Of a stretch of DNA of 64,000 nucleotides, positions 1 to 64,000 are shown piece after piece. The translations under genes and the position numbers were made by a program. Where the stretch lies: NCBI GenBank assembly GCA_016192135.1, contig JACPUR010000038.1, forward strand, positions 134,157 to 198,156, written 5' to 3'. Origin of the DNA: Candidatus Tectomicrobia bacterium (GTDB lineage: Bacteria; UBA8248). Position 1 is the stretch's first letter; each line of letters opens with the position of its first letter. The notes below the pieces were generated by a model. That model saw only the letters and a list, made by a program, of their open reading frames with translations, made no database searches and had not been told where the DNA came from.

Positions 1-2
1 AG

Positions 3-614
3 GACCTGGGCCTCGACCCCCGCTCGGCGGGCTTCCCGCCGGGCCACCCGCCGATGCGCTCCTTCCTGGGCGTGCCGCTCCTGTCCGAGGGGAAGGCGTG
101 CGGGAACTTCTACTTCACCGAGAAGGAGGGAGCGGAGGAGTTCAGCCCGGCGGACGAGCGCATGGCGGAGAACTTCGCCCGCCTCGCCGTCCGGGCCATC
201 CAGCACCCGGCGGCCCACGCGGGCATCCGGCGGGACCTGGAAACCTTCCGGAGCGCGGCTGCGGATCCCGGGGCCGTCATCATCGTGAACCCGGGGCGCG
301 AGATCATCGTGTGGAACGAGGGGGCGCGGGACCTCTACGGCTATACGCGAGAGGAGGCCCTGGGCCGGCGCCTCGAAGAGCTGCTCATTCCGCCGGAGCG
401 GCGGGAAGCCTGGCTGAACCGGTATCTGAACGAGCACGTCCGGGACCTTCGGGCCGGGAAGACGGTTCAGTACAATGGGACGCCCCTCCACAAGAACGGC
501 CGGGAAATCCACGTGAGCGTGACCTTCTCCCCCATCCGCCACGGCGAAGCGGGGATCATGGCGGTCACCGGGACGCTCAAGGTCACGAAGAAGGACGGGA
601 ACGAGGCGGCGTGA
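3..614 (+). CDS. GAF-PAS sensor protein, copy 1 of 8 (5' truncated by window edge)
   Basis: The reading frame is already open at the window start, so the N-terminal half of the GAF domain is missing. What remains is the GAF C-terminal part (SFLGVPLL, GNFYFTEK, DERMAENFARLA) followed by a PAS domain (AVIIVNP, WNEGARDLYGYTREEALGRR, LHKNGREI, FSPIRHGEAGIMAVTG). There is no histidine kinase, GGDEF or DNA-binding output; the protein ends right after the PAS. The GHPPM motif keeps the histidine that aligns with the heme-ligand His149 of mycobacterial DosS (numbering from memory). First of an eight-gene same-strand array and most like copy 3. Function inferred as a cytosolic gas, redox or small-molecule sensor acting through an unknown partner. 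Confidence 0.85.
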   Translation, partial: DLGLDPRSAGFPPGHPPMRSFLGVPLLSEGKACGNFYFTEKEGAEEFSPADERMAENFARLAVRAIQHPAAHAGIRRDLETFRSAAADPGAVIIVNPGREIIVWNEGARDLYGYTREEALGRRLEELLIPPERREAWLNRYLNEHVRDLRAGKTVQYNGTPLHKNGREIHVSVTFSPIRHGEAGIMAVTGTLKVTKKDGNEAA

Positions 615-823
615 CGCCGCCCCCCGGGTAAGAAATTCTTCCTCCGCCTCCCCGGCCGAAGGCCCTCGCGTTCCGGTCCGTCCTCCTATCCCGGGGCGCC
701 GCGCGGCCCGCGGCCCGCCATGTCGGGCCGCGCCCTGGAGGCCCTTCCTTGCCAGAACCGCCCGGGTATCGGATACTGACATTCGAGGGAAATGCTGTGT
801 CGACGCCTGTTCCGGCAACACCA

Positions 824-1681
824 ATGCCTACTCCCGAGAAAACACCCCGTCCCAATTTCCGGGGCGCCGATTCCCTGCAAGAGCTGGTGGACGTGGGGAC
901 ACGGCTGGCCGGGGCCCGCTACGGCGCCCTCGGCGTGCTGAACGAACGGGGCGACGCCTTCTCCCGCTTCCTCACCCGCGGCATCAGCAAGGAGATGCGG
1001 ACCGCCGTCCCCTTCGTCCCCGCGGACCGGGGGCTGCTGGCCGCGCCCATCCTGGATTCCCGGCCCTTGCGGACCAGGGACATCCTGCGCAATCCGGGGG
1101 CCGGCGCGCTGCCCGAGAACCGCCTGCCGGTGAGCAATCTCCTCGCCCTCCCCGTCCTGGCGGAGAAACGGGTGCTCGGGGGCCTCTACTTCGCGGAGAA
1201 GATTGGCGCCGCCCAGTTCCGGGCGACGGACATCCCCCTGATGCAGAACTTCGCGAACCTGGCGGCCGAGCTGATCGAGGGGCTGGCGGGCCCGGAGGAG
1301 ACGGGGCGCTTTCTCGATATATTCCGGGAAGCCCTGGAGACGGACCTGGCCTGCCTCATCACCGACCCGTCCCGGCGGATCGTCTTCTGGAACCCGGCGG
1401 CCCGCCGCCTCTTCGGCCATGCGGAGGAGGAGGCGCTGGGACGGCGTTTCGAGGAGGTGCTGGTCCCGCCGGAGGAGTTCGCGGTGTGGAGGAAAAGCTT
1501 CATCCCCCGCGTCCTGCGCGAGTTCATGGACGGCAAGGAGGTCCGCTACGAAGCCCCGCGCCTGCACAAGGACGGCCGGCGGGTCCGGGTCGGCGCCCTG
1601 CTTTCCCCCGTCATCCAGGTCCGGGGCGGGATCGCCGCCATCACGGTCATCGGGAAATATGAGGGAATCTCTCCATTTTGA
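824..1681 (+). CDS. GAF-PAS sensor protein, copy 2
   Basis: About 285 residues: N-terminal GAF (LQELVDVGTRLAGARYGALG, then LLALPVL, GGLYFAEK) and C-terminal PAS (LITDPSRRIVFWNPAARRLF, LGRRFEEVLVPPEE, LHKDGRRV). The start is uncertain: ATG at 824, GTG at 797 and TTG at 749 are all in frame; 824 places the protein end close to its paralogues. The segment that is HPPM in copies 1 and 3 reads ENRLPVSN here, so the putative heme-ligand histidine is lost while the sheet tyrosine (GLYF) is kept. No output domain. The 134-210 bp upstream gap suggests an independent transcript. Confidence 0.85.
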   Translation: MPTPEKTPRPNFRGADSLQELVDVGTRLAGARYGALGVLNERGDAFSRFLTRGISKEMRTAVPFVPADRGLLAAPILDSRPLRTRDILRNPGAGALPENRLPVSNLLALPVLAEKRVLGGLYFAEKIGAAQFRATDIPLMQNFANLAAELIEGLAGPEETGRFLDIFREALETDLACLITDPSRRIVFWNPAARRLFGHAEEEALGRRFEEVLVPPEEFAVWRKSFIPRVLREFMDGKEVRYEAPRLHKDGRRVRVGALLSPVIQVRGGIAAITVIGKYEGISPF

Positions 1682-1931
1682 CCGCGCCGTCCCGCGAGCG
1701 CTCAGGTGTTTTCCTTACTTGACCGGGGGAGCCGGCAGGTCTCATCTTGACAGGCAATGTCCAACCCCTGGCCCGGGAGTCCGGATCCGCTCCGCCGCTT
1801 CCCCCGCCCGTTCATGCCTCACGGTTCCGTGCGTCGGCATAACTCATTTCACATTGCCGGAAGTCCGAATATGGTTTAAAGTTCCAGGTTAACTTTGGCA
1901 CAGGCCGGATTCCGCCTGATAAGGAAGGCAA

Positions 1932-2801
1932 ATGCCCGAGACGAAACTGCTGGAGGAAATTGTCGAGCTGGGCGCCCGGCTCGTGGGCGCCCGCTACGGC
2001 GCCCTGGGGGTGCTGAACCCGCGCGGGGACGGCCTGGAGCGCTTCATCACGGCGGGGATAGACGAGGAATCCCGAACCCGAATCGGCAGTCTCCCGACGG
2101 GCAAGGGCATCCTGGGGGCCCTCATCCGGGACCCCCGGCCCCTGCGCCTGGCCAACCTGCACGCCGACGCCCGCTCCGTGGGCTTTCCCGGCAACCACCC
2201 CCCGATGAACTCCTTCCTCGGGGTGCCCCTCTTCTTCCAGTCGCACGGGGGGGTGTACGGGAACTTCTACTTCACCGAGAAGGAGGGCGCCCCCGAGTTC
2301 AGCGCGGCCGACGAGCGCCTGGCGGAGAACTTCGCCCGCCTCGCCGTCCAGGCCATCGAGAACCCCATGTCCGTGGAAGAAGGCCTCCGGCGGGACCTGG
2401 ACGCCTTCCGGACCGCGCTGACCGAAACCGGGGCCGTCATCATCACGAACCCCGCGCGCGAGATCATCCTGTGGAACGCGGGGGCCGAGGAGATGTTCGG
2501 CATCCCCAGGGAGGACGCCCTGGGCCGCCGCATTGAGGAGCTGCTCGTGCCCCCCGAGGAGCAGGTGGAGTGGCGGCGGCGCTACGTGCACGACCACACG
2601 CGCGACCTCCGCGCCGGGCGGACGGTGCGCTACGAGACCACCCGCTTCCACAAGGACGGCCACCGGCTCGCCGTCACCGTGACTCTCTCCCCCATCCGGC
2701 ACGGCTCGGCCGGCATCATGGCGGTCACCGGCGTGTACAAGATCGCCAGGGTGGTCCATGATAACGGCGCGCCCCTGAAGAATTCGCCGCAGGCGATGTA
2801 G
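1932..2801 (+). CDS. GAF-PAS sensor protein, copy 3
   Basis: 289 residues: GAF about 5-130, PAS about 155-280. A strong Shine-Dalgarno (AAGGAAGG, 1921-1928) fixes this ATG. The GAF carries RYGALGVL, LIRDPRPLRL, NHPPMNSFLGVPLF and GNFYFTEK, the order seen in the GAF-A domains of DosS/DosT. His89 aligns with the DosS heme ligand and the Gly of YGALG with the DosT-type glycine (DosS has Glu). The PAS has ITNPAREIILWNAGAEEMFG and SPIRHGSAGIMAVTG. It ends without a transmitter or effector domain. Best candidate in the array for a real heme-binding member; ligand binding is inference. Confidence 0.9.
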   Translation: MPETKLLEEIVELGARLVGARYGALGVLNPRGDGLERFITAGIDEESRTRIGSLPTGKGILGALIRDPRPLRLANLHADARSVGFPGNHPPMNSFLGVPLFFQSHGGVYGNFYFTEKEGAPEFSAADERLAENFARLAVQAIENPMSVEEGLRRDLDAFRTALTETGAVIITNPAREIILWNAGAEEMFGIPREDALGRRIEELLVPPEEQVEWRRRYVHDHTRDLRAGRTVRYETTRFHKDGHRLAVTVTLSPIRHGSAGIMAVTGVYKIARVVHDNGAPLKNSPQAM

Positions 2802-2872
2802 AGCGCGCCGGCCCGCCTCCCGCGCGGGGCCGCCGATGCGTCCGCGGGGCGCATGCCGCCGCCGGCCACGGC

Positions 2873-2902
2873 TGTAGGGGCGTATCGCGATACGCCCCTA
2901 CA
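2873..2902. repeat. TGTAGGGGCG hairpin repeat
   Basis: Near-perfect palindrome: TGTAGGGGCGTATC followed by its complement ending CGCCCCTACA. One of about ten intergenic copies in the window sharing TAGGGGCG/CGCCCCTA ends with variable inner stems. It lies between GAF-PAS copies 3 and 4. Confidence 0.8.
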
Positions 2903-2997
2903 AAAGGGGAAGGCCGTGGGTTTTCCGCCCCCGCGATAGAATCTCGCCCGGGGTTCCGCTAGAATCATCCCGCCCGAGAACGCATCGAGAACGGCAC

Positions 2998-3870
2998 ATG
3001 CTCAGACCGCGCTCTCTCCTGGACCTCCTGCAGCAGGCGCTGGACCTCGGCATCCGCCTGCTGAGCGCCCGCTTCGCGTCCCTGGCGCTGCTGGACGAGC
3101 CGGGAACGGCCTTCGAGCACTTCCTCGCCGCGGGGACGGACGGCGCCCTCCCCTCCCCGCCCCCCGATCCCCGGGGCCGGGGCATCCTGAGCCTCCTCAT
3201 CCGCGATCCGAGACCGCTGCGGCTCAATGACGCCGCCGAGGACCCCGCCTCGCTGGGATTGCCCGGCCGCCTGCCGCCGGTGGGCTCCTTCCTCGGGATG
3301 CCCATCACCTCCCGCGGCAAGGTGCGCGGGACCCTCTGCTTCGCCGAGAAGAAGGCCGGGCCGGGCTTCCGGCTGGCGGACGAGCGCGTGGCCGAGAGCC
3401 TCTCGCGCCTGGCCGCGGACATCCTGGAGGACGTGGCGCCCCGGACCGAGATCCTGCGCTCGCTCGAGCTCTTCCGGGGGGTCCTCGAGCCCGGGGCTTC
3501 CGTCATCACCACTCCGGCCCCCGTCCGGGAGGTCCTCTACTGGAACAAGGGAGCGGAGGAGCTTTTCGGCTTCACGGCGGAAGAGGCCCTGGGCCGGCGC
3601 CTCCCGGACCTCAACGTGCCCATGGAAGGGCGCGAATACTGGCGAAAGCACATCCAGCCGGGCCTTATGCTCCGGCTGCAGGAGGGCAGGGACGCCCCCT
3701 TCGAGGCCTTCCGCCTCCACAAGAGCGGCGAGCGCATCCGGGTGCGGGTGGTGATGTCCCCCATCCGCCACGAGGTGGCCGGGATCATGGCCGTCACCCG
3801 GGTCTACAAGTACCGCCGGGCCCGGCCGGAGGATATCCAGAACCCCGTCCCGGGGTCGGACCTCTTCTGA
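2998..3870 (+). CDS. GAF-PAS sensor protein, copy 4 (diverged GAF)
   Basis: 290 residues from ATG 2998, with only a weak ribosome site. The GAF is the most diverged of the set: RYGALG is RFASLA, the heme-ligand region reads GRLPPVGSFLGMPI (no His), and the tyrosine kept in the other copies (xLYF/NFYF) is Cys (TLCFAEK). The PAS is intact (PVREVLYWNKGAEELFGFTA, LGRRLPDL, LHKSGERIRVRV, SPIRHEVAGIMAVTRVYKYR). This copy probably cannot bind heme in the DosS way; the PAS may be the active sensor. No output domain. Confidence 0.87.
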   Translation: MLRPRSLLDLLQQALDLGIRLLSARFASLALLDEPGTAFEHFLAAGTDGALPSPPPDPRGRGILSLLIRDPRPLRLNDAAEDPASLGLPGRLPPVGSFLGMPITSRGKVRGTLCFAEKKAGPGFRLADERVAESLSRLAADILEDVAPRTEILRSLELFRGVLEPGASVITTPAPVREVLYWNKGAEELFGFTAEEALGRRLPDLNVPMEGREYWRKHIQPGLMLRLQEGRDAPFEAFRLHKSGERIRVRVVMSPIRHEVAGIMAVTRVYKYRRARPEDIQNPVPGSDLF

Positions 3871-3942
3871 GGCCGCGCGGGGGGACACCCGGTAGTGGGT
3901 CAGTCGGGCGATTCTGCCGTCATCTCGAACGCGGCCATTCCC

Positions 3943-4085
3943 TCACCCCCCGCCCCTCTCCCCCCTCCCGAACCGGCAGGCCGGTTCGGGGACCCGAAAA
4001 GACGGGGAGAGGGGCGCAGAGGCCGCGAAAACCGGTGAATGGGCATCTCTCCCTCTCCCTCTGGGAGAGGGCCGGGGTGAGGGGT
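3943..4085. repeat. CCCTCTCCC/GGGAGAGGG hairpin repeat with nested palindrome
   Basis: The 418-bp gap 3871-4288 holds no gene. It contains long inverted repeats of CCCCTCTCCC and GGGAGAGGGGC type, a second CTCCCTCTGGGAGAGGG hairpin, and at 3967-3990 a palindrome CCCGAACCGGC-AGG-CCGGTTCGGG. That palindrome recurs identically near 39317. AT-rich DNA from 4160 to 4280 probably carries the promoter of copy 5. Confidence 0.75.
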
Positions 4086-4318
4086 ACTGGCGGCGGAGGC
4101 CCATTTATGCAAACCGGTTCGCTGCCAAACGCCCGCCTAGTGCCCCACCGAAAGGCCCCGGGTACGCCTGGGTAACGTTTCATTTACATTCAATGAGTTA
4201 CCTCCTATTATTTAACATCTTCCTTTGAAAATCCTCTTGCAAAACACCCCATATCGCGGCTAAGGTATTTCCTGGATAAGCCGCCGTCGTGGAACCACCC
4301 GCGGTGGAAGTGCCTGGA

Positions 4319-5197
4319 ATGCGCCATACGGGAACCGAACGACAGCAGATCACGAACGAGGAGCTCCTCCAGCAGATCATCGACCTGGGCCGAAGGCTGG
4401 TCGGCGCGCGCTACGGCGCCCTCGGCCTCCTGCGCCGCGACGGGCGCGGGTTCTCCCGGTTCATCACCTCCGGCATGAAAGAAACGGCCGCCGGGGCGGT
4501 CTACCCTATCCCGGACGGGCGCGGCCTCGCGGGCGTCCTCATCCGCGACCCCAGGCCCCTGCGGGCGGCGGCCACCGAAACCCTCGAAACCACCGGGATG
4601 ACCGAGAGCCACCCCCGCCTCAACTCCTTCCTCGGCGTGCCGCTCGTCTGCCGGGGCAAGGTGTGCGGCAACCTCTACTTCACCGAAAAGATCGGCTGGC
4701 CGGAGTTCCCGCCCACGGACATCCGCCTGCTCCAGAGCTTCGCCCGCTGGGCCTCCGAGGCGGCGATGGGCATCTCGGCCCCCGAGGAGATCCAGAAGTG
4801 CCTGGCCCTCTTCCGCAGCGCCCTGGACGAGCGCACGGCCGCGGTGACCATCGTGGACCCGAGGCGGGAGTTCATCCTGTGGAACCGCAAGGCGCGGGCC
4901 CTCTTCGGCTACACCGAGAGGGAGGTCCTCGGCCGGCGGGTCGAGGAGGTCCTCATCCCCCCGGAGGAGGCCGGGGAATGGAAGCGGAACTTCCTCCGGC
5001 GCGTCGCGCAGGACCTCCTGGACGGAAAGCAGGTCCACTGCGAGGGGACGCGCCTGCACAAGGACGGCCGGCGCATCCACGTCCGGATGGTCCTCTCCCC
5101 CGTCATTCACGACGCCGCCGGGGTCCGGACCGCCACGACCATCACGAAAATGAGGCCGATCGGCTCCACGGCGTTCGGCCGCCCGGCACAGGGGTGA
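4319..5197 (+). CDS. GAF-PAS sensor protein, copy 5
   Basis: 292 residues from ATG 4319; an in-frame GTG at 4289 adds ten residues and no good ribosome site decides between them. GAF: LLQQIIDLGRRLVGARYGAL, LIRDPRPLRA, SHPRLNSFLGVPLV, GNLYFTEK. The putative heme-ligand histidine is kept although the following Pro-Met is changed. PAS: VTIVDPRREFILWNRKARAL, YTEREVLGRRVEEVLIPPEE, LHKDGRRIHVRM. The C-terminus differs slightly (VRTATTITKM instead of the usual IMAVTxVxK). No output domain. Confidence 0.87.
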   Translation: MRHTGTERQQITNEELLQQIIDLGRRLVGARYGALGLLRRDGRGFSRFITSGMKETAAGAVYPIPDGRGLAGVLIRDPRPLRAAATETLETTGMTESHPRLNSFLGVPLVCRGKVCGNLYFTEKIGWPEFPPTDIRLLQSFARWASEAAMGISAPEEIQKCLALFRSALDERTAAVTIVDPRREFILWNRKARALFGYTEREVLGRRVEEVLIPPEEAGEWKRNFLRRVAQDLLDGKQVHCEGTRLHKDGRRIHVRMVLSPVIHDAAGVRTATTITKMRPIGSTAFGRPAQG

Positions 5198-5236
5198 GCT
5201 CGCATTCACCCTATCCCGCCTCAGAGCCGAAATCTC

Positions 5237-5281
5237 GACCCCCCCCCATCCCCCCCTTGAATAAGGGGGGGATGGGGGGGG
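5237..5281. repeat. C-tract/G-tract hairpin repeat
   Basis: CCCCCCCCATCCCCCCC, then TTGAATAA, then GGGGGGGATGGGGGGGG: a near-perfect inverted repeat between GAF-PAS copies 5 and 6. It could act as a terminator-like structure but belongs by form to the dispersed CCCCTC-type hairpins of this window. Confidence 0.75.
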
Positions 5282-5477
5282 TTGCCGCGCAGGGGCGCAT
5301 GGGCGATGCGCTCCCGCCCAATCAACTTCTTCTCCCCGCCCTATCCGGGGGCGCCCCTGTCGGCGCCTGCATGCTCCGCGCGGTAGAATTTTCCCCCGCG
5401 CTCGCTTACAATAAATTAACACCGGAAAATTTGGAGCGTCCCGTTCCGGGGACGCGATCCGCGCGAGAGAAGGACCC

Positions 5478-6305
5478 ATGAAAGCGCCCGACGACGGCAA
5501 CGGCAAGGGCCCGGAGGGGGGGCCGCTCCAGGATCTCATCCAGCTGGGCACCCGCCTCCTGAAGGCCCGCTACGGCGCCCTGGCCCTGCTGAGCGGGCGG
5601 GGGGAGGGTTTCGATCAGTTCATCACGGCCGGCATCCCCGAGGAGACCCGGAGGGCCATCGGCGCCTTGCCCCAGGGCCGGGGGCTGCTCGGAGTCCCCA
5701 TCCGGGACCCGCGGCCCCTGCGGGTGAGGAACATCGCCCGGGACCCCCGCTCCGCCGGCCTTCCCAAGAACGCCCCTCCGATGCGCTCCTTCCTCGGCGT
5801 CCCGATCTTCTCGAACCGCAAGGTGCAGGGCGGCCTCTATTTCACGGAAAAGACGACGGCGCCCGAATTCCGGCCCGCGGACGAGCGCCTGGCCGAGAGC
5901 CTCGCGCGCGTGGCCGTCGAACCCCGGCCGAGGATGCGGCGCTCCCTCGACATCCTGCGCCAGGCGGCGGGCGGGACGGGCGCCGCCGTCATCACGAGCC
6001 AGGCGCGCGAGATCATCTTCTGGAGCGACGAGGCCCGGCAACTCTACGGCTACACCGAGGACGAAGTCCTGGGCCGGAGCTTCGTGGATATCATCGTGCC
6101 CCCGGAGGAGCGGGCCGCGTGGAGACGGGTGAACCAGCCCCGCCTGACGCGGGAGCTGCAGGAGGGCAAGGTCGTCAAGCTGGAGGCCCAGCGGCTCCGC
6201 AAGGACGACACCCGGATCACCGTGATCGTGACCGTGACCCCCATCCGCCACGACGTGGCCGGCATCACCGCCCTCACCAGCGTCCACATCATTCAAAAGA
6301 TATGA
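5478..6305 (+). CDS. GAF-PAS sensor protein, copy 6
   Basis: 275 residues, ATG 5478 with GAGAAGGA at good spacing. GAF: LIQLGTRLLKARYGALALL, ITAGIPEETRRAIGALPQGR, PIRDPRPLRVRNIARDPRSA, NAPPMRSFLGVPIF, GGLYFTEK. It is otherwise close to copies 1 and 3, but the putative ligand His is Ala (NAPPM versus NHPPM): a single clean substitution. PAS: VITSQAREIIFWSDEARQLY, YTEDEVLGRSF, IVPPEERAAWRR. The conserved LHKDG is LRKDD. No output domain. Confidence 0.87.
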   Translation: MKAPDDGNGKGPEGGPLQDLIQLGTRLLKARYGALALLSGRGEGFDQFITAGIPEETRRAIGALPQGRGLLGVPIRDPRPLRVRNIARDPRSAGLPKNAPPMRSFLGVPIFSNRKVQGGLYFTEKTTAPEFRPADERLAESLARVAVEPRPRMRRSLDILRQAAGGTGAAVITSQAREIIFWSDEARQLYGYTEDEVLGRSFVDIIVPPEERAAWRRVNQPRLTRELQEGKVVKLEAQRLRKDDTRITVIVTVTPIRHDVAGITALTSVHIIQKI

Positions 6306-6582
6306 GCGCCGGCGGACGGGGGGGGGCGAGCGGCGCGCGCCACCTCGCTCATTCGGACATCCGGACTGTCATCTTCCCGGGCGTTCCCGTCCCCGCCGTC
6401 CGTTTCAAGATGATTCGAAATTGGCATCCCCCGGCGGCGAGCGCTGATAAAATCGCGCGATCCCGCGAAAATATGAAACAAACCTGAATCGAGTGCGCTT
6501 ATAATCATAATGGTAATCCCAGCGCTCCCAGCGCCTCAGGATTCTTCCTGCGGCCTTGGCCTCTCTCTCTTCAAGGGCAGCC

Positions 6583-7413
6583 TTGTCCGCACTGCGAAGC
6601 AAGCACCCCTCTTACGACCGCGATCTTCTCCAGGAGATCGTCAACCTGTCGACCCGCCTCCTCGGCGCCCGCTCCGGCGCCCTGGGCCTGCTGAACGAGC
6701 GGCGGGACGCCTTCGAGTGTTTCATCGCGGCCGGGAGCGGGCGGGAGGAATCCTCCGCCGTCGGCCCCCTCCCCCGGGGCTGGGGGCTGATGGACGCCCT
6801 CATCGATGACCCCCGCCCCATCCGGCTGGTCGCGCCGCGCGAGAGGGGCGCCGACGGCAAGAGAGCCCCCGCCCGCTCCTTCCTCGGGGTGCCGCTCCTC
6901 TCGGGGAAAAAGCACTGGGGAAACTTCTACTTCGCCGACAAGGAAGGAGAGCCGGAGTTCCGCCCCACGGACGAGCGCCTCGCCGAATGCCTCGCCCGGA
7001 TCGCCGCGGATTACCTGCAAGGCGCCCTGCCGAGGGGAGAGGCCTCCCGCTACATCGGCCTCCTGGAGGGCGCGCTGGAGGAGGCCGGCGCCGTCTGCAT
7101 CACGGATCCCTCCCGCGAGATCATCTTCTGGAACCGCGGGGCCCGGCGCCTCTTCGGCTTCACCGAGCGGGAGACCCTCGGCCGCCCGTTCGTCCACCTG
7201 CTGGTGCCTCCCGAGGAGAGGCAGAAGCGGCGGCGGGGCTTCGATCCCAGCGTCCAGCGGACGCTCTTGAACGGCATGACCGCCCAGGCCGACTGCATCC
7301 GCCTTCACAAGGACGGGCGGCGGCTTCCCATCCGTATGACCGTCTCCCCCATCCTCCACCGCGTGGCGGGCATCGTCGCCATCACCTGCGTCGGCCGGTA
7401 CGAGCGCCTCTGA
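6583..7413 (+). CDS. GAF-PAS sensor protein, copy 7
   Basis: 276 residues if the TTG at 6583 is used; TTG 6556 is an alternative and no ATG lies in a suitable place. A TATAAT at 6500-6505 could be the -10 box. GAF: DLLQEIVNLSTRLLGARSGA, LGLLNERRDAF, SFLGVPLLSGKKHWGNFYFA. The loop that holds HPPM in copies 1 and 3 is shortened and rewritten (GKRAPAR), without His. PAS: CITDPSREIIFWNRGARRLF, LHKDGRRLPIRMTVSPILH. Pairs with copy 8 as the closest relative. No output domain. Confidence 0.85.
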   Translation: MSALRSKHPSYDRDLLQEIVNLSTRLLGARSGALGLLNERRDAFECFIAAGSGREESSAVGPLPRGWGLMDALIDDPRPIRLVAPRERGADGKRAPARSFLGVPLLSGKKHWGNFYFADKEGEPEFRPTDERLAECLARIAADYLQGALPRGEASRYIGLLEGALEEAGAVCITDPSREIIFWNRGARRLFGFTERETLGRPFVHLLVPPEERQKRRRGFDPSVQRTLLNGMTAQADCIRLHKDGRRLPIRMTVSPILHRVAGIVAITCVGRYERL

Positions 7414-7653
7414 GAGAAGACGAGCCGGGCTCTCCTTTCTCCTTCCTTTCCTCCCCCGAAATGTAACTTCCGTTATCGCACCGGCTCGAAATCTCAATAT
7501 GCAATATGCGGCAGGTGTTTTTTCCCACCATTTAGTGAAATGGATCGTGCGGCTGGGGAGCGCGCGCCGCTATACTACCTGTACGTAATTTTAGATTTCA
7601 GCCGCCTTCGTTCCGGCCCCCTCGCCTCATCCCTCCTTCATCTGGAGCCGTCC

Positions 7654-8484
7654 ATGTCCTGCCCGTGCGAAACGCTCTCCCCGCCCCCGAGATCCAAAAG
7701 CAGCCATTCGCTCCTTCAGGAGATCGTCGACCTCGCCACCATCCTGCTCGGCGCCCGCTACGGCGCTCTCGGCTTGCTGAACGCCAGGCGCACGGCCTTC
7801 ATCCGCTTCATCGCCGCCGGGGGCGGCGGCGAGGAGGAAATCATGGCCGCGATCCCGGAGGGATGGGAGCTGCTGGAGGACCTCATCCGCGACCCGCGGC
7901 CCCTGCGCGTCCGCGTGCCGGAGTCCGAGACGGAGGAACCGGTGCTGGCCTTCCTGGGCGTGCCGCTCGTCTCCGGCCGGAAGGTGTGGGGCAACTTCTA
8001 TTTCGCGGAGAAAGAAGAGGGGGAGTTCCGCCCGACGGACACGCGCCTGGCCGAGTGCTTCGGCCGGCTCGCGATCGACCTCCTCGAAGGCTCGAAGACG
8101 AGCGAGGAGACGCGCCTGTGCCTCACCCGCTACCGGAGCGTGCTGGACCCCGAGGGCGGCGCCATGAGCATCACCGACCCGGCGCGGGAGATCATCTTCT
8201 GGAACGAGGGGGCGCGCCGCCTCTTCGGCTACGCCGAAAAGGAGGCCCTCGGGCGCGTCTTCCTGGACCTCCTCGGCGTGCCCGAGGAGCGCAGGCGCTG
8301 GATGCGGGGCCTCGAGCCCGAGGCCCTGCGCGTGCTGCTGAAGGGCGGCGTGGCCCAGCGGGACTGCCTGCGCCTCCACAAGAGCGGGCGGAAAATACCG
8401 ATCCGCATGACCCTCACCCCCGTCTGCCACACGGTGGCGGGCATCGTCGCCATCACCCTCATCGGCCGCTACAAGCGGATCTGA
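7654..8484 (+). CDS. GAF-PAS sensor protein, copy 8 (last of array)
   Basis: 276 residues from ATG 7654, which has GGAG six bases upstream; an in-frame ATG at 7540 lies upstream of a TATACT box (7571-7576) and is less likely. GAF: SLLQEIVDLATILLGARYGA, LIRDPRPLRV, AFLGVPLVSGRKVWGNFYFA. The HPPM loop is further shortened to TEEPVLAFLG with no His. PAS: SITDPAREIIFWNEGARRLF, LHKSGRKIPIRMTLTPV, TVAGIVAITLIGRYKR. It shares KVWGNFYFA and VAIT with copy 7, so these two look like the youngest duplication. No output domain. Confidence 0.87.
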   Translation: MSCPCETLSPPPRSKSSHSLLQEIVDLATILLGARYGALGLLNARRTAFIRFIAAGGGGEEEIMAAIPEGWELLEDLIRDPRPLRVRVPESETEEPVLAFLGVPLVSGRKVWGNFYFAEKEEGEFRPTDTRLAECFGRLAIDLLEGSKTSEETRLCLTRYRSVLDPEGGAMSITDPAREIIFWNEGARRLFGYAEKEALGRVFLDLLGVPEERRRWMRGLEPEALRVLLKGGVAQRDCLRLHKSGRKIPIRMTLTPVCHTVAGIVAITLIGRYKRI

Positions 8485-8562
8485 CGCCCCAAGCCAAGAG
8501 AACGCCCCCCGGCCCTCCCGGTCAGGCGCCGGGAGAAGCGGGGGCAATGATCTGGTCGTGAA

Positions 8563-8593
8563 ACCCTCTCCCAGAGGGAGAGAGAGACGGGCG
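8563..8593. repeat. CTCTCCCAGAGGGAGAG hairpin repeat
   Basis: Short CCCTCTCCCAGAGGGAGAG-type hairpin between the end of the GAF-PAS array and the converging IscA-like gene; same family as copies at 3.9, 10.2, 15.7, 37.9 and 54.6 kb. Confidence 0.7.
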
Positions 8594-8663
8594 TTGCGCT
8601 CTGCCCTCCCTGTGCCGGATGCCTAAATGACGTTCTTGACTTCCACGCCCTTGCCCCCCACGC

Positions 8664-8996
8664 CTAGTCGAGCCCCCGGCCCCGGCGGCCGTCGGACTCG
8701 TCTTCCTCCTCCAACTCGCCTTCCTCGCCGCCCGGGATGAGGGCCAGCTTCGGCCCCTCCGGGGTCTCGGACACGTCGAGCGTCATGCCCGCGAGCTGGA
8801 TGGCGACCTCCTGATCGAGCACGGCCACCGTGCGCTCGCCGTGCTGGTAGGTGGTGTCGCCGGGGCCCGGCCGGTCGATCTGGATCGAGACGGCTTGGTT
8901 CTCCAGGACGAACCGCGCGCCCATCTCCTCGGGGGCCTGCGCCTCGGAGAGCTTTTCCGAAAGATACGCGGCGGCCGATTCGGTGACGGTGAACAT
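8664..8996 (-). CDS. cysteine-free HesB/IscA-like protein with acidic tail
   Basis: 110 residues from ATG 8996, preceded by GGGAGGT at five bases, which fixes this start over a longer upstream frame. The fold pattern is that of the A-type Fe-S carrier/HesB-like family: MFTVTESAAAYLSEKLSE at the N-terminus, then QIDRPGPGDT, VAVLDQEVAIQLAG and TLDVSETPEGPKLAL. All three cluster-ligand cysteines of IscA are missing; there is no cysteine in the protein. About 20 C-terminal residues are mainly Glu, Asp, Gly and Arg. It is therefore unlikely to carry an Fe-S cluster; role unknown. Confidence 0.75.
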   Translation of the reverse strand: MFTVTESAAAYLSEKLSEAQAPEEMGARFVLENQAVSIQIDRPGPGDTTYQHGERTVAVLDQEVAIQLAGMTLDVSETPEGPKLALIPGGEEGELEEEDESDGRRGRGLD

Positions 8997-9256
8997 GGGA
9001 ACCTCCCTGCGGGGCCGGAAGCGCGCGTGCGGGCGCGCTTTCCGAAAATTTCGCGAAGATGAGGGGGATTGGGCGGCAATAAAGGGAAGCGGCCCATCTC
9101 GGGCCAACACGGCGCCACTACTCAACCTAGGCGCCGGGGGCTTTGCTGTCTAGACTTTTGGGCGGGAACTTTTATACTGCCACGCATCCGCGGCACGAGC
9201 ACCCGTTTATGCGCTCCAGCTCAAGTGATGGCTTGAACTAAATGGAGAATCCGCCG

Positions 9257-9823
9257 ATGGCCCGCAGCGACGACATCATGCACGTTCCCCCCGGCCTCCC
9301 CATCCCCGTGGACGACGGCGCCTGCCGGCACGTACCGGGAATGTCCCTCCCTTCCCTCTATCTCCCCACGACCGGGGGCCGCGCCGTGAACCTCGCCGAG
9401 ATGCCCGGCCGCACCGTCGTCTACGTCTATCCGCGCACCGGGCACCCGGACCGCGAGCCCCCCACGGGCTGGGACGAGATCCCCGGCGCGCGCGGCTGCA
9501 CCCCCCAGTCGTGCGCCTTCCGCGACCATTACCAGGAGCTCAGGGAGCTGAACGCCGCCCTCTTCGGCCTCTCCACCCAGGACACCCTCTACCAGCGCGA
9601 GGCCGCCCGGCGCCTCCGCCTCCCCTTCGAGCTGCTGAGCGACAAGATGCTCGCCTTCCAGCGCGCGCTGAGGCTGCCCACCTTCGAGATCGAGGGCATG
9701 ATCCTCTTGAAGCGCGCCACCCTCATCGCCCGGGAGGGCTGGATCGAGAAGGTCTTCTACCCCGTCTTCCCCCCCGACCGGAACGCCGAGGACGTCATCT
9801 CCTGGCTGAAGCCGAACCCGTAG
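9257..9823 (+). CDS. peroxiredoxin, BCP/PrxQ-like (AhpC/TSA family)
   Basis: 188 residues. ATG 9257 has GGAG nine bases upstream and is preferred to ATG 9242, which lacks one. Thioredoxin-fold peroxiredoxin: VVYVYPRTG, then GCTPQSCAFRDHY containing peroxidatic Cys81 and a second cysteine (Cys86) with the C-x4-C spacing of PrxQ/BCP, then LFGLSTQDTLYQREAARRL and LPFELLSDKML. Relative to typical BCP there are roughly fifteen extra residues between the YP strand and the catalytic loop. Predicted cytosolic thiol peroxidase. Downstream are only repeats. Confidence 0.85.
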   Translation: MARSDDIMHVPPGLPIPVDDGACRHVPGMSLPSLYLPTTGGRAVNLAEMPGRTVVYVYPRTGHPDREPPTGWDEIPGARGCTPQSCAFRDHYQELRELNAALFGLSTQDTLYQREAARRLRLPFELLSDKMLAFQRALRLPTFEIEGMILLKRATLIAREGWIEKVFYPVFPPDRNAEDVISWLKPNP

Positions 9824-9870
9824 GGGAAAAATATAGGGACGCCCCGTCGCCCCCCGAAAAACGCAAAAGA

Positions 9871-9977
9871 TGTCATTCTGAGAGGAACGAAGTGAAGCGA
9901 AGAATATCGGTTTGGAAAGCAACGCCGATATCCTTCGCGGAGCCTGTCCTGAGCGCAAGCGCAGAGCTCAGGATGGC
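9871..9977. repeat. GTCATTCTGAG-type inverted repeat (copy 1 of 3)
   Basis: Left arm TGTCATTCTGAGAGGAACG...AAGAATATCGG, right arm CCGATATCCTTCGCGGAGCC...TCAGGATGGCA. It is an imperfect long hairpin of the MITE/REP-like kind seen between genes in many genomes. Two further copies lie at 37288 and 40671. Confidence 0.8.
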
Positions 9978-10032
9978 ACCAATCTGCGAGACGCCGCCGC
10001 CGATTTCGGCATGAAGGCGAATTCCCAAACCC

Positions 10033-10264
10033 GTAGGGGCGAGGCACCCGGCTTCGTCGAAGGCCACGCCGGAGGCAGCTGCCTCGCCCCTACGAATGGA
10101 AACCGGCCTCACCCCTGCGGATGGCGCCCGATGCCGCGGCCACTCCCTCCCCCTCCGGGGGAGGGCCGGGGCGGGGGAGGCGCCTCCCCGGCATTCCCTC
10201 ACCCCAGCCCTCTCCCAGAGGGAGAGGGGGAAAAATGCAGGGGCGGTTCGCGAACCGCCCCTAC
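10033..10264. repeat. cluster of hairpin repeats (TAGGGGCG and CCCTCTCCC types)
   Basis: 10033-10093 is GTAGGGGCGAGGCA...TGCCTCGCCCCTAC. 10140-10232 is a CCCTCCCCCTCCGGGGGAGGG and CCCTCTCCCAGAGGGAGAGGG pair. 10238-10264 is CAGGGGCGGTTCG-CGAACCGCCCCTAC. With the 9871 repeat they fill the gene-free gap 9824-10346. Confidence 0.8.
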
Positions 10265-10346
10265 GGAATGGTCACCGGCGCGGGGCCTGTGTAGGGCGTC
10301 ACATGCAACGCCCCTGCGGGATGCGCCAACGGTGGGGGGGCGCCCC

Positions 10347-11075
10347 CTACCCCACCCGCTTCCCCTCGATGCCCCAGGCCGTGTCCTTGGCCGTGATGAA
10401 GACGTAGTCCTCGCCCCCGAGGATTTTGGCCGAGTGCACCGCGTCCGCCGGGATGTGGATGATGTCCCCCGGCCCGCACTCGCGCGCGTCCCCCTCCACG
10501 TCCATCCGGCAGCGGCCCTGCATCACGTAGACGAACTGCTCGTTCGGGTGGGTGTGGGGCTCCGCCCCCGTGCCCTTGGGCATCATGATCTTGCCGAAGA
10601 TGATGCGCTCCCCCGTCACCCAGGCCCCCCGCGCCGAGGAGTAGGACTCCCCGGCCATCCCCTCCCGCATCTCGGCGGTGCGGTAGAAGTACTTGGCCTT
10701 CTTCGCCCGCCCGGCCGGGGGCGCCTCCGACACCTTCTTGCCCTGGATGCCGTGCGAGGTGTCCTTCGCCACGATGAAGACGTACTCCTCCGGCCCGATG
10801 GTGGAGGAGTGGACCGCGTTGGGCGGCCGGTAGGCGATGTCGCCCGGGCTCACCACCCACTCCTCCCCCTCGATGTTCATCCGGCTCGAGCCGCGCACGC
10901 AGTAGCCGAACTGCTCGTTCGGGTGGCTGTGCGCGTCGGCGTGCGTGCCGGCCGGCATGTGGATCTCGCCGAAGATGATCTTCTGGCCCGTCACCCAGGC
11001 CCCCTCGGCCGAGGAGTAGCCCCGCCCGGCCAGGTTCTTCTCCATCTCCTTGGGGCTGAAGTAGTGCTGAACCAT
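10347..11075 (-). CDS. two-domain cupin (bicupin)
   Basis: 242 residues built of two homologous cupin halves (about 1-115 and 127-242) that share YSSA.GAWVTG..IIFG.I..P.GT and ..K.TS/A.GI.GK. Each half has the metal-site pattern: H49, H51, E54 with H89, and H174, H176, E179 with H214 (HSHPNEQF, HTHPNEQF). The internal duplication is obvious. Likely a metal-binding small-molecule enzyme or sensor; substrate unknown. An AGGA-type ribosome site precedes ATG 11075. Single gene flanked by repeats and a low-GC gene. Confidence 0.85.
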   Translation of the reverse strand: MVQHYFSPKEMEKNLAGRGYSSAEGAWVTGQKIIFGEIHMPAGTHADAHSHPNEQFGYCVRGSSRMNIEGEEWVVSPGDIAYRPPNAVHSSTIGPEEYVFIVAKDTSHGIQGKKVSEAPPAGRAKKAKYFYRTAEMREGMAGESYSSARGAWVTGERIIFGKIMMPKGTGAEPHTHPNEQFVYVMQGRCRMDVEGDARECGPGDIIHIPADAVHSAKILGGEDYVFITAKDTAWGIEGKRVG

Positions 11076-11177
11076 GCGTGAGTCCTCGCTGAATGGGTGA
11101 AAAAGTCAGGTCAAGTGATAAAAGGATAGCATCGGGAGAGGGATGAGGCGATCCAGAAGAAATGCCACGTAATAATT

Positions 11178-11999
11178 TTACGCAACTTTCGACAAATCAG
11201 ACGCTTTGATCAAGGCAACAGGAATCGGATGCTTTGCGGATTGCATTGGAGTAATGCGCGACTCTAGTGAGTTGGTGTCATAACCTTCGGGCAAGAGAAC
11301 AGTCATTGAAATGTATGAGAGGAGACGGGATACGAATTCTCGCTGAGGATGCTCGGGATTGTTTTCCAAGTTGTAGTAGGCTGTCTCAACGCCATTGAAT
11401 ACGTATTTCACTCGAAACGCCATTTCTTCCAGAGCCAGATCAACAAACCAGGCGAAGAAACAAATCTTTCCTGCCCCGTCAAAAATATGGAAATAGCCGC
11501 CACCCATCTTCAATAGTGCCTGAACATTAGCATCGTCCTTGTCAGACAAACGCATTCCCTTGAACGTAAAATACTTAAGTATTTTTGCGATGGTGTCGGC
11601 GTTTTCCTGTGTTGCAACACTTTCACCAGTTGCTTTCTTGGGCGACGCTTCAAGTGCTTTTTCTTGTTCTTTAGGTGTCGCTGGTGCCTGCAACAACTCT
11701 CTGAAGCCTCGTGCGGCATCTAAAGTTAAAGTCCCCCCAAACATACTATCCACTTGACGTTGAATGGAGGCAGATCTTTCCCTGATTTCTGCAAGTGCAT
11801 CTGTGGCATTGGATTGCAGTTCGATCCCTTTGGCGAAGAAATAGATAGCCCCTACAAATGCAAGGATTGAAATGCCCAGTGATACAATCGAAAGAGCGTC
11901 TGACGCATTGGCCCCTCGCGATAACCAGAGCATAAAAATGATAAGGGTCAATATCCCGCATAGAACCCATGGCAACATTCTCGATTCAAGGATTCTCAT
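11178..11999 (-). CDS. low-GC membrane-anchored hypothetical protein
   Basis: 273 residues, not recognised. Two N-terminal hydrophobic helices (about 9-27 and 36-56), then a short amphipathic stretch with a coiled-coil look (NATDALAEIRERSASIQRQV) and a soluble C-terminal domain with KMGGGYFHIFDGAGKICFFA and EEMAFRVKYVFNGVETAYYN. Base composition is visibly poorer in G+C than both neighbours, and Lys/Asn codons end in A/T, so recent acquisition is likely. Start ATG 11999 has GGAAG close by; ATG at residue 8 is possible. Confidence 0.75.
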   Translation of the reverse strand: MRILESRMLPWVLCGILTLIIFMLWLSRGANASDALSIVSLGISILAFVGAIYFFAKGIELQSNATDALAEIRERSASIQRQVDSMFGGTLTLDAARGFRELLQAPATPKEQEKALEASPKKATGESVATQENADTIAKILKYFTFKGMRLSDKDDANVQALLKMGGGYFHIFDGAGKICFFAWFVDLALEEMAFRVKYVFNGVETAYYNLENNPEHPQREFVSRLLSYISMTVLLPEGYDTNSLESRITPMQSAKHPIPVALIKASDLSKVA

Positions 12000-12050
12000 T
12001 GCTTCCGTCCGAAATTGGGCTAAGCCTGGGCAGCGGCACCCCTCGCCGGG

Positions 12051-12386
12051 TCAGGCGGCATGGAGCAGCCGCCCCTCGCGCAGGATGGTGCCCGGCAGGG
12101 ACGCCTTCAGATGGCGCCTCTCGTCGAACCATTTCCGGGTGCAGACGAGCACGTCCGCCGCGGTGCCCGTGCCGCGCAGGGCGGTGTAGGCCAGGCGGCT
12201 CTCCCGCCGCTCGGGCGGGGCGTCGTCGGGCACGACGAGGAGGAGGTCGTAGTCGCTGTCGGGCCCCTCCTCCCCCCGGGCCTTGGAGCCGAAGAGGTAG
12301 ATGCGCTCGGGCCGGTAGGCCTCGGCGAGGCGGCGGACGGCCTCGGCCAGCTTCGGGTCCTGGGCCAGGATGCTGTCTTCGGCCAT
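12051..12386 (-). CDS. nucleotidyltransferase (MNT/KNTase-like, NTP_transf_2)
   Basis: 111 residues from ATG 12386 with GGAGG four bases upstream. Motif YLFGSKARGEEGPDSDYDLL is the GS-x(n)-DxD signature of pol-beta-type minimal nucleotidyltransferases; the conserved C-terminal motif follows around DVLVCTRKWFDER. Such small proteins are usually the antitoxin half of HEPN-MNT pairs, but no HEPN partner is visible here: the downstream neighbour is an unrelated membrane protein. Could be an orphan MNT protein. Confidence 0.85.
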   Translation of the reverse strand: MAEDSILAQDPKLAEAVRRLAEAYRPERIYLFGSKARGEEGPDSDYDLLLVVPDDAPPERRESRLAYTALRGTGTAADVLVCTRKWFDERRHLKASLPGTILREGRLLHAA

Positions 12387-12480
12387 GCCGCCGCCTCCGC
12401 GCCCGGTGGGGAAATTCAGGATGATTCTAGACGGCCCCCCGGCTCCCTGTCGACGGGAGGAAACGGGAGCGGGACGCATC

Positions 12481-12599
12481 TGTAGGGGCGATCCTTGTGA
12501 TCGCCCCCCGCCGCGACCCGGGCGAACACAGGGGTTCGCCCCTACAGGTACGGTCGTGGCCCCCTTGTCCGTAGGGGCGGGTTTGAAACCCGCCCCTAC
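12481..12599. repeat. two TAGGGGCG hairpin repeats
   Basis: 12481-12546 is TGTAGGGGCGATCCTTG...GGTTCGCCCCTACA; 12571-12599 is GTAGGGGCGGGTTTG-AAACCCGCCCCTAC, a near-perfect palindrome. They fill most of the 245-bp gap between the alcohol dehydrogenase and the nucleotidyltransferase. Confidence 0.8.
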
Positions 12600-12631
12600 C
12601 GATGAAACCCGCCGCCGTTCTCTCCCCTCCC

Positions 12632-13702
12632 CTACGGCGTGATCATGACCCGCATCACGCCGTCCTCGCGGGCCTTGAACATGCGGACGGCCTCGTGGAA
12701 GTCGGCGAGGGGGAAGGTGTGGGTGAGCATCTTCTTGGCGTCCACGTGGCCGTCCATGATGAGCCGGATGGCGCGCGGGTAGCAGTTCGGCGATCCCCGG
12801 CTGCCGATGAGGGTGATCTCGTCGAGCACGATGCGGTCGGTCGGGAAGGGCACCTCCTTGCCCCCGTTGATGCCCTCGAGCACCACCCGGCCCCCGCGCC
12901 GGGCCAAGGCGACGGCCTGGCGCATGGACTCGGGCGGCCCCGCGCACTCGATGGCGAGGTCCACCCCCCGGCCTCCGGTGTCGGCCATGACGATCTTCAC
13001 GGGGTCCTCCTTCGTGATGTCGATCACCACGTCCGCGCCCAGCTCCCGGGCCAGCGCCAGGCGGTAGCCCCGGCCGGTGACGTAGGTGCGCGACGCCCCG
13101 CAGGCCCGGGCGAGCTGGAGGACGGAGAGGCCCAGGAGCCCCGGGCCCAGGACGGCCACCCGGTCGGCGGGCTCGAGCCGCCCCCGGTCGAGGGCGTGCA
13201 GCGCGATGACCACCTGGTTGGTGATGACGGCCTGCTCCCAGGTCATCGCGTCCGGCATCTTGTGGAGCTGGATGGGGGGCGCGGCGCCGTACTCGCTGAA
13301 GGCGCCGTCCGCGGTGTGGCCGAGGAGCTTGTAGCCGCCCCCCTTCCTCCCGGTCTCGAGGCAGAGGTGGTAGCTGCCCTGGCGGCAGTTCTGGCAGCGG
13401 CCGCAGCCGATGGTGGGCTCCATGATGACGCGGTCGCCGGGCTTGAGATCCGTCTTGCAGGCGCTCCCCACGGCGGCGACGGTGCCGCACCACTCGTGGC
13501 CCTGGATGAAGGGGTAGTAGGGGGGCCACATGGGGGCCATGTGGCCGTCCAGGATGTGGAGGTCGGTGCCGCAGACCCCGCAGGCGGCCACCTTCACGAG
13601 CACCTGATCGGGTTCGTAGGCGGGGACGGGGATTTCCTCGATCTTCACGTCGCCGGCGCCGTGGGTGACCGCGGCGCGCATGGTCTTGGGGATGGCGGGC
13701 AT
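12632..13702 (-). CDS. zinc-dependent alcohol dehydrogenase (MDR family)
   Basis: 356 residues, GGAGG eight bases before ATG 13702. Medium-chain dehydrogenase: catalytic zinc residues Cys44 (CGVCGTDLH), His69 and Glu70 (GHEWCGTV); structural-zinc lobe GCGRCQNCRQGSYHLC (four Cys); Rossmann motif VLGPGLLGLSVLQ. Overall it resembles sorbitol/threonine dehydrogenase-like enzymes that oxidise a secondary alcohol with NAD(P). The ending CGTD...VRVMITP is full length. Apparently monocistronic; substrate not determinable. Confidence 0.9.
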   Translation of the reverse strand: MPAIPKTMRAAVTHGAGDVKIEEIPVPAYEPDQVLVKVAACGVCGTDLHILDGHMAPMWPPYYPFIQGHEWCGTVAAVGSACKTDLKPGDRVIMEPTIGCGRCQNCRQGSYHLCLETGRKGGGYKLLGHTADGAFSEYGAAPPIQLHKMPDAMTWEQAVITNQVVIALHALDRGRLEPADRVAVLGPGLLGLSVLQLARACGASRTYVTGRGYRLALARELGADVVIDITKEDPVKIVMADTGGRGVDLAIECAGPPESMRQAVALARRGGRVVLEGINGGKEVPFPTDRIVLDEITLIGSRGSPNCYPRAIRLIMDGHVDAKKMLTHTFPLADFHEAVRMFKAREDGVMRVMITP

Positions 13703-13841
13703 GGGGCGCTCCTCCAGGTGGGGGCCGGGAATGGGCCATCCTCGCCCAGGCGGGCGGAGGGATCAAGGAGCGGGAAAGGAGGAGAGAGCGCCCGCGCCCG
13801 CTTCCCTCCCCCGGCCTCGAATCCGGCCGTGCCATGAAGGT

Positions 13842-14112
13842 GCGCGAAAATGGCGTCATTTGCGGTAGCTGGCTTTTCCCGCCCCGGGCCTACATTGGCC
13901 TCCGGGGCGGGGTGCGCCCGGCGTCATGAGGTCCGTAGGGGCGAATCTTGTATTCGCCCCCTGCGCCCGGGCGAACACGAGGTTCGCCCCTACGGATTCG
14001 GGAGGTGCGGAGGGTTTCCGGTGGTTTCAGGGATTTTCAGGCTTATTCAGGGATATTCAGGCTTATTCAGGCTTATTCAGGCATTTTTTTACGCGCGCGC
14101 GAGGGGGCAGGG
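13842..14112 (+). repeat. decamer-phased dispersed element, copy A
   Basis: Composite intergenic element filling most of the 466-bp gap 13703-14168. In order: module CGAAAATGGCGTCATTTGC with GGTAGCTGGCTTTTC (13845-13878); palindromic CCGCCCCGGGCCTACATTGG-type hairpin (13879-13911); an inserted TAGGGGCG hairpin (13935-13993); GGGAGGT; six exact 10-bp units ending TTTCAG/TTTTCAG/TATTCAG (14021-14080, for example GCTTATTCAG three times); then a T7 tract and ACGCGCGCGCGAGG. The same modules occur in reverse order and strand at 36.8-37.2 and, decayed, at 62.0-62.35 kb. Confidence 0.85.
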
Positions 14113-14168
14113 GTGCGGGAGCTTCAACGCGATTCGGCGATGATGAACGCGAAAAGCGATCTTCCGGC

Positions 14169-14528
14169 TCAGGCGTGCCAGAGGGGCCGGGGGCCGGCGG
14201 CGTGCTCCTCGAGCTTGCGGGCGAGGCGGTGGCGGTCGCCCTCGGGGATGGCGATCTCGAGGCCGATGCCCCAGGTGCCGCCCCGGGTGGGCTGGACCCA
14301 GGCGATGCGGGCGGAGCACTTGTGAAAGGCCTCGCCGGCGACCTGGAAGCTGAGCTCGATGCGGGCGTCGGGCTGGGGCGGGGCGGGGAGGCCCCGGACG
14401 GTGAGGAAGATACCCCCGGCCGAGATGTCCCTGCCCTCGATGGGGGCGTGCTCCCAGGCGGGGGCCTCGACGTAGACGGGGAGCTGGCGGCGGGGGTGCC
14501 TGCGCTTGTCTTCCGGCTCGGCGGCCAT
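14169..14528 (-). CDS. PilZ domain protein
   Basis: 119 residues, essentially a single PilZ domain: RRHPRRQLPVYVEA gives the RxxxR motif and GRDISAGGIFL the (D/N)xSxxG motif that together bind cyclic di-GMP; IAWVQPTRGGTWGIGLEI closes the barrel. Predicted cytosolic c-di-GMP receptor or adaptor without a fused effector. A second PilZ domain in the window is fused to the adenylate cyclase at 25803. Stands alone between repeat-rich gaps. Confidence 0.9.
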   Translation of the reverse strand: MAAEPEDKRRHPRRQLPVYVEAPAWEHAPIEGRDISAGGIFLTVRGLPAPPQPDARIELSFQVAGEAFHKCSARIAWVQPTRGGTWGIGLEIAIPEGDRHRLARKLEEHAAGPRPLWHA

Positions 14529-14682
14529 GGGGTCCTCTGGACCGGGAAGGGGGGATTATAGACCAAGGGGCCGGGCGGCGGGAGTGGCTGAGGTTACATT
14601 TTGTTAACGTCCCGAAGATTCACCGCTTGCCCGGTTCCGCGGGGGCGGGTTTCGGACCCGCGCCTATAGGCGTGAGGCGGGC

Positions 14683-14743
14683 CGTAGGGGCAGGCCCCAG
14701 TGCCTGCCCCTTCTGAGGGGCGGCCACGGGGGGCCGCCCCTAC
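14683..14743. repeat. TAGGGGCA/G hairpin repeats
   Basis: GTAGGGGCAGGCCC...GCCTGCCCC and GGGGCGGCC...GGCCGCCCCTAC arranged in tandem in the 287-bp gap between the divergent PilZ and alpha/beta-hydrolase genes. Confidence 0.75.
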
Positions 14744-14815
14744 GACGGTTTGGCGGGATCATGCTAGATTCGGCCCATCCGGGACTTTTCCAGCCATCCA
14801 AGGGAGGGGCCGTCC

Positions 14816-15613
14816 GTGCCGAGGGTGAAGGCGAACGGGATCAGCTTCAACTACGTGGTGAAGGGGAACGGGCCGCCGCTGGTGCTCTCCCACGGCTTCC
14901 AGAACTGCGGGGGGTTCGCCTTCAAGCCGGTCATAGGCCGGCTGGCGGAGAGGTTCACGGTCTACGCCTGGGACAAGCGCGGGCACGGGGACTCGGACAA
15001 GCCGGGGGGCCCCTACTCCATCCAGATGTTCTCGGACGACCTGCTGGCCTTCATCGACGCCTTGAAGCTCGACCGGATCGACCTCCTGGGTCACAGCATG
15101 GGGGGCCGGACGGCCACCCTCTTCGGCATCGGCCACAGCGACCGCCTGAAGCGGCTGATGCTCCTCTCCTCCTCGTGCGGGGCGCCGAAGGGGGCCTACC
15201 GGGAGCACTTCCGGGCGCTCCACGACCTGGCGCTGGCGAAGGGGATGGAGGCGGTGTTCGAGCACCCGGAGTTCCGCGGCCTCATCCCGGCGGCGATGAT
15301 CACCGGGGAGAACGAGAAGGAGTACCGGAAGAGCTTCCTCCGCAACACGCCCCAGACCTACTCCGACACGGGAGCGGCCCTCTTCAACATGCCCGACCTG
15401 AGCGGGAGGCTCCACAAGATCTCGGCGCCGACCTGGGTGGGCTACGGGGAGAACGACCCCGGCCCCATGGCCTACGCCGAGGCCTACCGGAAGAACATCC
15501 CCGACTGCACCCTCTGCATCCTCAAGGGCTCGGGGCACTTCCCGGTGTGGGACAACACGGAGGGGCTGCTGCGGGAGGTGTTCGGGTTCCTGGACAGCCA
15601 TCCGGCGGGATAG
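14816..15613 (+). CDS. alpha/beta hydrolase
   Basis: 265 residues, GTG 14816 preceded by GGGAGGGG. Alpha/beta-hydrolase fold: NGPPLVLSHGFQNCGG (oxyanion HG), nucleophile elbow LLGHSMGGRTATL with Ser, acid region YGENDPGPM, and catalytic His in LKGSGHFPVWD. Resembles haloacetate dehalogenase, esterase or enol-lactone-hydrolase members; the substrate cannot be told. No signal peptide, so cytosolic. Converges with the flavin reductase gene across a repeat. Confidence 0.88.
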   Translation: MPRVKANGISFNYVVKGNGPPLVLSHGFQNCGGFAFKPVIGRLAERFTVYAWDKRGHGDSDKPGGPYSIQMFSDDLLAFIDALKLDRIDLLGHSMGGRTATLFGIGHSDRLKRLMLLSSSCGAPKGAYREHFRALHDLALAKGMEAVFEHPEFRGLIPAAMITGENEKEYRKSFLRNTPQTYSDTGAALFNMPDLSGRLHKISAPTWVGYGENDPGPMAYAEAYRKNIPDCTLCILKGSGHFPVWDNTEGLLREVFGFLDSHPAG

Positions 15614-15657
15614 GGGGAAACGAACACACGACGCGTATAAAACGCAGGGGAGGAAGA

Positions 15658-15783
15658 TTTTCCCCCTCCCTCCGGGAGGGGGTTGGGGGGAGGGAAGGCT
15701 GCCAGCGGGCATCTCCCCCACCCCAGCCCTCCCCCGGAGGGGGAGGGAGAAAAACGCAGGGGCGTATTGCAATACGCCCCTAC
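15658..15783. repeat. CCCTCCCxCCGGGAGGG and CAGGGGCG hairpin repeats
   Basis: 15658-15755 holds two CCCTCCCTCCGGGAGGG-type stems; 15756-15783 is CGCAGGGGCGTATTG-CAATACGCCCCTAC. They occupy the gap between two convergent genes, where they could also serve as a bidirectional terminator. Confidence 0.75.
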
Positions 15784-15813
15784 AGGCGGCGCGCCCTGGC
15801 GGTCCGCCTTCCC

Positions 15814-16455
15814 CTATTTCGGCGCCAGCTGCCCGGGCTTGCGGTCGGGCCGCTGCATGAAGAAGACGTCCTGGGTGCGGCAGTAGTTGTTCCCGGCCAG
15901 CCGCCCCACGGGCTGGAGCCTGACCGGATCGATGTACTTCCCCTGCTCCACCAGGTCCTCCCTCACGTGCCAGCGCAGGATCTCCCCGATGACGAGGTGG
16001 GTGACGTGCTCGGGCTCCCCCAGGGAGAGCATGGTATGGAGCGTGCACTCCATGGCGAGGGGGGCCTCGGCGATGCGGGGGGCGGGCACGAGGTCGGCGG
16101 GGATGGGGGTGAGCCCCGCCTCGTCGAACTCGCTGACCTCGGGCGGGAAGTCGCCGGAGCAGACGTTCATTTGCTCCTCCAGGCCGTTGCTGACGGCGTG
16201 GACGACGTAGCCCCGGGTCTCGAGGATGTTGCGGGTGGTGTGCTTGTAGCCCCCGTCCCGCGCCCCCACCGAGATGGAAACCATGGGCGGATAATGGGAG
16301 ACGCAGGTGAAGAAGCTGAAGGGGGCGAGGTTGGGGACGCCCTCCCTGCTGATGGAGCTCACCCAGGCGATGGGCCGGGGGACGATGGAACCGACCATGA
16401 GGCGGTACACCTGGCGCCTGTCCATTCCGGCCGCGTCGAGCTTGATGTAGTTCAT
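15814..16455 (-). CDS. flavin reductase-like (FMN-binding split barrel) protein
   Basis: 213 residues. Start MNYIKLDAAGMDRRQVYRLM, then the flavin-reductase signature VGSIVPRPIAWVSSISREGV, NLAPFSFFTCVSHYPPM, a TTRNILETRGYVVH helix and a C-terminal strand VIGEILRWHV. Family members reduce flavin or use FMN as cofactor (DIM6/NTAB group). No monooxygenase partner is adjacent, so the electron acceptor is unknown. The helicase gene ends about 95 bases upstream on the same strand. Confidence 0.9.
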   Translation of the reverse strand: MNYIKLDAAGMDRRQVYRLMVGSIVPRPIAWVSSISREGVPNLAPFSFFTCVSHYPPMVSISVGARDGGYKHTTRNILETRGYVVHAVSNGLEEQMNVCSGDFPPEVSEFDEAGLTPIPADLVPAPRIAEAPLAMECTLHTMLSLGEPEHVTHLVIGEILRWHVREDLVEQGKYIDPVRLQPVGRLAGNNYCRTQDVFFMQRPDRKPGQLAPK

Positions 16456-16549
16456 CCGGTCCCTGTCTCCTCGGTGAGGCCCCCGCCCCTCCGGCGGGTG
16501 CCGATGGCTTGCTCCCCACCCCGGCGGCGCGCCGGAAGGGGAGCGGATG

Positions 16550-18670
16550 TCAGAACTCCTCCTCGTACTCGTAGCGCAGGCCGGCCGGGTCGTCCGGGTC
16601 GGCTTGCCTCACCCGCCCGGCTTCCCGGCCCTCCGGCGCGGGCGCCCCGCCCGCCCCCGAAGGCTCCTCCTCCAGCGACCAGCGCTCGTAGGCCCCCTCC
16701 GGGAGCTCGGCCACGTAGCGCGAGAGCCGGGAGAAGGACCGCATGCGGACGGTGTCGCTCTCGGTCATGGGCTGGCAGAGGTGGAGCTCGTCCTTGGCCC
16801 GGGTAACGGCCACGTAGAACAGCCGCCTCTCCTCCTCCTCCCCCTCCGGGTCCGAGAGCGCCCGGGGGTTCGGGAAGCGGCTGTCCGTCAGCCAGATGAG
16901 GAACACCACCTTCCACTCCAGTCCCTTCGCCTGGTGGACGGAGCTTAGCACAACCTTCTCCTCGGGCCCCTCGTCGCCCGGCCCCGCCGTCTCGGCCGCC
17001 ACGGTGCCCATCAGGGCGAGCTCCGAGAGGAAGCGCTCGGCCGTGTCGTACTGCATGGCGAACTCGGCGAGCTGGCGGATATCCTCGGCGCGGGCCGGGG
17101 CATTGTCGAAGGTGGCCTCGGCGAAGCCTTCGTAGAAGCGGTCGAGGACCAGCATGATCATCTCGGTCGGCGGCACGGCCGCCGCCTCGGGCGGGCGGTT
17201 GAGTCCGGCCAAGTCGGCGATGAGGGCGCGGAAATCCTCGAAGGCGGGGCGGGCTCCCTTGGGGACGATGCCGGCCCCCTGCTCCCACAGCCAGCGGACG
17301 GGGTCCTTCTGGACCCGGAGGTGGTCCCAGATGCGGTCGGCGGTGGCGGCCCCCACCTTGGGCAGGAGGCGCAGGGCCCGCTTCCAGGCCAGCTCGTCCG
17401 CCGGGGAGCTGACCAGGCGGAGGAAGGCGGTGACGTCCTTGATATGGCGCTGCTCGAAGAAGCGCAGACCGCTGCGGATCTCGAACGGAATCCCCCGCCG
17501 GGTGAGCTCCATCTGGAGCTCCATCGAATGGTAGTGGGCCCGGTAGAGGACGGCCATCTCGGAGAGGGGGGTACCCTCGTCTTGCAGCGCGAGGATGCGC
17601 TGGGCCACGAAATCGGCCTGCTGGAGCACGTCCCGGGCGGGAATCAGGGCCGGAAGGGTGCCCGGGCCCCGGGTGGTCCGCAGGTGCTTCTCGAACTGGC
17701 GCTTGTTCCGGGCGATGGAGGCGTTGGCCAGGGCGAGGATGGACTCGGTGCTGCGGTAGTTCGTCTCCAGGCGGAAGAGCCGGGTGCCCGGGTGGCGCTC
17801 GGGGAAGCTGATAATGTTCTCGAAGTGCGCCCCCCGGAAGCTGTAGATGCTCTGGGCGTCGTCCCCCACCACGGCCAGGTTGCCGCGCGGCCCGGCGATG
17901 AGGTCCACGATCTCGGCCTGCACCTTGTTCGTGTCCTGGTATTCGTCCACCAGGATGTAGCGGAAGCGCTCCCGGTAGCTGCGCCTCACCTCCTCGCGCT
18001 CGGACAGAAGCCCCCGGGTGAAGGCCAGGAGGTCCGAGAAGTCCATGGCATTGACATCTCGCTTCCGCTGGGCGAAGCGCTCGGCCACGCGTTCGATGTC
18101 CCCGATCCGGTCGGCTAGGTATGGGGTTTTTTCCAGCACTGCGTCCGCCACCGTCCGGTCAGTGTCAGCGGCGAAGGCGAAGATGGACTCCAGGACGTTC
18201 CCCTTGGGAAAGTGCTTCTCCTTCGGGTCGATGCCCGCGAGCTTGATGCACTCGTGGGCCAAGTCGGCGGCGTCCTCGCGGTCGAGGATGGTGAAGTTCG
18301 GAGGGAAGCCGATGAAGCGCCCGTGCTCCCGGAGGATGAGGTTCCCCACGTGGTGAAAGGTGCCTCCCCAGACCCGCCGCACGTCGCTCTGGATGAGGGT
18401 GGCGGCCCGGTGGAGCATCTCCCGCGCCGCCTTGTTCGTGAAGGTGACGAGGAGGATGGCCTCCGGATGGACGCCTTCCTCGATCAGGCGGGCCAGCCGG
18501 TAGGTGACGGTGCGGGTTTTTCCGCTCCCCGCGCCCGCGATGACGAGCAGGGGACCCTCCCCGGCCAGGACCACCTCCAGCTGCTGGGGGTTGAGCTCGG
18601 CAGCGTAATCGATGCGCCCGGAAAGCGAGCGGGGGGGCCGCCTGAGCGTGTATTTTCGCGGTTCTGCCAT
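16550..18670 (-). CDS. UvrD/Rep-type ATP-dependent DNA helicase
   Basis: 706 residues. Superfamily 1A helicase: Q-motif region LNPQQLEVVLAGEGP, Walker A AGAGSGKT (45-52), Walker B DEYQDTNK, motif III VVGDDAQSIYSFRGA, motif IV FRLETNYRS, motif V VHQAKGLEWKVVFL and motif VI FYVAVTRAKDELHL. Length matches UvrD/Rep/PcrA. Unwinds DNA 3'-5' in repair or replication restart. The C-terminus is acidic. ATG 18670 follows AAAGGA; transcribed divergently from the small membrane protein. Confidence 0.95.
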   Translation of the reverse strand: MAEPRKYTLRRPPRSLSGRIDYAAELNPQQLEVVLAGEGPLLVIAGAGSGKTRTVTYRLARLIEEGVHPEAILLVTFTNKAAREMLHRAATLIQSDVRRVWGGTFHHVGNLILREHGRFIGFPPNFTILDREDAADLAHECIKLAGIDPKEKHFPKGNVLESIFAFAADTDRTVADAVLEKTPYLADRIGDIERVAERFAQRKRDVNAMDFSDLLAFTRGLLSEREEVRRSYRERFRYILVDEYQDTNKVQAEIVDLIAGPRGNLAVVGDDAQSIYSFRGAHFENIISFPERHPGTRLFRLETNYRSTESILALANASIARNKRQFEKHLRTTRGPGTLPALIPARDVLQQADFVAQRILALQDEGTPLSEMAVLYRAHYHSMELQMELTRRGIPFEIRSGLRFFEQRHIKDVTAFLRLVSSPADELAWKRALRLLPKVGAATADRIWDHLRVQKDPVRWLWEQGAGIVPKGARPAFEDFRALIADLAGLNRPPEAAAVPPTEMIMLVLDRFYEGFAEATFDNAPARAEDIRQLAEFAMQYDTAERFLSELALMGTVAAETAGPGDEGPEEKVVLSSVHQAKGLEWKVVFLIWLTDSRFPNPRALSDPEGEEEERRLFYVAVTRAKDELHLCQPMTESDTVRMRSFSRLSRYVAELPEGAYERWSLEEEPSGAGGAPAPEGREAGRVRQADPDDPAGLRYEYEEEF

Positions 18671-18709
18671 GGTCCTTTCGGCCTCTTCGCCCGGCGGAAA
18701 AGGAGTTTA

Positions 18710-18738
18710 TTGACACCCATCGGGGCCGGGAATACACT
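18710..18738 (+). promoter_or_regulatory. sigma70-type promoter
   Basis: TTGACA (18710-18715), 17-base spacer, TACACT (18733-18738): near-consensus boxes 30 bases before ATG 18768 of the small membrane protein. Confidence 0.75.
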
Positions 18739-18767
18739 TTAATTCAGGAGTCTTGAGGAGCCCGCCC

Positions 18768-18959
18768 ATGCGCAACTACCAGACACTCCTCGACGGCATG
18801 GCCCTCGGGTTCTTTCTGGGATTTCTTGCCTTCTATCTTCTCTACCGCTTCAAGGCCGCCCGGCCGAAAAAACCAAAGAGCGAGATCGACCGCCTGGTCG
18901 ACGATATCCACCGCTACTACCGCCGGGTGTCGGAAGGCAAGCGCGAAGACGTCGAGTAA
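18768..18959 (+). CDS. small single-pass membrane protein
   Basis: 63 residues from ATG 18768, with GAGGAG seven bases upstream; a TTG 15 bases earlier is in frame but less likely. One hydrophobic helix (GMALGFFLGFLAFYLLYRF) followed by a basic cytoplasmic tail (KAARPKKPKSEIDRLVDDIH). Not assignable to a family. It has its own near-consensus promoter and sits between the helicase and a convergent phosphatase gene. Confidence 0.75.
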   Translation: MRNYQTLLDGMALGFFLGFLAFYLLYRFKAARPKKPKSEIDRLVDDIHRYYRRVSEGKREDVE

Positions 18960-19007
18960 ATCGGTCCATCCTTCGCCCGCCGATCGCCACGGCCGCGCGC
19001 TATGGCC

Positions 19008-19646
19008 TCAGAGGTACGGGCTCCCCTCCGTGTTCGTGATGCCCTTCAGATGCGCCAGCCCGTTCATGGTGACGACGTTCCAGCCGCGCGTGGGGGAATG
19101 CTCGACGAGATTGTGAGCGGCGTTGAACTGGCGGATGCGGCGGAAGGCGTTCAGATCGATCCCCAGTGCTCGGCACAGGATGGCCGTGATGGCCAGGTTG
19201 TGGCTGACGGCGGCGACAGTGTCGTGGGGATGGGCGAGGAGCATGTCTTCCAGAGCGGCCCAGGCGCGCTCCTGGAGTTCGGCCAGGGTTTCCCCTCCGG
19301 GCATCCGCAGGCGGGCCGGGTTGCTGCGCCAGTCGTCCATGAAGCCGTTGAACCGCGCGTCGATCTCCTCGGTGGTGAGCCCCTCCAGCTCGCCCTGATT
19401 CAGCTCCGCCAGGCGGGGTTCCAGCCGCACATCGAGGCCCAGGGAAGCGGCGATCACCTCGGCCGTCTGGCGGGCCCGGGTGAGATGGCTGCTGTAGACC
19501 GCCGTGATGAGCTTTCCGCGCACGAGCTCGGCCAGCGCCCTGGCCTGGAGGCGTCCTCTCTCGTTCAGCGGGGTTCCCGAGACGCCCTGGATGCGGCGCT
19601 GGACATTCCAATCCGTCTCGCCGTGGCGCAGAAGGTAGAGGAGCAA
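19008..19646 (-). CDS. histidine phosphatase (phosphoglycerate mutase-like)
   Basis: 212 residues starting at TTG 19646. Branch-1 histidine phosphatase: LLRHGETDWNVQRRIQG holds the phospho-accepting RHG; the second conserved region is VYSSHLTRARQTAE; Glu in LAELNQGELEG; the second catalytic His in VAAVSHNLAITAI. Fits alpha-ribazole phosphatase, GpmB or other small phosphatases; no cobalamin genes are nearby, so the substrate is open. Located just downstream of the DUF151 nuclease on the same strand and probably cotranscribed with miaB. Confidence 0.9.
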   Translation of the reverse strand: MLLYLLRHGETDWNVQRRIQGVSGTPLNERGRLQARALAELVRGKLITAVYSSHLTRARQTAEVIAASLGLDVRLEPRLAELNQGELEGLTTEEIDARFNGFMDDWRSNPARLRMPGGETLAELQERAWAALEDMLLAHPHDTVAAVSHNLAITAILCRALGIDLNAFRRIRQFNAAHNLVEHSPTRGWNVVTMNGLAHLKGITNTEGSPYL

Positions 19647-19692
19647 GGGCCTGAACTCCGCGCCCGGTGGCCGGGCGGGGGTGGGGGCGGGA

Positions 19693-20238
19693 TCAGTTCT
19701 CGAACTTCATGAAGTCCTCGGGCTTGAGATTCTCGAGCCAGCGCTTCACGTCCTCGGGATTCTCCTGCATCTTTTCCTCGGCGCCTTCCTTCTCGCCTTC
19801 CTTCCCGCCGCCCTCCGCTTCCTTCGCCTCGGCCTCGTTGAACTCGATGCTCTTGGCCTCTTCCAGCACCTTTTCGACGACGAAGATGGGGGCCTTCGTC
19901 CGGAGGGCGATGGCGATGGCGTCCGACGGCCGGGAATCGATCACGATCTCCGAACCGTTGAGGGTGAGGTAGATCTCCGCATAGAACGTATTGTCCTTCA
20001 GATCGTTCACCACAATCCGGCTCACCTTGCCCTTGATCCCGCTGATGAGGTTGCGGATCAGATCGTGGGTCATGGGCCGGGGGGTCTGGAAGTTCTCGAT
20101 CTCTCGCGCGATCGCGTGGGCCTCGAAAATCCCGACCCAGATGGGGAGGGCCCGCTCACCCTCCGTCTCCCGGAGGATGACGATCGGTACGTTGGTCAGA
20201 GGGTCGAGTGTGAGACCTTTGACCTTCATTTCGATCAT
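19693..20238 (-). CDS. bifunctional nuclease family protein (DUF151)
   Basis: 181 residues. [60 protein letters not shown] and [15 protein letters not shown] are the hallmark segments of the DUF151/BFN family, some members of which have RNase and DNase activity. The C-terminus adds a Lys/Glu-rich stretch and [18 protein letters not shown]. Its ATG overlaps the miaB stop by 4 bases, so it is translationally coupled to miaB. Confidence 0.92.
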
Positions 20239-21614
20239 GGGCCTGAATCCTCCATCAGTACCGAATCAGGCGGCCAAATTCCGCCCAGGGCGTGCAAACC
20301 GCCCCGCAGAACCTTCACGTCCACCAGGTCGCCCGGCCGGGGCGCCGGACCATCCACGATGAATTGTACCCTGTGATTGCCCCGGCTGCGACCCGAGAAT
20401 CCCGCGACCCCCCTGTCCTCCTGGCAGCCCTGGCAGGGCGAGGCGCCCTCCCAGGCGCCCTCCACCATGACCTCGAGCACCTGGCCCTCGAGCTCCCGGT
20501 GAAGGTCCTCGGTCATCCGGCGCTGGAGGCGGAGGGCCTCCTCGAAGCGCTCGGCCATGGCCTCCTCGGGCACCCGGCCTGGCATGGCGGCGGCCGGCGT
20601 CCCGGGCCTCGGTGAGTATTTAAACATAAAAATGCTGTCAAAGCGCGCCCGGTGAAGAATTTCAAGCGTCTTTTCAAAATCCCGGTCCGTCTCCCCGGGA
20701 AATCCCACGATTACGTCCGAGGTAAGCACCCCACCCGGCACGTGCTTGCGGAATAAATCCACCTTCGCCAGGTATTCCTCCCCCGTATAGCCCCTCTCCA
20801 TGCGGCGGAGCACCTCGTTCGAGCCCGCCTGGAAGGGCAGGTGAAGGTGCTCGCAGACTTTCGCGCACTCCCCCATGGCCGCCACCATGTCCAAGTCGCA
20901 GTCCTTGGGGTGGGAGGTCATGAAGCGGACGCGGAGGAGGCCCCCCACCTCGTCCAAGCGCCGCAGGAGGCCTCCGAAGGTCAGCCCGCCCGGCGTCTTC
21001 CGGCCATAGGAGTTGACGTTCTGGCCGAGCAGGGTGACCTCCCTGAAGCCCTCCGCGACGGCCTTCTCCACCTCCTCGACGATGAGCGGGCTCGGCTTGC
21101 TCCACTCCGGGCCGCGCGTGTAGGGAACCACGCAGAAGGTGCAGAAGTTGTCGCAGCCCCGGGCGATGCTCACCCAGGCGCTCAGATCCCCCTCCCTCCG
21201 GATGGGGGCGACTTCCGTGAAATCTGGCTCCACGGGGGCCACGTCCACGACGCGGCCTTCCGTCATCCGGCCGAGCAGGCGGGGGAGTTCCGCGATGTTC
21301 TGGGTGCCGAACACCAGGTCCACGGCCGGCTGGCGCTTCGCGATCCCCTCCCCTTCCCGGGTGGCGAAGCAGCCGCAGACGGCGATCTTGAGGCCCGGCT
21401 TCTCCTTCTTGAGACGGCTCAGGCGGCCGAGCTGGCTGAAAACCTTCTGCTCGGCCCGCTCCCGGATGGAGCACGTGTTGAGCAGGATGAGGTCGGCCGT
21501 CTCGAAATTCTCCGACCGCTCGTAGCCCTCCCGCTCCAGATGGCCGGTGATGGTTTCGGTGTCGTAGCGGTTCATCTGGCAGCCGTAGGTGAAAATCGAA
21601 AAGCGCTTGGCCAA
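20235..21614 (-). CDS. miaB: tRNA-2-methylthio-N6-dimethylallyladenosine synthase MiaB
   Basis: 459 residues. N-terminal UPF0004 domain with three cluster cysteines (Cys12 in [12 protein letters not shown], Cys48 in [10 protein letters not shown], Cys82 in [10 protein letters not shown]); radical-SAM cluster Cys154, Cys158 and Cys161 ([11 protein letters not shown]); C-terminal TRAM domain. Methylthiolates i6A37 of tRNAs reading UNN codons. The R.GPEWSKP and LGQNVNSYG motifs favour MiaB over MtaB or RimO. Led by a near-consensus promoter; followed by a coupled DUF151 gene. Confidence 0.95.
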
Positions 21615-21651
21615 CGGAAGCTCCCTGGTTCAAGGGACAGGGTAAAAATCC

Positions 21652-21680
21652 ATATTGCGAAAGGGTTCTAAACGTGTCAA
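21652..21680 (-). promoter_or_regulatory. sigma70-type promoter for miaB
   Basis: On the minus strand TTGACA (21680-21675), 17-base spacer, CAATAT (21657-21652), 38 bases before the miaB ATG. The -35 box sits inside a perfect palindrome GTCAA-C-TTGAC (21676-21686) that could be an operator. Confidence 0.7.
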
Positions 21681-21774
21681 CTTGACGTTCCGCCCAAAGG
21701 TCTTTTTTTCCAAAACATTTGAATGGGTTGGAGGAAGCGCCATTCGCGCTATCTGCTTCCACGGGAGACGGGAG

Positions 21775-22347
21775 ATGGATGGGGGCGGCGCCTTCCTCCG
21801 GGCCGCGCGGCTTCTCGGCCGGACGGCGGAGAGGGCCGGCTTCTTCGCCCAGGCGCTCACCCCGGCCTGGCCCCAGCCGCCCGGTTCCCCCGACCGCGCC
21901 TTCGCCCGCCTGAGCCCCGCGCCGATCCTGGACCTGAATGCGCCCTGGCGGTTCCACCTCGAAGTGGTGTCCGATCCTACCCTGGCCGTCATCCCGCCAA
22001 TGGGGAACGCCCTCCTCCCCGGCGGCAGGCTCCTGGTGAATTCACCGTCCTCTCCCGCCTCTCCGGACGGGGGGCCCCGGGTGCACTGGGCCGATTTCTC
22101 CGCCCTCGCCGCCCTCCACCGGGGAGAGCTGGCGGCCGGCCTGGCGGCGGGCGCCTGCGCGATCCTCGGGACGATCGCCCCCGAGATGCCCCTGGGCATC
22201 CATCTCATCGAGGCCCTCCTGGCCGAGGGCGGCGAGGGGCTGGCCGGCCCCGCCTCCCTGGCCCTCGCCCGGGCCTCCTTCGTGGCCGCTCAATCCGCCC
22301 GCCCTGCCGCGCCGTCGGGCCCGGCCCGGGGAGGGATGGAGAATTGA
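21775..22347 (+). CDS. orphan 2-oxoacid:ferredoxin oxidoreductase gamma-like protein
   Basis: 190 residues from ATG 21775 with GGGAG seven bases upstream. The pattern follows the gamma domain of pyruvate/2-ketoisovalerate:ferredoxin oxidoreductases: a glycine-rich start with long helix (GGGAFLRAARLLGRTAERAG), RAFARLS, VVSDPTLAVIPP, LLPGGRLLVNSP, WADFSALA, ACAILGTIAPEMPLGIHLIE. It lacks the alpha, beta and delta partners and is rich in Ala and Pro, so it is probably not part of a normal enzyme. Its stop overlaps the next ATG (TGATG), implying coupling with the glycosidase-like gene. Family assignment is inference from pattern only. Confidence 0.55.
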   Translation: MDGGGAFLRAARLLGRTAERAGFFAQALTPAWPQPPGSPDRAFARLSPAPILDLNAPWRFHLEVVSDPTLAVIPPMGNALLPGGRLLVNSPSSPASPDGGPRVHWADFSALAALHRGELAAGLAAGACAILGTIAPEMPLGIHLIEALLAEGGEGLAGPASLALARASFVAAQSARPAAPSGPARGGMEN

Positions 22348-23576
22348 TGCGCTTTCTCTTCCTCGCCGCTTCTTTCTTTATCCTTTTCCAGGCGGGCGGG
22401 AGCGGCTGCCTTGCGGAAGCGGCTCCGGCGCCCCCCCGGGGGGAGGTGGGCCTCTGGGTGCCCGCGGAGGGCCAGAACGCCACCTTGGACGACCCGAAGA
22501 GGATCCTCGCCCTCGCCGAGCGGGCCCGCGCCTCGGGCGTGACCGACCTGTATGTCCAGGTGTACCGGAGCGGCCGCGCCTGGTTCCCGACGAGGCTGGC
22601 GGACGATTCGCCCTCGCGCCGGGCGGGCCGGGAGCCCCTGGCCTATCTCCTCGAGCTGGCCTCCGCGCCTGGGGGCGGGGGGCGTCCGATCCGGGTCCAT
22701 GCCTGGATCAATGCTTTCGCGCTCGCCCGCAACCGGGAGGCCCCCCTCCTGCGCGAGCTGGGGCCGGAGGCCGTGCTCCGGGACCTGCACGGCCGCTCCC
22801 TGCTTGACTACCCGCCCGACGGCCGGCCCTCCTGGGCCTCCGGCTTCACGCTGGGAACGCCCGGCATCTATCTCGATCCGGGGCATCCCGGAGTGAGGCG
22901 CCGCCTGGCGGACATCGCCTCCGAGCTGGCCCGGCGCTACCCGGGGCTGGCGGGGGTCCACCTGGACTACATCCGCTACCCATACGCCCTGCCCATCTCG
23001 CCGGGCTCGCGCTTCGCGCCCCGCCTAGACTTCGGCTACGGGCGCGTCCCGGCGGAGCGCTTCCGGGCGGAGACAGGGTTCGCGGCCCCGGCGGGCGGCG
23101 TCCAGCGGAGCACGGCCGAGCACCAAGCCTGGGACGATTGGCGCCGGCGGCAGGTGACCGAGACGGTCCGGGAGGTGGACCGGGCGCTGCGGGCCCGGCA
23201 CCCGGGCCTTCTGCTCTCGGCGGCCGTCCTCCCGTGGGGGGATCGCGCCTACCTCTCCGCCTTCCAGGACTGGCGCGGCTGGCTGGAGAAGGGGCTCCTG
23301 GACAAGGCCGTGCTGATGAACTACACGCGCGACGAGATTTTGGCTCACCGGATCAGCCGCAGCGCCTCGGCGTGGCGCCTTCCCGCGGAGGAGGAGAACG
23401 GCCGGCGGAAAGGCCGGGTGCTCATCGGCCTGGGAGCCTATCTTTTCGGGGAGGATCCGGAGCCACTCTGGCGCCAGTGGCGCGGGGCGCTACGGTCGGG
23501 GGCGGACGGGGTGGTGGTCTTCTCCTACGACGCGATGCTCCGGCGCGGGCGTTACTGGAGGTTCCCGCTGCCCTGA
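22347..23576 (+). CDS. secreted glycosyl hydrolase-like protein (GHL10/DUF187 type)
   Basis: 409 residues. N-terminal signal peptide (MRFLFLAASFFILFQAGGSG). TIM-barrel glycosidase-like pattern: GLWVPAEGQNATLDDPKRI, VTDLYVQVYRSGRAWFPT, HAWINAFALARN, GIYLDPGHPGVRRRLADI, LAGVHLDYIRYPY (predicted catalytic Asp), LLSAAVLPWGD, DKAVLMNYTRD and GADGVVVFSYDA. Members are thought to act on cell-envelope glycans. ATG 22347 overlaps the upstream stop (TGATG). Confidence 0.88.
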   Translation: MRFLFLAASFFILFQAGGSGCLAEAAPAPPRGEVGLWVPAEGQNATLDDPKRILALAERARASGVTDLYVQVYRSGRAWFPTRLADDSPSRRAGREPLAYLLELASAPGGGGRPIRVHAWINAFALARNREAPLLRELGPEAVLRDLHGRSLLDYPPDGRPSWASGFTLGTPGIYLDPGHPGVRRRLADIASELARRYPGLAGVHLDYIRYPYALPISPGSRFAPRLDFGYGRVPAERFRAETGFAAPAGGVQRSTAEHQAWDDWRRRQVTETVREVDRALRARHPGLLLSAAVLPWGDRAYLSAFQDWRGWLEKGLLDKAVLMNYTRDEILAHRISRSASAWRLPAEEENGRRKGRVLIGLGAYLFGEDPEPLWRQWRGALRSGADGVVVFSYDAMLRRGRYWRFPLP

Positions 23577-23771
23577 TTCCCGCAATTTTATTGAGGATTC
23601 GGGCGATCAGGCTTGCAAATCCAGCGGATTCTCGTTAAGATTCCGCCCCGGAATTGACCCCCGCCCGCGATTCTCACCCCCGGCGCTGACCGGGCCTGAC
23701 GAAAGCCGCCCTGTGTCGAGCCCGCATTTTCCGCCCATGGAACCGCATCTTGCGGACCAGGAGATGGAGAA

Positions 23772-24044
23772 ATGAATAAAGGGGATCTGGTCGAAGCCAT
23801 CGCCAAGCAGACGGATCTGAGCAAATCGGGGGCCGAGGCGGTCGTGAACGCCTTCGTCTCCACGGTCACAGGCGCGCTCAAGAAGGGGGACAAGGTCACC
23901 CTGACCGGGTTCGGGACCTTCAGCATCTCCAAGCGCGGCCCGCGCAAAGCGAGGAACCCAAGAACGGGCGAGACGATCCAGGTTAAGGCGTCCAAGGTTC
24001 CCCGGTTCAAGGCGGGAGCGGGGCTCAAGAGCGCCGTCAAGTAG
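23772..24044 (+). CDS. HU-family DNA-binding protein
   Basis: 90 residues, GGAGATGGAGAA before the ATG. Typical HU: MNKGDLVEAIAKQTDLSKS, TLTGFGTFSISKRGPRKARN, PRTGETIQVKASKVPRFKAG. The flexible DNA-binding arm with Arg-Asn-Pro is intact. Abundant nucleoid protein that bends DNA. Single gene ended by a strong bidirectional hairpin. Confidence 0.96.
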   Translation: MNKGDLVEAIAKQTDLSKSGAEAVVNAFVSTVTGALKKGDKVTLTGFGTFSISKRGPRKARNPRTGETIQVKASKVPRFKAGAGLKSAVK

Positions 24045-24070
24045 CACGCTAGAGCAAGCGTACCTTAGCT

Positions 24071-24108
24071 GAAGCAGCGCGGGCGGGGAGCCGAGGCTCC
24101 CCTGCTTC
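24071..24108. terminator. bidirectional intrinsic terminator
   Basis: GGGGAGCC-GA-GGCTCCCC core stem (24085-24102), extended outward by GAAGCA/TGCTTC, followed by TT-containing sequence. Lies between the convergent HU gene and the 24132 gene. Confidence 0.7.
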
Positions 24109-24131
24109 GCTTTCGGCCGGGGCCAGGCGTC

Positions 24132-24941
24132 CTATTGATCTTCCGCCGCCAGGCTTCCTTCCCCCGCCCATGCCCCGCGGTCCGCGAGCGCCGCGACGGC
24201 CCCCTCCACGAACTCCTCGTAATCCCCCGCCCTCTCCGCCGCGGCGAGGATGAGCTCCCGCGCCCGGGCGGTGTTCTCCTCGCTGTAGGGCAGGCGGAGC
24301 TTCCGAAGGATGATCTTCGTCCGCCCGTCCAGGTAGAGGGAGTCGATGCCGTACATGCTCCCGTAGAACCGGGCCGGGGCGCCCTGGCTCCTCTCCACCT
24401 TCGCGGGCTCGCAGCCGTACAGGAGCGCGATGCCCTCGACGAACTCCCGCCGCTGCTCGTCCGTCATCCCGGTGCGCATGCCGCTCATGATCAGGGGCAC
24501 GCTCCGGTCGTCCCGGTAGATGCAGTAGTCCACCGCGATTTCGACGAGGACGTGCGCCAGGTAGTGGGCCGACCGAAGGTCCAGGTCCTGGCCCATCTCG
24601 CGGGCGAAGTCCCGCACCAGGGGGATGAGGCCGGCGCCCCGGCGGTAGGTGTAGCCTTTCTTCTCGTGGGGATCGAGGCCGGAGGCCGCCTTTTCGCGCG
24701 TCCCGTAGTGGCAGAAGTTGTCCACCACGATGTGGCACTTGACCCAGACCAGCTTGGGGTAGCGCGTCAGCGCCCCCGCCGGCGGGGCGAAGACGTGGGT
24801 TTCGCGTGCGCGGAATTCCTGGGAAAGCGGCAGGCTGTCCGGCGAGACGTTGTAGACGTAGAGATCGAGCTCTTCCTCGGGAGGCGTCTCCCCGTGCCCC
24901 AGCAGGCGGCGCAGGATCAGCGTGTGGCAGTTCGTCAGCAA
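24132..24941 (-). CDS. hypothetical protein, possible zinc-dependent phospholipase C-like
   Basis: 269 residues, TTG 24941 with AGGA eight bases upstream. Helical protein with histidine/aspartate patterns KCHIVVDNFCHYGTREK and LRSAHYLAHVLVEIAVDYCI, reminiscent of the H-x-x-x-D...H-x-x-x-E helices of zinc-dependent phospholipase C/P1-nuclease-like metalloproteins. No signal peptide, and family membership is only suggested by these motifs. It lies 21 bases downstream of the MBL hydrolase on the same strand and may be in one operon with it, the cyclase and the kinase. Confidence 0.65.
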   Translation of the reverse strand: MLTNCHTLILRRLLGHGETPPEEELDLYVYNVSPDSLPLSQEFRARETHVFAPPAGALTRYPKLVWVKCHIVVDNFCHYGTREKAASGLDPHEKKGYTYRRGAGLIPLVRDFAREMGQDLDLRSAHYLAHVLVEIAVDYCIYRDDRSVPLIMSGMRTGMTDEQRREFVEGIALLYGCEPAKVERSQGAPARFYGSMYGIDSLYLDGRTKIILRKLRLPYSEENTARARELILAAAERAGDYEEFVEGAVAALADRGAWAGEGSLAAEDQ

Positions 24942-24962
24942 GAAGGCTTCCTCACGACGGCC

Positions 24963-25790
24963 TCATGGCCCGGCCAGGCGGTACCGGCCCTCCTCCTCCC
25001 GCACCTTCCCCTCTTCGGCCAGCTTCTGCAACTGCGCGCGGACCATCTGCGCGGCCATGCCGAGGCGCCGCTCCTCGAGGTCGGGATAGACCTGCCGGGC
25101 GATGAGCTCCGGGGCATCCAGCCCCCCGGCCAAGCATCCAAGTATCTGCGCCTCGCGCTGGGCCCGGTGCAGGAGCAGGTCCCGGATCCGCCGGGCCGGG
25201 TCCCGGACGATCGGCCCGTGCCCCGGGTAGATGGTCCGGGGGTTGAGCGCCAGGAGGCGCTCCAGGGTGCGCTGGTAGTCGAGCAGCCGGCCGAAGGGCG
25301 GCTGGATGGAGGTCGTCGTCGGGAGGAGCACGTTGTCCCCTCCGAAGAGGACGCGCTCCTCCTCCCACCAGAAGGAGAGATGCCCGGGCGAGTGCCCCGG
25401 GGTGAGGAGGGCCTCCAGCTCCATCTCCCCGAAGCGCAGCCGGGCGCCCTCCTCGATGGGCTCGATTTCCTTCAGGGAGGGCTGCCGGTCCTTCATCAGG
25501 GGAATCTCGATGGGGTGCGCCAGCATCCTGGCTCCCGTGGCTTCATGTACGGCGGCGGCACCGCCCATGTGGTCCCGGTGGAAGTGGGTGAGGATGAGCA
25601 TGTCGAGCCCGTCCGGCGCGGCCTCCTTGAGCCAGGCCGCCAGCTCCCCCGCCGTCTCGGCATAGCCGGCGTCCAGGAGGGCGAGGGGCTTCCGGCCGAC
25701 CAGGATCACGTTCACGTGATCCATGAAGAGGCCCGGCGGAGCGGGAATGCGGCGGACGCGGATCAGGTCGCCGTGCGGTCCGGATGACAA
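24963..25790 (-). CDS. metallo-beta-lactamase-fold hydrolase
   Basis: 275 residues from TTG 25790. Metal motif HFHRDHMGG (HxHxDH), further ligands in PGHSPGHLSFWW and FGGDNVLL, and IYPGHGPIVRD. The C-terminal about 75 residues (LHRAQREAQIL..., QVYPDLEERRLGMAAQMVRA) resemble the winged-helix tail of LACTB2/glyoxalase-II-like members. Probably a hydrolase of thioesters, lactones or RNA; specificity unknown. The start lies 12 bases past the cyclase stop, consistent with one operon. Confidence 0.88.
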   Translation of the reverse strand: MSSGPHGDLIRVRRIPAPPGLFMDHVNVILVGRKPLALLDAGYAETAGELAAWLKEAAPDGLDMLILTHFHRDHMGGAAAVHEATGARMLAHPIEIPLMKDRQPSLKEIEPIEEGARLRFGEMELEALLTPGHSPGHLSFWWEEERVLFGGDNVLLPTTTSIQPPFGRLLDYQRTLERLLALNPRTIYPGHGPIVRDPARRIRDLLLHRAQREAQILGCLAGGLDAPELIARQVYPDLEERRLGMAAQMVRAQLQKLAEEGKVREEEGRYRLAGP

Positions 25791-25802
25791 TGCAGGGCTG
25801 TC

Positions 25803-27755
25803 CTAGATGTTTTTCTTGGCGACGTATTGGGAGACGACGGAGCGGGCTTCCTCCCCGATGTCGAGGAACTGCAGGTTGACCATGTAGCCCTTGCGGCCGC
25901 CCTCCTCGGTCCAGGTCGCCCGGACGACATGCCCCACGAGGTCCTTCACCTGCCCTCCCCCGCCGGCGATGGTGAAGTTCAGGCGGATGGAGTTGCCCGC
26001 GTCCGCCGGGAAGCTCGTCTGGAGGAGCGCCCCCCCGACGCTGATGTTGCGGATGATGCCCTGCCGGGTGCCGCTGACTCCCTCCTGCACGTAGATGGCG
26101 AAGAGCTCCACGTCCGCGCGCGGGGTGGTGCGCTTGACCTGGCCGGCCTCCCGCGAGGGGGGCTGGATGCTCTTGACGATGTAGACCGGCACTTCCTCGG
26201 ACTTCCCCTTCACCTTCACCGGCCCCAGGGCCTCGCCTTGGGCGTAGTCCTTGATCCTCTCCCAGGTGGCGGCGCTGACGGCCACAGAGTTGTGCTTCGC
26301 GGCGCTCTCCATGCGGTTCGCGAGATTCACGGCGTCGCCGATGACGGTGTAGTCCATGCGCTGGGGGGAGCCCAGATTGCCCGCGACGACGGGGCCGGAG
26401 TTCACCCCCACCCGCATCTTGAAGGTGGGCTTCCCTTCGGCTTTCCACTTCTCCATCAGCCCGTCCGCCGCGGCGATCATGTCGAGCCCCGCCTTGACGG
26501 CCCAGGCGGCGTGGTCGGGCTCGTAGACGGGCGCCCCGAAGACCGCCATGGTGGCGTCTCCGATAAATTTGTCGAGGGTGCCGTAGTTCTTGAAGATCAT
26601 CTCGGCCATCAGGGTGAAATACTCGTTCAGCAGCTCGACCAGCTCCTCGGGGCGGAGGGCCTCGCTGAAGGGAGTGAAGCCCACCACGTCCGAGAAAAGC
26701 ACCGAGCACTCCACGGTCGAGCCGCCGAGGGCCAGGTCGCTCTCCTGCTTGAGGATGTCCTCCACGATGGCCGGGGAGAGGTAGCGCGAGAGGCTAGACC
26801 GTTTGCGCGTCTCCTCCTCGATGTTCTGGTAGAGGCGGGCGTTCTCGAGCGCCCCGGCCGCCGCGCCGGCGAACGACTGCGCCAGCCGGACCAGGTCCTG
26901 GGTGAAGCCGGGGGCGCCGGCCTGGTTGTCCACGTAGAGGGTGCCGAGGTTGCGCTCCTTGTAGTTCACCGGCACGCAAAGGATGGCGCGGGCGTCCGAC
27001 CGCATGACGCTCGCGAAGCCCGCCGTCCGGGTGTCACCCTTCGAGTTCGCCGTGAAGAAGGGCGCCCCCTCCACCGCCACCCGGCTGGCCACGCCGGTGC
27101 TGAAGAGCCGGGCCTCGCCCTGCTCGAGGTCGCCGCCCATGCCCCGGGCCACGCTCACCTCCAGGGCGCCGGTGCCCTCGTTCCGGAGCATCAGGAAACC
27201 CCGCTTGGCGTTCAGGGTGGGGATGGCGTAGTCCATGATCCTCTCCAGGAGCTTGCTCAATTCGTGCTCCTGGTTCAGGGCCTGGCTGACCTCCAGCAGG
27301 GTCTCGAGGTCCTTCCCGCCCCGCTTCAGGACATTCTGCATCCGCTTGGCCTCGACCAGGGCCTCCCCGATGGCCTGGGCCTGGCCGACGACGGCCTCGG
27401 GGATCGCCGTCGGCGACGCCTGCCGGGCCGTGTAAAGGGCGCGATTCAGCTCCCCGATGTGGTCCTCCAGGCGCTCGAAGGGATCGGGGGCGCCAGCGCC
27501 GGCCGGAGGCCCGGAGGGAGCGGGCGCGCTCGCGGCAGGAGCCACCGGAGGAGAAGCCGGGGCCGTGGTGGGCGCCGGGGCCGCCGGGGGAGCGGCCGGA
27601 GCGGCGGCGCCGTCCGAGACGGCCGGGGTGAAAGTGCAGCCGCATTTCTTGCATTTCACGCGGGCCCGGGCCAGTTCGGCGGCGGGCCGGTTCACGCGGT
27701 AGACCGCCCCGCATTCGGGACATGCGATTCGCGTCGGTTCGACTGCCTGCTCCAC
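25803..27755 (-). CDS. zinc ribbon-GAF-class III adenylate cyclase-PilZ protein
   Basis: 650 residues, GTG 27755 with GGAG six bases upstream. Order: N-terminal MJ0042-like zinc ribbon (CPECGAVYRV...CKKCGCTF, about 12-43); Ala/Pro-rich linker; helix; GAF (about 160-310); class III cyclase domain (about 350-520) with metal Asp in VLFSDVVGFTPFSE, GDATMAVFGAP, RVGVNSGPVVAGNLG and YTVIGDAVNLANRMES; then a PilZ domain (about 540-650; IIRNISVGGALLQTSF). The PilZ NxSxxG is clear, but the preceding RxxxR motif is weak (KRTTPRADV). Suggests cAMP synthesis modulated by a GAF ligand and possibly c-di-GMP. Follows the kinase gene by 26 bases. Confidence 0.9.
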   Translation of the reverse strand: MEQAVEPTRIACPECGAVYRVNRPAAELARARVKCKKCGCTFTPAVSDGAAAPAAPPAAPAPTTAPASPPVAPAASAPAPSGPPAGAGAPDPFERLEDHIGELNRALYTARQASPTAIPEAVVGQAQAIGEALVEAKRMQNVLKRGGKDLETLLEVSQALNQEHELSKLLERIMDYAIPTLNAKRGFLMLRNEGTGALEVSVARGMGGDLEQGEARLFSTGVASRVAVEGAPFFTANSKGDTRTAGFASVMRSDARAILCVPVNYKERNLGTLYVDNQAGAPGFTQDLVRLAQSFAGAAAGALENARLYQNIEEETRKRSSLSRYLSPAIVEDILKQESDLALGGSTVECSVLFSDVVGFTPFSEALRPEELVELLNEYFTLMAEMIFKNYGTLDKFIGDATMAVFGAPVYEPDHAAWAVKAGLDMIAAADGLMEKWKAEGKPTFKMRVGVNSGPVVAGNLGSPQRMDYTVIGDAVNLANRMESAAKHNSVAVSAATWERIKDYAQGEALGPVKVKGKSEEVPVYIVKSIQPPSREAGQVKRTTPRADVELFAIYVQEGVSGTRQGIIRNISVGGALLQTSFPADAGNSIRLNFTIAGGGGQVKDLVGHVVRATWTEEGGRKGYMVNLQFLDIGEEARSVVSQYVAKKNI

Positions 27756-27781
27756 GTGGGCTCCTTCCCGCTCGCGCGGGG

Positions 27782-30196
27782 CTAGGCCAGCGCCTTGAGC
27801 GCCTCGAGCAGCTCATCGACGCTCTGGTAGCGCTCCTCGGGCGTCTTCTTCAGGCACCGCAAGACGATGTCCTCGAGAGGCTTTGAGACCTCGGGGTTCT
27901 TGAGCGAGATGCGTGGAGGCTCCTCGTGCATGTGCAAGTAGGCGATGTCGCCCTCCTTGAAGGGGACCGCCCCCGTGAGGAGCTCGTAGAACATGATGCC
28001 GAGGGAATAGAGATCGCTGCGGCCGTCCACGGCGCCGCCCCGGATCTGCTCGGGCGACATGTAGTAGGGTGTCCCCATGACCTGGCCCACCTGGGTCATG
28101 CCGCTCCCCCCGCCCTTCCGGGCGAGGCCGAAGTCGGCCACCTTCACTCCGCCGTTCTTGGTGACCATGATGTTGTCCGGCTTGAGGTCGCGGTGGATGA
28201 CCTGGGCCTGGTGGGCGAAGGCGAGCGGTTCGCAGATGCGGATGGCGAGCTTGGCGAACTGGGCCACCGGGAGTTTCCGGCCGGCGACGAGGCCGCCGAG
28301 GCTCTTCCCGTCCACGAACTCCATCACGATGAACATGGGGTCATCGGTGCGGATGTCGTAGATGGTGATGATGCCCGGATGCTCCAGGGCGGCGGCGCTC
28401 TGGGCCTCGGTGATGAAGCGGCCGAGCGCCTCGGGGTCTTTCCCGAGGTCCCCCAGGATCATCTTGATGGCCACCTGCCGGTCGAGGATCTTGTCCCGGG
28501 CCTTGTACACCACGCCCATCGCCCCCCGGCCGAGCTCGACGATGCCGTCGTAGCGCCGCGAGAGGAACTGGATCGGGTCCACCGGGCCGGCCGGCGCGGC
28601 GGGGGCGGTGGCCTGGGGGGCCGCCTGAAGGGCCTGGCCGAGCGCCTGCGCCTTGGCCGCGGCGTCGCGGAAGCCCGCGTCGGCGGCGGCCACCATGGCG
28701 TAGTACTTCTGGGCGGGCTTCCTCTGCCCCTTGCCCTCGAAGGCCTCGGCGGCGTCGTAGCCCCACTCGAGGCGGTTCTCCTCGACGAGCTTCAGGGAGA
28801 AGAGGATGTCGAGGACGCTCTCGGCCACGTCGAACGCCCCCTTCTCCAGGTGAATCCGGCTCATCTCGCGGAGCGCCTCGGCCCGCACGGGAGAGCGCTC
28901 CACCGCCGCCTTCTGGAGGTGGGAGAGGATGACGTCCTCGCCCGCCCCGAAATCGCGCTCCAGGCTGGCCAGCTCGAAATGAGCCTGGGCCGCCTTGCTC
29001 GGGACAATGCGCCCCGCGAGGAGCCTCTCCAGCTCCTCCTTGCGGCGGCTCCGGAGGACCTCGCGGATCTGCTGCGCCTGGGCGGCGGCCTCGGCGTCTT
29101 GAGGGAAGTACTGCGTCAGCTTGTCGGCCGCGCCGCCCGCCTTCTCCAGGTCGTTCGCGGCGAAGGCGTCGGCCATCATCGTCCGGAGCACCCGCCCCAG
29201 GGAAGTCCTGGCCTCGGCGTCGGCGGGAAGCGCGGCCACGATGGCCTCCAGGTGGCGGCAGGCGCGCTCCGCGTCGCCCCCCGCCTCCGAGAGCTTGGCC
29301 AGCTTGCTCCGGATGTCGGGGCCCGCGTCGGGCCGCCGGAGGAGATCCTCGAGGCGCTCGACGAGGGTGAGGTCCCCGGGAGGCAGCAGGGCCTCGGCCG
29401 CCTGGTAGTGCGGCATGGCGCCCGGCGCTCCCTTCTCGCCCAGGGCCCAATCCCCCCGGACGAGGGCCAGCCAGCCCTTTTCCCGGTTATCCTCGGGATT
29501 CAGGGAGGCGAGGATCTTCTCGGCGCCCGCCTTGTCTCCCTTGTGAAAGAGGAGGCTGGCCACCTTCAGGCCGGCCGGCAGCGCCCCCGGGGCCTCGGCC
29601 AGCTCCTTCTTGTAGCGGGAGAGGTACTCGTCCAGCTTCCCGCTCTGCTGGCAGGCCCGGTGAAGCTGGGCGTACACCTCGGCCTGGCCGGGGCAGGCCG
29701 CGATGAGCTCGCCCAGCCCCCGGATGGCGTCCCGGATGCGGTTGGGCACGTTGTCCACCATGCCCTTGAACTCGAAGAGGGCCATGCGGTAGTTGCCCTT
29801 CTTCGTGTGGATGCGGCCCGAGTAGTAGTACTTGTCCGAGAAGCGGGTGCCGACCACCTTGAGGCGGGTGAAGATGTCGAGGGCCCGGTCCATCTCCCCC
29901 TTGCGGTAGAGGACCTCGCCCATGATGGCGTGGTAGCGCATGTAGCGGGGAGTCAACTCCGTCTGCTGGCGGACCAGGTCGGGGTTCGGCTCCAGCTTGC
30001 CTATCTGCTCGCAGACGGCCAGTGCCTGGTCGAATTTCTGGAGCTGATGGTAGGCGACGGCCAGGTCGTTCAGGAGGCGGATGTCATCGTACTCCTCGGG
30101 GGGCTTGCGGCCCAGCAGCGCGATGATCTTGTTCCAATCGCTCTGCTGGTAGAGCGCGTCGACCTTCTTCGTGTCCTCTGCGGCGAACAGGCGCAA
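27782..30196 (-). CDS. TPR-repeat serine/threonine protein kinase (C-terminal kinase)
   Basis: 804 residues from TTG 30196 with GGAGGA upstream. About 1-500 is helical TPR-like repeat (for example LAVAYHQLQKFDQALAVCEQ). The Hanks-type kinase occupies about 545-804: P-loop LGRGAMGVVYKA, VAIKM lysine, HRDLKPDNIM catalytic loop, ADFGLARKG, and GTPYYMSPEQ. No transmembrane segment or PASTA domain; kinase at the C-terminus after TPRs is the reverse of the common order. Cytosolic; probably cotranscribed with the cyclase, as a signalling pair. Confidence 0.9.
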   Translation of the reverse strand: MRLFAAEDTKKVDALYQQSDWNKIIALLGRKPPEEYDDIRLLNDLAVAYHQLQKFDQALAVCEQIGKLEPNPDLVRQQTELTPRYMRYHAIMGEVLYRKGEMDRALDIFTRLKVVGTRFSDKYYYSGRIHTKKGNYRMALFEFKGMVDNVPNRIRDAIRGLGELIAACPGQAEVYAQLHRACQQSGKLDEYLSRYKKELAEAPGALPAGLKVASLLFHKGDKAGAEKILASLNPEDNREKGWLALVRGDWALGEKGAPGAMPHYQAAEALLPPGDLTLVERLEDLLRRPDAGPDIRSKLAKLSEAGGDAERACRHLEAIVAALPADAEARTSLGRVLRTMMADAFAANDLEKAGGAADKLTQYFPQDAEAAAQAQQIREVLRSRRKEELERLLAGRIVPSKAAQAHFELASLERDFGAGEDVILSHLQKAAVERSPVRAEALREMSRIHLEKGAFDVAESVLDILFSLKLVEENRLEWGYDAAEAFEGKGQRKPAQKYYAMVAAADAGFRDAAAKAQALGQALQAAPQATAPAAPAGPVDPIQFLSRRYDGIVELGRGAMGVVYKARDKILDRQVAIKMILGDLGKDPEALGRFITEAQSAAALEHPGIITIYDIRTDDPMFIVMEFVDGKSLGGLVAGRKLPVAQFAKLAIRICEPLAFAHQAQVIHRDLKPDNIMVTKNGGVKVADFGLARKGGGSGMTQVGQVMGTPYYMSPEQIRGGAVDGRSDLYSLGIMFYELLTGAVPFKEGDIAYLHMHEEPPRISLKNPEVSKPLEDIVLRCLKKTPEERYQSVDELLEALKALA

Positions 30197-30439
30197 GCGC
30201 GGCTTCCTCCCCCTCCAGGTGGCGCAGATTCACCGACCGGGCGGTGCGCTACATCGGTGATGGCACCATTGTAGAAAAAATCGCCCGAGTTTCAAGGCGC
30301 CGCCGCCGGTCCGCTCCGAATACCGAAGGATGCACCGGCGGGACGCCCCCGCTTGCACCGGCCGCCTTCCCCAGGGCGCGCAGGCCTCCGGCGCCCCACC
30401 GCCTCCCCGGCATGTCCATCCGGCTTGGCGGGGCCAGGT
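30197..30439. other. intergenic upstream part between divergent kinase and ABC operon
   Basis: The gene-free gap is 30197-30586. This first part has GC-rich DNA without recognisable gene or repeat; the promoter and leader of the ABC operon occupy the remainder. Confidence 0.5.
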
Positions 30440-30467
30440 TTGACAGAGGGACAAAATCTGCTATTTT
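30440..30467 (+). promoter_or_regulatory. sigma70-type promoter of the ABC importer operon
   Basis: TTGACA (30440-30445), 16-base spacer, TATTTT (30462-30467). This leaves a leader of about 110 bases before the binding-protein ATG. Confidence 0.65.
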
Positions 30468-30510
30468 TCGGCCTGAATTAACACGTGAGAATACCTCATC
30501 GCGGATGCCC

Positions 30511-30546
30511 GCCTCCGATAAAGGGAGGCTTGGGATCTTTGTTTTT
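30511..30546 (+). promoter_or_regulatory. possible leader attenuator hairpin
   Basis: GCCTCC-(7-base loop)-GGAGGC at 30511-30529, followed by a T-rich run (ATCTTTGTTTTT, to 30546), within the transcribed leader. The form is that of a weak intrinsic terminator, so transcript attenuation is possible. Confidence 0.4.
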
Positions 30547-30586
30547 GGCTCCGGCCGCTAGCACATCATAAAAAGGAGAATGACCG

Positions 30587-31693
30587 ATGCAGGTTCGCCT
30601 GAGGCTTTTTGCGCTCCGCACATGCGCTTCCGTGGCCACGCTCGCCGTTCTCGCCCTCTCCGGGAGCCCCGCGGGCGCCCAGGTCATGCCCCACGAGGAA
30701 AAGCTGATCCGGGAGGCCAAGAAGGAAGGCTCGGTCACCATCATCAACCCCATCCTCGCGGACAGCACGGAGAGGGTCTTCGGCCCCGCGTTCATCAAGT
30801 ATTACAATCTCGGGGACGGCTTCAAGTTCAACAACCTGCGGAAGGGCACTGGACCCGTCGTGGCCCAGGTGCGCCAGGAGATCCAGGCGAAGCGGTTCAC
30901 GGTGGACGCCATGTTCGTGAACTCGCCGGCCTTCTTCGACGCCGCCGCCAAGCAGGGGGTATTCCTCAAGCTCGAAAGCGGCCGCTGGAAGGACCACGAG
31001 GAGGGCATGAAGAAGGCGGGCCAGTATTTCAAGCTTCCCTATGTCGTGACGCCCTTCGCCTACACCTTCGTCCCCGTCTGGAACTCCGGCTGCCCGGGCA
31101 TGGAGAATTTCCAGCCCAAGTCCATCTTCGACACGGTCGCGCCCGCCCTCAAGGGGAAGACCATCGCGTCCGACCTGACCCGGAGCCTGACCTACACGAA
31201 CACGACGATCGGCCTGAAGGAAACCGGCGTCGACATGGACAAGTTCTTCAAGATGCTGAAGGCGACGAACCCGGTCATCGAGTTCCGCACCGAGCCCAAG
31301 ATGCAGATGGTGCTGACGTGCGAGCGCCCCATCGACACCTGGAACCTGGCCGCCCGCGTCCCCCAGGCCATCGCCGGGAAGCCCGAGCTCAAGGACAAGA
31401 TCAAGCTCGGCACCTACTCCGAGGGCCATGTCATGCTGGGCAATCAGATGGCGGCCTTCGAGGGCGCTTCCCATCCGAACGCGGCCAAGCTCTTGATCGA
31501 ATTTTTCCTCACCAAGGAAAGCGCGGACCTCATGGCCAAGCACGAGGGGATGTACTCCTTCATGAAGGGCTGGACGATTCCCAAGGATATCTGGTTCATG
31601 AAGGAAGTGAAGGCCATCGGCCTGAAGGACTGGCTCAAGGCCGGCGCGCAGCACAAGACGGTCCGGGGCGAATGGCAGAAGATGTTCCGGTAG
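30587..31693 (+). CDS. ABC transporter substrate-binding protein (Fe3+/thiamine-type, family 1)
   Basis: 368 residues. AAGGAG eight bases upstream selects ATG 30587 over an out-of-frame ATG at 30580. Signal peptide to about ALSGSPAGAQ. The mature protein starts EEKLIREAKKEGSVTIINP, the usual entry of iron/putrescine-type periplasmic binding proteins, with LPYVVTPFAYTFVPVWN and ...AAKLLIEFFLTKESADLMAK near the end. Delivers substrate to the fused permease downstream. The ligand (ferric ion or small organic acid) cannot be told; classical FbpA tyrosines were not clearly located. Confidence 0.88.
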   Translation: MQVRLRLFALRTCASVATLAVLALSGSPAGAQVMPHEEKLIREAKKEGSVTIINPILADSTERVFGPAFIKYYNLGDGFKFNNLRKGTGPVVAQVRQEIQAKRFTVDAMFVNSPAFFDAAAKQGVFLKLESGRWKDHEEGMKKAGQYFKLPYVVTPFAYTFVPVWNSGCPGMENFQPKSIFDTVAPALKGKTIASDLTRSLTYTNTTIGLKETGVDMDKFFKMLKATNPVIEFRTEPKMQMVLTCERPIDTWNLAARVPQAIAGKPELKDKIKLGTYSEGHVMLGNQMAAFEGASHPNAAKLLIEFFLTKESADLMAKHEGMYSFMKGWTIPKDIWFMKEVKAIGLKDWLKAGAQHKTVRGEWQKMFR

Positions 31694-31711
31694 TCTGTCG
31701 CGGGTCACTTC

Positions 31712-31738
31712 GGCGGGGCCCCGAACCGGGGCCCCGCC
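31712..31738 (+). terminator. hairpin between binding protein and permease genes
   Basis: GGCGGGGCCCC-GAACC-GGGGCCCCGCC, a perfect 11-bp stem, then TGTCTTGAATTT. In binding-protein operons such hairpins commonly limit read-through or protect the upstream mRNA, giving more binding protein than permease. Confidence 0.7.
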
Positions 31739-31774
31739 TGTCTTGAATTTGGCACCGCATGCACGGGAAGAAAA

Positions 31775-33523
31775 ATGGCGACCGAGACGATTACCCGATA
31801 CGCCGAGATGGAAAAGCCGGGCCGGTGGAGATCCCTCCTCACACAGGAGACCCTCGTCACCACGATTGCGAGCCTGGTCGTCGGCGCCGCCGTCATCCTC
31901 CCGCTGGGCGCGCTCGTTCTGAACAGCTTCCGCGTGCTGGACGACTCCGGCTTCGGGACGGCCTGGGGGCTGGACAACTACCAGGCTCTCTTCCATGACC
32001 GGATTATCTTCAAGGCCTTTCTCAACACCATCTACATTTGCGTCGGGACCACCATCCTCGCCACGTTCCTCGGCGTCTCGCTCGCCTGGATCAACGCCCG
32101 CACCAACTGCCCCTGGCGGGAAAAATTCGAGCCCTTCAACCTCATTCCCTTCTTCTTGAGCCCCTTCGTGGGCGCGATTGCCTGGCACAACCTCGCCTCG
32201 CCCAGGGTGGGCCTGCTCAACGCCTGGGCGCGCGAGTACCTGGGCGTCCAGGGATACCTCCTCAACGTGAACAACCTGTACGGCATCATGTGGGTGACGG
32301 GCATTTTCTTCACCCCCCTCGTCTATCTTTTCGTCGTCGGCTCCCTGCGGCGGATGGACCCCTCCCTCGAGGACAGCGCCCGCACCACCGGCGCCGGTCT
32401 GCTCCGCACCAGCCTCACCGTCACCCTTCCCCTCGTGACGCCCGGCATCCTGTCCGGAGCCATCATCGTCTTCGTGACCACCGCGGGCGAGTTCGGGGTG
32501 CCTTTCAAGCTGGGCGCCCCCTTCGGATGGGAAACCCTCACCACCCAGATATTCACCCGGGCCGTGGGTGACGACGCCAATCACTACCTGGGCGCCTCGA
32601 TGAGCATGATGCTCGGCGCCATCACGGCCTTCTTCATCTGGGTCCAGCGGCGGATCATCGCCCCCCGCGAGTACACCACCGTCACCGGCAAGGGCTTCCG
32701 CCCCAACACCATCGACCTGGGGAAATGGAAGTGGGCGGCTTTCGGCTACAACTTCCTCTACATCCTCATCGCGGTGCTCCTCCCGCTCGCCTGCCTGTTC
32801 GCCGTCAGCCTCCACGGGGTGTGGGAAGGGCGGATCATCTGGGACGAATTCAACCTCAACAACTACCGGCGCGTGCTCTTCTTCTGGTCGCCGGACCGCA
32901 TCGTCGCGGCCACGAACGGCGTGTTCAACAGCCTCTTCCTCGCCTTGCTCGGGGCGACCATCGCCATGATCCTCTCCCTCGTCGTGAGCTACGCGGTCCA
33001 CCGCACGAAGGGGCGGGGAACCTCCCTCCTCGATTTCCTGTGCGTCATCCCCATCGGCTTCCCCGGGATCGTCCTGGCCATGGGCGTGCTGGTCACCTAC
33101 ATCCGCACGCCCATCTACGCCACGATCTGGATTCTCCTGCTGGCCTATATCACCCGGTACTTTCCTTACGGCCAGCGGAACATCTCCGCCGTGATGCTGG
33201 CGGTCTCGGAGGAGCTCGACCAGAGCTCCCGCATGGCCGGGGCCTCCTGGCTGACCACGCTCAAGCGAATCACGATTCCCCTTTTGAAACCGGGCATTTT
33301 CGCGGGGTGGATTCTCCTCTTCGTCATCTTTTTGCGCGAGCTTCCTATTTCGATTATCCTGTACACACGAGGAACCGAGACGCTTTCGGTGGGGGTCTAT
33401 TACCTCACCACGTACGAGAACGAGCCGCTGACCACGGCCCTGTCGGTGGCCCAAAGCGTTGTGCTGCTCTTGTGCATTTATCTTTTCCGCAGATTGGCGG
33501 GCAAGGAAGCGCTCGCCGCTTGA
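31775..33523 (+). CDS. ABC transporter permease, fused two-domain (FbpB-like)
   Basis: 582 residues with about twelve hydrophobic segments in two homologous BPD_transp_1 halves. Each half shows the EAA-like cytoplasmic loop: LEDSARTTGAGLLRTSLTVT in the first and LDQSSRMAGASWLTTLKRIT in the second. N-terminal helix after RSLLTQETLVT. A fused permease replaces the usual pair and is typical of the iron/thiamine importer class. Located in the inner membrane with the two ATPases encoded next. Confidence 0.92.
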   Translation: MATETITRYAEMEKPGRWRSLLTQETLVTTIASLVVGAAVILPLGALVLNSFRVLDDSGFGTAWGLDNYQALFHDRIIFKAFLNTIYICVGTTILATFLGVSLAWINARTNCPWREKFEPFNLIPFFLSPFVGAIAWHNLASPRVGLLNAWAREYLGVQGYLLNVNNLYGIMWVTGIFFTPLVYLFVVGSLRRMDPSLEDSARTTGAGLLRTSLTVTLPLVTPGILSGAIIVFVTTAGEFGVPFKLGAPFGWETLTTQIFTRAVGDDANHYLGASMSMMLGAITAFFIWVQRRIIAPREYTTVTGKGFRPNTIDLGKWKWAAFGYNFLYILIAVLLPLACLFAVSLHGVWEGRIIWDEFNLNNYRRVLFFWSPDRIVAATNGVFNSLFLALLGATIAMILSLVVSYAVHRTKGRGTSLLDFLCVIPIGFPGIVLAMGVLVTYIRTPIYATIWILLLAYITRYFPYGQRNISAVMLAVSEELDQSSRMAGASWLTTLKRITIPLLKPGIFAGWILLFVIFLRELPISIILYTRGTETLSVGVYYLTTYENEPLTTALSVAQSVVLLLCIYLFRRLAGKEALAA

Positions 33524-33544
33524 GAGCCGGGGATTCCAGGGGAA

Positions 33545-34660
33545 ATGGGCGAGAATGGAGTGAAGGGCGGCAACTATCTCGAAGTGCAAGGGCTGGTTAA
33601 GTACTTCGGCAACGATCGGGCGGTCGACGGCATCTCCTTCGGCGTCCCCAAGGGAAAGTTCCTGACCCTCCTGGGGCCCTCCGGCTGCGGGAAGACCACC
33701 ACCCTCATGTGCATCGCCGGGCTCCACAAGCCCGACGCCGGCGAGATCGAGGTCGGCGGCACGATCTTCACCTCCGTCTCCCGGCGCGCCTATCTCCCCC
33801 CCGAGAAGCGCGACATCGGCATGGTCTTCCAGAGCTACGCCATCTGGCCCCACATGACCGTGAACCAGAACGTGGCCTACCCCCTCGAAATCCGGAAGAT
33901 GAACCGCTCCGAGATCGACGACCGTGTGGCCGATGCCCTCCGCCTGGTCGGCCTCTCGGACATGGCCTCGAAGCTCGCGACGAACCTCTCCGGCGGGCAG
34001 CAGCAGCGCGCCGCCCTGGCCCGGGCCATCGTCTTCCGGCCCCGCCTCCTGCTCTTCGACGAGCCCCTGAGCAACCTCGACCTCAAGCTCCGCGAGCAGA
34101 TGCGGATCGAGCTCAAGCGCATCCAGAGCGAGGTCGGGATCACCTCGGTCTACGTGACCCACGACCAGTCCGAGGCCCTGGTCATGAGCGACGAGATCAT
34201 CGTCATGAGCAAGGGCGTCATCCAGCAGACGGGGGGCCCCCACGCCATCTACGCCCGTCCCCTCAACCGCTTCGTCAGCAACTTCATCGGCGTGGCCAAC
34301 CTCCTGGAGGGCCGCATCGTCCGCGCCTTCGGCTCCGGCCGCGGGGAGATCGAGGTGGCCCAGGGGAGCGAGAAGGTCCGCCTCCCGTGCCTGCTCGCGG
34401 ACGGCGTCGGCGAGGGCGCCGAGGCCGTCCTCTCCGTCCGCCCCGAGAACGTGGACGCGCTCCGCGACGCCGAGGGCAAGGGCGGCGGCATCCGCGGCGA
34501 GGTCATCCAGACCATCTTCCTCGGCAACTGCCAGGACTGCCGGGTGCGGTGGGGGGATTTCGAGTGGAAGGTCCTCGCGCACTCACGGGAGCTCCTCCGC
34601 CCCGGCGACCGCGTGTATCTCCGCCTGGACCCCGAGCACACCCTAGCCGTCAGGCCCTGA
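33545..34660 (+). CDS. ABC transporter ATP-binding protein, first of pair
   Basis: 371 residues. Walker A GPSGCGKTT (44-52), Q-loop Gln96, signature LSGGQQQR (148-155), Walker B LLLFDEP, H-loop His206, and a C-terminal TOBE-like regulatory domain (about 245-371). FbpC/PotA/UgpC-like. Starts 21 bases after the permease stop. The next gene encodes a second, clearly homologous ATPase, so the nucleotide-binding dimer may be heterodimeric. Confidence 0.93.
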   Translation: MGENGVKGGNYLEVQGLVKYFGNDRAVDGISFGVPKGKFLTLLGPSGCGKTTTLMCIAGLHKPDAGEIEVGGTIFTSVSRRAYLPPEKRDIGMVFQSYAIWPHMTVNQNVAYPLEIRKMNRSEIDDRVADALRLVGLSDMASKLATNLSGGQQQRAALARAIVFRPRLLLFDEPLSNLDLKLREQMRIELKRIQSEVGITSVYVTHDQSEALVMSDEIIVMSKGVIQQTGGPHAIYARPLNRFVSNFIGVANLLEGRIVRAFGSGRGEIEVAQGSEKVRLPCLLADGVGEGAEAVLSVRPENVDALRDAEGKGGGIRGEVIQTIFLGNCQDCRVRWGDFEWKVLAHSRELLRPGDRVYLRLDPEHTLAVRP

Positions 34661-34672
34661 CCGAGGTTCTTC

Positions 34673-35766
<1,094 letters not shown>

Positions 35767-35767
<1 letters not shown>

Positions 35768-36801
35768 TGGCGGCCACCTGCACCTTCCTCGCGGGAGGGG
35801 ACGTCGCCCTCAACCGGGCGAAGGGCAAGGGCGCCTTCGGGGAAATCGGACCCATCTTCCGCCGGGCCGGAGCCGCCTTCGCCAACCTCGAATGCCCCCT
35901 CTCCCGCCGGGGGCGCGGCGCTCCCGACAAGATCCTGCTCCGGGGGGCGCCCGAGATGGACGAAGCCCTCCTCGATGCCGGCTTCTCCCTCCTCTCCTTC
36001 GCCAACAACCACGCCATGGACTACGGCGAGGACGCCTTTTTCGACACCCTCGACCTCCTGAAGCGGCGCGGCCTCCCCTTCGCCGGGGCCGGGAAGAATC
36101 TTGCCCAGGCTCGAAGGCCCGCCCTCATCGAGCGCAAGGGGCTGCGCATCGGCTTCCTGGCCTTCTCCTCGATCCTCCCTTACGGATGCGCCGCCGGGCC
36201 CTCGAAGCCCGGCGTGAACCGCCTGCGGGCCCTCACCGCCTACCGCCCCCGCATGAACCCCGCCGAGTACCCCGGCGCCCCGGCCGAGATTCACACCTGG
36301 ACGGTGCCGGAGGACCTCCGGGAGATGGAGCGGGCGGTCTCGGCCCTGCGCCGGAAGGTGGACGTCCTCATCGTCAACCACCACTGGGGGACGAGCATGA
36401 CCCACGAGACGCGGGCCTTTCAGCGCGAGATCGCCCACGCGACCGTCGAGGCCGGGGCGGACCTCGTCCTGGGCGGGCATCCCCACGTCCTCCAGGGGAT
36501 CGAGCTCTACAAGCGGAAGCCCATCGTGTACAGCATGGGGAACCTCCTCTTCGACTTCAAGGTTCCCTTCTTCACCGCCGCCACCCGCCAGACCTTCCTC
36601 TTCGGCTGCACCCTCGGCCGGCGGGAGGTGCGCGACCCCCATCTCATCCCCTGCCAGGCGGGCGTCTTCGCCCCGCCCCGCCTGCTTCCCCCCTCGGGCC
36701 CGAAGGGCCGGGAGATCGTCCGGCTCGTGGAGCGCCTGTGCGAGCCCCTCGGCACCCGGCTCGAGGTCCGGGGCGGCCGGGCGAGGGTCCGCCCGGCCTG
36801 A
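35767..36801 (+). CDS. CapA-family protein (PGA_cap metallophosphatase-like)
   Basis: 344 residues from ATG 35767; a GTG one codon earlier is in frame. Motifs of the calcineurin-like CapA family: FLAGGDVALN, FANLECPLS, SFANNHAMDYGEDAFFDTLD, LIVNHHWGTSMTHE, GGHPHVLQGIE and YSMGNLLFDF. No signal peptide is evident, unlike capsule-synthesis CapA, so a cytosolic phosphoesterase role is possible. Coupled by a TGATG overlap to the ABC ATPase gene, suggesting its substrate relates to the imported compound. Confidence 0.88.
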
Positions 36802-36811
36802 ACGGAAATTT

Positions 36812-37175
36812 TCCGCCTCGAATATCGGGGAATATCGGGAAAAGCGGGAATATTGGCTTGCCTCCGAGAACGTCCGCGGATTTTTTGGGCTGGAATATCG
36901 TGAAATATCGTGAACAGCCGGTGGAGCCACCCCCGGCCCCAGGGGCTCCGCCCCTCCTCGCGCGCGCGTAAAAAATAAGCCTGAATATCCCTGAATAAGC
37001 CTGAACATCCCTGAATATCCCTGAAACCTCCCGTCTCATCCCCGCGTCTCAAATTCAACGGCAAACGCCCCCGCCCCTGCATGGAGGCGCGGCCCGCCCG
37101 GAGGCCAATGTAATGCCGGGGAGAGAAAAGCCGGTTACAGCAATTTCCGCCAATTTCGCGCACGTTCGTGATCGG
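36812..37175 (-). repeat. decamer-phased dispersed element, copy B
   Basis: Reverse-oriented homologue of copy A, filling most of the 600-bp gap 36802-37404. 36830-36850: AATATCGGGG/A decamers. 36892-36919: GGAATATCG-TGAAATATCG-TGAACAGCC. 36957-37030: CCTCGCGCGCGCGT, A6 tract, then exact 10-bp units CTGAATATCC, CTGAATAAGC, CTGAACATCC, CTGAATATCC, and GAAACCTCCCG. 37085-37118: CCGCCCGGAGGCCAATGTAA hairpin module. 37111-37165: GAGAAAAGCCGGTTACAGCA and CAATTTCCGC/CAATTTCGCG decamers ending CACGTTCG. Confidence 0.83.
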
Positions 37176-37287
37176 GAAGGTTTTTTTCCGCAAGCGCGAT
37201 TCGGCGGGAGGGCGGCGCTGATTCCAAGATAGGGCATCCCGGCGCCGACGGCCAATCGGAAAGTATGGAACGGTTCGACGATGCTGC

Positions 37288-37367
37288 TGTCATTCCGAGC
37301 GAAGCGAGGAATCTTCGTCAGTGGCAATACAAGTAGATTCCTCGCGCCTCCGGCGCTCGGAATGACA
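37288..37367. repeat. GTCATTCCGAG-type inverted repeat (copy 2 of 3)
   Basis: TGTCATTCCGAGCGAAGCGA...AATCT and AGATTCCTCGCG...CGCTCGGAATGACA form a long hairpin; homologous to the repeats at 9871 and 40671. Confidence 0.85.
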
Positions 37368-37404
37368 TCCCCTCACCGACTACAAAGATGACCCACCACG
37401 ACAA

Positions 37405-37764
37405 TCAGCTCGCCTTCCCCTCGGCGTCCCGGACCGGCCCCTTGATGATGATGGCGGTCATCTTGCCGCCCACGGCGGCCGTCTTGTGCTCGACACCTCC
37501 GGGGATGTAGGCCACCTTGCCGGGCTCGAGGGGAATCCGCTCCCCCTTCGTCTCGGTGTAGCCCTTGCCCGAGAGCACCCAGATGACCTCCTCCTGCCCC
37601 GGGTGGCTGTGGGGCTCGTGGGGGGTCGAGGGGTCGTACTCGGTCACGCCCACGCGCACGTGCTCGGCGCCGTTCGAGCTGGGGCCGACCAGAATCTTGC
37701 TCCGGCCCCACCCCACCGCCTTGAAGGGGATTTTCTCGACCTCGAAGACTTCCTTCCTGGGCAT
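37405..37764 (-). CDS. single-domain cupin
   Basis: 119 residues from ATG 37764 with GGAG six bases upstream; longer frames extend into repeat DNA. Cupin motif 1 HEPHSHPGQEEVIWVLSGKG (His, His, Glu) and motif 2 PGKVAYIPGGVEHKT (His). About 15 residues (MPRKEVFEVEKIPFKAVGW) precede the barrel. Likely metal-binding; substrate unknown. The ligand spacing (HSHPxxEE) resembles the bicupin at 10347. Confidence 0.87.
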   Translation of the reverse strand: MPRKEVFEVEKIPFKAVGWGRSKILVGPSSNGAEHVRVGVTEYDPSTPHEPHSHPGQEEVIWVLSGKGYTETKGERIPLEPGKVAYIPGGVEHKTAAVGGKMTAIIIKGPVRDAEGKAS

Positions 37765-37850
37765 TTGGATCTCCGTAAGGCAATGGGACGCCGATCCATC
37801 ATCTGAACTGATTTTGCACATGCTCCACGACCGAGGTCTTCGCATTGGAA

Positions 37851-38051
37851 TTTCCCCCTCCCTCCGGGAGGGGGCAGGGGGAGGGAGAACTTGCAGGGCC
37901 GTGCCCCCCCACCCTACCCTCCCCCGGAGGGGGAGGGAAAAGCAGGCGTCCCAAACCCTCCCTCACCCCGGCCTTCTCCCAAAGAGAGAGGGCGAATCTG
38001 CCGCTATCACCCATTGACCGAACAGGGACGAACACGAGGTTCGCCCCTACA
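37851..38051. repeat. CCCTCCG/GGGAGGG and TTCGCCCCTAC hairpin repeats
   Basis: CCCTCCCTCCGGGAGGG, CCCTCCCCCGGAGGGGGAGGG and CTTCTCCCAAAGAGAGAG stems, then half of a TAGGGGCG repeat ending CGCCCCTAC. They fill the 329-bp gap 37765-38093. Confidence 0.75.
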
Positions 38052-38093
38052 GCGGCCATTCCGCTGCCCTCCGGCCGCCGCCGATTCCCCCCC

Positions 38094-39146
38094 CTACACC
38101 CTCACCTTCTTCCGCACCGCCTCCCCGACAGCCCGGGTGTTGAGCTTCCCGCCCAGGTCCCCGGTGCGCTCGCCCGCCGCGATGGCCTCCTCGACGGCCC
38201 GGCGGATGGCCTCGCCTCCCTTCAGGCAGCCCAGGTGGTCCAGCATGAGGGCCCCGGTCAGGATGGCCGCCATGGGGTTGGCGATGCCCCGCCCGGCGAT
38301 GTCGGGGGCGGTGCCGTGGACGGGCTCGAAGAAGCAGGTGGTTTCCAGGTTCAGGTTGGCCGAGGGGGCGAGGCCGAGCCCCCCCACCAGGCCCGAGGTG
38401 ATGTCGCTCAGGATGTCGCCGTACATGTTGTTCGTCACCATCACGTCGAAGTGCCCGGGGTGCTGGATAAGCTCCATGGCCACGGCGTCGATGTGCTTGG
38501 CCTCGGACTCCACTCCGGGGAAATCCGCCCGCACCTCCTCGAACACCCGGCGCCAGATGCCCCCGGCGTAGCGCAGGCCGCTGGCTTTATCCGCCATGGT
38601 CACTTTCTTCCGGTTGTGGCGCTGGGCGAAGACGAAGGCCGAGCGGATGACCCGCTCCACCCCCTTGTAGGTGTGGATCTCCTCCTGGAGGGCCACCTCG
38701 TCCTTGGTGCCCTGCTTGAAGAAGCCGCCCACGTTCACGAAGAGGCCCTCGGTGTTCTCCCGGAAAACGACGTGGTCGATGTCCCCCGCCTTCTTGCCCT
38801 TCAGCGGGCTCAGGTCCTCGTGGTAGAGGCGGCAGGGGCGGATGTTGGCGTAGAGGTCGAGCCCGAAGCGGATTCCCAGGAGGATGTGCTCCTGCACGAC
38901 GGGCCCCTTGACCTTGGGGTGCCCTCCGACCGCGCCGTGCAGGATGGCGTCGAACTTCTTGAGGGTCTCGCAGCCGTCCTCGGGCATGGCCCGCCCCTCG
39001 CGGAGGTAGCGCTCGCTCCCCCAGTCGAGCTGGGTGAACTCGACCGGGAAGCCCGCGGCCTCCGCCGCCGCCTGGATGGTCTGCTCCGCCTCGGGGACCA
39101 CCTCCTGCCCGATGCCGTCCCCCCGGATCACCGCGACCTTGGCCAT
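38094..39146 (-). CDS. isocitrate/isopropylmalate dehydrogenase family enzyme
   Basis: 350 residues, GGAGGAG 11 bases before the ATG. Beta-decarboxylating dehydrogenase: VIRGDGIGQEVVPEAEQ, IRPCRLYHEDLSPL, VVFRENTEGLFVNVG, ADKASGLRYAGGIW, MYGDILSDITSGLVGGLG and FFEPVHGTAPDIAGRGIANP. The RENTEG substrate loop fits tartrate/isopropylmalate-type rather than isocitrate enzymes; leuCD are absent nearby, so a tartrate, malate or homoisocitrate-like role is as likely as leucine synthesis. NAD-dependent oxidative decarboxylation. Confidence 0.88.
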   Translation of the reverse strand: MAKVAVIRGDGIGQEVVPEAEQTIQAAAEAAGFPVEFTQLDWGSERYLREGRAMPEDGCETLKKFDAILHGAVGGHPKVKGPVVQEHILLGIRFGLDLYANIRPCRLYHEDLSPLKGKKAGDIDHVVFRENTEGLFVNVGGFFKQGTKDEVALQEEIHTYKGVERVIRSAFVFAQRHNRKKVTMADKASGLRYAGGIWRRVFEEVRADFPGVESEAKHIDAVAMELIQHPGHFDVMVTNNMYGDILSDITSGLVGGLGLAPSANLNLETTCFFEPVHGTAPDIAGRGIANPMAAILTGALMLDHLGCLKGGEAIRRAVEEAIAAGERTGDLGGKLNTRAVGEAVRKKVRV

Positions 39147-39297
39147 GCGGGAACGCTCCTCCCCCGTGCTGCCCCGGCGGGCCGCCCGCGCGCGGGAGGC
39201 GCCGTCCTCCGATTCGATGCCTCACCATATACCGGGACGCGCGCCCTCCGCCACGCGCGGGGGGGCTGCCGGATATTCTTCGCAGCGACAATTAAAA

Positions 39298-39389
39298 CGT
39301 AGGGGCGGCCCCCCCTCCCGAACCGGCAGGCCGGTTCGGGGACCCAAGGGATCGGCCGCCCAGGGCAGGCACGGGGGCCTGCCCCTACG
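39298..39389. repeat. TAGGGGCG repeat with nested palindrome
   Basis: TAGGGGCGGCC...GGCCGCC and GGCAGGC...GCCTGCCCCTAC hairpins around CCCGAACCGGC-AGG-CCGGTTCGGG (39317-39340), which is identical to 3967-3990. They occupy the 371-bp divergent gap 39147-39517. Confidence 0.8.
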
Positions 39390-39517
39390 GGTTGTCATTC
39401 CGAACGGAGCTTCGCCCCTTTTCAGCGGTCCGGAATTCGCCTATCTTTCCGGGATTCCGTCACCAGGCGGCAGGCAACCCCCTTTCATGCGGCACCCGCG
39501 CGAGGAGGCGATCCGCG

Positions 39518-40615
39518 ATGGTCGAAACCGGCCCTCTCCCCCCCGGCACCCTGCGCTTCCCCCCGGACGTGATCCACTCCTTCATCACCTCGGCCTTCCG
39601 GACGGTGGGGGTGCCCGAGGCGGACGCGCGCCTGGTGGCCGACGTCCTCGTCAGCGCCGACCTCCGGGGCATCCGCAGCCACGGGGCGGCCCGCATCAAC
39701 TTCTTCCTCGTGCGGCTGGAGCGCGGCCTCATCAACAAGAACCCGCGGATGAAGCTTGAGTCCCACTCCGACACCACGGCCGTCCTCGACGCGGACAACG
39801 CCATCGGCATCATCGCCTCGAACCGGGCGATGGAGGAGGCCATGGCGCGCGCCGAGCGGCACGGCTCGGGCTTCGTCGCCGTGCGGAGCAGCAGCCACTT
39901 CGGCTTCGCGGGCCATTGGGCGAAGAAGGCGATGGACCGGGGCTACATCGGCATCAGCATGAGCAACGGCGGCCGCCGCACCACCCCCACCTTCGGGGAC
40001 GAGCCCCTCTTCGGCACCAACCCCATGAGCGTCGCCATCCCCGGCGGGCCGGGCGGCACGCCCTTCTACCTGGACATGGCCACCGCCGTGGTCGCCGCCG
40101 GGAAGGTGGAGACCGCCCTGCGCGAGGGCCGCCCCATCCCCAAGGGCTGGGTGCCCAGCTCCTACGGCCCCCCACGCCTGGACGAGCGGAGCATCCTCCT
40201 GCACGACGTGCCCTTCCTCCCCCTGGGCGGGGAGGACCCCGAGCTCGGCGGCCACAAGGGCTACGGCCTCTCGCTCATGGTGGAGCTCCTGTGCAGCCTC
40301 CTCTCCGGCTCGGACCTCGACGCCCGCATCGCCGGGGCCTCGGGCGAGGGCACGCCCTCCACGGGCCACTTCATGGGGGCCATCAAGATCTCGGGCTTCC
40401 GGGACCCCAAGGTCGTCTTCGCCCAGATGCAGAAGACCTTCGAGCGCATCCGCGCGTCCAAGAAGGCGGCCGGCCGCGACCGCATCTACATCCACGGCGA
40501 GCCCGAGGCCATCGCCGAGGAGGAGAACCGCCGCACCGGCGTCCCCATCACCCCGGCCATCATGGAGCAGCTGCGCAGGCTGAACGGCCGGCTGCGGCTG
40601 GGGTTCGAGCTGTAG
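39518..40615 (+). CDS. Ldh2-family malate/L-lactate dehydrogenase-like oxidoreductase
   Basis: 365 residues from ATG 39518 with GGAGG about ten bases upstream. Family signature: RGIRSHGAARINFFLVRLE (catalytic His), AVLDADNAIGIIASNRAME, SSSHFGFAGHWAKKAMDRGY, MSNGGRRTTPTFG, NPMSVAIPGG, MATAVVAAGKVE and GGHKGYGLSLMVELLCSLLS. NAD(P)-dependent oxidation of 2-hydroxy acids or ureidoglycolate/sulfolactate-type substrates. Divergent from the isopropylmalate dehydrogenase-like gene. A second family member is at 60050. Confidence 0.9.
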   Translation: MVETGPLPPGTLRFPPDVIHSFITSAFRTVGVPEADARLVADVLVSADLRGIRSHGAARINFFLVRLERGLINKNPRMKLESHSDTTAVLDADNAIGIIASNRAMEEAMARAERHGSGFVAVRSSSHFGFAGHWAKKAMDRGYIGISMSNGGRRTTPTFGDEPLFGTNPMSVAIPGGPGGTPFYLDMATAVVAAGKVETALREGRPIPKGWVPSSYGPPRLDERSILLHDVPFLPLGGEDPELGGHKGYGLSLMVELLCSLLSGSDLDARIAGASGEGTPSTGHFMGAIKISGFRDPKVVFAQMQKTFERIRASKKAAGRDRIYIHGEPEAIAEEENRRTGVPITPAIMEQLRRLNGRLRLGFEL

Positions 40616-40670
40616 GGGGAGAGGCGGATTCAGTTGCCGTTTAGCCGAATGAAGCCATGATAGGTTTGGA

Positions 40671-40758
40671 TGTCATCCTGAGCAAAGCGAAGGATCTCGG
40701 TGTGCAGGTTCGATCGGACAAACCGAGATTCTTCGCGCCTTCGGCGCTCAGAATGACA
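40671..40758. repeat. GTCATCCTGAG-type inverted repeat (copy 3 of 3)
   Basis: TGTCATCCTGAGCAAAGCG...GGATCTCGG with CCGAGATTCTTCGCG...CGCTCAGAATGACA: long hairpin between convergent genes, homologous to 9871 and 37288. Confidence 0.85.
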
Positions 40759-40843
40759 GGCGGGGGCGCCTCTCCCCAAGGGCCGTGGAAGACATCGTCG
40801 CGGCGGGACTTCAAGCACGGCAAAACCTGTGGGGTCTGCTATT

Positions 40844-41527
40844 TCAGGGCTTTGCCTGCGAGGCCTTCGGCGCGGCCTGGGCCGGGCCGCCCGCCGGGGC
40901 GTTGCGGAGCATCTGCTCGACGAAGGAGATGACCTCGGGGCTGTCCCACTTGCGGGCCCCGATGATCTTCTCCACGAGCCGCCCCTGGGGGTCCACGAAG
41001 AAGCTCTCGGGCACCCCGGTGGTGCGGTAGAGCTTCTTGATCTGGCCCCGGGGATCGAGGGGGATCGGGAAGGTCAGCTTGAAGCGCTCCACGAACTTCT
41101 GCACGGCGTCGGCCCCGAGGGCGTCGATGCTCACCCCGAGGATCTCGAAGGGCTGGCCCTTCTCCTTCATCCGGAGGTAGAGGTTCTGGAGCGAGGGCAG
41201 CTCGTCGATGCAGGGCGGGCACCAGGTGGCCCAGATGTTCACCAGCACCACCTTCCCCCTGTAGTCGGCCAGGGAGATGGCGCCGCCGCCGAGGGCGGGG
41301 AAGGTGAACTCCGGGGCGGGCGCCCCGAGGGCGACGATGGGCCCCTCGTCCTTCTTCTCGGGGGGCTTGTTGAGCCACCCGTACAGGCCCCAGAGGAAGG
41401 TCGCCAGGATGGGCGCCAGGATGAAGGCCAGGGCCATCCGCTTGGCGCGCCGCTCGCCGGCGGCGCTTCCCGCCTTCTCCCGGCCCTCCGTCTCCCCGGG
41501 CTTTTCCGCCGTCTTCAGCCGCTCCAT
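40844..41527 (-). CDS. TlpA-like thiol:disulfide oxidoreductase, second copy
   Basis: 227 residues from ATG 41527. Cytoplasmic basic start, one membrane anchor (MALAFILAPILATFLWGLYG), then periplasmic thioredoxin-like domain with redox motif WATWCPPCIDELPSL, GVSIDALGADAVQKFV, GVPESFFVDPQGRL and a C-terminal Ala/Pro/Lys tail. Last gene of the cytochrome c maturation operon; expected to reduce apocytochrome c or CcmH disulfides. Starts 3 bases after the previous stop. Confidence 0.9.
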   Translation of the reverse strand: MERLKTAEKPGETEGREKAGSAAGERRAKRMALAFILAPILATFLWGLYGWLNKPPEKKDEGPIVALGAPAPEFTFPALGGGAISLADYRGKVVLVNIWATWCPPCIDELPSLQNLYLRMKEKGQPFEILGVSIDALGADAVQKFVERFKLTFPIPLDPRGQIKKLYRTTGVPESFFVDPQGRLVEKIIGARKWDSPEVISFVEQMLRNAPAGGPAQAAPKASQAKP

Positions 41528-41529
41528 CG

Positions 41530-42276
41530 CTACCCTCTCCTGCCATCTTTCCGGGGGGGGGCGGCGGCCGTGCCGCTCCGTTTCGGCGCTTTTCCGCCCA
41601 GCAGATGCTCGATCAGGGCGCGCGCGGCGGGGCTGTCCCATTCCCGCGAGCCCATTCCCCAGGCGATGATCCGGCCCTCGCGGTCCACCACGTAGGTCGT
41701 GGGAAGGGCCCGGATCTGATACGTGTTCTTCACGTCATGGGCCGGGTCGAGGACGATGGGGAACGTCAGCTTCAGCTTCTCCGCGAAGCCCCGCACCTCG
41801 TCGATCTTCCCCTGGTCCACCGAGATGGCCACGATATCGAGCCCCCGGTCCTTGAACTCCGCGTAGAGGCGCTCCATGGCGGGCATCTCGCGGACGCAGG
41901 GCGGGCACCAGGTGGCCCAGAAATTCAGGAGCACCACCCTTCCGCGGTGCTGGGAGAGGGTGTGGTTCTGGCCCTCGGGGGTGCGGAGGAAGAAGTCCGG
42001 CGCCGCCGCCCGCTGGGGCTGGGAGAGCATGGACATCTTCGAGAAGACGTCGAGGGTCTCGGGCGGGAGGGCCGACCCCTTCTGGAACTTGAGGAGAAGG
42101 GAGCCGACGCGGTCGAGATTGGCGTAGCCCCATGCCAGGAGCGGGAGGAGCGCCAGCAGGAGGACGAGGGCCACCCATCCCCGCGCGCGCCGGCGCCTCG
42201 ACCTGCGGCGGCCCAGGCCCTCCACGTTGTCCGCCAGGATCAGCTTCGGCGTGAATCCCATCTTCCTCGGCCTCAT
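41530..42276 (-). CDS. TlpA-like thiol:disulfide oxidoreductase, first copy
   Basis: 248 residues. Positively charged N-terminus with RRRSRRRRAR before an anchor (VALVLLLALLPLLAWGYANL), then a thioredoxin-like domain FWATWCPPCVREMPAMERLY, VAISVDQGKIDEVRGF and ALPTTYVVDREGRI. Paralogue of the next gene (shared WATWCPPC and EWDSP/KWDSP). Twelve bases after the ccmH stop; no strong ribosome site, so probably translated by read-through from ccmH. Periplasmic reductant supply to cytochrome maturation is the expected role. Confidence 0.9.
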   Translation of the reverse strand: MRPRKMGFTPKLILADNVEGLGRRRSRRRRARGWVALVLLLALLPLLAWGYANLDRVGSLLLKFQKGSALPPETLDVFSKMSMLSQPQRAAAPDFFLRTPEGQNHTLSQHRGRVVLLNFWATWCPPCVREMPAMERLYAEFKDRGLDIVAISVDQGKIDEVRGFAEKLKLTFPIVLDPAHDVKNTYQIRALPTTYVVDREGRIIAWGMGSREWDSPAARALIEHLLGGKAPKRSGTAAAPPRKDGRRG

Positions 42277-42288
42277 TCGGGGGCCCCG

Positions 42289-42801
42289 CTAGTTCCCGAA
42301 ATCCTTCAACTCGCGCCGCAGGCGGTCCTCGAGAGGGTCTTCTCCCCCTCCCGCGCCCGCCTCTTCCTTTTCCGCCGGACGCTCCCGGCGCGCCCGGCCC
42401 CGCGCCGTCCACGCCCGCACCATCACGATCACCACGCCGAAGCCGGCGATGAGCCCCGCCAGCGGCAGGAGCCAGGCCGTGAGCAGGAAGCCCTCGGCCG
42501 GCGGCTGGGGCAGGACCGAGATCCCATATACATCAACAAAGTAGCGGACGATTTGTTCCTTCGTCTCGCCCGCCACCACCTTGCGGCGGACCAGCTCGCG
42601 GAGCTGGGCCCCCTCGGCGCTCGGGCAGTCGTGCAGGAGCTTGCCCGGGCACACGGGGCTCATGATGGCCCCCGTCACCTCGTCCACCGTGGTCTTGGGC
42701 TCCACGAAGGCCTTGGGCTCGGCGGCCCAGGCCCCCGGGGCGGCGAGGAGGAGCATTCCGCCCAGAAAGGGCGCCAGGAGGAGCCGGCCCGGAAACCTCA
42801 T
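42289..42801 (-). CDS. ccmH: cytochrome c maturation protein CcmH (variant active site)
   Basis: 170 residues from ATG 42801, overlapping the ccmD stop by 4 bases. Signal sequence (LLLAPFLGGMLLLAAPGAWA), then IMSPVCPGKLLHDCPSAEG (Cys51 and Cys59), a helical bundle ELVRRKVVAGETKEQIVRYF, and a second membrane helix (about 104-124) with a charged tail. The canonical CcmH LRCxxC is replaced by a C-x7-C pair, a form known outside the enterobacterial type. Presents apocytochrome to CcmF. Confidence 0.88.
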   Translation of the reverse strand: MRFPGRLLLAPFLGGMLLLAAPGAWAAEPKAFVEPKTTVDEVTGAIMSPVCPGKLLHDCPSAEGAQLRELVRRKVVAGETKEQIVRYFVDVYGISVLPQPPAEGFLLTAWLLPLAGLIAGFGVVIVMVRAWTARGRARRERPAEKEEAGAGGGEDPLEDRLRRELKDFGN

Positions 42802-42932
42802 CCCCTGTCCTCTCGCGGCGGCCGGGACCGCCCGAGCTCGCGGCTCAGGCGGGCGCTGCGCTCCCACAGCGTCCACCAATAGTACCCGATGCCGATGATC
42901 GTGACCGCGTAGGCCGCGGCGACGTATCCCAT
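42798..42932 (-). CDS. ccmD: CcmD-like small heme-exporter subunit
   Basis: 44 residues: MGYVAAAYAVTIIGIGYYWW, a single membrane helix, then TLWERSARLSREL and a basic tail. Size, position directly between ccmC and ccmH, and topology match CcmD, the small protein that releases holo-CcmE from CcmABC. It lies one base after the ccmC stop (42934) and its TGA overlaps the ccmH ATG. Confidence 0.85.
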   Translation of the reverse strand: MGYVAAAYAVTIIGIGYYWWTLWERSARLSRELGRSRPPREDRG

Positions 42933-42933
42933 G

Positions 42934-43686
42934 TCAGCCTCCCGCGCCGGCGTGCGCGGCCTCGGCCCGCGCCTGCAGGCGCTCGATGGCCGTCCGCTTC
43001 CGGACGAAGTAGATGAAGAGCAGCGTGAAAGCCAGCAGGCAGCTCCACAGCGCCACGTGCATGGTGGCCGGGAGCTCGCCCATCCCCCCCCTGCGCAGCA
43101 CCACCGGGCCCGGGTGCAGCGTCCGCCACCACACCACCGAGAGATGGGTGATGGGGACGTTGATGAACCCCGCGATGCCCAGCACGGCGGCGAAGCGCGC
43201 CCGCTGGTCCGGGTCGGTCATGTAGGCCCGCAGCATCAGGTAGCCCACGTAGATGAGCCAGAGGATGAGGGAGGTCGTCAGGCGCGGGTCCCAGGTCCAC
43301 CACACCCCCCAGATGGGCCGCGCCCAGATGGGCCCGGTGATGAGGACCAGGGTGGCGAAGAGCACCCCCACCTCGGCGCAGGCGTGCGCCCGGATGTCGT
43401 CGTTCTCCCCCCGCCAGGCGAGGTAGCGCACCGAGAAGATGAAGACCAGGAAGAACGCGAAGAAGGCGATCCAGGCGGCCGGCACATGCACGTAGAAGAT
43501 GCGCTGGGGCGGCCCCTGGAAGCGGTCCGTCCCGGCGATGAAGAGCCCGGCGTAGATGCCGAAGACGAGGAGAGCCGCCGCCGCCAGGCCCAGCCAGCGA
43601 TCCCTGCCCTCGTCCTTGGCGGCGAGGATCAGCAGCAGGGCCGCCGCTCCGGTGACGCCGAGGAACAGACCCGCGTCGCTTCCCAC
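42934..43686 (-). CDS. ccmC: heme exporter/handling protein CcmC
   Basis: 250 residues, GTG 43686 with GGAGG eight bases upstream. Six membrane segments and the heme-handling tryptophan-rich loop WGVWWTWDPRLTTSLILWLI; His in YVHVPAAWI and in NVPITHLSVVWWRTLHPG are the usual axial-ligand positions. The C-terminus FVRKRTAIERLQARAEAAHA is short. Attaches heme to CcmE in the periplasm. Confidence 0.95.
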   Translation of the reverse strand: MGSDAGLFLGVTGAAALLLILAAKDEGRDRWLGLAAAALLVFGIYAGLFIAGTDRFQGPPQRIFYVHVPAAWIAFFAFFLVFIFSVRYLAWRGENDDIRAHACAEVGVLFATLVLITGPIWARPIWGVWWTWDPRLTTSLILWLIYVGYLMLRAYMTDPDQRARFAAVLGIAGFINVPITHLSVVWWRTLHPGPVVLRRGGMGELPATMHVALWSCLLAFTLLFIYFVRKRTAIERLQARAEAAHAGAGG

Positions 43687-43751
43687 CCCTCATCCTCCCC
43701 CGGAACCGATCTGATGCAAAAACTTAAGTTTCACCGGAAAAAACATTGAAA

Positions 43752-44441
43752 TCAATCGGCTATAACGAACTCGAAAGCCAGCGCCGATGCTATCACGAAC
43801 ATCACGTCGTACACAACGAGGAGGCGCACCCAGTCTCCCGCGTCCGCCCATCCCCGCCCCCCCAGGAAGGCCGCCGTCCCCTTCACGGCCGCGATCAGCA
43901 CGGGGACCAGGAGGGGGAACATGAGCACCGGGAGAAGCACCTCCCGCGTCCGGGTGCGCACGCTCATGGCCGCGAAGAGCGTGCCCACCGCCGCGATCCC
44001 CACCGTGGCCGCCCCGGCGACCAGGGCCAGCTCGAGGGCCGCCTGGCCCACCGGCGCCCGGTAGAGGACCGCCAGGGCCGCGAACCCGGCCGCCTCCATC
44101 CCCGCCATCAGGATAAGGATCGAGGCCATCTTCCCCAGGAAGAGCGCCGCGGGCTCGGCCGGGCTCAGCCGCATCATGGTGAAGCCCTCGCTCTCCCGCT
44201 CCACCCCCATGGACCGCGAGAGGCCCACCACCGAGGCGAAGAGGAAGGCCACCCACAGGATGCCCGCCTGCACCGCGCCCGGCTCGCCGCTGGGGCCGCC
44301 CTCGGGGCCGAAGGCGAAGCTGAAGAGGGCCAGGACAAGCAGGGAGAAGACGAGCATGATGACGAAGCTCTCCTTCGCCCGCCGCTCCAGCCGGAGGTCC
44401 TTCTCCACGACCGCCCACACCACTTCCAGGAACCGGCTCAG
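43752..44441 (-). CDS. ccmB: heme exporter subunit CcmB
   Basis: 229 residues if started at CTG 44441, which overlaps the ccmA stop (CTGA) and has GGGAGGGGG seven bases upstream. A GTG at 44423 is the next candidate but lacks a spaced ribosome site and would cut the conserved N-terminal amphipathic region. LSRFLEVVWAVVEKDLRLE, ESFVIMLVFSLLVLALFSFA, GFTMMRLSPAEPAALFLGK and about six membrane helices are typical CcmB. Membrane partner of CcmA. Confidence 0.9.
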   Translation of the reverse strand: MSRFLEVVWAVVEKDLRLERRAKESFVIMLVFSLLVLALFSFAFGPEGGPSGEPGAVQAGILWVAFLFASVVGLSRSMGVERESEGFTMMRLSPAEPAALFLGKMASILILMAGMEAAGFAALAVLYRAPVGQAALELALVAGAATVGIAAVGTLFAAMSVRTRTREVLLPVLMFPLLVPVLIAAVKGTAAFLGGRGWADAGDWVRLLVVYDVMFVIASALAFEFVIAD

Positions 44442-45133
44442 GCCGCCCCCTCCCGCGCCGCGGCGCCCTGAAGGACGCTCCGGAACGCCCCCGCCTCCCC
44501 GGCGGGCACCCGCATGGCCACCCGCCCCCCGGCCAGCAGGGCCGCCTCCTTGGCGATGGCGCCGGCCCGCTCCGGATCGTGGGTCGTGAAGACGAGGAGG
44601 CGCTTCCCGCCGCCCATGTAGCCGTTCACGAGGCGCTCGAGGCGGTCCGCCGCCCGCACGTCCAGGCCCGAGAAGGGCTCGTCCAGGAGGAGGACGTCCG
44701 GGGCGTGGAGGAGGGCCCGGCAGAGGGAGGCCCGCTGGCGGAGCCCCTGGCTCAGGTAGCGGACGGGCTCGTCCAGGCGCTCGGCCAGGCCGAGCCATTC
44801 GCCCACCTCCTCGATCCGCTCGGCGCGGCCCTGGCGCGGCAGGCCGAAGAGCTTGGCCGCGAACTCGAGGTTCTCCCGGAGGGTCAGGGAGGGGTACAGG
44901 AGCGGGTCGTGGCCCACGAGGCCGATCCGGCCGCGGTCCGGGGCGGCGCCGTCGAGCCTCACCTGCCCCGCCGTGGGCCGGAGCAAGCCGGCCAGCATCT
45001 TGAGGAGGGTGGACTTGCCCGCTCCGTTCGATCCGAGGAGGGCCAGGGAGCAGCCCCAGGGCATGGCCAGGTTGACTTCTCTCAGGGCCCAGCGCCAGCC
45101 GTAGCGCCGGCTCAGGCCCGCGGCCTCGAGCAT
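44438..45133 (-). CDS. ccmA: heme exporter ATP-binding protein CcmA
   Basis: 231 residues. Walker A LLGSNGAGKSTLL, signature region YLSQGLRQRASLCRALLHAP (an altered LSxGxxQR), Walker B VLLLDEPFSGLD, H-loop FTTHDPERA. ATG 45133 chosen; a GTG at 45142 that overlaps the upstream stop is possible. ATPase of the CcmABCD complex that releases holo-CcmE. Length is standard. Confidence 0.93.
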   Translation of the reverse strand: MLEAAGLSRRYGWRWALREVNLAMPWGCSLALLGSNGAGKSTLLKMLAGLLRPTAGQVRLDGAAPDRGRIGLVGHDPLLYPSLTLRENLEFAAKLFGLPRQGRAERIEEVGEWLGLAERLDEPVRYLSQGLRQRASLCRALLHAPDVLLLDEPFSGLDVRAADRLERLVNGYMGGGKRLLVFTTHDPERAGAIAKEAALLAGGRVAMRVPAGEAGAFRSVLQGAAAREGAA

Positions 45134-45138
45134 CGGGG

Positions 45139-46107
45139 TCACCCGCCCGAGAGTTCGCGCAGGCGGGCGAAGCGCGGGCGGCGCTCCCGGCCGTGCTCGC
45201 CGGGCGAGATATTGCCCTGGGCCAGGCGGTCGTCCAGGGCGGCGATCTGGCGCAGCAGCGCCTCCCGCTCCACCCGAAGGGAGAGCGACTGGTTCCGCCG
45301 CCCTCTCACCCAGAGGGCCACCCCCCCACCCACGAGCAGGAAAGCGCCTCCCGCCGCGTAGAACATCCAAAGCTCCCCGCCCGAGGCGGGCGCCTGGATG
45401 TGGAAGCGGACGGTGGAGCCGGCCTTGGCGGGGCCCAGGAAACGTTCGTACTGCCGCTCCTGGAAGGTGACGGGGTCCTGGGGGGTGAATCCCGTGGCCG
45501 AGGCCTGGACGCGGTCCTTCTCGTAGAGGAGGACGAAGTTCTCGGTCCCGTAGAGGAGGGGTTTCTCGACAGTGATGCCGCCGTACTCATCCGCCAGCTT
45601 GTAGAGGTAGACCACCATCTTCCGCCCGGGCGGGATGGGCTCCGTGGTGCTGATCTCGGAGCCCATGGCCTTGAGCAGGCTCGGGTCCAGGCCGTGCGGC
45701 GCGGCCTCCATCCGGGCGTCCGGATTGCGCACGTTGCTGCTCCGCGCGAGGGCGAGGCGCATGGTGGGCGACCCGTCCTTCGAGACGACGGTGGCCTTCC
45801 CCTTGTTCTCGAAGTCGAGAAGCTCCATGACCTCGTAGAAACCCTTGTCCAGCCGCACGAAGATCAGGTGCCGGAACAAGACGATGGAGGACGTGTCGAA
45901 GCTGGTCGGGCCCTCGATTTTCTTGCCGGCTTCGGGCGCCGGGGGAGCTCCCTGCGTCTGGGTGGAGCCGCCGGGGGCGGCGCCGGGAAAAGCGGCGGCG
46001 GGCGGAAGGGAGGCCGCGAGAAGCACCCCCAGGAGAAGGGCCGCCGCCATGGCGGGAAGGAAACCGGGCGGCACGCGGCGCATGAGGGCGCGGGAGAACG
46101 GGGTCAT
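45139..46107 (-). CDS. ccm-operon membrane protein of unknown function
   Basis: 322 residues. Signal/anchor helix near the N-terminus (AMAAALLLGVLLAASLPPAA), an extracytoplasmic beta-rich domain (FRHLIFVRLDKGFYEVMELL, IPPGRKMVVYLYKL), a C-terminal membrane helix (WMFYAAGGAFLLVGGGVALW) and a cytoplasmic coiled stretch VEREALLRQIAALDDRLAQG. Not recognised beyond association with ccm genes. Its start overlaps the upstream stop by 4 bases (ATGA). Could be a cytochrome-maturation accessory anchored at both ends. Confidence 0.75.
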   Translation of the reverse strand: MTPFSRALMRRVPPGFLPAMAAALLLGVLLAASLPPAAAFPGAAPGGSTQTQGAPPAPEAGKKIEGPTSFDTSSIVLFRHLIFVRLDKGFYEVMELLDFENKGKATVVSKDGSPTMRLALARSSNVRNPDARMEAAPHGLDPSLLKAMGSEISTTEPIPPGRKMVVYLYKLADEYGGITVEKPLLYGTENFVLLYEKDRVQASATGFTPQDPVTFQERQYERFLGPAKAGSTVRFHIQAPASGGELWMFYAAGGAFLLVGGGVALWVRGRRNQSLSLRVEREALLRQIAALDDRLAQGNISPGEHGRERRPRFARLRELSGG

Positions 46108-46724
46108 TTGAGCTTGAACCCGCAGGCGGCGCAGAAGTTGTGGCTCTCCCCGGCCTTCGCCCCGCAGGAGGGGCAGAACCGGGCGGCCGACGCGGCCCTC
46201 GGCTTGGCCGCTGGCCGCGGGGCGGGCTTGGGGGCGCCCTCGGCGGGCTTCACCTTGCGGTAGGCGAGGATCTCCTCCTCCAGCCGGGCGTCGAGCGAAT
46301 CTTCCGCGCTTTCCTCTTCTTCATCTTCCTCCCCGGCCGCCTCGGCGCCCGCCGCGAACTGTTCGGCCGCGAGGCCGGCCTCGCGCTCATCGATCCGAAC
46401 CGGGACGGCGCCTTCCTCCACCCCTCGCGCCTCGAGCTTGCGGAGCACCTCCAGCGCCCGGGCGCGGGCTCCCTCCATCATCTGGGCGAAGTCCTCGTCC
46501 GAGAGCTTCCCCATCTGCCGGTCGAACTCGATGTCCATGATGCTCTTGTAGGCCTGATCGCGCTCCAGGAGCAGGCGCGTGATCTCGTGCTCGCGCGTCT
46601 CGCGGCCGTTCGCATCGGGCAGGACGCTCCCGGCGTCCTCGGGAGGCCGGACCAGCGGCCAGACCGCGTACAGGAACGAGGACGCCACGGTGAGGCCCAC
46701 GATGCCGGTGGTCAGGATTTCCAC
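46104..46724 (-). CDS. CcmI-like protein with C-terminal zinc ribbon
   Basis: 206 residues. One N-terminal membrane helix (GIVGLTVASSFLYAVWPLVR), then a CcmI/CycH-like helical segment (LLLERDQAYKSIMDIEFDRQ, GKLSDEDFAQMMEGARARAL), an acidic linker, and a terminal double CxxC zinc ribbon FCPSCGAKAGESHNFCAACG. Bacterial CcmI normally carries TPRs, not a zinc ribbon, so this is a reduced, cytosol-facing version. Four bases after the ccmF stop. Confidence 0.75.
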   Translation of the reverse strand: MEILTTGIVGLTVASSFLYAVWPLVRPPEDAGSVLPDANGRETREHEITRLLLERDQAYKSIMDIEFDRQMGKLSDEDFAQMMEGARARALEVLRKLEARGVEEGAVPVRIDEREAGLAAEQFAAGAEAAGEEDEEEESAEDSLDARLEEEILAYRKVKPAEGAPKPAPRPAAKPRAASAARFCPSCGAKAGESHNFCAACGFKLK

Positions 46725-46727
46725 GGG

Positions 46728-48755
46728 CTACTCCGCCGCCGCGGGCGTGGGGGACTTGTCCGGGGCACGGTAGTCCCCCTCGCTTCCGTAGGCGGAAGGG
46801 AGAGCCCGCCGCCTCCGGCCCCAGCGCTCGGGGAAGAAGCATATCAGGGAGCCCAGCGTGAAGATGATGCCTCCCATCCAGACCCAGTTGAGCAGGGGAT
46901 TGATCATGAAGCGGAAGGTGGCCCCGTCCTCGCCGGCCTCGGCGAAGACGGCATAGATGTCCGAGGCGAAGCCGCGCCGGATGCCCGCCTCGGTGGTGGG
47001 CTGGGGCGGGGTGAAGTAGAGCCGCTTCTCGGGCTCGATCTCGCCCATCCGGCGGCCCCCCTGGTAGACGGCCAGCTTGGCGAAGGCCGAGGTGTACTGG
47101 GAATTCCGCGTCTCCCGCAGGCCCTCGAAGCGGAGCCGGATGCCGTTCATGGAGAAGCTCTCGCCGGGACGCAGGCGCACTTCGCCCACCTGCTGGTAGG
47201 CCGAGGAGGCCGCTATCCCGATGAAGAGGATGGCCATCCCCAGGTGGACGATGTAGCCCCCGAAGCGGCGCTTGTTGCGCATGGTGAGCTCCCAGAAGGC
47301 CGTCCAGGCGTTCTCCCCCTGATGCCGCACCCGCGCGGAGACGCCGCGGTAGTACTCGAGCCAGATGGTGGCGACCGAGAAGATGGAGAGGGCGATGGCG
47401 AGAACGGCGAAGACGTGCGTCACCCCGAAGAGGAGCAGGGTGGCCAGCCCCCCCGCCGCGACCACCGAGGGGTAGACGAAGCTCTTCTGGAACTGCTTGC
47501 CGGAGGTCCGGCGCCAGGCGAGGAGCGGGGACGCCCCCGCCAGGAAGATGAGGAGGATGGCGATGGGCACGTTCACCTGGTTGAAGAAGGGCGGGCCCAC
47601 CGTCACCTTGATGCCCTTCACCGCCTCGGACACCACGGGGAAGATGGTCCCCCAGAAGACGGCGAAGGTCATCCCCACCAGGACCACGTTGTTGAGCAGG
47701 AAGCTCGCCTCGCGCGAGAAGAAGCTCTCCATCTCGTGCTCGCTCCTAAGGAGGGGGAGGCGCCAGATGACGAGCCCGAACGAGACGGCCAGGGCGATGG
47801 CGAGGTAGGCGAGGAACGCCCAGCCGAAGCTGCTGCTGGCGAAGGCGTGCACGCTCGAGATGATGCCGCTGCGGGTCAGGAAGGTGCCGAAGATGGTGAG
47901 GGCGTAGGTCATGATGATGAGGGAGACGTTCCACACCTTCAGCATCCCCCGCTTCTCCTGGATCATGACGGAGTGGAGGAAGGCGGTGCCGGTGAGCCAG
48001 GGCATCAGGCTCGCGTTCTCGACGGGATCCCACGCCCAGTAGCCGCCCCACCCGAGCTCCTTGTAGGCCCAGGCCCCGCCCAGCAGGATCCCGATCCCCA
48101 GGAAAAACCAGGCGAAGAGCGTCCAGCGGCGGGTGGAGGTGATCCAGTCGGTGTCGAGCTTGCCGCTCACCAGGGCGCCGATGCAGAAGGCGAACGGCAC
48201 GGCGAAGCCCACGAAGCCCAGGTAGAGGTTGGGCGGATGGATCACCATCCCCCAGTCCTGGAGGAGCGGGTTGAGCCCCTTGCCGTCCGGGGGAGGCGTG
48301 GGCAGGGTCGCGAAGGGCGGGGTGATGAAGGCGAGGATGGTCAGGAAGAACAGCGCCGTCACCATGAGGGTGGCGGTCACGTAGGGCATCAGGACCTGGT
48401 TGCGGCCGCGGTTCTGGACGATGACGGTGAAGGAGAAGATGCAGAGCAGGAGCACCCAGAGGAGGAGGCTCCCCTCCTGCCCGCCCCAGAAGGCGCTGAA
48501 GCGGTAGAAGGCGTTCAGCTGGTTGTCGACGTGGCCGGCCACGTACTCGACGCGGTAGTCGCGAGCCAGGAGGAGCCACAAGAGGGCGATGCTCGCCGCC
48601 GTGACCAGGCCGAAGACGGCCATCGCGGCGTTGCGGCCCGCGAGGATGAAGTCGGCCCTCCGGCTGAGGCCCCCCCATACGGAGGCGATGACGCTGAAGA
48701 TGGCCAGCACGAAGGCGGCCGTGATGCCGTAGCTGCCGAGCTCGATGAAGAGCAA
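46728..48755 (-). CDS. ccmF: heme lyase subunit CcmF
   Basis: 675 residues from TTG 48755 with AGGAG seven bases upstream. Many membrane helices; WWD loop GWGGYWAWDPVENASLMPWL; conserved FSAFWGGQEGSLLLW near the first helices, HPPNLYLGFVG, and GTFLTRSGIISSVHAF. A periplasmic C-terminal domain follows (about 520-640). Size fits CcmF. Ligates heme from CcmE onto apocytochrome c. Confidence 0.96.
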   Translation of the reverse strand: MLFIELGSYGITAAFVLAIFSVIASVWGGLSRRADFILAGRNAAMAVFGLVTAASIALLWLLLARDYRVEYVAGHVDNQLNAFYRFSAFWGGQEGSLLLWVLLLCIFSFTVIVQNRGRNQVLMPYVTATLMVTALFFLTILAFITPPFATLPTPPPDGKGLNPLLQDWGMVIHPPNLYLGFVGFAVPFAFCIGALVSGKLDTDWITSTRRWTLFAWFFLGIGILLGGAWAYKELGWGGYWAWDPVENASLMPWLTGTAFLHSVMIQEKRGMLKVWNVSLIIMTYALTIFGTFLTRSGIISSVHAFASSSFGWAFLAYLAIALAVSFGLVIWRLPLLRSEHEMESFFSREASFLLNNVVLVGMTFAVFWGTIFPVVSEAVKGIKVTVGPPFFNQVNVPIAILLIFLAGASPLLAWRRTSGKQFQKSFVYPSVVAAGGLATLLLFGVTHVFAVLAIALSIFSVATIWLEYYRGVSARVRHQGENAWTAFWELTMRNKRRFGGYIVHLGMAILFIGIAASSAYQQVGEVRLRPGESFSMNGIRLRFEGLRETRNSQYTSAFAKLAVYQGGRRMGEIEPEKRLYFTPPQPTTEAGIRRGFASDIYAVFAEAGEDGATFRFMINPLLNWVWMGGIIFTLGSLICFFPERWGRRRRALPSAYGSEGDYRAPDKSPTPAAAE

Positions 48756-48838
48756 GGGGCTCTCCTGAAAGCGCGGAATTGGTAGGCGGGACCACGCCGC
48801 GCGCGAAAATAGTTACTTTTACTTGTGCGGGGAGCCCC

Positions 48839-49306
48839 TTATTCTTTCGTGGCCCGCTCGACCATCTTCTGGTGTTCCTGGGGGATGGCCTCGCCCTTCG
48901 CCTTCATCTCCTCGAATTTGGAGGGGCAGGCCACCATCAGGTTCTTGGCCACCAGGGTGCCGGACTCGTCCAGCTTGCCCTCGGCGATGACCGGGAAGCC
49001 GTTCTCCAGGAGGTCGGGAGGGACGCCCCGGTAGCTCACCGCCAGGGTCTGCTTCTCGCCCTGGAGGCGGAAAGCCAGTCCCATGGCCTGGGGATTTCGG
49101 GTGATCGTCTTGGGCACCACCTTCCCCTGGACGCGGATCCCCTGCCCGTTCAGCGAGGCCGCCTTCGTGGCCGCCTCGTCCACTGTCATGAAATAAACGA
49201 AATTGTCGCTGCGGAAGCCTGAAACGGCGAGATACAGGAACGCGCTGACGACCACGATACCTGCAATGATGAACTTGGCCCGCTGAGGGGTCATTCTCGT
49301 CTCCAT
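48839..49306 (-). CDS. ccmE: heme chaperone CcmE, CxxxF variant
   Basis: 155 residues. N-terminal anchor (FIIAGIVVVSAFLYLAVSGF), then the OB-fold periplasmic domain (VQGKVVPKTITR, VSYRGVPPDLLENGFPVIAE, GTLVAKNLMVACPSKF). The covalent heme residue is His in HxxxY of proteobacterial CcmE; here it is Cys127 with Phe131 (CPSKF), close to the CxxxY form of Desulfovibrio and archaea. First gene of the operon; ccmF starts 83 bases on. Confidence 0.92.
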   Translation of the reverse strand: METRMTPQRAKFIIAGIVVVSAFLYLAVSGFRSDNFVYFMTVDEAATKAASLNGQGIRVQGKVVPKTITRNPQAMGLAFRLQGEKQTLAVSYRGVPPDLLENGFPVIAEGKLDESGTLVAKNLMVACPSKFEEMKAKGEAIPQEHQKMVERATKE

Positions 49307-49349
49307 CCTGCTGCCGGGGGGTTAAGGCCGACCCACCTTGGAATTTAAG

Positions 49350-49376
49350 ATTATACCCTCCGAGAGAATCTTTCAA
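49350..49376 (-). promoter_or_regulatory. promoter of the ccm operon
   Basis: On the minus strand a perfect TATAAT (49355-49350) with TTGAAA (49376-49371) at a 15-base spacing, about 44 bases before the ccmE ATG. Confidence 0.6.
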
Positions 49377-49423
49377 GACCGCGAAACCCGATTTGAGACA
49401 TTTTCTTCCGATTTCTCACAACT

Positions 49424-49467
49424 GCTGATAAAACAGCGCCCCCGGGGGATCGGTTCCCGCCGGGGGC
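49424..49467 (-). terminator. intrinsic terminator of ilvC
   Basis: GCCCCCGG...CCGGGGGC hairpin (49467-49438, with inner CGGGA/TCCC pairing) followed on the minus strand by GCTGTTTTATC. It ends 11 bases beyond the ilvC stop and separates it from the ccm promoter. Confidence 0.75.
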
Positions 49468-49478
49468 ACCGCTTGAGG

Positions 49479-50507
<1,029 letters not shown>

Positions 50508-50684
50508 TGCTTTCGTCCTCCTGGTTTGATCGGCTGTCCGCGCGGACCGGCGTGATCGAAAAGGCGCAGGGACCGCTTTGATTTTCCCGACATTCCCCGC
50601 CGTGAAAGGCTCCATACTCTAGGAGCGGCGGCGCGGGGCGTCAAGGCGGCGGCGCGGGGAACCGCCCGGCCCCGGAACGCCGCC

Positions 50685-50714
50685 TTGACACGCGCCCGGC
50701 GATGAAAGTCTTAT
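50685..50714 (+). promoter_or_regulatory. possible promoter of the NMT1-like gene
   Basis: TTGACA (50685-50690), 18-base spacer, TCTTAT (50709-50714); -10 match is weak. About 52 bases before the ATG. Confidence 0.4.
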
Positions 50715-50766
50715 TATTCGAGCGGCGCGCGCCCTCCCCGCCCGTCTTCCCGCACAGGAGGCCTTC

Positions 50767-51810
50767 ATGCCCCCTCTCCCGCTCCTCCGGCGCCCGGCGG
50801 CGAGCCGCGCTCTCCGGCTGGCCGCCGTTTCCTTCCTCGTCCTGGCCGCCGCGGCCCCGGCCGCCGCCCAGGCGCCCAGGCCCGTCGCCCTTGCGCTGAA
50901 CTGGCTGCCCGGGGGCGCCCACGTTCCCCTCTACTTCGGCCAGAGCGAGGGAATCTTTCGAAAGGCGGGACTGGACGTGACCCTCCGCCCCTCGCGGGGC
51001 AGCGCGGAGGCGCTCCGCGCCCTCGGCCAGGGGGCACAGTTCGCCCTCGCGGAGGCGGCCGAGGTATACGCCCAGCGGGCCGGGGAGGCCGGCGGCCTGG
51101 TGGGCATCCTGGCCTATTTCCCGCAGGGCGGGAGCGCGATCATCTCGCTCAGGCGCCCGGACCTCCAGCGCCTCCCCGATTTGGCGGGGAAGGTCATCGG
51201 CGCCCCCCACGCGTCCTATCCCCGGCTCCTCTTCCCCGAATTGCGCCTCGGCCCCGCGTTCGACCTGGGCCAGGTCCGCTGGCGGAACCTGTCACCGGAC
51301 GAGCTGCTCCCGGCCCTGCTGGAGGGCAAGGTGGACGCCGTGGCCGCCTCGGCCCTCGTGGCGTCCCAATACCGGGCGGCGGCGGAGCTCGTGAAAAAGG
51401 ACATCTCGGTGTTCCCCTACGCCGGGGCCGGCGTGAATCCCTACGGGCTCGTGCTGGTGACGACCGAAGATCAGATCAAGCGGGATTCCGCGCGGGTCCG
51501 CGCCATGGCCGCGGCCGTGGCCCACGCGGCGGCGGCCGCCCTGTCTCGTCCGGGGGATGCCCTGCGGGCCTTCCAGAAAGAGAACCCCGCCTCGCCCCCC
51601 GCCCGCAGCGCGTCGGAATGGGAGGAGGCGGCGAAGCTCATCCGGCCCTCCGCGCGCCCCGCGGGCCTGGGCCGCTTCGACGGCGCCCGCCTGGAGGAGT
51701 TCCAGGCCCTGATGGCGAAGCTCCTCGACCGGCGGCTCGACGTGCCCATCGGAAGCGTGTTCACGAACCGCTTCCTCCCGGGCCCGGCCCCCACTCCCCC
51801 CAAGTCCTAG
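50767..51810 (+). CDS. NMT1/THI5-like ABC substrate-binding protein
   Basis: 347 residues. Signal peptide (LRLAAVSFLVLAAAAPAAAQ). Mature start VALALNWLPGGAHVPLYFGQ and SEGIFRKAGLDVTLRPSRGS are the classic NMT1/THI5 opening; then FALAEAAEVYAQRAGE, FPQGGSAIISLRRPDL and ALLEGKVDAVAASALVASQY. Binds thiamine-pyrimidine precursors, nitrate- or sulfonate-like ligands in characterised members. No permease or ATPase genes follow, so it is an orphan binding protein here. Ends at a strong bidirectional terminator. Confidence 0.88.
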   Translation: MPPLPLLRRPAASRALRLAAVSFLVLAAAAPAAAQAPRPVALALNWLPGGAHVPLYFGQSEGIFRKAGLDVTLRPSRGSAEALRALGQGAQFALAEAAEVYAQRAGEAGGLVGILAYFPQGGSAIISLRRPDLQRLPDLAGKVIGAPHASYPRLLFPELRLGPAFDLGQVRWRNLSPDELLPALLEGKVDAVAASALVASQYRAAAELVKKDISVFPYAGAGVNPYGLVLVTTEDQIKRDSARVRAMAAAVAHAAAAALSRPGDALRAFQKENPASPPARSASEWEEAAKLIRPSARPAGLGRFDGARLEEFQALMAKLLDRRLDVPIGSVFTNRFLPGPAPTPPKS

Positions 51811-51836
51811 CCTTCGCCCGAAACGCGAAAGCAAAA

Positions 51837-51864
51837 GGGGCCGGCGGCTCCCGCCGCCGGCCCC
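51837..51864. terminator. bidirectional intrinsic terminator
   Basis: GGGGCCGGCGGC-TCCC-GCCGCCGGCCCC, perfect 12-bp stem, between the convergent NMT1-like and desaturase genes; AAAA precedes it and TCCATTCTT follows. Confidence 0.8.
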
Positions 51865-51897
51865 TCCATTCTTCCCGGGCGAAAGCCCGCCTCTCCG

Positions 51898-53298
51898 TCA
51901 GAGGGCGGAACTGATGATGGGCCGGCTGATCCCCTTGAAGGCGACCGCGATCTGCTCGGCCGCCTGGGTCGCGGCCTCGGCCGCCTCCTGGGCGAGGATG
52001 CGGCTTTGCTCGGCCGCGTGGCGGGCGGAATCGGCCGCGCGGTCCTTCGCGGCGGAGGCGTAGGCGCTGGCCTGGGAGGCGAATTCGCCCGCCTCGGCGG
52101 CGGCGTACTTGGCCTTCTCGACGGCCGCCATGGCCAGGTCCTTCGCCGTCTCCAGCATCTGACGGACCTGCTGGTCCATCTTCTCCACCGCCTCCTGGCG
52201 CCGGTGGCGGAGGGCCTCGCCTGCGTGCCGGAGGGCGTCCTCGACCGCCTCCCTGGCCTCCTGCGCGGACCGCATGGCCCGCTCGTAAGCCTCCGCGGCG
52301 GACGCCATGACGGGCACGTTCACCGGGAGGGTCGGATCCGTCTGGGTATGGAGGACGGATTCACGCTCCCTCGCCCGCTCGTCGGCCAGCCGGAGGGCCT
52401 CGGCATCCACCATGATGTCCACCCGGCGGGCGACGACGCTCCTGCGCGGCTCCATGATCTGCCACGCGAGGCCCAGCCGGCCCAGGAGGCAGATGGCCCA
52501 GTAGGTCACGTCGATCTCGAACCAGCGCTGCCCGTGCCGGGCCGAGCGCTGATCGGCGTGGTGGTTGTTATGCCAGCCCTCGCCGAAGGAGATGAGGGCC
52601 ACCCACCAGTTGTTCGTGCTGTCCTCGTCGGTCTTGTAGTTGCGGTAGCCCCACAAATGGGTGGCCGAGTTCACCAGCCAGGTGCCGTGCCACAAGGCGA
52701 CCGTGCGGAGAAAAACGCCCCAAACCAGCCAGGAAAGGCCCAGCCCCCCGTAAAGCTCCCCCGCCGCGTACACGAGGACGGCGGTCAGGAGGTACAGGAG
52801 GAAAAAGTAACGATCCAGGAAGCGCTGGACCGGGTCGCGGTCCAGGTCCTTGGCGAAGCGGCTGTACTCCTCGTAGGTGGTCGCCCCCGGCGTGTCCACG
52901 AACAGCCAGCCCATGTGGGCCCAGAGGAAGCTCACCAGGGGGCTGTGGGGATCGGGCTCGTCGTCCGCCTCCTTGTGATGGATGCGGTGCAGCGCCGTCC
53001 ACGAGATGGGGCCGCTCTGCAGGGCCTGGGAGGCGCAGAAGGTGAGGAAGTATTCCATCCACTTATAGGTCTGGAAGCTGCGGTGGGTGAGCAGCCGGTG
53101 GTAGCACAGGGTGACCCCGAACATCCCCGTCATGATGTAGAAAACGCCGAAAATCGCCAGGCCCGAGGTGCTGTAAAGGTCCGGCCGCAGGGCCAGCAGG
53201 GCGCCGGCATGGATGAGGGCGATGACGGTCACCGTCCCCCACTGGATGTGACGCTCTTCCTTGCGGTGGATGGCCAGCTTCCGCCGCCCCGATTCCAT
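51898..53298 (-). CDS. acyl-CoA/acyl-lipid delta-9-type desaturase with C-terminal helical extension
   Basis: 466 residues from ATG 53298. Membrane di-iron desaturase: His boxes HRLLTH (67-72), HRIHH (104-108) and HNNHH (243-247), with FGEGWHNNHHADQ and four or so membrane helices. The catalytic part ends near residue 290. The remaining about 175 residues include an alanine-rich, highly charged helical tail (about 335-455; repeated A-A-E, K-A-K, A-E-Q patterns) reminiscent of apolipoprotein, LEA or coiled-coil proteins. A desaturase with such a tail is uncommon. Start uncertain: a TTG frame extends to 53385. Confidence 0.88.
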   Translation of the reverse strand: MESGRRKLAIHRKEERHIQWGTVTVIALIHAGALLALRPDLYSTSGLAIFGVFYIMTGMFGVTLCYHRLLTHRSFQTYKWMEYFLTFCASQALQSGPISWTALHRIHHKEADDEPDPHSPLVSFLWAHMGWLFVDTPGATTYEEYSRFAKDLDRDPVQRFLDRYFFLLYLLTAVLVYAAGELYGGLGLSWLVWGVFLRTVALWHGTWLVNSATHLWGYRNYKTDEDSTNNWWVALISFGEGWHNNHHADQRSARHGQRWFEIDVTYWAICLLGRLGLAWQIMEPRRSVVARRVDIMVDAEALRLADERARERESVLHTQTDPTLPVNVPVMASAAEAYERAMRSAQEAREAVEDALRHAGEALRHRRQEAVEKMDQQVRQMLETAKDLAMAAVEKAKYAAAEAGEFASQASAYASAAKDRAADSARHAAEQSRILAQEAAEAATQAAEQIAVAFKGISRPIISSAL

Positions 53299-53630
53299 GG
53301 TCGAACTCAAGAGCCGGTTCCTCCAAACAATATTGTTCGAATGCGCAAATACGCGAGAATCCCCCTCACTCGCTTCTCCTGACAACTTTGGCGGCTCGCG
53401 CCATCAAGAAAATTGAGGGGCGGATATCCTTTGCCTGTATCCGGGGGGTTACCACTTCCCTCGGTGAGGAATTTATCTTGAGTCACTTGAGGAAAATAAT
53501 CAAGTCTTTTATTTTCGGACACTTTTATCCGCTTGATGCCGGCGGTCCGCGCCCCCGGTGGGGGCCCGCGTTGTCATTTCCGCCGAACTGACATAAGAAA
53601 CCGTGAACGATCCACCTTCCGGAGGCTCGC
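53299..53630. other. AT-richer divergent intergenic region
   Basis: 332 bp between the divergent desaturase and hydrolase genes. Markedly richer in A/T at 53460-53530 than its surroundings; contains imperfect repeats of CTTGAG/CTTGAT (53478-53503) that may hold a desaturase promoter. No gene or dispersed repeat seen. Confidence 0.5.
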
Positions 53631-54515
53631 ATGCCCGACATCCAGGTGAATGGGGTCCGCCTCAACTACGAGAGCCACGGGGCGGGAACGCCGCTGGTCT
53701 TCGTCCACGAGTTCGCGGGCGGCCAGAAGAGTTGGCTCGACCAGGTGCGCTTCTTCGGCCGCCGGTACAAAGTGGTGACCTACAACGCCCGCGGCTACCC
53801 CCCCTCCGAGGTCCCGCCCGACCCCGCCCAGTACAGCCAGGACATCGCCGTGGACGACCTGGCCAGCGTCATCCAGGGCCTGGGGCTCGCCCCCGCCCAC
53901 GTCGTGGGGCTCTCCATGGGGGGCTACGCCACCCTGCACCTGGGGCTGCGCTACCCCGAACTCGCCCGCTCCCTCGTGGTGGCCGGCTGCGGCTACGGCT
54001 CGGTGCCGGACCGGCAGGAGGCCTTCCGCCGGGAGGCGCTCGAGGCCGCCCGCCGCTTCGACGAGGACTTCGCCGGCTTCGCCGCCGCCTACACGGCGGG
54101 CCCCACCCGCCTCCAGCTCGAGCGCAAGGACCCCATCGCCTACAGGCGGTTCGTCGAAGGCTTCCGGGAGCACTCCCCCAAGGGCTCGGCCAACACCATG
54201 CGCGGGGTCCAGAGCCGCCGCCCCTCGGTCTACTCGCTGGAGGAGGGCCTCCGGAGGATGAACGTTCCCACCCTCATCCTCAGCGGGGACGAGGACGAGC
54301 CCTGCCTCGACCCGGGGCTCTTCCTCAAGCGGACCCTCCCGATGGCGGCCCTCATCACCTTCCCGAACGCGGGCCACCTCATCAACCTGGAGGAGCCGGC
54401 CCTGTTCAACCGGACGGTGCTGGACTTCATCACCGAGGTAGACGCGGGGCGCTGGCCCGCCCGCGACCCCCGCACCAAGACCCAGGCGGCGCTGTTCCAG
54501 GAAAAGAAAGGCTGA
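53631..54515 (+). CDS. alpha/beta hydrolase
   Basis: 294 residues, CGGAGG before the ATG. VNGVRLNYESHGAGTPLVFV, HEFAGGQKSW (HxF instead of HG oxyanion motif), nucleophile elbow GLSMGGYATLHL, acid region LILSGDEDEPCLDPG, catalytic His NAGHLINLEEPALFN. Resembles 3-oxoadipate enol-lactonase and non-heme peroxidase relatives. Cytosolic; substrate unknown. Precedes an SDR gene across a repeat, not in tight operon. Confidence 0.88.
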   Translation: MPDIQVNGVRLNYESHGAGTPLVFVHEFAGGQKSWLDQVRFFGRRYKVVTYNARGYPPSEVPPDPAQYSQDIAVDDLASVIQGLGLAPAHVVGLSMGGYATLHLGLRYPELARSLVVAGCGYGSVPDRQEAFRREALEAARRFDEDFAGFAAAYTAGPTRLQLERKDPIAYRRFVEGFREHSPKGSANTMRGVQSRRPSVYSLEEGLRRMNVPTLILSGDEDEPCLDPGLFLKRTLPMAALITFPNAGHLINLEEPALFNRTVLDFITEVDAGRWPARDPRTKTQAALFQEKKG

Positions 54516-54546
54516 TTGTGGCATCCAAACACGTTGTTGACTTGGC

Positions 54547-54668
54547 TTTCCCCTCTCCCCTCGGGAGAGGGTGGAGCATCCAAGCGGTGGCCGCTTGGAT
54601 GCTCCGGGCGAGGGAGGCCCGGCACCGCTGTCCCTCACCCCCGCCCCTCTCCCGGAGGGAGAGGGGAG
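54547..54668. repeat. CCCTCTCCC repeat with perfect 15-bp hairpin
   Basis: CCCCTCTCCCCTCGGGAGAGG and CCCCTCTCCCGGAGGGAGAGG stems flank GGAGCATCCAAGCGG-TGG-CCGCTTGGATGCTCC (54573-54605), an exact 15-bp inverted repeat with a 3-base loop, in the 240-bp gap 54516-54755. Confidence 0.8.
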
Positions 54669-54755
54669 AAAAGCTGGCGGGAACGCACTGAGGACCAGGC
54701 GCATGAGTGGACAACCAGTTTAGGCTTCACACCTTAATTCCCGGGGAGAGACGAG

Positions 54756-55520
54756 ATGCCGGGCAGGATGCTGGAAGGCGTGCGGGCCGTCGTGACCGGG
54801 GGCTCCTCCGGCATCGGCGCGGCCATCGCGCGCCGGTTCGCTTGCGAGGGGGCCTCCCTTTGGGTGGCCGGGGGAGCGAACGCCGAGGGCATGAAGGCCG
54901 CCGTCGAAGCCTGCAGGAAAGAGGGCGCGAAGGCCGGCGGGAAGAGCTACGACTTCGGCCGGGCGGCGCAGGCCGGGGAGGCGGTGCGCGAGGGGGCGGC
55001 CTTCCTCGGCGGGCTCGACGTGCTGGTGAACTGCCACGCCACCCGCTGCCACAAGCCCCTCGTCGAGTTCACCGACGAGGACATCGACCGCCTCTACGAG
55101 GTGAACGCCAAGTCCGTCTTCATCGCCTCCCGGGAGGCGGCCAAGATCATGCTCCCGCAGGGCAAGGGCCGCATCCTCATGATCGGCTCCATCGACGGCA
55201 TCCGGGGCGTGCCCGGCAACGCCCTCTACGGCGCCACCAAGACCTCGATGCACAACATGGCCAAGGCCTTCGCCGTGGAATTGGGGCCCAAGGGCATCCG
55301 CGTCAACTGCCTGGCCCCGGGGACGACCGAGAGCGAGCGCGTCAAGATCACCCACGCGAACCGGCCCGAGTACGCCGCCTCGAAGCTCCCCAACATCCCC
55401 GCCCGGCGCTTCGCCCAGCCCGAGGAGATGGCCGCCCTGGCCGCCTTCATGGTGTGCGGGGAGAACGATTTCATGAACGGCACGGTGGTGGTGAGCGACG
55501 GGGGCGTGCTGGCGGTGTGA
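54756..55520 (+). CDS. SDR-family oxidoreductase
   Basis: 254 residues, GGGAGAGA before the ATG. Classical SDR: TGGSSGIGAAIARRF cofactor motif, NCHATR (NxAx variant), GSIDGIRGVPGNALYGATKT with catalytic Ser, Tyr and Lys (YxxxK), VNCLAPGTTESERV, and C-terminal NDFMNGTVVVSDGG. NAD(P)-dependent dehydrogenase or reductase; substrate unknown. Convergent with a secreted hypothetical gene that begins 6 bases later. Confidence 0.9.
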   Translation: MPGRMLEGVRAVVTGGSSGIGAAIARRFACEGASLWVAGGANAEGMKAAVEACRKEGAKAGGKSYDFGRAAQAGEAVREGAAFLGGLDVLVNCHATRCHKPLVEFTDEDIDRLYEVNAKSVFIASREAAKIMLPQGKGRILMIGSIDGIRGVPGNALYGATKTSMHNMAKAFAVELGPKGIRVNCLAPGTTESERVKITHANRPEYAASKLPNIPARRFAQPEEMAALAAFMVCGENDFMNGTVVVSDGGVLAV

Positions 55521-55526
55521 GGGCCG

Positions 55527-56123
55527 TCAGGGGGTGATCGCCAGCTCCTTGAGCTCGTTGTCGCCGCCCAGGGGCTTGCCCTCGAAGTCGAGCACCCGGG
55601 CGAGGATCTTGCCCGCGCAGTTCATCTCGCGCTCGCCGAAGGCGTAGATGTCCTGGAAGCTGTCCTGGGGGACCTTCGGGCCCAGCGGGGCGGCGATGCC
55701 CACCGCGAGGAACCCCTGGCCCTGGGGAGAAAGCGAGAAGTCCGCGAGCCGCTTCGAGACCTCCCCCCAAAAGGAGGCCCAGCCCTGCGTCCTGAGCCGG
55801 GGGCTCACGTAGAGCTTGGGGCTCCCCTTCCCGTAGCAGCTCCCCACCCGCTCGATGACCACGAAGGCCACCCGCCCCGTCTCCAGCCGGAGCCGGCTGA
55901 AGAAGTAGATTACCCGCCTGCCGTTCCCGTCCTGGGGAAGCTGGGCGAGGGTGACGGAAGAGCGGTCTCCCACCGGCTCGGCGCAGGCCGCGCCGGGGCG
56001 CTTCAGGCAGAAGGTGGTCTCGAGAACGGAGGTCGCGGCCTGGGCGCCGGGGGCGGCGAGGAGGCCCATCAGGAGCGCCCCCAGGCCCGCGAGGGCCGCC
56101 GCGCGAAGCCGCCGAGCCCTCAT
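55527..56123 (-). CDS. secreted hypothetical protein
   Basis: 198 residues from ATG 56123; GGGGCGGG lies just upstream. Clear Sec signal (RRLRAAALAGLGALLMGLLA, cleavage near GAQAAT). Mature part with cysteines (TFCLKRPGAACAEP, GSCYGKG, MNCAGK), likely disulfide-bonded, and segments DGNGRRVIYFFSRLRLETGR and KVPQDSFQDIYAFGEREMNC. No family recognised. Separated by 16 bases from the OYE-like gene upstream, so probably the same transcript. Confidence 0.75.
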   Translation of the reverse strand: MRARRLRAAALAGLGALLMGLLAAPGAQAATSVLETTFCLKRPGAACAEPVGDRSSVTLAQLPQDGNGRRVIYFFSRLRLETGRVAFVVIERVGSCYGKGSPKLYVSPRLRTQGWASFWGEVSKRLADFSLSPQGQGFLAVGIAAPLGPKVPQDSFQDIYAFGEREMNCAGKILARVLDFEGKPLGGDNELKELAITP

Positions 56124-56139
56124 TCCCGCCCCCGTCCTT

Positions 56140-57207
56140 TCAATGGGCCCGGTGGTACGGGTCCGGGACGTAGGCCCATTCCTTGTGCCCCAGCGACGCC
56201 GCCGCCCGCTGCGGCCAGTAGGGGTCGCGCAGCATCTCGCGCGCGATGAAGACCACATCCGCCTCCCCGTTCCGCACGATCTGGTCCGCCTGCCAGGGCT
56301 GGGTGATCATGCCGACGGTGCCCGTGAGGACGCCGGCGGCCCGCCTCACCTCGCGCGAGAACTCCACCATGTAGCCCGGGCCGGCGGGGATCTTGGCCTT
56401 GGGCGTCCCCCCGCCGCCGCTGCAGTCGATGAGATCCACGCCCTCGTCCTTGAGGGTCCTAGCGAGCTCGATGGTCTCGGGGAGGGTCCAGCCTCCCTCC
56501 ATGAAGTCGGTGCAGGAGAGCCGGATGCCCAGGGGCCGGTCGTCCGGCCAGGCGGCGCGCACCTCGCGGACCGTCTCCACGGTGAAGCGTATGCGGTTCT
56601 CGAAGCTCCCGCCGTAGGCGTCGGCCCGCTGGTTCGACAGGGGGGAGTGGAAGCTGTGGATCAGGTAGCCGTGCCCCCCGTGGATCTCCAGCCACTCGAA
56701 GCCCGCCTCCTTGGCCCGCCGGGCGGCCTCGCCGAAGGCCTTCTGGACGGAGCGGATTTCCTCCACCGAAAGCGGCTTGGGCACGGGGGCGTTCTCGCCG
56801 AAGGGGATGGGGCTCGGCCCCACGATCTCCCAGGCGCCCTCCTCCTTGGAGAGGAAGTGCCCGCCCTCCCAGGTCCGGGCCTGGCTGGCCTTGCGGCCCG
56901 CGTGGGCGAGCTGAATGGCCGCCACAGCCTTGTGCTCCTTCACGAAGCGCGCGATGCGGGCCAGGGGCTCGACGTGCTCCTCGGACCAGATGCCCATGCA
57001 GCCGTGGGTGATCCGGCCCCGGCGCTCGACGCCCGTCGCCTCCACCATGACCAGGCCCGCCCCGCCCACGGCGCGGGAGCCCAGGTGGACGAGGTGCCAG
57101 TCCGTCGCCTTCCCTTCGACCGAGCTGTACTGGCACATGGGGGAGACGGCGATGCGGTTGCGCAGGGTCGCCCCGCGCACCGGGAGCTTATCGAACAGAT
57201 GAGGCAT
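56140..57207 (-). CDS. NADH:flavin oxidoreductase, old yellow enzyme family (YqjM/NamA-like)
   Basis: 355 residues. TIM-barrel flavoenzyme: LRNRIAVSPMCQYSSVEGKA, VMVEATGVERRGRITHGCMG, IQLAHAGRKASQARTWEGGH, WLEIHGGHGYLIHSFHSPLS, NQRADAYGGSFENRIRFTVE, IRLSCTDFMEGGW and ADVVFIAREMLRDPYWPQRA. Cys26 in SPMCQYSS and the HGGHGYL loop mark the thermophilic/YqjM-like subclass. Reduces activated alkenes with NAD(P)H through FMN. Cytosolic. Confidence 0.92.
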   Translation of the reverse strand: MPHLFDKLPVRGATLRNRIAVSPMCQYSSVEGKATDWHLVHLGSRAVGGAGLVMVEATGVERRGRITHGCMGIWSEEHVEPLARIARFVKEHKAVAAIQLAHAGRKASQARTWEGGHFLSKEEGAWEIVGPSPIPFGENAPVPKPLSVEEIRSVQKAFGEAARRAKEAGFEWLEIHGGHGYLIHSFHSPLSNQRADAYGGSFENRIRFTVETVREVRAAWPDDRPLGIRLSCTDFMEGGWTLPETIELARTLKDEGVDLIDCSGGGGTPKAKIPAGPGYMVEFSREVRRAAGVLTGTVGMITQPWQADQIVRNGEADVVFIAREMLRDPYWPQRAAASLGHKEWAYVPDPYHRAH

Positions 57208-57301
57208 TTCTTTTAACCCCTTGATTTTCCGCGTTCCCCTGGGCAGGGGAGTTCAATGGCCCCCCCGCACGGCGCCGCCCATGTTTTCCGCCCGGCTTGC
57301 C

Positions 57302-58090
57302 TCAGGGCGTGCCGCGGCGGCCGCCCCCGTCCATGTAGATGGAGCTCCCGAAGACGTAGGTGCAGACGTCCGAGGCGAGGAAGGCCGCCACGTTCGCCAC
57401 CTCCTCGGGCTCGCAGATGCGCCCCGCGGGGGTCCGCTTGCCCACCGCCGCCAGGATCTCCTCGACGTTCTTCCCCTCCTTCTTGGCCTGGGCCTGCAGG
57501 AGGTCGCGCGCCCGCTGGGTGTTGGTCATGCCCGGGCAGATGGTGTTGACCATGATGCCGTCCGGGGCGGCGGCGTCCGAGAGGGCGCGGGTCATGTTGA
57601 GGACGGCGATGTTGGCGAGGCTCGTGGGGATGTTCCCGCGCGCGGGGCTCGCCCCGGCGCCCCCGGCGATGTTCACGATGCGGCCCCACCTCTGCTTCTT
57701 CATGTGGGGGATGGCGAGCTGGGAGAGGCGCAGGTAGCCGAAAGACTTGAGCAGCAGGGCCTCCTCGATGATGTCCACCGGAAGATCGAGGATGTCGCCC
57801 CCGCGCGCGGCGCCGGCCGAGTTGATGAGGATGTCCACCCCGCCGAACTTCGAGACGGCCGAGTCCACCACCTTCTTGCAGCCGTCGAGGGAGGTCAGGT
57901 CCGCCGGGACCGGCATCCCCTCCCCGCCCGCCGCGTTCACTTCCTTCGCCACGTCTCCCAGGAGCTTCTCGTCCCGGGCCGTGACGCAGACGCGCGCGCC
58001 TTCCTTGGCCAGCGCCAGCGCGCAGCACCGGCCGATGCCCCGGCTCGCCCCGGTCACGATCGCCCGCTTCCCCTTCAAGCCCAAATCCAT
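57302..58090 (-). CDS. SDR-family protein lacking the YxxxK catalytic pair
   Basis: 262 residues from ATG 58090, GGAG six bases upstream. Cofactor motif TGASRGIGRCCALALAKEGA, NSAGAARGG (NNAG variant), VNIAGGAGA, PGMTNTQRAR, and C-terminal TYVFGSSIYMDGGG are normal SDR. Where Tyr-x3-Lys should lie, aligned by the conserved LNMTRAL helix, the sequence is TSLAN, so both catalytic residues are absent. Could bind NAD(P) without classical catalysis or use other residues. 94 bases upstream of the OYE-like gene on the same strand. Confidence 0.87.
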   Translation of the reverse strand: MDLGLKGKRAIVTGASRGIGRCCALALAKEGARVCVTARDEKLLGDVAKEVNAAGGEGMPVPADLTSLDGCKKVVDSAVSKFGGVDILINSAGAARGGDILDLPVDIIEEALLLKSFGYLRLSQLAIPHMKKQRWGRIVNIAGGAGASPARGNIPTSLANIAVLNMTRALSDAAAPDGIMVNTICPGMTNTQRARDLLQAQAKKEGKNVEEILAAVGKRTPAGRICEPEEVANVAAFLASDVCTYVFGSSIYMDGGGRRGTP

Positions 58091-58309
58091 GGATGGCTCC
58101 TCATGGAAGGGCCGCGCATCTCCGCGCGGCCGGATAGGCATCCCCCCCGGCGCGGAAGAAAGAGCCCCGCTTGCGGGCCTCCTCCTCCGGGGGCAGCTTG
58201 CCCATACGCACATCTATCCCCTCAGAGAGGGGGTAAAGATTATTTCTCCATGAAAACTCGATCGGTGGTCAAGGTTCCGGCGCGGAATTCCGCGGACGGG
58301 CACTCCCGA

Positions 58310-59554
58310 TCATCGCACCTTCACGTCCTTCGCGCCCAGGGGGTCCACCACCGGGGCGTCGACGGGGATCAGGTCCGCGTACTTGAGGCCGGTGGCCGTG
58401 TTGAAGACCACGACGCGATCCTGGCGCCCGAGGTCGCCGCGCTCCCGAAGGAGCCGGAGAGCGGCGACGCAGGCCCCGCCCTCGGGGCAGAGGAGGAGCC
58501 CCTCGGCCGCTCCAGCCTCCCGCTGTGCCGCGAACATGGCCTCGTCCGGGACGGCCACCGCCGTCCCCCCGCTCTGCCGGATGGCCCGCAGGCACAGGAA
58601 ATCGGCCAGCACCCGTGGAACCCGCAGCCCCGAGGCGTGGGTGCTCGGATGCTCCCAGAGCGAGGCCGCCTCCGCCCCCGCCTCGAAGGCGCGGACCAGC
58701 GGGGCGCACCCCTCGGCCTGGACCGAGATCATGCGCGGCCGGCGCGGGCCGATCCAGCCCAGCGCCTCCAGCTCGGCGAAGGCCCGCCACATGGCCACCA
58801 GGCCCGTCCCGCCGCCTGTAGGGTAGACGATGGCGTCGGGGACTTCCCCTCCCAGCTGTTCGACCAGCTCGTAGGCCATGGTCTTCTTTCCCTCGACGCG
58901 GTAGGGCTCCTTGAAGGTGGAGAGGTCGAACCATCCCTTCTCGGGCGCCCGCCGGGCCACGATCTCCCCGCACTGGTGGATGAAGCCCCGCACCACAGTG
59001 ACCTCCGCCCCGGCCAGGGTGCACTCCACCTTGTGGACGGCGGGCGCATCCACGGGCATGTAGATGTGGGCCCGCAGGCCCGCCCGGGAGGCGTAGGCCG
59101 CGGTCGCCCCCCCGGCGTTCCCCGCCGTGGGGATGGCCACCTCCCGCGCCCCCAGCAGGCGCGCCATGGTGAGGGCGGCGGAGAGGCCGCGCGCCTTGAA
59201 GCTCCCCGTCGGGAGCTGGCCCTCGTCCTTGACGAGCAGGCGCGGCAGCCCGACCCGGGCGCCCAGGCGCGGCACCTCGAGGAGCGGGGTCATTCCCTCG
59301 CCCAGGCTCACGATGGCTTCCGGCGAGGGGGCGGGCAGGACCTCGTGGTAGCGCCACATCCCGGGGGCCCGCCGGGCGGCGGCCTCGGGCCTCAGGGTGC
59401 GCGCCGCGGCCTCCAGGTCGTAGCGGGCGAGGAGGGGCGCTCCCGCCGGGCTCAGGTTCCGCAGCCGGTCCGCCGCGAACCGTTCCCCCGTGCGGGCGCA
59501 CTCGAGGTCCAGGAAGGCGGAGTAGCCTTTCACGACGCCGCTCTCGTGATTCAT
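58310..59554 (-). CDS. threonine synthase-like PLP-dependent enzyme
   Basis: 414 residues, MNHESGVVKGYSAFLDLECA as start. Fold-type II PLP enzyme: SLGEGMTPLLEVPRLG, LLVKDEGQLPTGSFKARGLS (Schiff-base Lys in GSFKARG), IPTAGNAGGATAAYASRAG, IVYPTGGGTGLVAM (phosphate loop), QAEGCAPLVRAFEAG and LLLCPEGGACVAAL. The N-terminal ECARTGERFAADRLRNLSP segment is the threonine-synthase/zinc-lobe-like start though with few Cys. Likely L-threonine synthase or a threonine/serine dehydratase-type relative. Upstream thrB/hom are not in the window. Confidence 0.85.
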   Translation of the reverse strand: MNHESGVVKGYSAFLDLECARTGERFAADRLRNLSPAGAPLLARYDLEAAARTLRPEAAARRAPGMWRYHEVLPAPSPEAIVSLGEGMTPLLEVPRLGARVGLPRLLVKDEGQLPTGSFKARGLSAALTMARLLGAREVAIPTAGNAGGATAAYASRAGLRAHIYMPVDAPAVHKVECTLAGAEVTVVRGFIHQCGEIVARRAPEKGWFDLSTFKEPYRVEGKKTMAYELVEQLGGEVPDAIVYPTGGGTGLVAMWRAFAELEALGWIGPRRPRMISVQAEGCAPLVRAFEAGAEAASLWEHPSTHASGLRVPRVLADFLCLRAIRQSGGTAVAVPDEAMFAAQREAGAAEGLLLCPEGGACVAALRLLRERGDLGRQDRVVVFNTATGLKYADLIPVDAPVVDPLGAKDVKVR

Positions 59555-60049
59555 GCTTGCCCTCTGGCGGAGGAACGACTTGAATTCTCATCCGGTCATG
59601 GCGCACGGGTCTTGCGAATAGCCCTTTGAAGGACCCGACTTTATCACAAACCTTGATCCACCGCTCGCCGAGCTCCGCCAGGCGCGCGAGCAGCCAGGCT
59701 TCTCCTGGCGCCGCGGGCAGGAGGATGGGCAGACGGAACTCCCCCCCGCCAAGGTCCCGCGCCGTCCCTCCTTCCCGCCTGATCGCGGCGCATCTCCTTG
59801 AAGCGCCCCCGCGGTTGCGCTAGCTTGGGCCGGACATGATCCTTCCGTTCCATTTCGCCCGGCCGCCCGCCCTGCGCCGGAGCCGGGCTTGACCGGCGGC
59901 AAGGGGAGGGCCACGCCAGTCACCGCCATCACCGTGACACGCCGGACAAAGCAGCCGGCTTCCCGCCGGGAGGTGGACCGCGGCGCGCACGAGCGCCGGA
60001 GATTGGCCTTTCCCTCTCGCACTTCATATACGCGCTTCCGGAGGATCCG
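59555..60049. other. gene-free divergent region
   Basis: 495 bp between the divergent threonine synthase-like and Ldh2-like genes. Two short open frames on opposite strands (59626-59823, 59644-59853) have arginine/proline-rich low-complexity translations and no ribosome sites, so they are judged non-coding. No dispersed repeat recognised. Confidence 0.5.
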
Positions 60050-61099
60050 ATGAGCCGCCGCATGCACCCCGAGGCCCTGGAGGGCTTCCTCGCCGCCGTT
60101 TTCCAGAAGCTCGGCCTCCCCGGGGGCGACGCCGCCTGGGTGGCCTCCACCCTGGTCCAGGCCGAGCTGCGAGGGGTATCGAGCCACGGCGTCATCCGCC
60201 TGCCGAACTACACCCGCCGCCTCGAGGCGGGCGCCGCCAACACCCGGCCCAACATCCGCGTCGAGAAGGACTGCGGCGCCCTCGCCCTCATGGACGGGGA
60301 CAACGGGATTGGGCAGGTGGTCTCGCGCCGGGCGATGGAGGAGAGCATCGCCCGGGCCGATCGGCACAACGTGGGGCTCGTGCTCGTCAAGGAGAGCAAC
60401 CACTTCGGGGCCGCCGCCACCTACGCCCTGATGGCCGCCGGGCGGGGGATGGCGGGCATCGTGACCACCACCACCATGAAGAACGTCGCCCCCCACGGCG
60501 CCCGGGCCCCCCTCATCGGGAACAACCCCATCGCCATCGCCCTGCCGGGAAATCCCCCTCTGTGCCTGGACATGGCGCTCAGCGTGGTGGCCCGGGGCTA
60601 CGTGCTCCAGGCGGCCCGGGCCGGGAAGAAGATCCCCGAGGGCTGGGGCCTGGACTCGGAGGGGAAGCCCACCACCGACCCCAACGAGGTGCTGAAGAGC
60701 GCCCTCCTCTCCCCCATCGCCGGGCACAAGGGGAGCGGCCTCTCCATCCTCATCGACGCCCTGCTGGCCGGGCTCGCCGGCTCGAACTTCAGCCACCAGG
60801 TGAGGGAGGTGGGCGATTACTCGGGCCCGAGCGGGGTGACCCACCTCTTCCTCTCCATCAAGATCGAGGCGCTGGTCCCCCTGGCCGCCTTCCGCGCCTC
60901 GATGGACGCCTTCTGCGGCGTCCTCCGGGCCGCCCCCAGGGCCATGGGCGTCGAGCGCATCTGGATGCCGGGCGAGATGGAGCTCGAGAAGGAGCGCGAG
61001 CGCCGGGAGAAGGGCGTCCCCCTCCCGCCCGAGCGCCTGCAGGAGATGGCCGAGATCGCCGGGAGGCTGGGCGTCCCCATGCCGGAGGCGGTGGGATGA
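60050..61099 (+). CDS. Ldh2-family malate/L-lactate dehydrogenase-like oxidoreductase
   Basis: 349 residues, GGAGG six bases upstream. Same family as the 39518 gene: LRGVSSHGVIRLPNYTRRLE (catalytic His), ALMDGDNGIGQVVSRRAMEE, KESNHFGAAATYALMAAGRG, NNPIAIALPGNPPLCLDMAL, KGSGLSILIDALLAGLAGSN, ERIWMPGEMELEKERERREK. NAD(P)-dependent 2-hydroxy-acid oxidoreductase of unknown substrate. Stop overlaps the next ATG by 4 bases, so translation is coupled to the inositol-monophosphatase-like gene. Confidence 0.92.
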   Translation: MSRRMHPEALEGFLAAVFQKLGLPGGDAAWVASTLVQAELRGVSSHGVIRLPNYTRRLEAGAANTRPNIRVEKDCGALALMDGDNGIGQVVSRRAMEESIARADRHNVGLVLVKESNHFGAAATYALMAAGRGMAGIVTTTTMKNVAPHGARAPLIGNNPIAIALPGNPPLCLDMALSVVARGYVLQAARAGKKIPEGWGLDSEGKPTTDPNEVLKSALLSPIAGHKGSGLSILIDALLAGLAGSNFSHQVREVGDYSGPSGVTHLFLSIKIEALVPLAAFRASMDAFCGVLRAAPRAMGVERIWMPGEMELEKERERREKGVPLPPERLQEMAEIAGRLGVPMPEAVG

Positions 61100-62037
61100 G
61101 CGATGCCCCCCGCCCCGAGGAGCTCGCCGCCTCCGCCGCCGAGTTCGCCCGGGGGGCGGGCGAGCTCCTCCTCGGCCTTTTCGGCAAGCGGGTCGAGGTC
61201 GAGTACAAGGACGCCGCCAAGACCGACCCCGTGAGCGAGGCCGACCTCGCCAGCCAGAACTTCCTCCAGCAGCGCATCCTCGGCCGCTACATCGGCCACG
61301 CCGTCCTCGGCGAGGAGAAACCCAAGGACGTGGAGGCGGCCCAGGCCGAGGGCGCCCAGATCGTCCCCGAGTACCTCTGGGTGCTCGACCCCCTGGACGG
61401 CACCAAGAACTTCCTGAACGGGCTCGCCGTCTGGGGATGCTCGGTGGGGGTCCTGCGCCGGGGCCGGCCCGTCGCCGGGGCCGTCTTCACCCCCGAGCCC
61501 CCGACCGTGGACTCGGCCGCCGGGGCCGGCGGCACCGTCTACCGCGCCTGGGAGGGCGGGGGCGCCTGGCGGGAGGAGCGCCCCATCCGGGTGGCCCCGG
61601 ACGAGAAGCCCACCGGCCAGCGCATCTCGAGCCTCCCGGGCTCCTACCTCACCCAGTACCGCCCGACCGGGCCCCTCAAGCAGAGCGGCCTGGGCGAGGT
61701 GCGGGCGCCCGGCTCCATCGCCTACGAGCTCGCCCTCGTGGCGCGGGGCGGGCTCCACTTCGCCCTCTTCGGGGCCCCGAGTATCTGGGACGTGGCGGCG
61801 GGGGTGCTCTTGGTGAAGGAGGCGGGCGGGCTCCCCCTCATCCGCCGCGGCGGGTCCGACTATTGGGACCCCCTCGTCAACTTCTTCCCGGAGGAGGACG
61901 AGTCCCCCCGGACCCTCGACCTCGCCCGCAAGTGGCGGCGCGCCATCCTGGTGGGCAACCCCGGCGTGAGCCGCTTCCTCGCCCAGAATCTGAGGAAGGT
62001 GAACCGCCCCGGCCTCTGGTTCAGGCGGCGGCGGTAA
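61096..62037 (+). CDS. inositol monophosphatase-family phosphatase
   Basis: 313 residues from ATG 61096. Motifs: TDPVSEADLASQNFL, VLGEEKPKD (metal Glu), WVLDPLDGTKNFLNGLAVWG (DPxDGTxNF), and SIWDVAAGVLLVKEAGG (WDxAxG). Mg2+/Li+-sensitive phosphomonoesterase family that includes IMPase, histidinol-phosphatase and CysQ-like enzymes; an insert of about 40 residues before the second metal motif is noteworthy. Coupled with an Ldh2-like dehydrogenase. Followed by element copy C. Confidence 0.9.
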   Translation: MSDAPRPEELAASAAEFARGAGELLLGLFGKRVEVEYKDAAKTDPVSEADLASQNFLQQRILGRYIGHAVLGEEKPKDVEAAQAEGAQIVPEYLWVLDPLDGTKNFLNGLAVWGCSVGVLRRGRPVAGAVFTPEPPTVDSAAGAGGTVYRAWEGGGAWREERPIRVAPDEKPTGQRISSLPGSYLTQYRPTGPLKQSGLGEVRAPGSIAYELALVARGGLHFALFGAPSIWDVAAGVLLVKEAGGLPLIRRGGSDYWDPLVNFFPEEDESPRTLDLARKWRRAILVGNPGVSRFLAQNLRKVNRPGLWFRRRR

Positions 62038-62350
62038 AAAGGGGAATTACCCGGTATTATCGGCAACTAACCGCAATTACTTGCAACTTTTGGAACCTCC
62101 CCCCCTCATCGTCCCGCCGCGCCATTCGCTGAAAAAAGCCGTAATTCCCCGGGATTCCCCGGAAACTGCCGGAAAGACCCTTCTTCCCATCTCTAATCCC
62201 TACCTCGAAACCGGATTCCGTAGGGGCGGGTTTCAAACCCGCCCCTCCGGATGCGCGCGGCGCCCCGGCGCGGGTCCGCCCGAAGGGGAATATAGGAGGG
62301 AATGGGGAAAAGCCATTTACCGCAAATCGCAGCAAATGACGCCATTTTCG
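62037..62350 (-). repeat. decamer-phased dispersed element, copy C (diverged)
   Basis: Same module order as copy B in the gap 62038-62511: decamers GGGGAATTAC/CCGGTATTAT/CGGCAACTAA/CCGCAATTAC/TTGCAACTTT (62041-62090), GGAACCTCCCCCCTCATC, decamers GTAATTCCCC/GGGATTCCCC/GGAAACTGCC/GGAAAGACCC (62141-62180), an inserted TAGGGGCG hairpin (62219-62247), then GGAAAAGCC...TTACCGCAAAT, CGCAGCAAAT and GACGCCATTTTCG (62306-62350). The last module matches copy A except for one extra 10-bp unit. Confidence 0.8.
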
Positions 62351-62511
62351 TGTGGGAATGTGAACACCATATGTTGTATGAAAACCCAATTTTGCACATC
62401 TTATCCACCATATTTTGTGCGATTTCCTCGCATTTCGCTTGATCTTCACCTACCAAAGGAATACATTTTCGAACAGATTAACTCGCCCAATGATAGAAGG
62501 AGACCATAGCG

Positions 62512-62694
62512 ATGTCGAAGTCCTTTAAACCAGGACAGAAAGTTCCGTATTCAGGCCAAGCTGAAATTCTTGGACCTCGCGGTGGACGGACCGGTGAGGA
62601 GAGGACGGTCGTCAAGAACGAGCCTTTTCCTCCTACTCCCGAACCTGGCCAGACTTATCGAATCGTGGATCGAACAAGACATAACCCCAAGTAA
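62512..62694 (+). CDS. YjzC-like small protein
   Basis: 60 residues, AAGGAG nine bases upstream. KPGQKVPYSGQAEILGPRGG and FPPTPEPGQTYRIVDRTRHN resemble the small YjzC-type proteins of Firmicutes (GQKAPxxGxYxxxGxxG pattern); no function known. Base composition is lower in G+C than the host. Followed 42 bases later by the DUF4062 gene; the pair may be an acquired unit. Confidence 0.7.
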   Translation: MSKSFKPGQKVPYSGQAEILGPRGGRTGEERTVVKNEPFPPTPEPGQTYRIVDRTRHNPK

Positions 62695-62736
62695 GCTGGG
62701 TGATAAAAACCATTCCAGAAAGGACGACTCGAGGAG

Positions 62737-63705
62737 ATGGCCAAGCCGAGGGTATTCATAAGTTCAACATTCTACGATCTGAGGCAGATCAGAGAAGACC
62801 TAGAAAGATTCATTAAAGAAATTGGGTTTGAATCCATCAGAAACGAAACAGGCACAATACCTTATGGTTCAGAAAAGGCTCCCGAAGAATATGCGTACCG
62901 TGAAATCGATCTCTGCGACATTGTAGTTTCAATAATCGGCGGGAGATTCGGAAGTGAATCTGCTGCCGATCAGCAATATTCGATATCACAGAAAGAATTG
63001 CAGCGGGCATTGGACAAAGGGATTCAGGTTTACATTTTTATAGAGAAAAATGTAAACGCTGAATTTCAAACCTATCAACTCAACAAGCGCAACTCTAGAA
63101 TTAAGTACAGACACGTAGATAATCCTCAAATCTATGAATTCATCGAACAAGTACACAAATTACCCAAGAACAACCCTATTGCATCGTTTGAGGTTTCTCT
63201 CGATATAGTTGACTATCTAAGGAACCAATGGGCTGGACTATTTCAAGGATTACTGCAAGAAAGAAAAAGATTAGCTGAAGCCCAGATACTTTCCGACATG
63301 AAAGCAGTTTCAGGAACATTAAAACAACTCGTCACGTACCTTACCGAAGAACGAAAAAATAAAGATGGAGCGATCCAACAAATTCTAATTTCTAACCATC
63401 CCGCTTTTCAAAGATTCAGGGAGTTAACAAATACACCTTACCGTGTATTTTTTTCTAGCCTGGACGATCTGAATGCTTGGCTCAAGGCTCGTGGGTGGAA
63501 AGAGGTGTCCGGGGATGAATTAGATGTCGACAGTAAAATTGAGTGGATCCATGAGGATCGTGATGACTATCTCAAGCTAACTGAAAACATCTTCGATGAA
63601 CACGGCAATCTCAAGATATACACGCAAAGTTCTTGGAAAGACGAATGGCTTTTCCTCCAGGCCCGAAGTCCCAAGAAGGTTGAAGACGATGACATCCCGT
63701 TCTGA
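62737..63705 (+). CDS. DUF4062-domain protein (TIR-like fold)
   Basis: 322 residues, strongly AT-rich compared with the window. N-terminal DUF4062: KPRVFISSTFYDLRQIREDL, ...EEYAYREIDLCDIVVSIIGG, RFGSESAADQQYSISQKELQ, ALDKGIQVYIFIE. This Rossmann/TIR-like domain is often the N-terminal module of STAND-NTPase proteins and of defense genes. Here it is followed by a helical middle and an unrecognised C-terminal domain (about 225-322; VFFSSLDDLNAWLKARGWKE, DEWLFLQARS) instead of an ATPase. Putative defense or stress role is inference; with YjzC-like it looks horizontally acquired. Confidence 0.85.
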   Translation: MAKPRVFISSTFYDLRQIREDLERFIKEIGFESIRNETGTIPYGSEKAPEEYAYREIDLCDIVVSIIGGRFGSESAADQQYSISQKELQRALDKGIQVYIFIEKNVNAEFQTYQLNKRNSRIKYRHVDNPQIYEFIEQVHKLPKNNPIASFEVSLDIVDYLRNQWAGLFQGLLQERKRLAEAQILSDMKAVSGTLKQLVTYLTEERKNKDGAIQQILISNHPAFQRFRELTNTPYRVFFSSLDDLNAWLKARGWKEVSGDELDVDSKIEWIHEDRDDYLKLTENIFDEHGNLKIYTQSSWKDEWLFLQARSPKKVEDDDIPF

Positions 63706-63855
63706 TGTTAAATAATTAACGTAGCCGATTTATATTCTTTGACGAAGCAACTCCATTTCCGCCCCCTTACGCCCCCGCCCTCCCCCTCAGCAGATCCCGG
63801 ATCTCGGCGGGCAGCTCCTGATCCTCGCTCCGTGCGGGCGGAGGGGGGTCTCCGC

Positions 63856-64000
63856 CTATCGGGCGCACGTGCGGAACCCCGCGAAGATGTCGTTGCGGTA
63901 GGGCTGGAAAAAATTGCGGTACTGGTTGTTCGCCAGGCGGTAGCGGGTGGCCCAGGCCCCTCCCTTCAATACTTTCCGGTACCCGAACCAGGGGGCCGAA
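63856..64000 (-). CDS. formylglycine-generating-enzyme/EgtB-type protein, C-terminal end
   Basis: Only the last 47 residues lie inside the window; the frame is open at the edge. KVLKGGAWATRYRLANNQYR, NFFQPYRNDIFAGFRTCAR is the C-terminal signature (RVLRGGSW...RNxxxP...GFR) of the SUMF1/FGE-sulfatase fold, in the form seen in ergothioneine biosynthesis EgtB- and SenA-like proteins. Stop TAG at 63856-63858. The 150-bp gap 63706-63855 holds no gene. Confidence 0.85.
   Translation of the reverse strand, partial: SAPWFGYRKVLKGGAWATRYRLANNQYRNFFQPYRNDIFAGFRTCAR

Follow-up and report, generated by a model that had tools for sequence, protein, structure and literature searches.

A promoter-linked family of 10-bp repeat arrays resembling small-terminase codons in a Candidatus Tectomicrobia genome: candidate DNA-packaging sites of a gene-transfer-agent-like gene set

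The window analysed here is a 64,000-nucleotide stretch of contig JACPUR010000038.1 of a Candidatus Tectomicrobia bacterium (G000, the source genome, 3.92 Mb). A profile search revealed strong copies of the CGAAAATGGCGTCATTTGC module at three places only within this 64-kb window, and these copies (A, B and C) have the following features.

13837-13870, + strand: copy A operator, the phased decamers of the predicted promoter (profile match of 84.4 bits)
13891-13896, + strand: copy A -10 box, TACATT, at the expected place for TAnnTT and reading toward the array
13935-13998, no strand assigned: REP-like palindrome inserted in copy A, from a separate repeat family and outside the element proper
14021-14080, + strand: copy A type-f decamer array, six units ending TTCAG, also detected by TRF
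14083-14104, + strand: copy A distal tract beyond the type-f array, a T run plus ACGCGCGCGCGAGG, common to type-f copies
36812-36853, - strand: copy B second type-a-like array (array profiles and TRF)
36881-36919, - strand: copy B type-a array (TTCACGATATTTCACGATATTC), matching the helix-turn-helix codons of terS-a on contig C14 (91% over 33 bp)
36955-37030, - strand: copy B type-f array with its T and CG tract (array profiles and TRF)
37107-37112, - strand: copy B -10 box, TACATT
37133-37170, - strand: copy B operator decamers (module profile)
62036-62091, - strand: copy C type-d array (lag-10 search and array profiles)
62131-62180, - strand: copy C type-e array (lag-10 search and array profiles)
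62289-62294, - strand: copy C -10 box, TATATT
62316-62352, - strand: copy C operator, with one additional 10-bp unit (operator alignment)

Re-reading of the sequence, together with TRF, bears out the layout given for copy A in an earlier note, with six 10-bp units ending TTCAG, a T tract and ACGCGCGCGCGAGG behind them, and the CGAAAATGGCGTCATTTGC module upstream. The reverse copy that the note placed at 36.8-37.2 kb is copy B. The diverged copy at 62.0-62.36 kb, copy C, does contain the module, but its arrays are of two other decamer types and not that of copy A. The copy A array is one of about seven types. The palindrome (GTAGGGGCGAA...TTCGCCCCTAC, at 13935-13998 and 62220-62258) is indeed present in some copies, but belongs to a separate dispersed repeat that is very common in the genome; most of the 72 matches from a search of the genome are of the palindrome alone, without the element. 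Location between genes, described as invariable, applies to the majority of copies; arrays of this kind occur inside terS genes as well. No match was found to the known repeat or RNA families looked at, in agreement with the note: an Rfam scan of the window gave no match, and a tRNA scan of the window found nothing. The distal tract of the type-f arrays (for example within 14021-14104) consists of a T run and alternating CG; sequence of this kind is known to be prone to the Z-DNA form.

The module profile, built from 14 copies and used at E<1e-4, identified 63 copies in G000, 56 in the sister species G002 and 22 in the 67%-complete genome G001. Further copies therefore exist, which disposes of the possibility, raised in the earlier note, that those in the window are chance resemblances. 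Other genera of the family have 0-8 weak copies each, and there are almost none elsewhere. The exact promoter pattern has no match in viral contigs and 15 matches in unrelated genomes, which, taken as a group, are read as chance. In a 455-kb sample of the genome, 19 of 20 lag-10 stretches adjoin a module; of the other lags, 7, 11 and 13 gave none and 8 gave one. The sole exception at lag 10 is an AT-rich stretch at L061 2918-2968, away from any module. Even spacing along contigs is not supported, the copies being spaced no more evenly than random. Eight of the gene-less G002 copies sampled share both flanking genes with a G000 copy, and two more share one side. The non-orthologous positions between close relatives that would be characteristic of a MITE or REP were thus not seen in the sampled G002 and G000 copies.

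The module is a predicted promoter whose operator is made up of 10-bp units in phase. In copy A, read on the + strand, the operator gives way to GTAA and then to a conserved GGC; a TAnnTT box stands 17 bp beyond the GGC and is in its expected position in 54 of the 57 copies examined. The operators of different copies differ by whole 10-bp units, with an extra unit in copy C and in L060. This suggests proteins bound on one face of the DNA, as the earlier note had proposed from the exact 10-bp phase. Intrinsic curvature, its other suggestion, did not fare as well. In a wedge model, the bends of type-f arrays and of the operator were no different from those of shuffled sequence, and among six stretches only the type-e array of copy C, weakly raised, fell below P=0.05.

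This promoter is shared with phage-type genes. A -10 box of the same kind precedes the starts of terL, the capsid gene and terS, and the promoter unit lies 44-93 nt upstream of the starts of TerL, capsid/protease, terS and other genes. A similar unit of decamer and TATATT can also be read by eye upstream of TerL in other genera (G004, G006 and G009). Seven of the 57 copies lack an array, and all seven precede genes. In six, a phage-type or small ORF begins 48-93 nt downstream, namely the TerL ATPase, a capsid/protease fusion, small secreted proteins by tape-measure genes in two cases and small ORFs on contig C10 in another two; the seventh is a weak copy upstream of an aldo/keto reductase and may be due to chance. 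At many loci the operators differ between species in parallel: orthologous G000-G002 pairs (51% identity) are hardly more alike than random between-species pairs (50%), as against 61% and 57% within species.

The phage-type genes identified encode TerL (GpA), a portal, a head protease/capsid, a tail tube, a tape measure and TerS. TerL/portal, TerS, capsid/tail and tape-measure genes are spread over contigs C10, C14, C30, C20 and C41 with host genes between them and the promoter in common, that is, as scattered loci under common control, as expected of a gene transfer agent (GTA). Amongst 12 genomes of the family, TerL is present as a single copy in eight and the capsid gene in nine, across several genera, so that these phage-derived structural genes have been kept by descent in the host lineage, another GTA characteristic. 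The capsid dN/dS between G000 and G002 is ~0.25, and TerL identity in the G002 comparison is 82%. TerS, TerL and the capsid protein have no close relatives among phage collections or viral contigs, and no integration or replication genes were noticed among the called ORFs of the loci fetched for the phage-type genes. The gene set looks GTA-like. TerL (L135 3546-4628) is the ATPase half only; the 223-codon ORF directly downstream looks by eye like the nuclease half, and has no PHROG match. Small ORFs near the capsid gene likewise have no PHROG match. Small secreted-looking proteins (~69 aa) are repeatedly encoded beside tape-measure genes (L133 1209-1418; L146 4604-4813 and 5065-5271).

Arrays of 10-bp units are carried by 50 of the 57 copies examined (48 identified by family profiles and two by lag-10 search), and a search of 900 nt on the opposite flank of the promoter found none in any of the 57. 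In 864 kb, all 70 array matches lie on the transcribed side, in one orientation and within 870 bp. There are seven main array types, named a to g, with a distal tract of A in some types and of T in others. Where a copy has two arrays, they are usually roughly 65-130 bp apart. Several readings of the arrays were set aside. A CsrA-type GGA sponge (only about half of the units carry GGA) was dropped by eye, as were Rho sites and intrinsic terminators, the array types being varied in base make-up and tract (A or T). Translated helix-turn-helix peptides from gene-less copies were also rejected, a frame with a ribosome-binding site and start being present in six of 21.

G000 contributed two genes and one remnant to the terS sequences read, G002 four genes and G007 two. 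The three genes scored match Pfam Mu Gp27 and PHROG 426 (small terminase), with modest scores; comparison of solved structures with the TerS alignment gave no credible match. When six terS genes are compared with sampled elements, the matches cluster on the sense strand at the helix-turn-helix codons (~nt 125-200), apart from a few short ones scattered elsewhere in terS; terS-d had no match to the sampled elements at that threshold. In terS-b, 28 of 28 bp are identical to the gene-less copy L127. The terS-a gene of G000 matches nine gene-less G000 copies and none in G002. Its G002 counterpart, 80% identical, matches arrays at five G002 loci and, within the array, none in G000. In these matches, arrays and terS codons differ between the species in parallel.

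The decamers are also visible in the synonymous codon choice of terS. Over an 18-codon segment, third-position GC is 0.50-0.67, compared with 0.83-0.99 in the remainder of the gene. The lag-10 score is above that of synonymous shuffles (P<0.02) in eight of nine terS genes from the two genera with arrays, the exception being terS-a of G002 (P=0.15). Neither the third-position dip nor the lag-10 signal is present in any of five control terS genes, taken from genera in which the module is scarce.

In-gene arrays thus lie where a pac site would be expected, in or beside a small-terminase gene; the gene-less copies lie elsewhere. At one locus, from the promoter to the same neighbouring gene, G002 has an intact 225-codon terS-d and G000 has the promoter followed by a type-d and a type-f array, the gene-less type-d array of G000 having more units than the in-gene array of G002. 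On contig C2 of G000, a half-decayed terS without a start retains the promoter and a type-e array. For array types d and g an intact terS is present in the sister species only, and no terS matching type f was found. Several diverged terS paralogues occur in one genome. A TerS-like ORF on contig C10 (L135 10292-10834) aligns to the TerS profile from position 63 on only, and therefore lacks the helix-turn-helix.

The arrays are related to the DNA-recognition codons of terS and share a promoter with phage-type genes, and may therefore mark where packing of host DNA starts. We propose, giving it an even chance, that the element combines the promoter of a GTA-like regulon with arrays recognized by TerS, i.e. 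pac-like packaging-initiation sites across the host chromosome. The computed observations are that a promoter family exists and is shared with phage-type genes, that arrays follow the promoter in a fixed order, that they resemble the helix-turn-helix codons of terS and not the rest of the gene, that arrays and terS differ in parallel between species, and that one locus has terS in one species and promoter plus arrays in the other; from these we infer that TerS may bind the arrays and packaging may begin there. The TerS ring carries helix-turn-helix domains round its rim and has been proposed to wrap ~100 bp of DNA (PMC6854486). Neighbouring domains would meet successive helical turns of an array, TerS would recruit TerL to cut there, and packaging of host DNA would start at the cut sites. 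The promoter may have been retained because transcription opens the site or ties packaging to induction of the regulon.

The placement of arrays inside terS, as pac of P22 lies within its own TerS gene (PMC9611059), favours this proposal, as do the restriction of arrays to the transcribed side, their species-by-species match to terS, and the locus at which terS-d in G002 corresponds to promoter and arrays in G000. Against it, two models of TerS-DNA interaction compete, and the HK97 structure indicates threading of DNA and not wrapping (PMC11331095). G000 has no intact terS for types d and g, and for type f no terS partner was found; a packaging site would have no need to be tied so closely to a promoter, always in the same orientation; and the spacing of copies is no more even than random. 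The GTAs studied so far are also reported to package without discrete start sites. The fuller version, a GTA with sequence-specific chromosomal initiation sites related to the recognition-helix codons of its TerS, in which binder and site evolve as one sequence, is tentative and falls somewhat short of an even chance.

Alternatively, a terS gene with its own helix-turn-helix codons as the site could pack its own locus. Particles would then carry that locus and promoter-terS cassettes would spread, the gene-less copies being non-autonomous and served by TerS in trans. A site within the gene for its putative binder, several diverged terS paralogues in one genome and the abundance of gene-less copies, whose arrays are of several types, would all fit. 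Recent spread is not evident, however, because eight of the sampled gene-less G002 copies share both flanks with a G000 copy, and we regard such selfish behaviour as unlikely.

Two further explanations are, to a similar degree, less likely again. Gene-less copies might transcribe terS-like sense segments that titrate an antisense RNA or RNA-binding protein controlling terS. The promoter is kept in all copies and every array is sense-oriented downstream of it, as this would require; but a distal tract of A or T according to type is easier to reconcile with DNA than with RNA, the 10-bp phasing, a property of DNA, recurs in the operators, which lie upstream of the promoter, and the window has no Rfam match. 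Gene-less copies might instead be decaying, functionless terS genes, like the remnant on C2. The absence from G000 of a terS present in G002 at one locus, and the fact that just 6 of 21 gene-less copies place the array in a frame with a start and a ribosome-binding site, point the same way. Decay does not readily explain why array and promoter survive when the remainder of terS does not, why operators differ in parallel between species (0.51 against 0.50, and 0.61 and 0.57 within species), or why the gene-less type-d array is longer in units than the in-gene one. An ordinary REP/MITE-type repeat or intrinsically curved DNA is very improbable, since the element, though dispersed, intergenic and in some copies accompanied by a palindrome, has positions common to both species and arrays tied to promoter and terS, the palindrome is a separate family, and bending is not consistently raised over shuffled sequence.

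The ~50 candidate sites described here bear on how a domesticated phage picks host DNA to package, and are directly testable. Exact 10-bp units are what would be expected if successive helix-turn-helix domains of a ring meet successive helical turns, which bears on the debate over TerS-DNA interaction. It is unusual in itself for a putative recognition site to lie in the codons for its own binder and to shape the synonymous choice there.

Bacterial interspersed repeats such as REP/BIME, MITEs and cyanobacterial short tandem repeats are short, dispersed, intergenic and modular, as is this element. Unlike them, the arrays are non-palindromic, promoter-linked and of fixed polarity, and resemble a gene segment. 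As in RcGTA and its relatives, packaging, head and tail genes lie at several chromosomal loci, in one bacterial family and under one promoter type. The C10 TerS-like protein, aligning outside the helix-turn-helix only, recalls the TerS of RcGTA, which has been described as lacking a specific DNA-binding domain (PMC6854486). Unlike RcGTA, other TerS genes here keep the helix-turn-helix and the genome holds ~50 candidate recognition sites. Published work reports no discrete packaging start sites for GTAs (PMC6854486, PMC7947584), and the element copies would therefore be the first candidates. With P22 pac the in-terS arrays share their place inside a small-terminase gene (PMC9611059). The TerS of SPP1 touches DNA at a number of places around the cut (PMC9611059), and many gene-less copies here hold two arrays roughly 65-130 bp apart. 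Unlike the pac sites of P22 and SPP1, the decamer arrays occupy helix-turn-helix codons, and ~50 more copies, downstream of a phage-type promoter, are dispersed over the host chromosome. A further parallel is with the pseudo-pac sequences of P22 in Salmonella, which are reported to be host chromosomal sequences resembling pac at which packaging can start (PMC11226127); the arrays described here are instead terS-related and promoter-linked, and their differences between species run parallel to those of terS.
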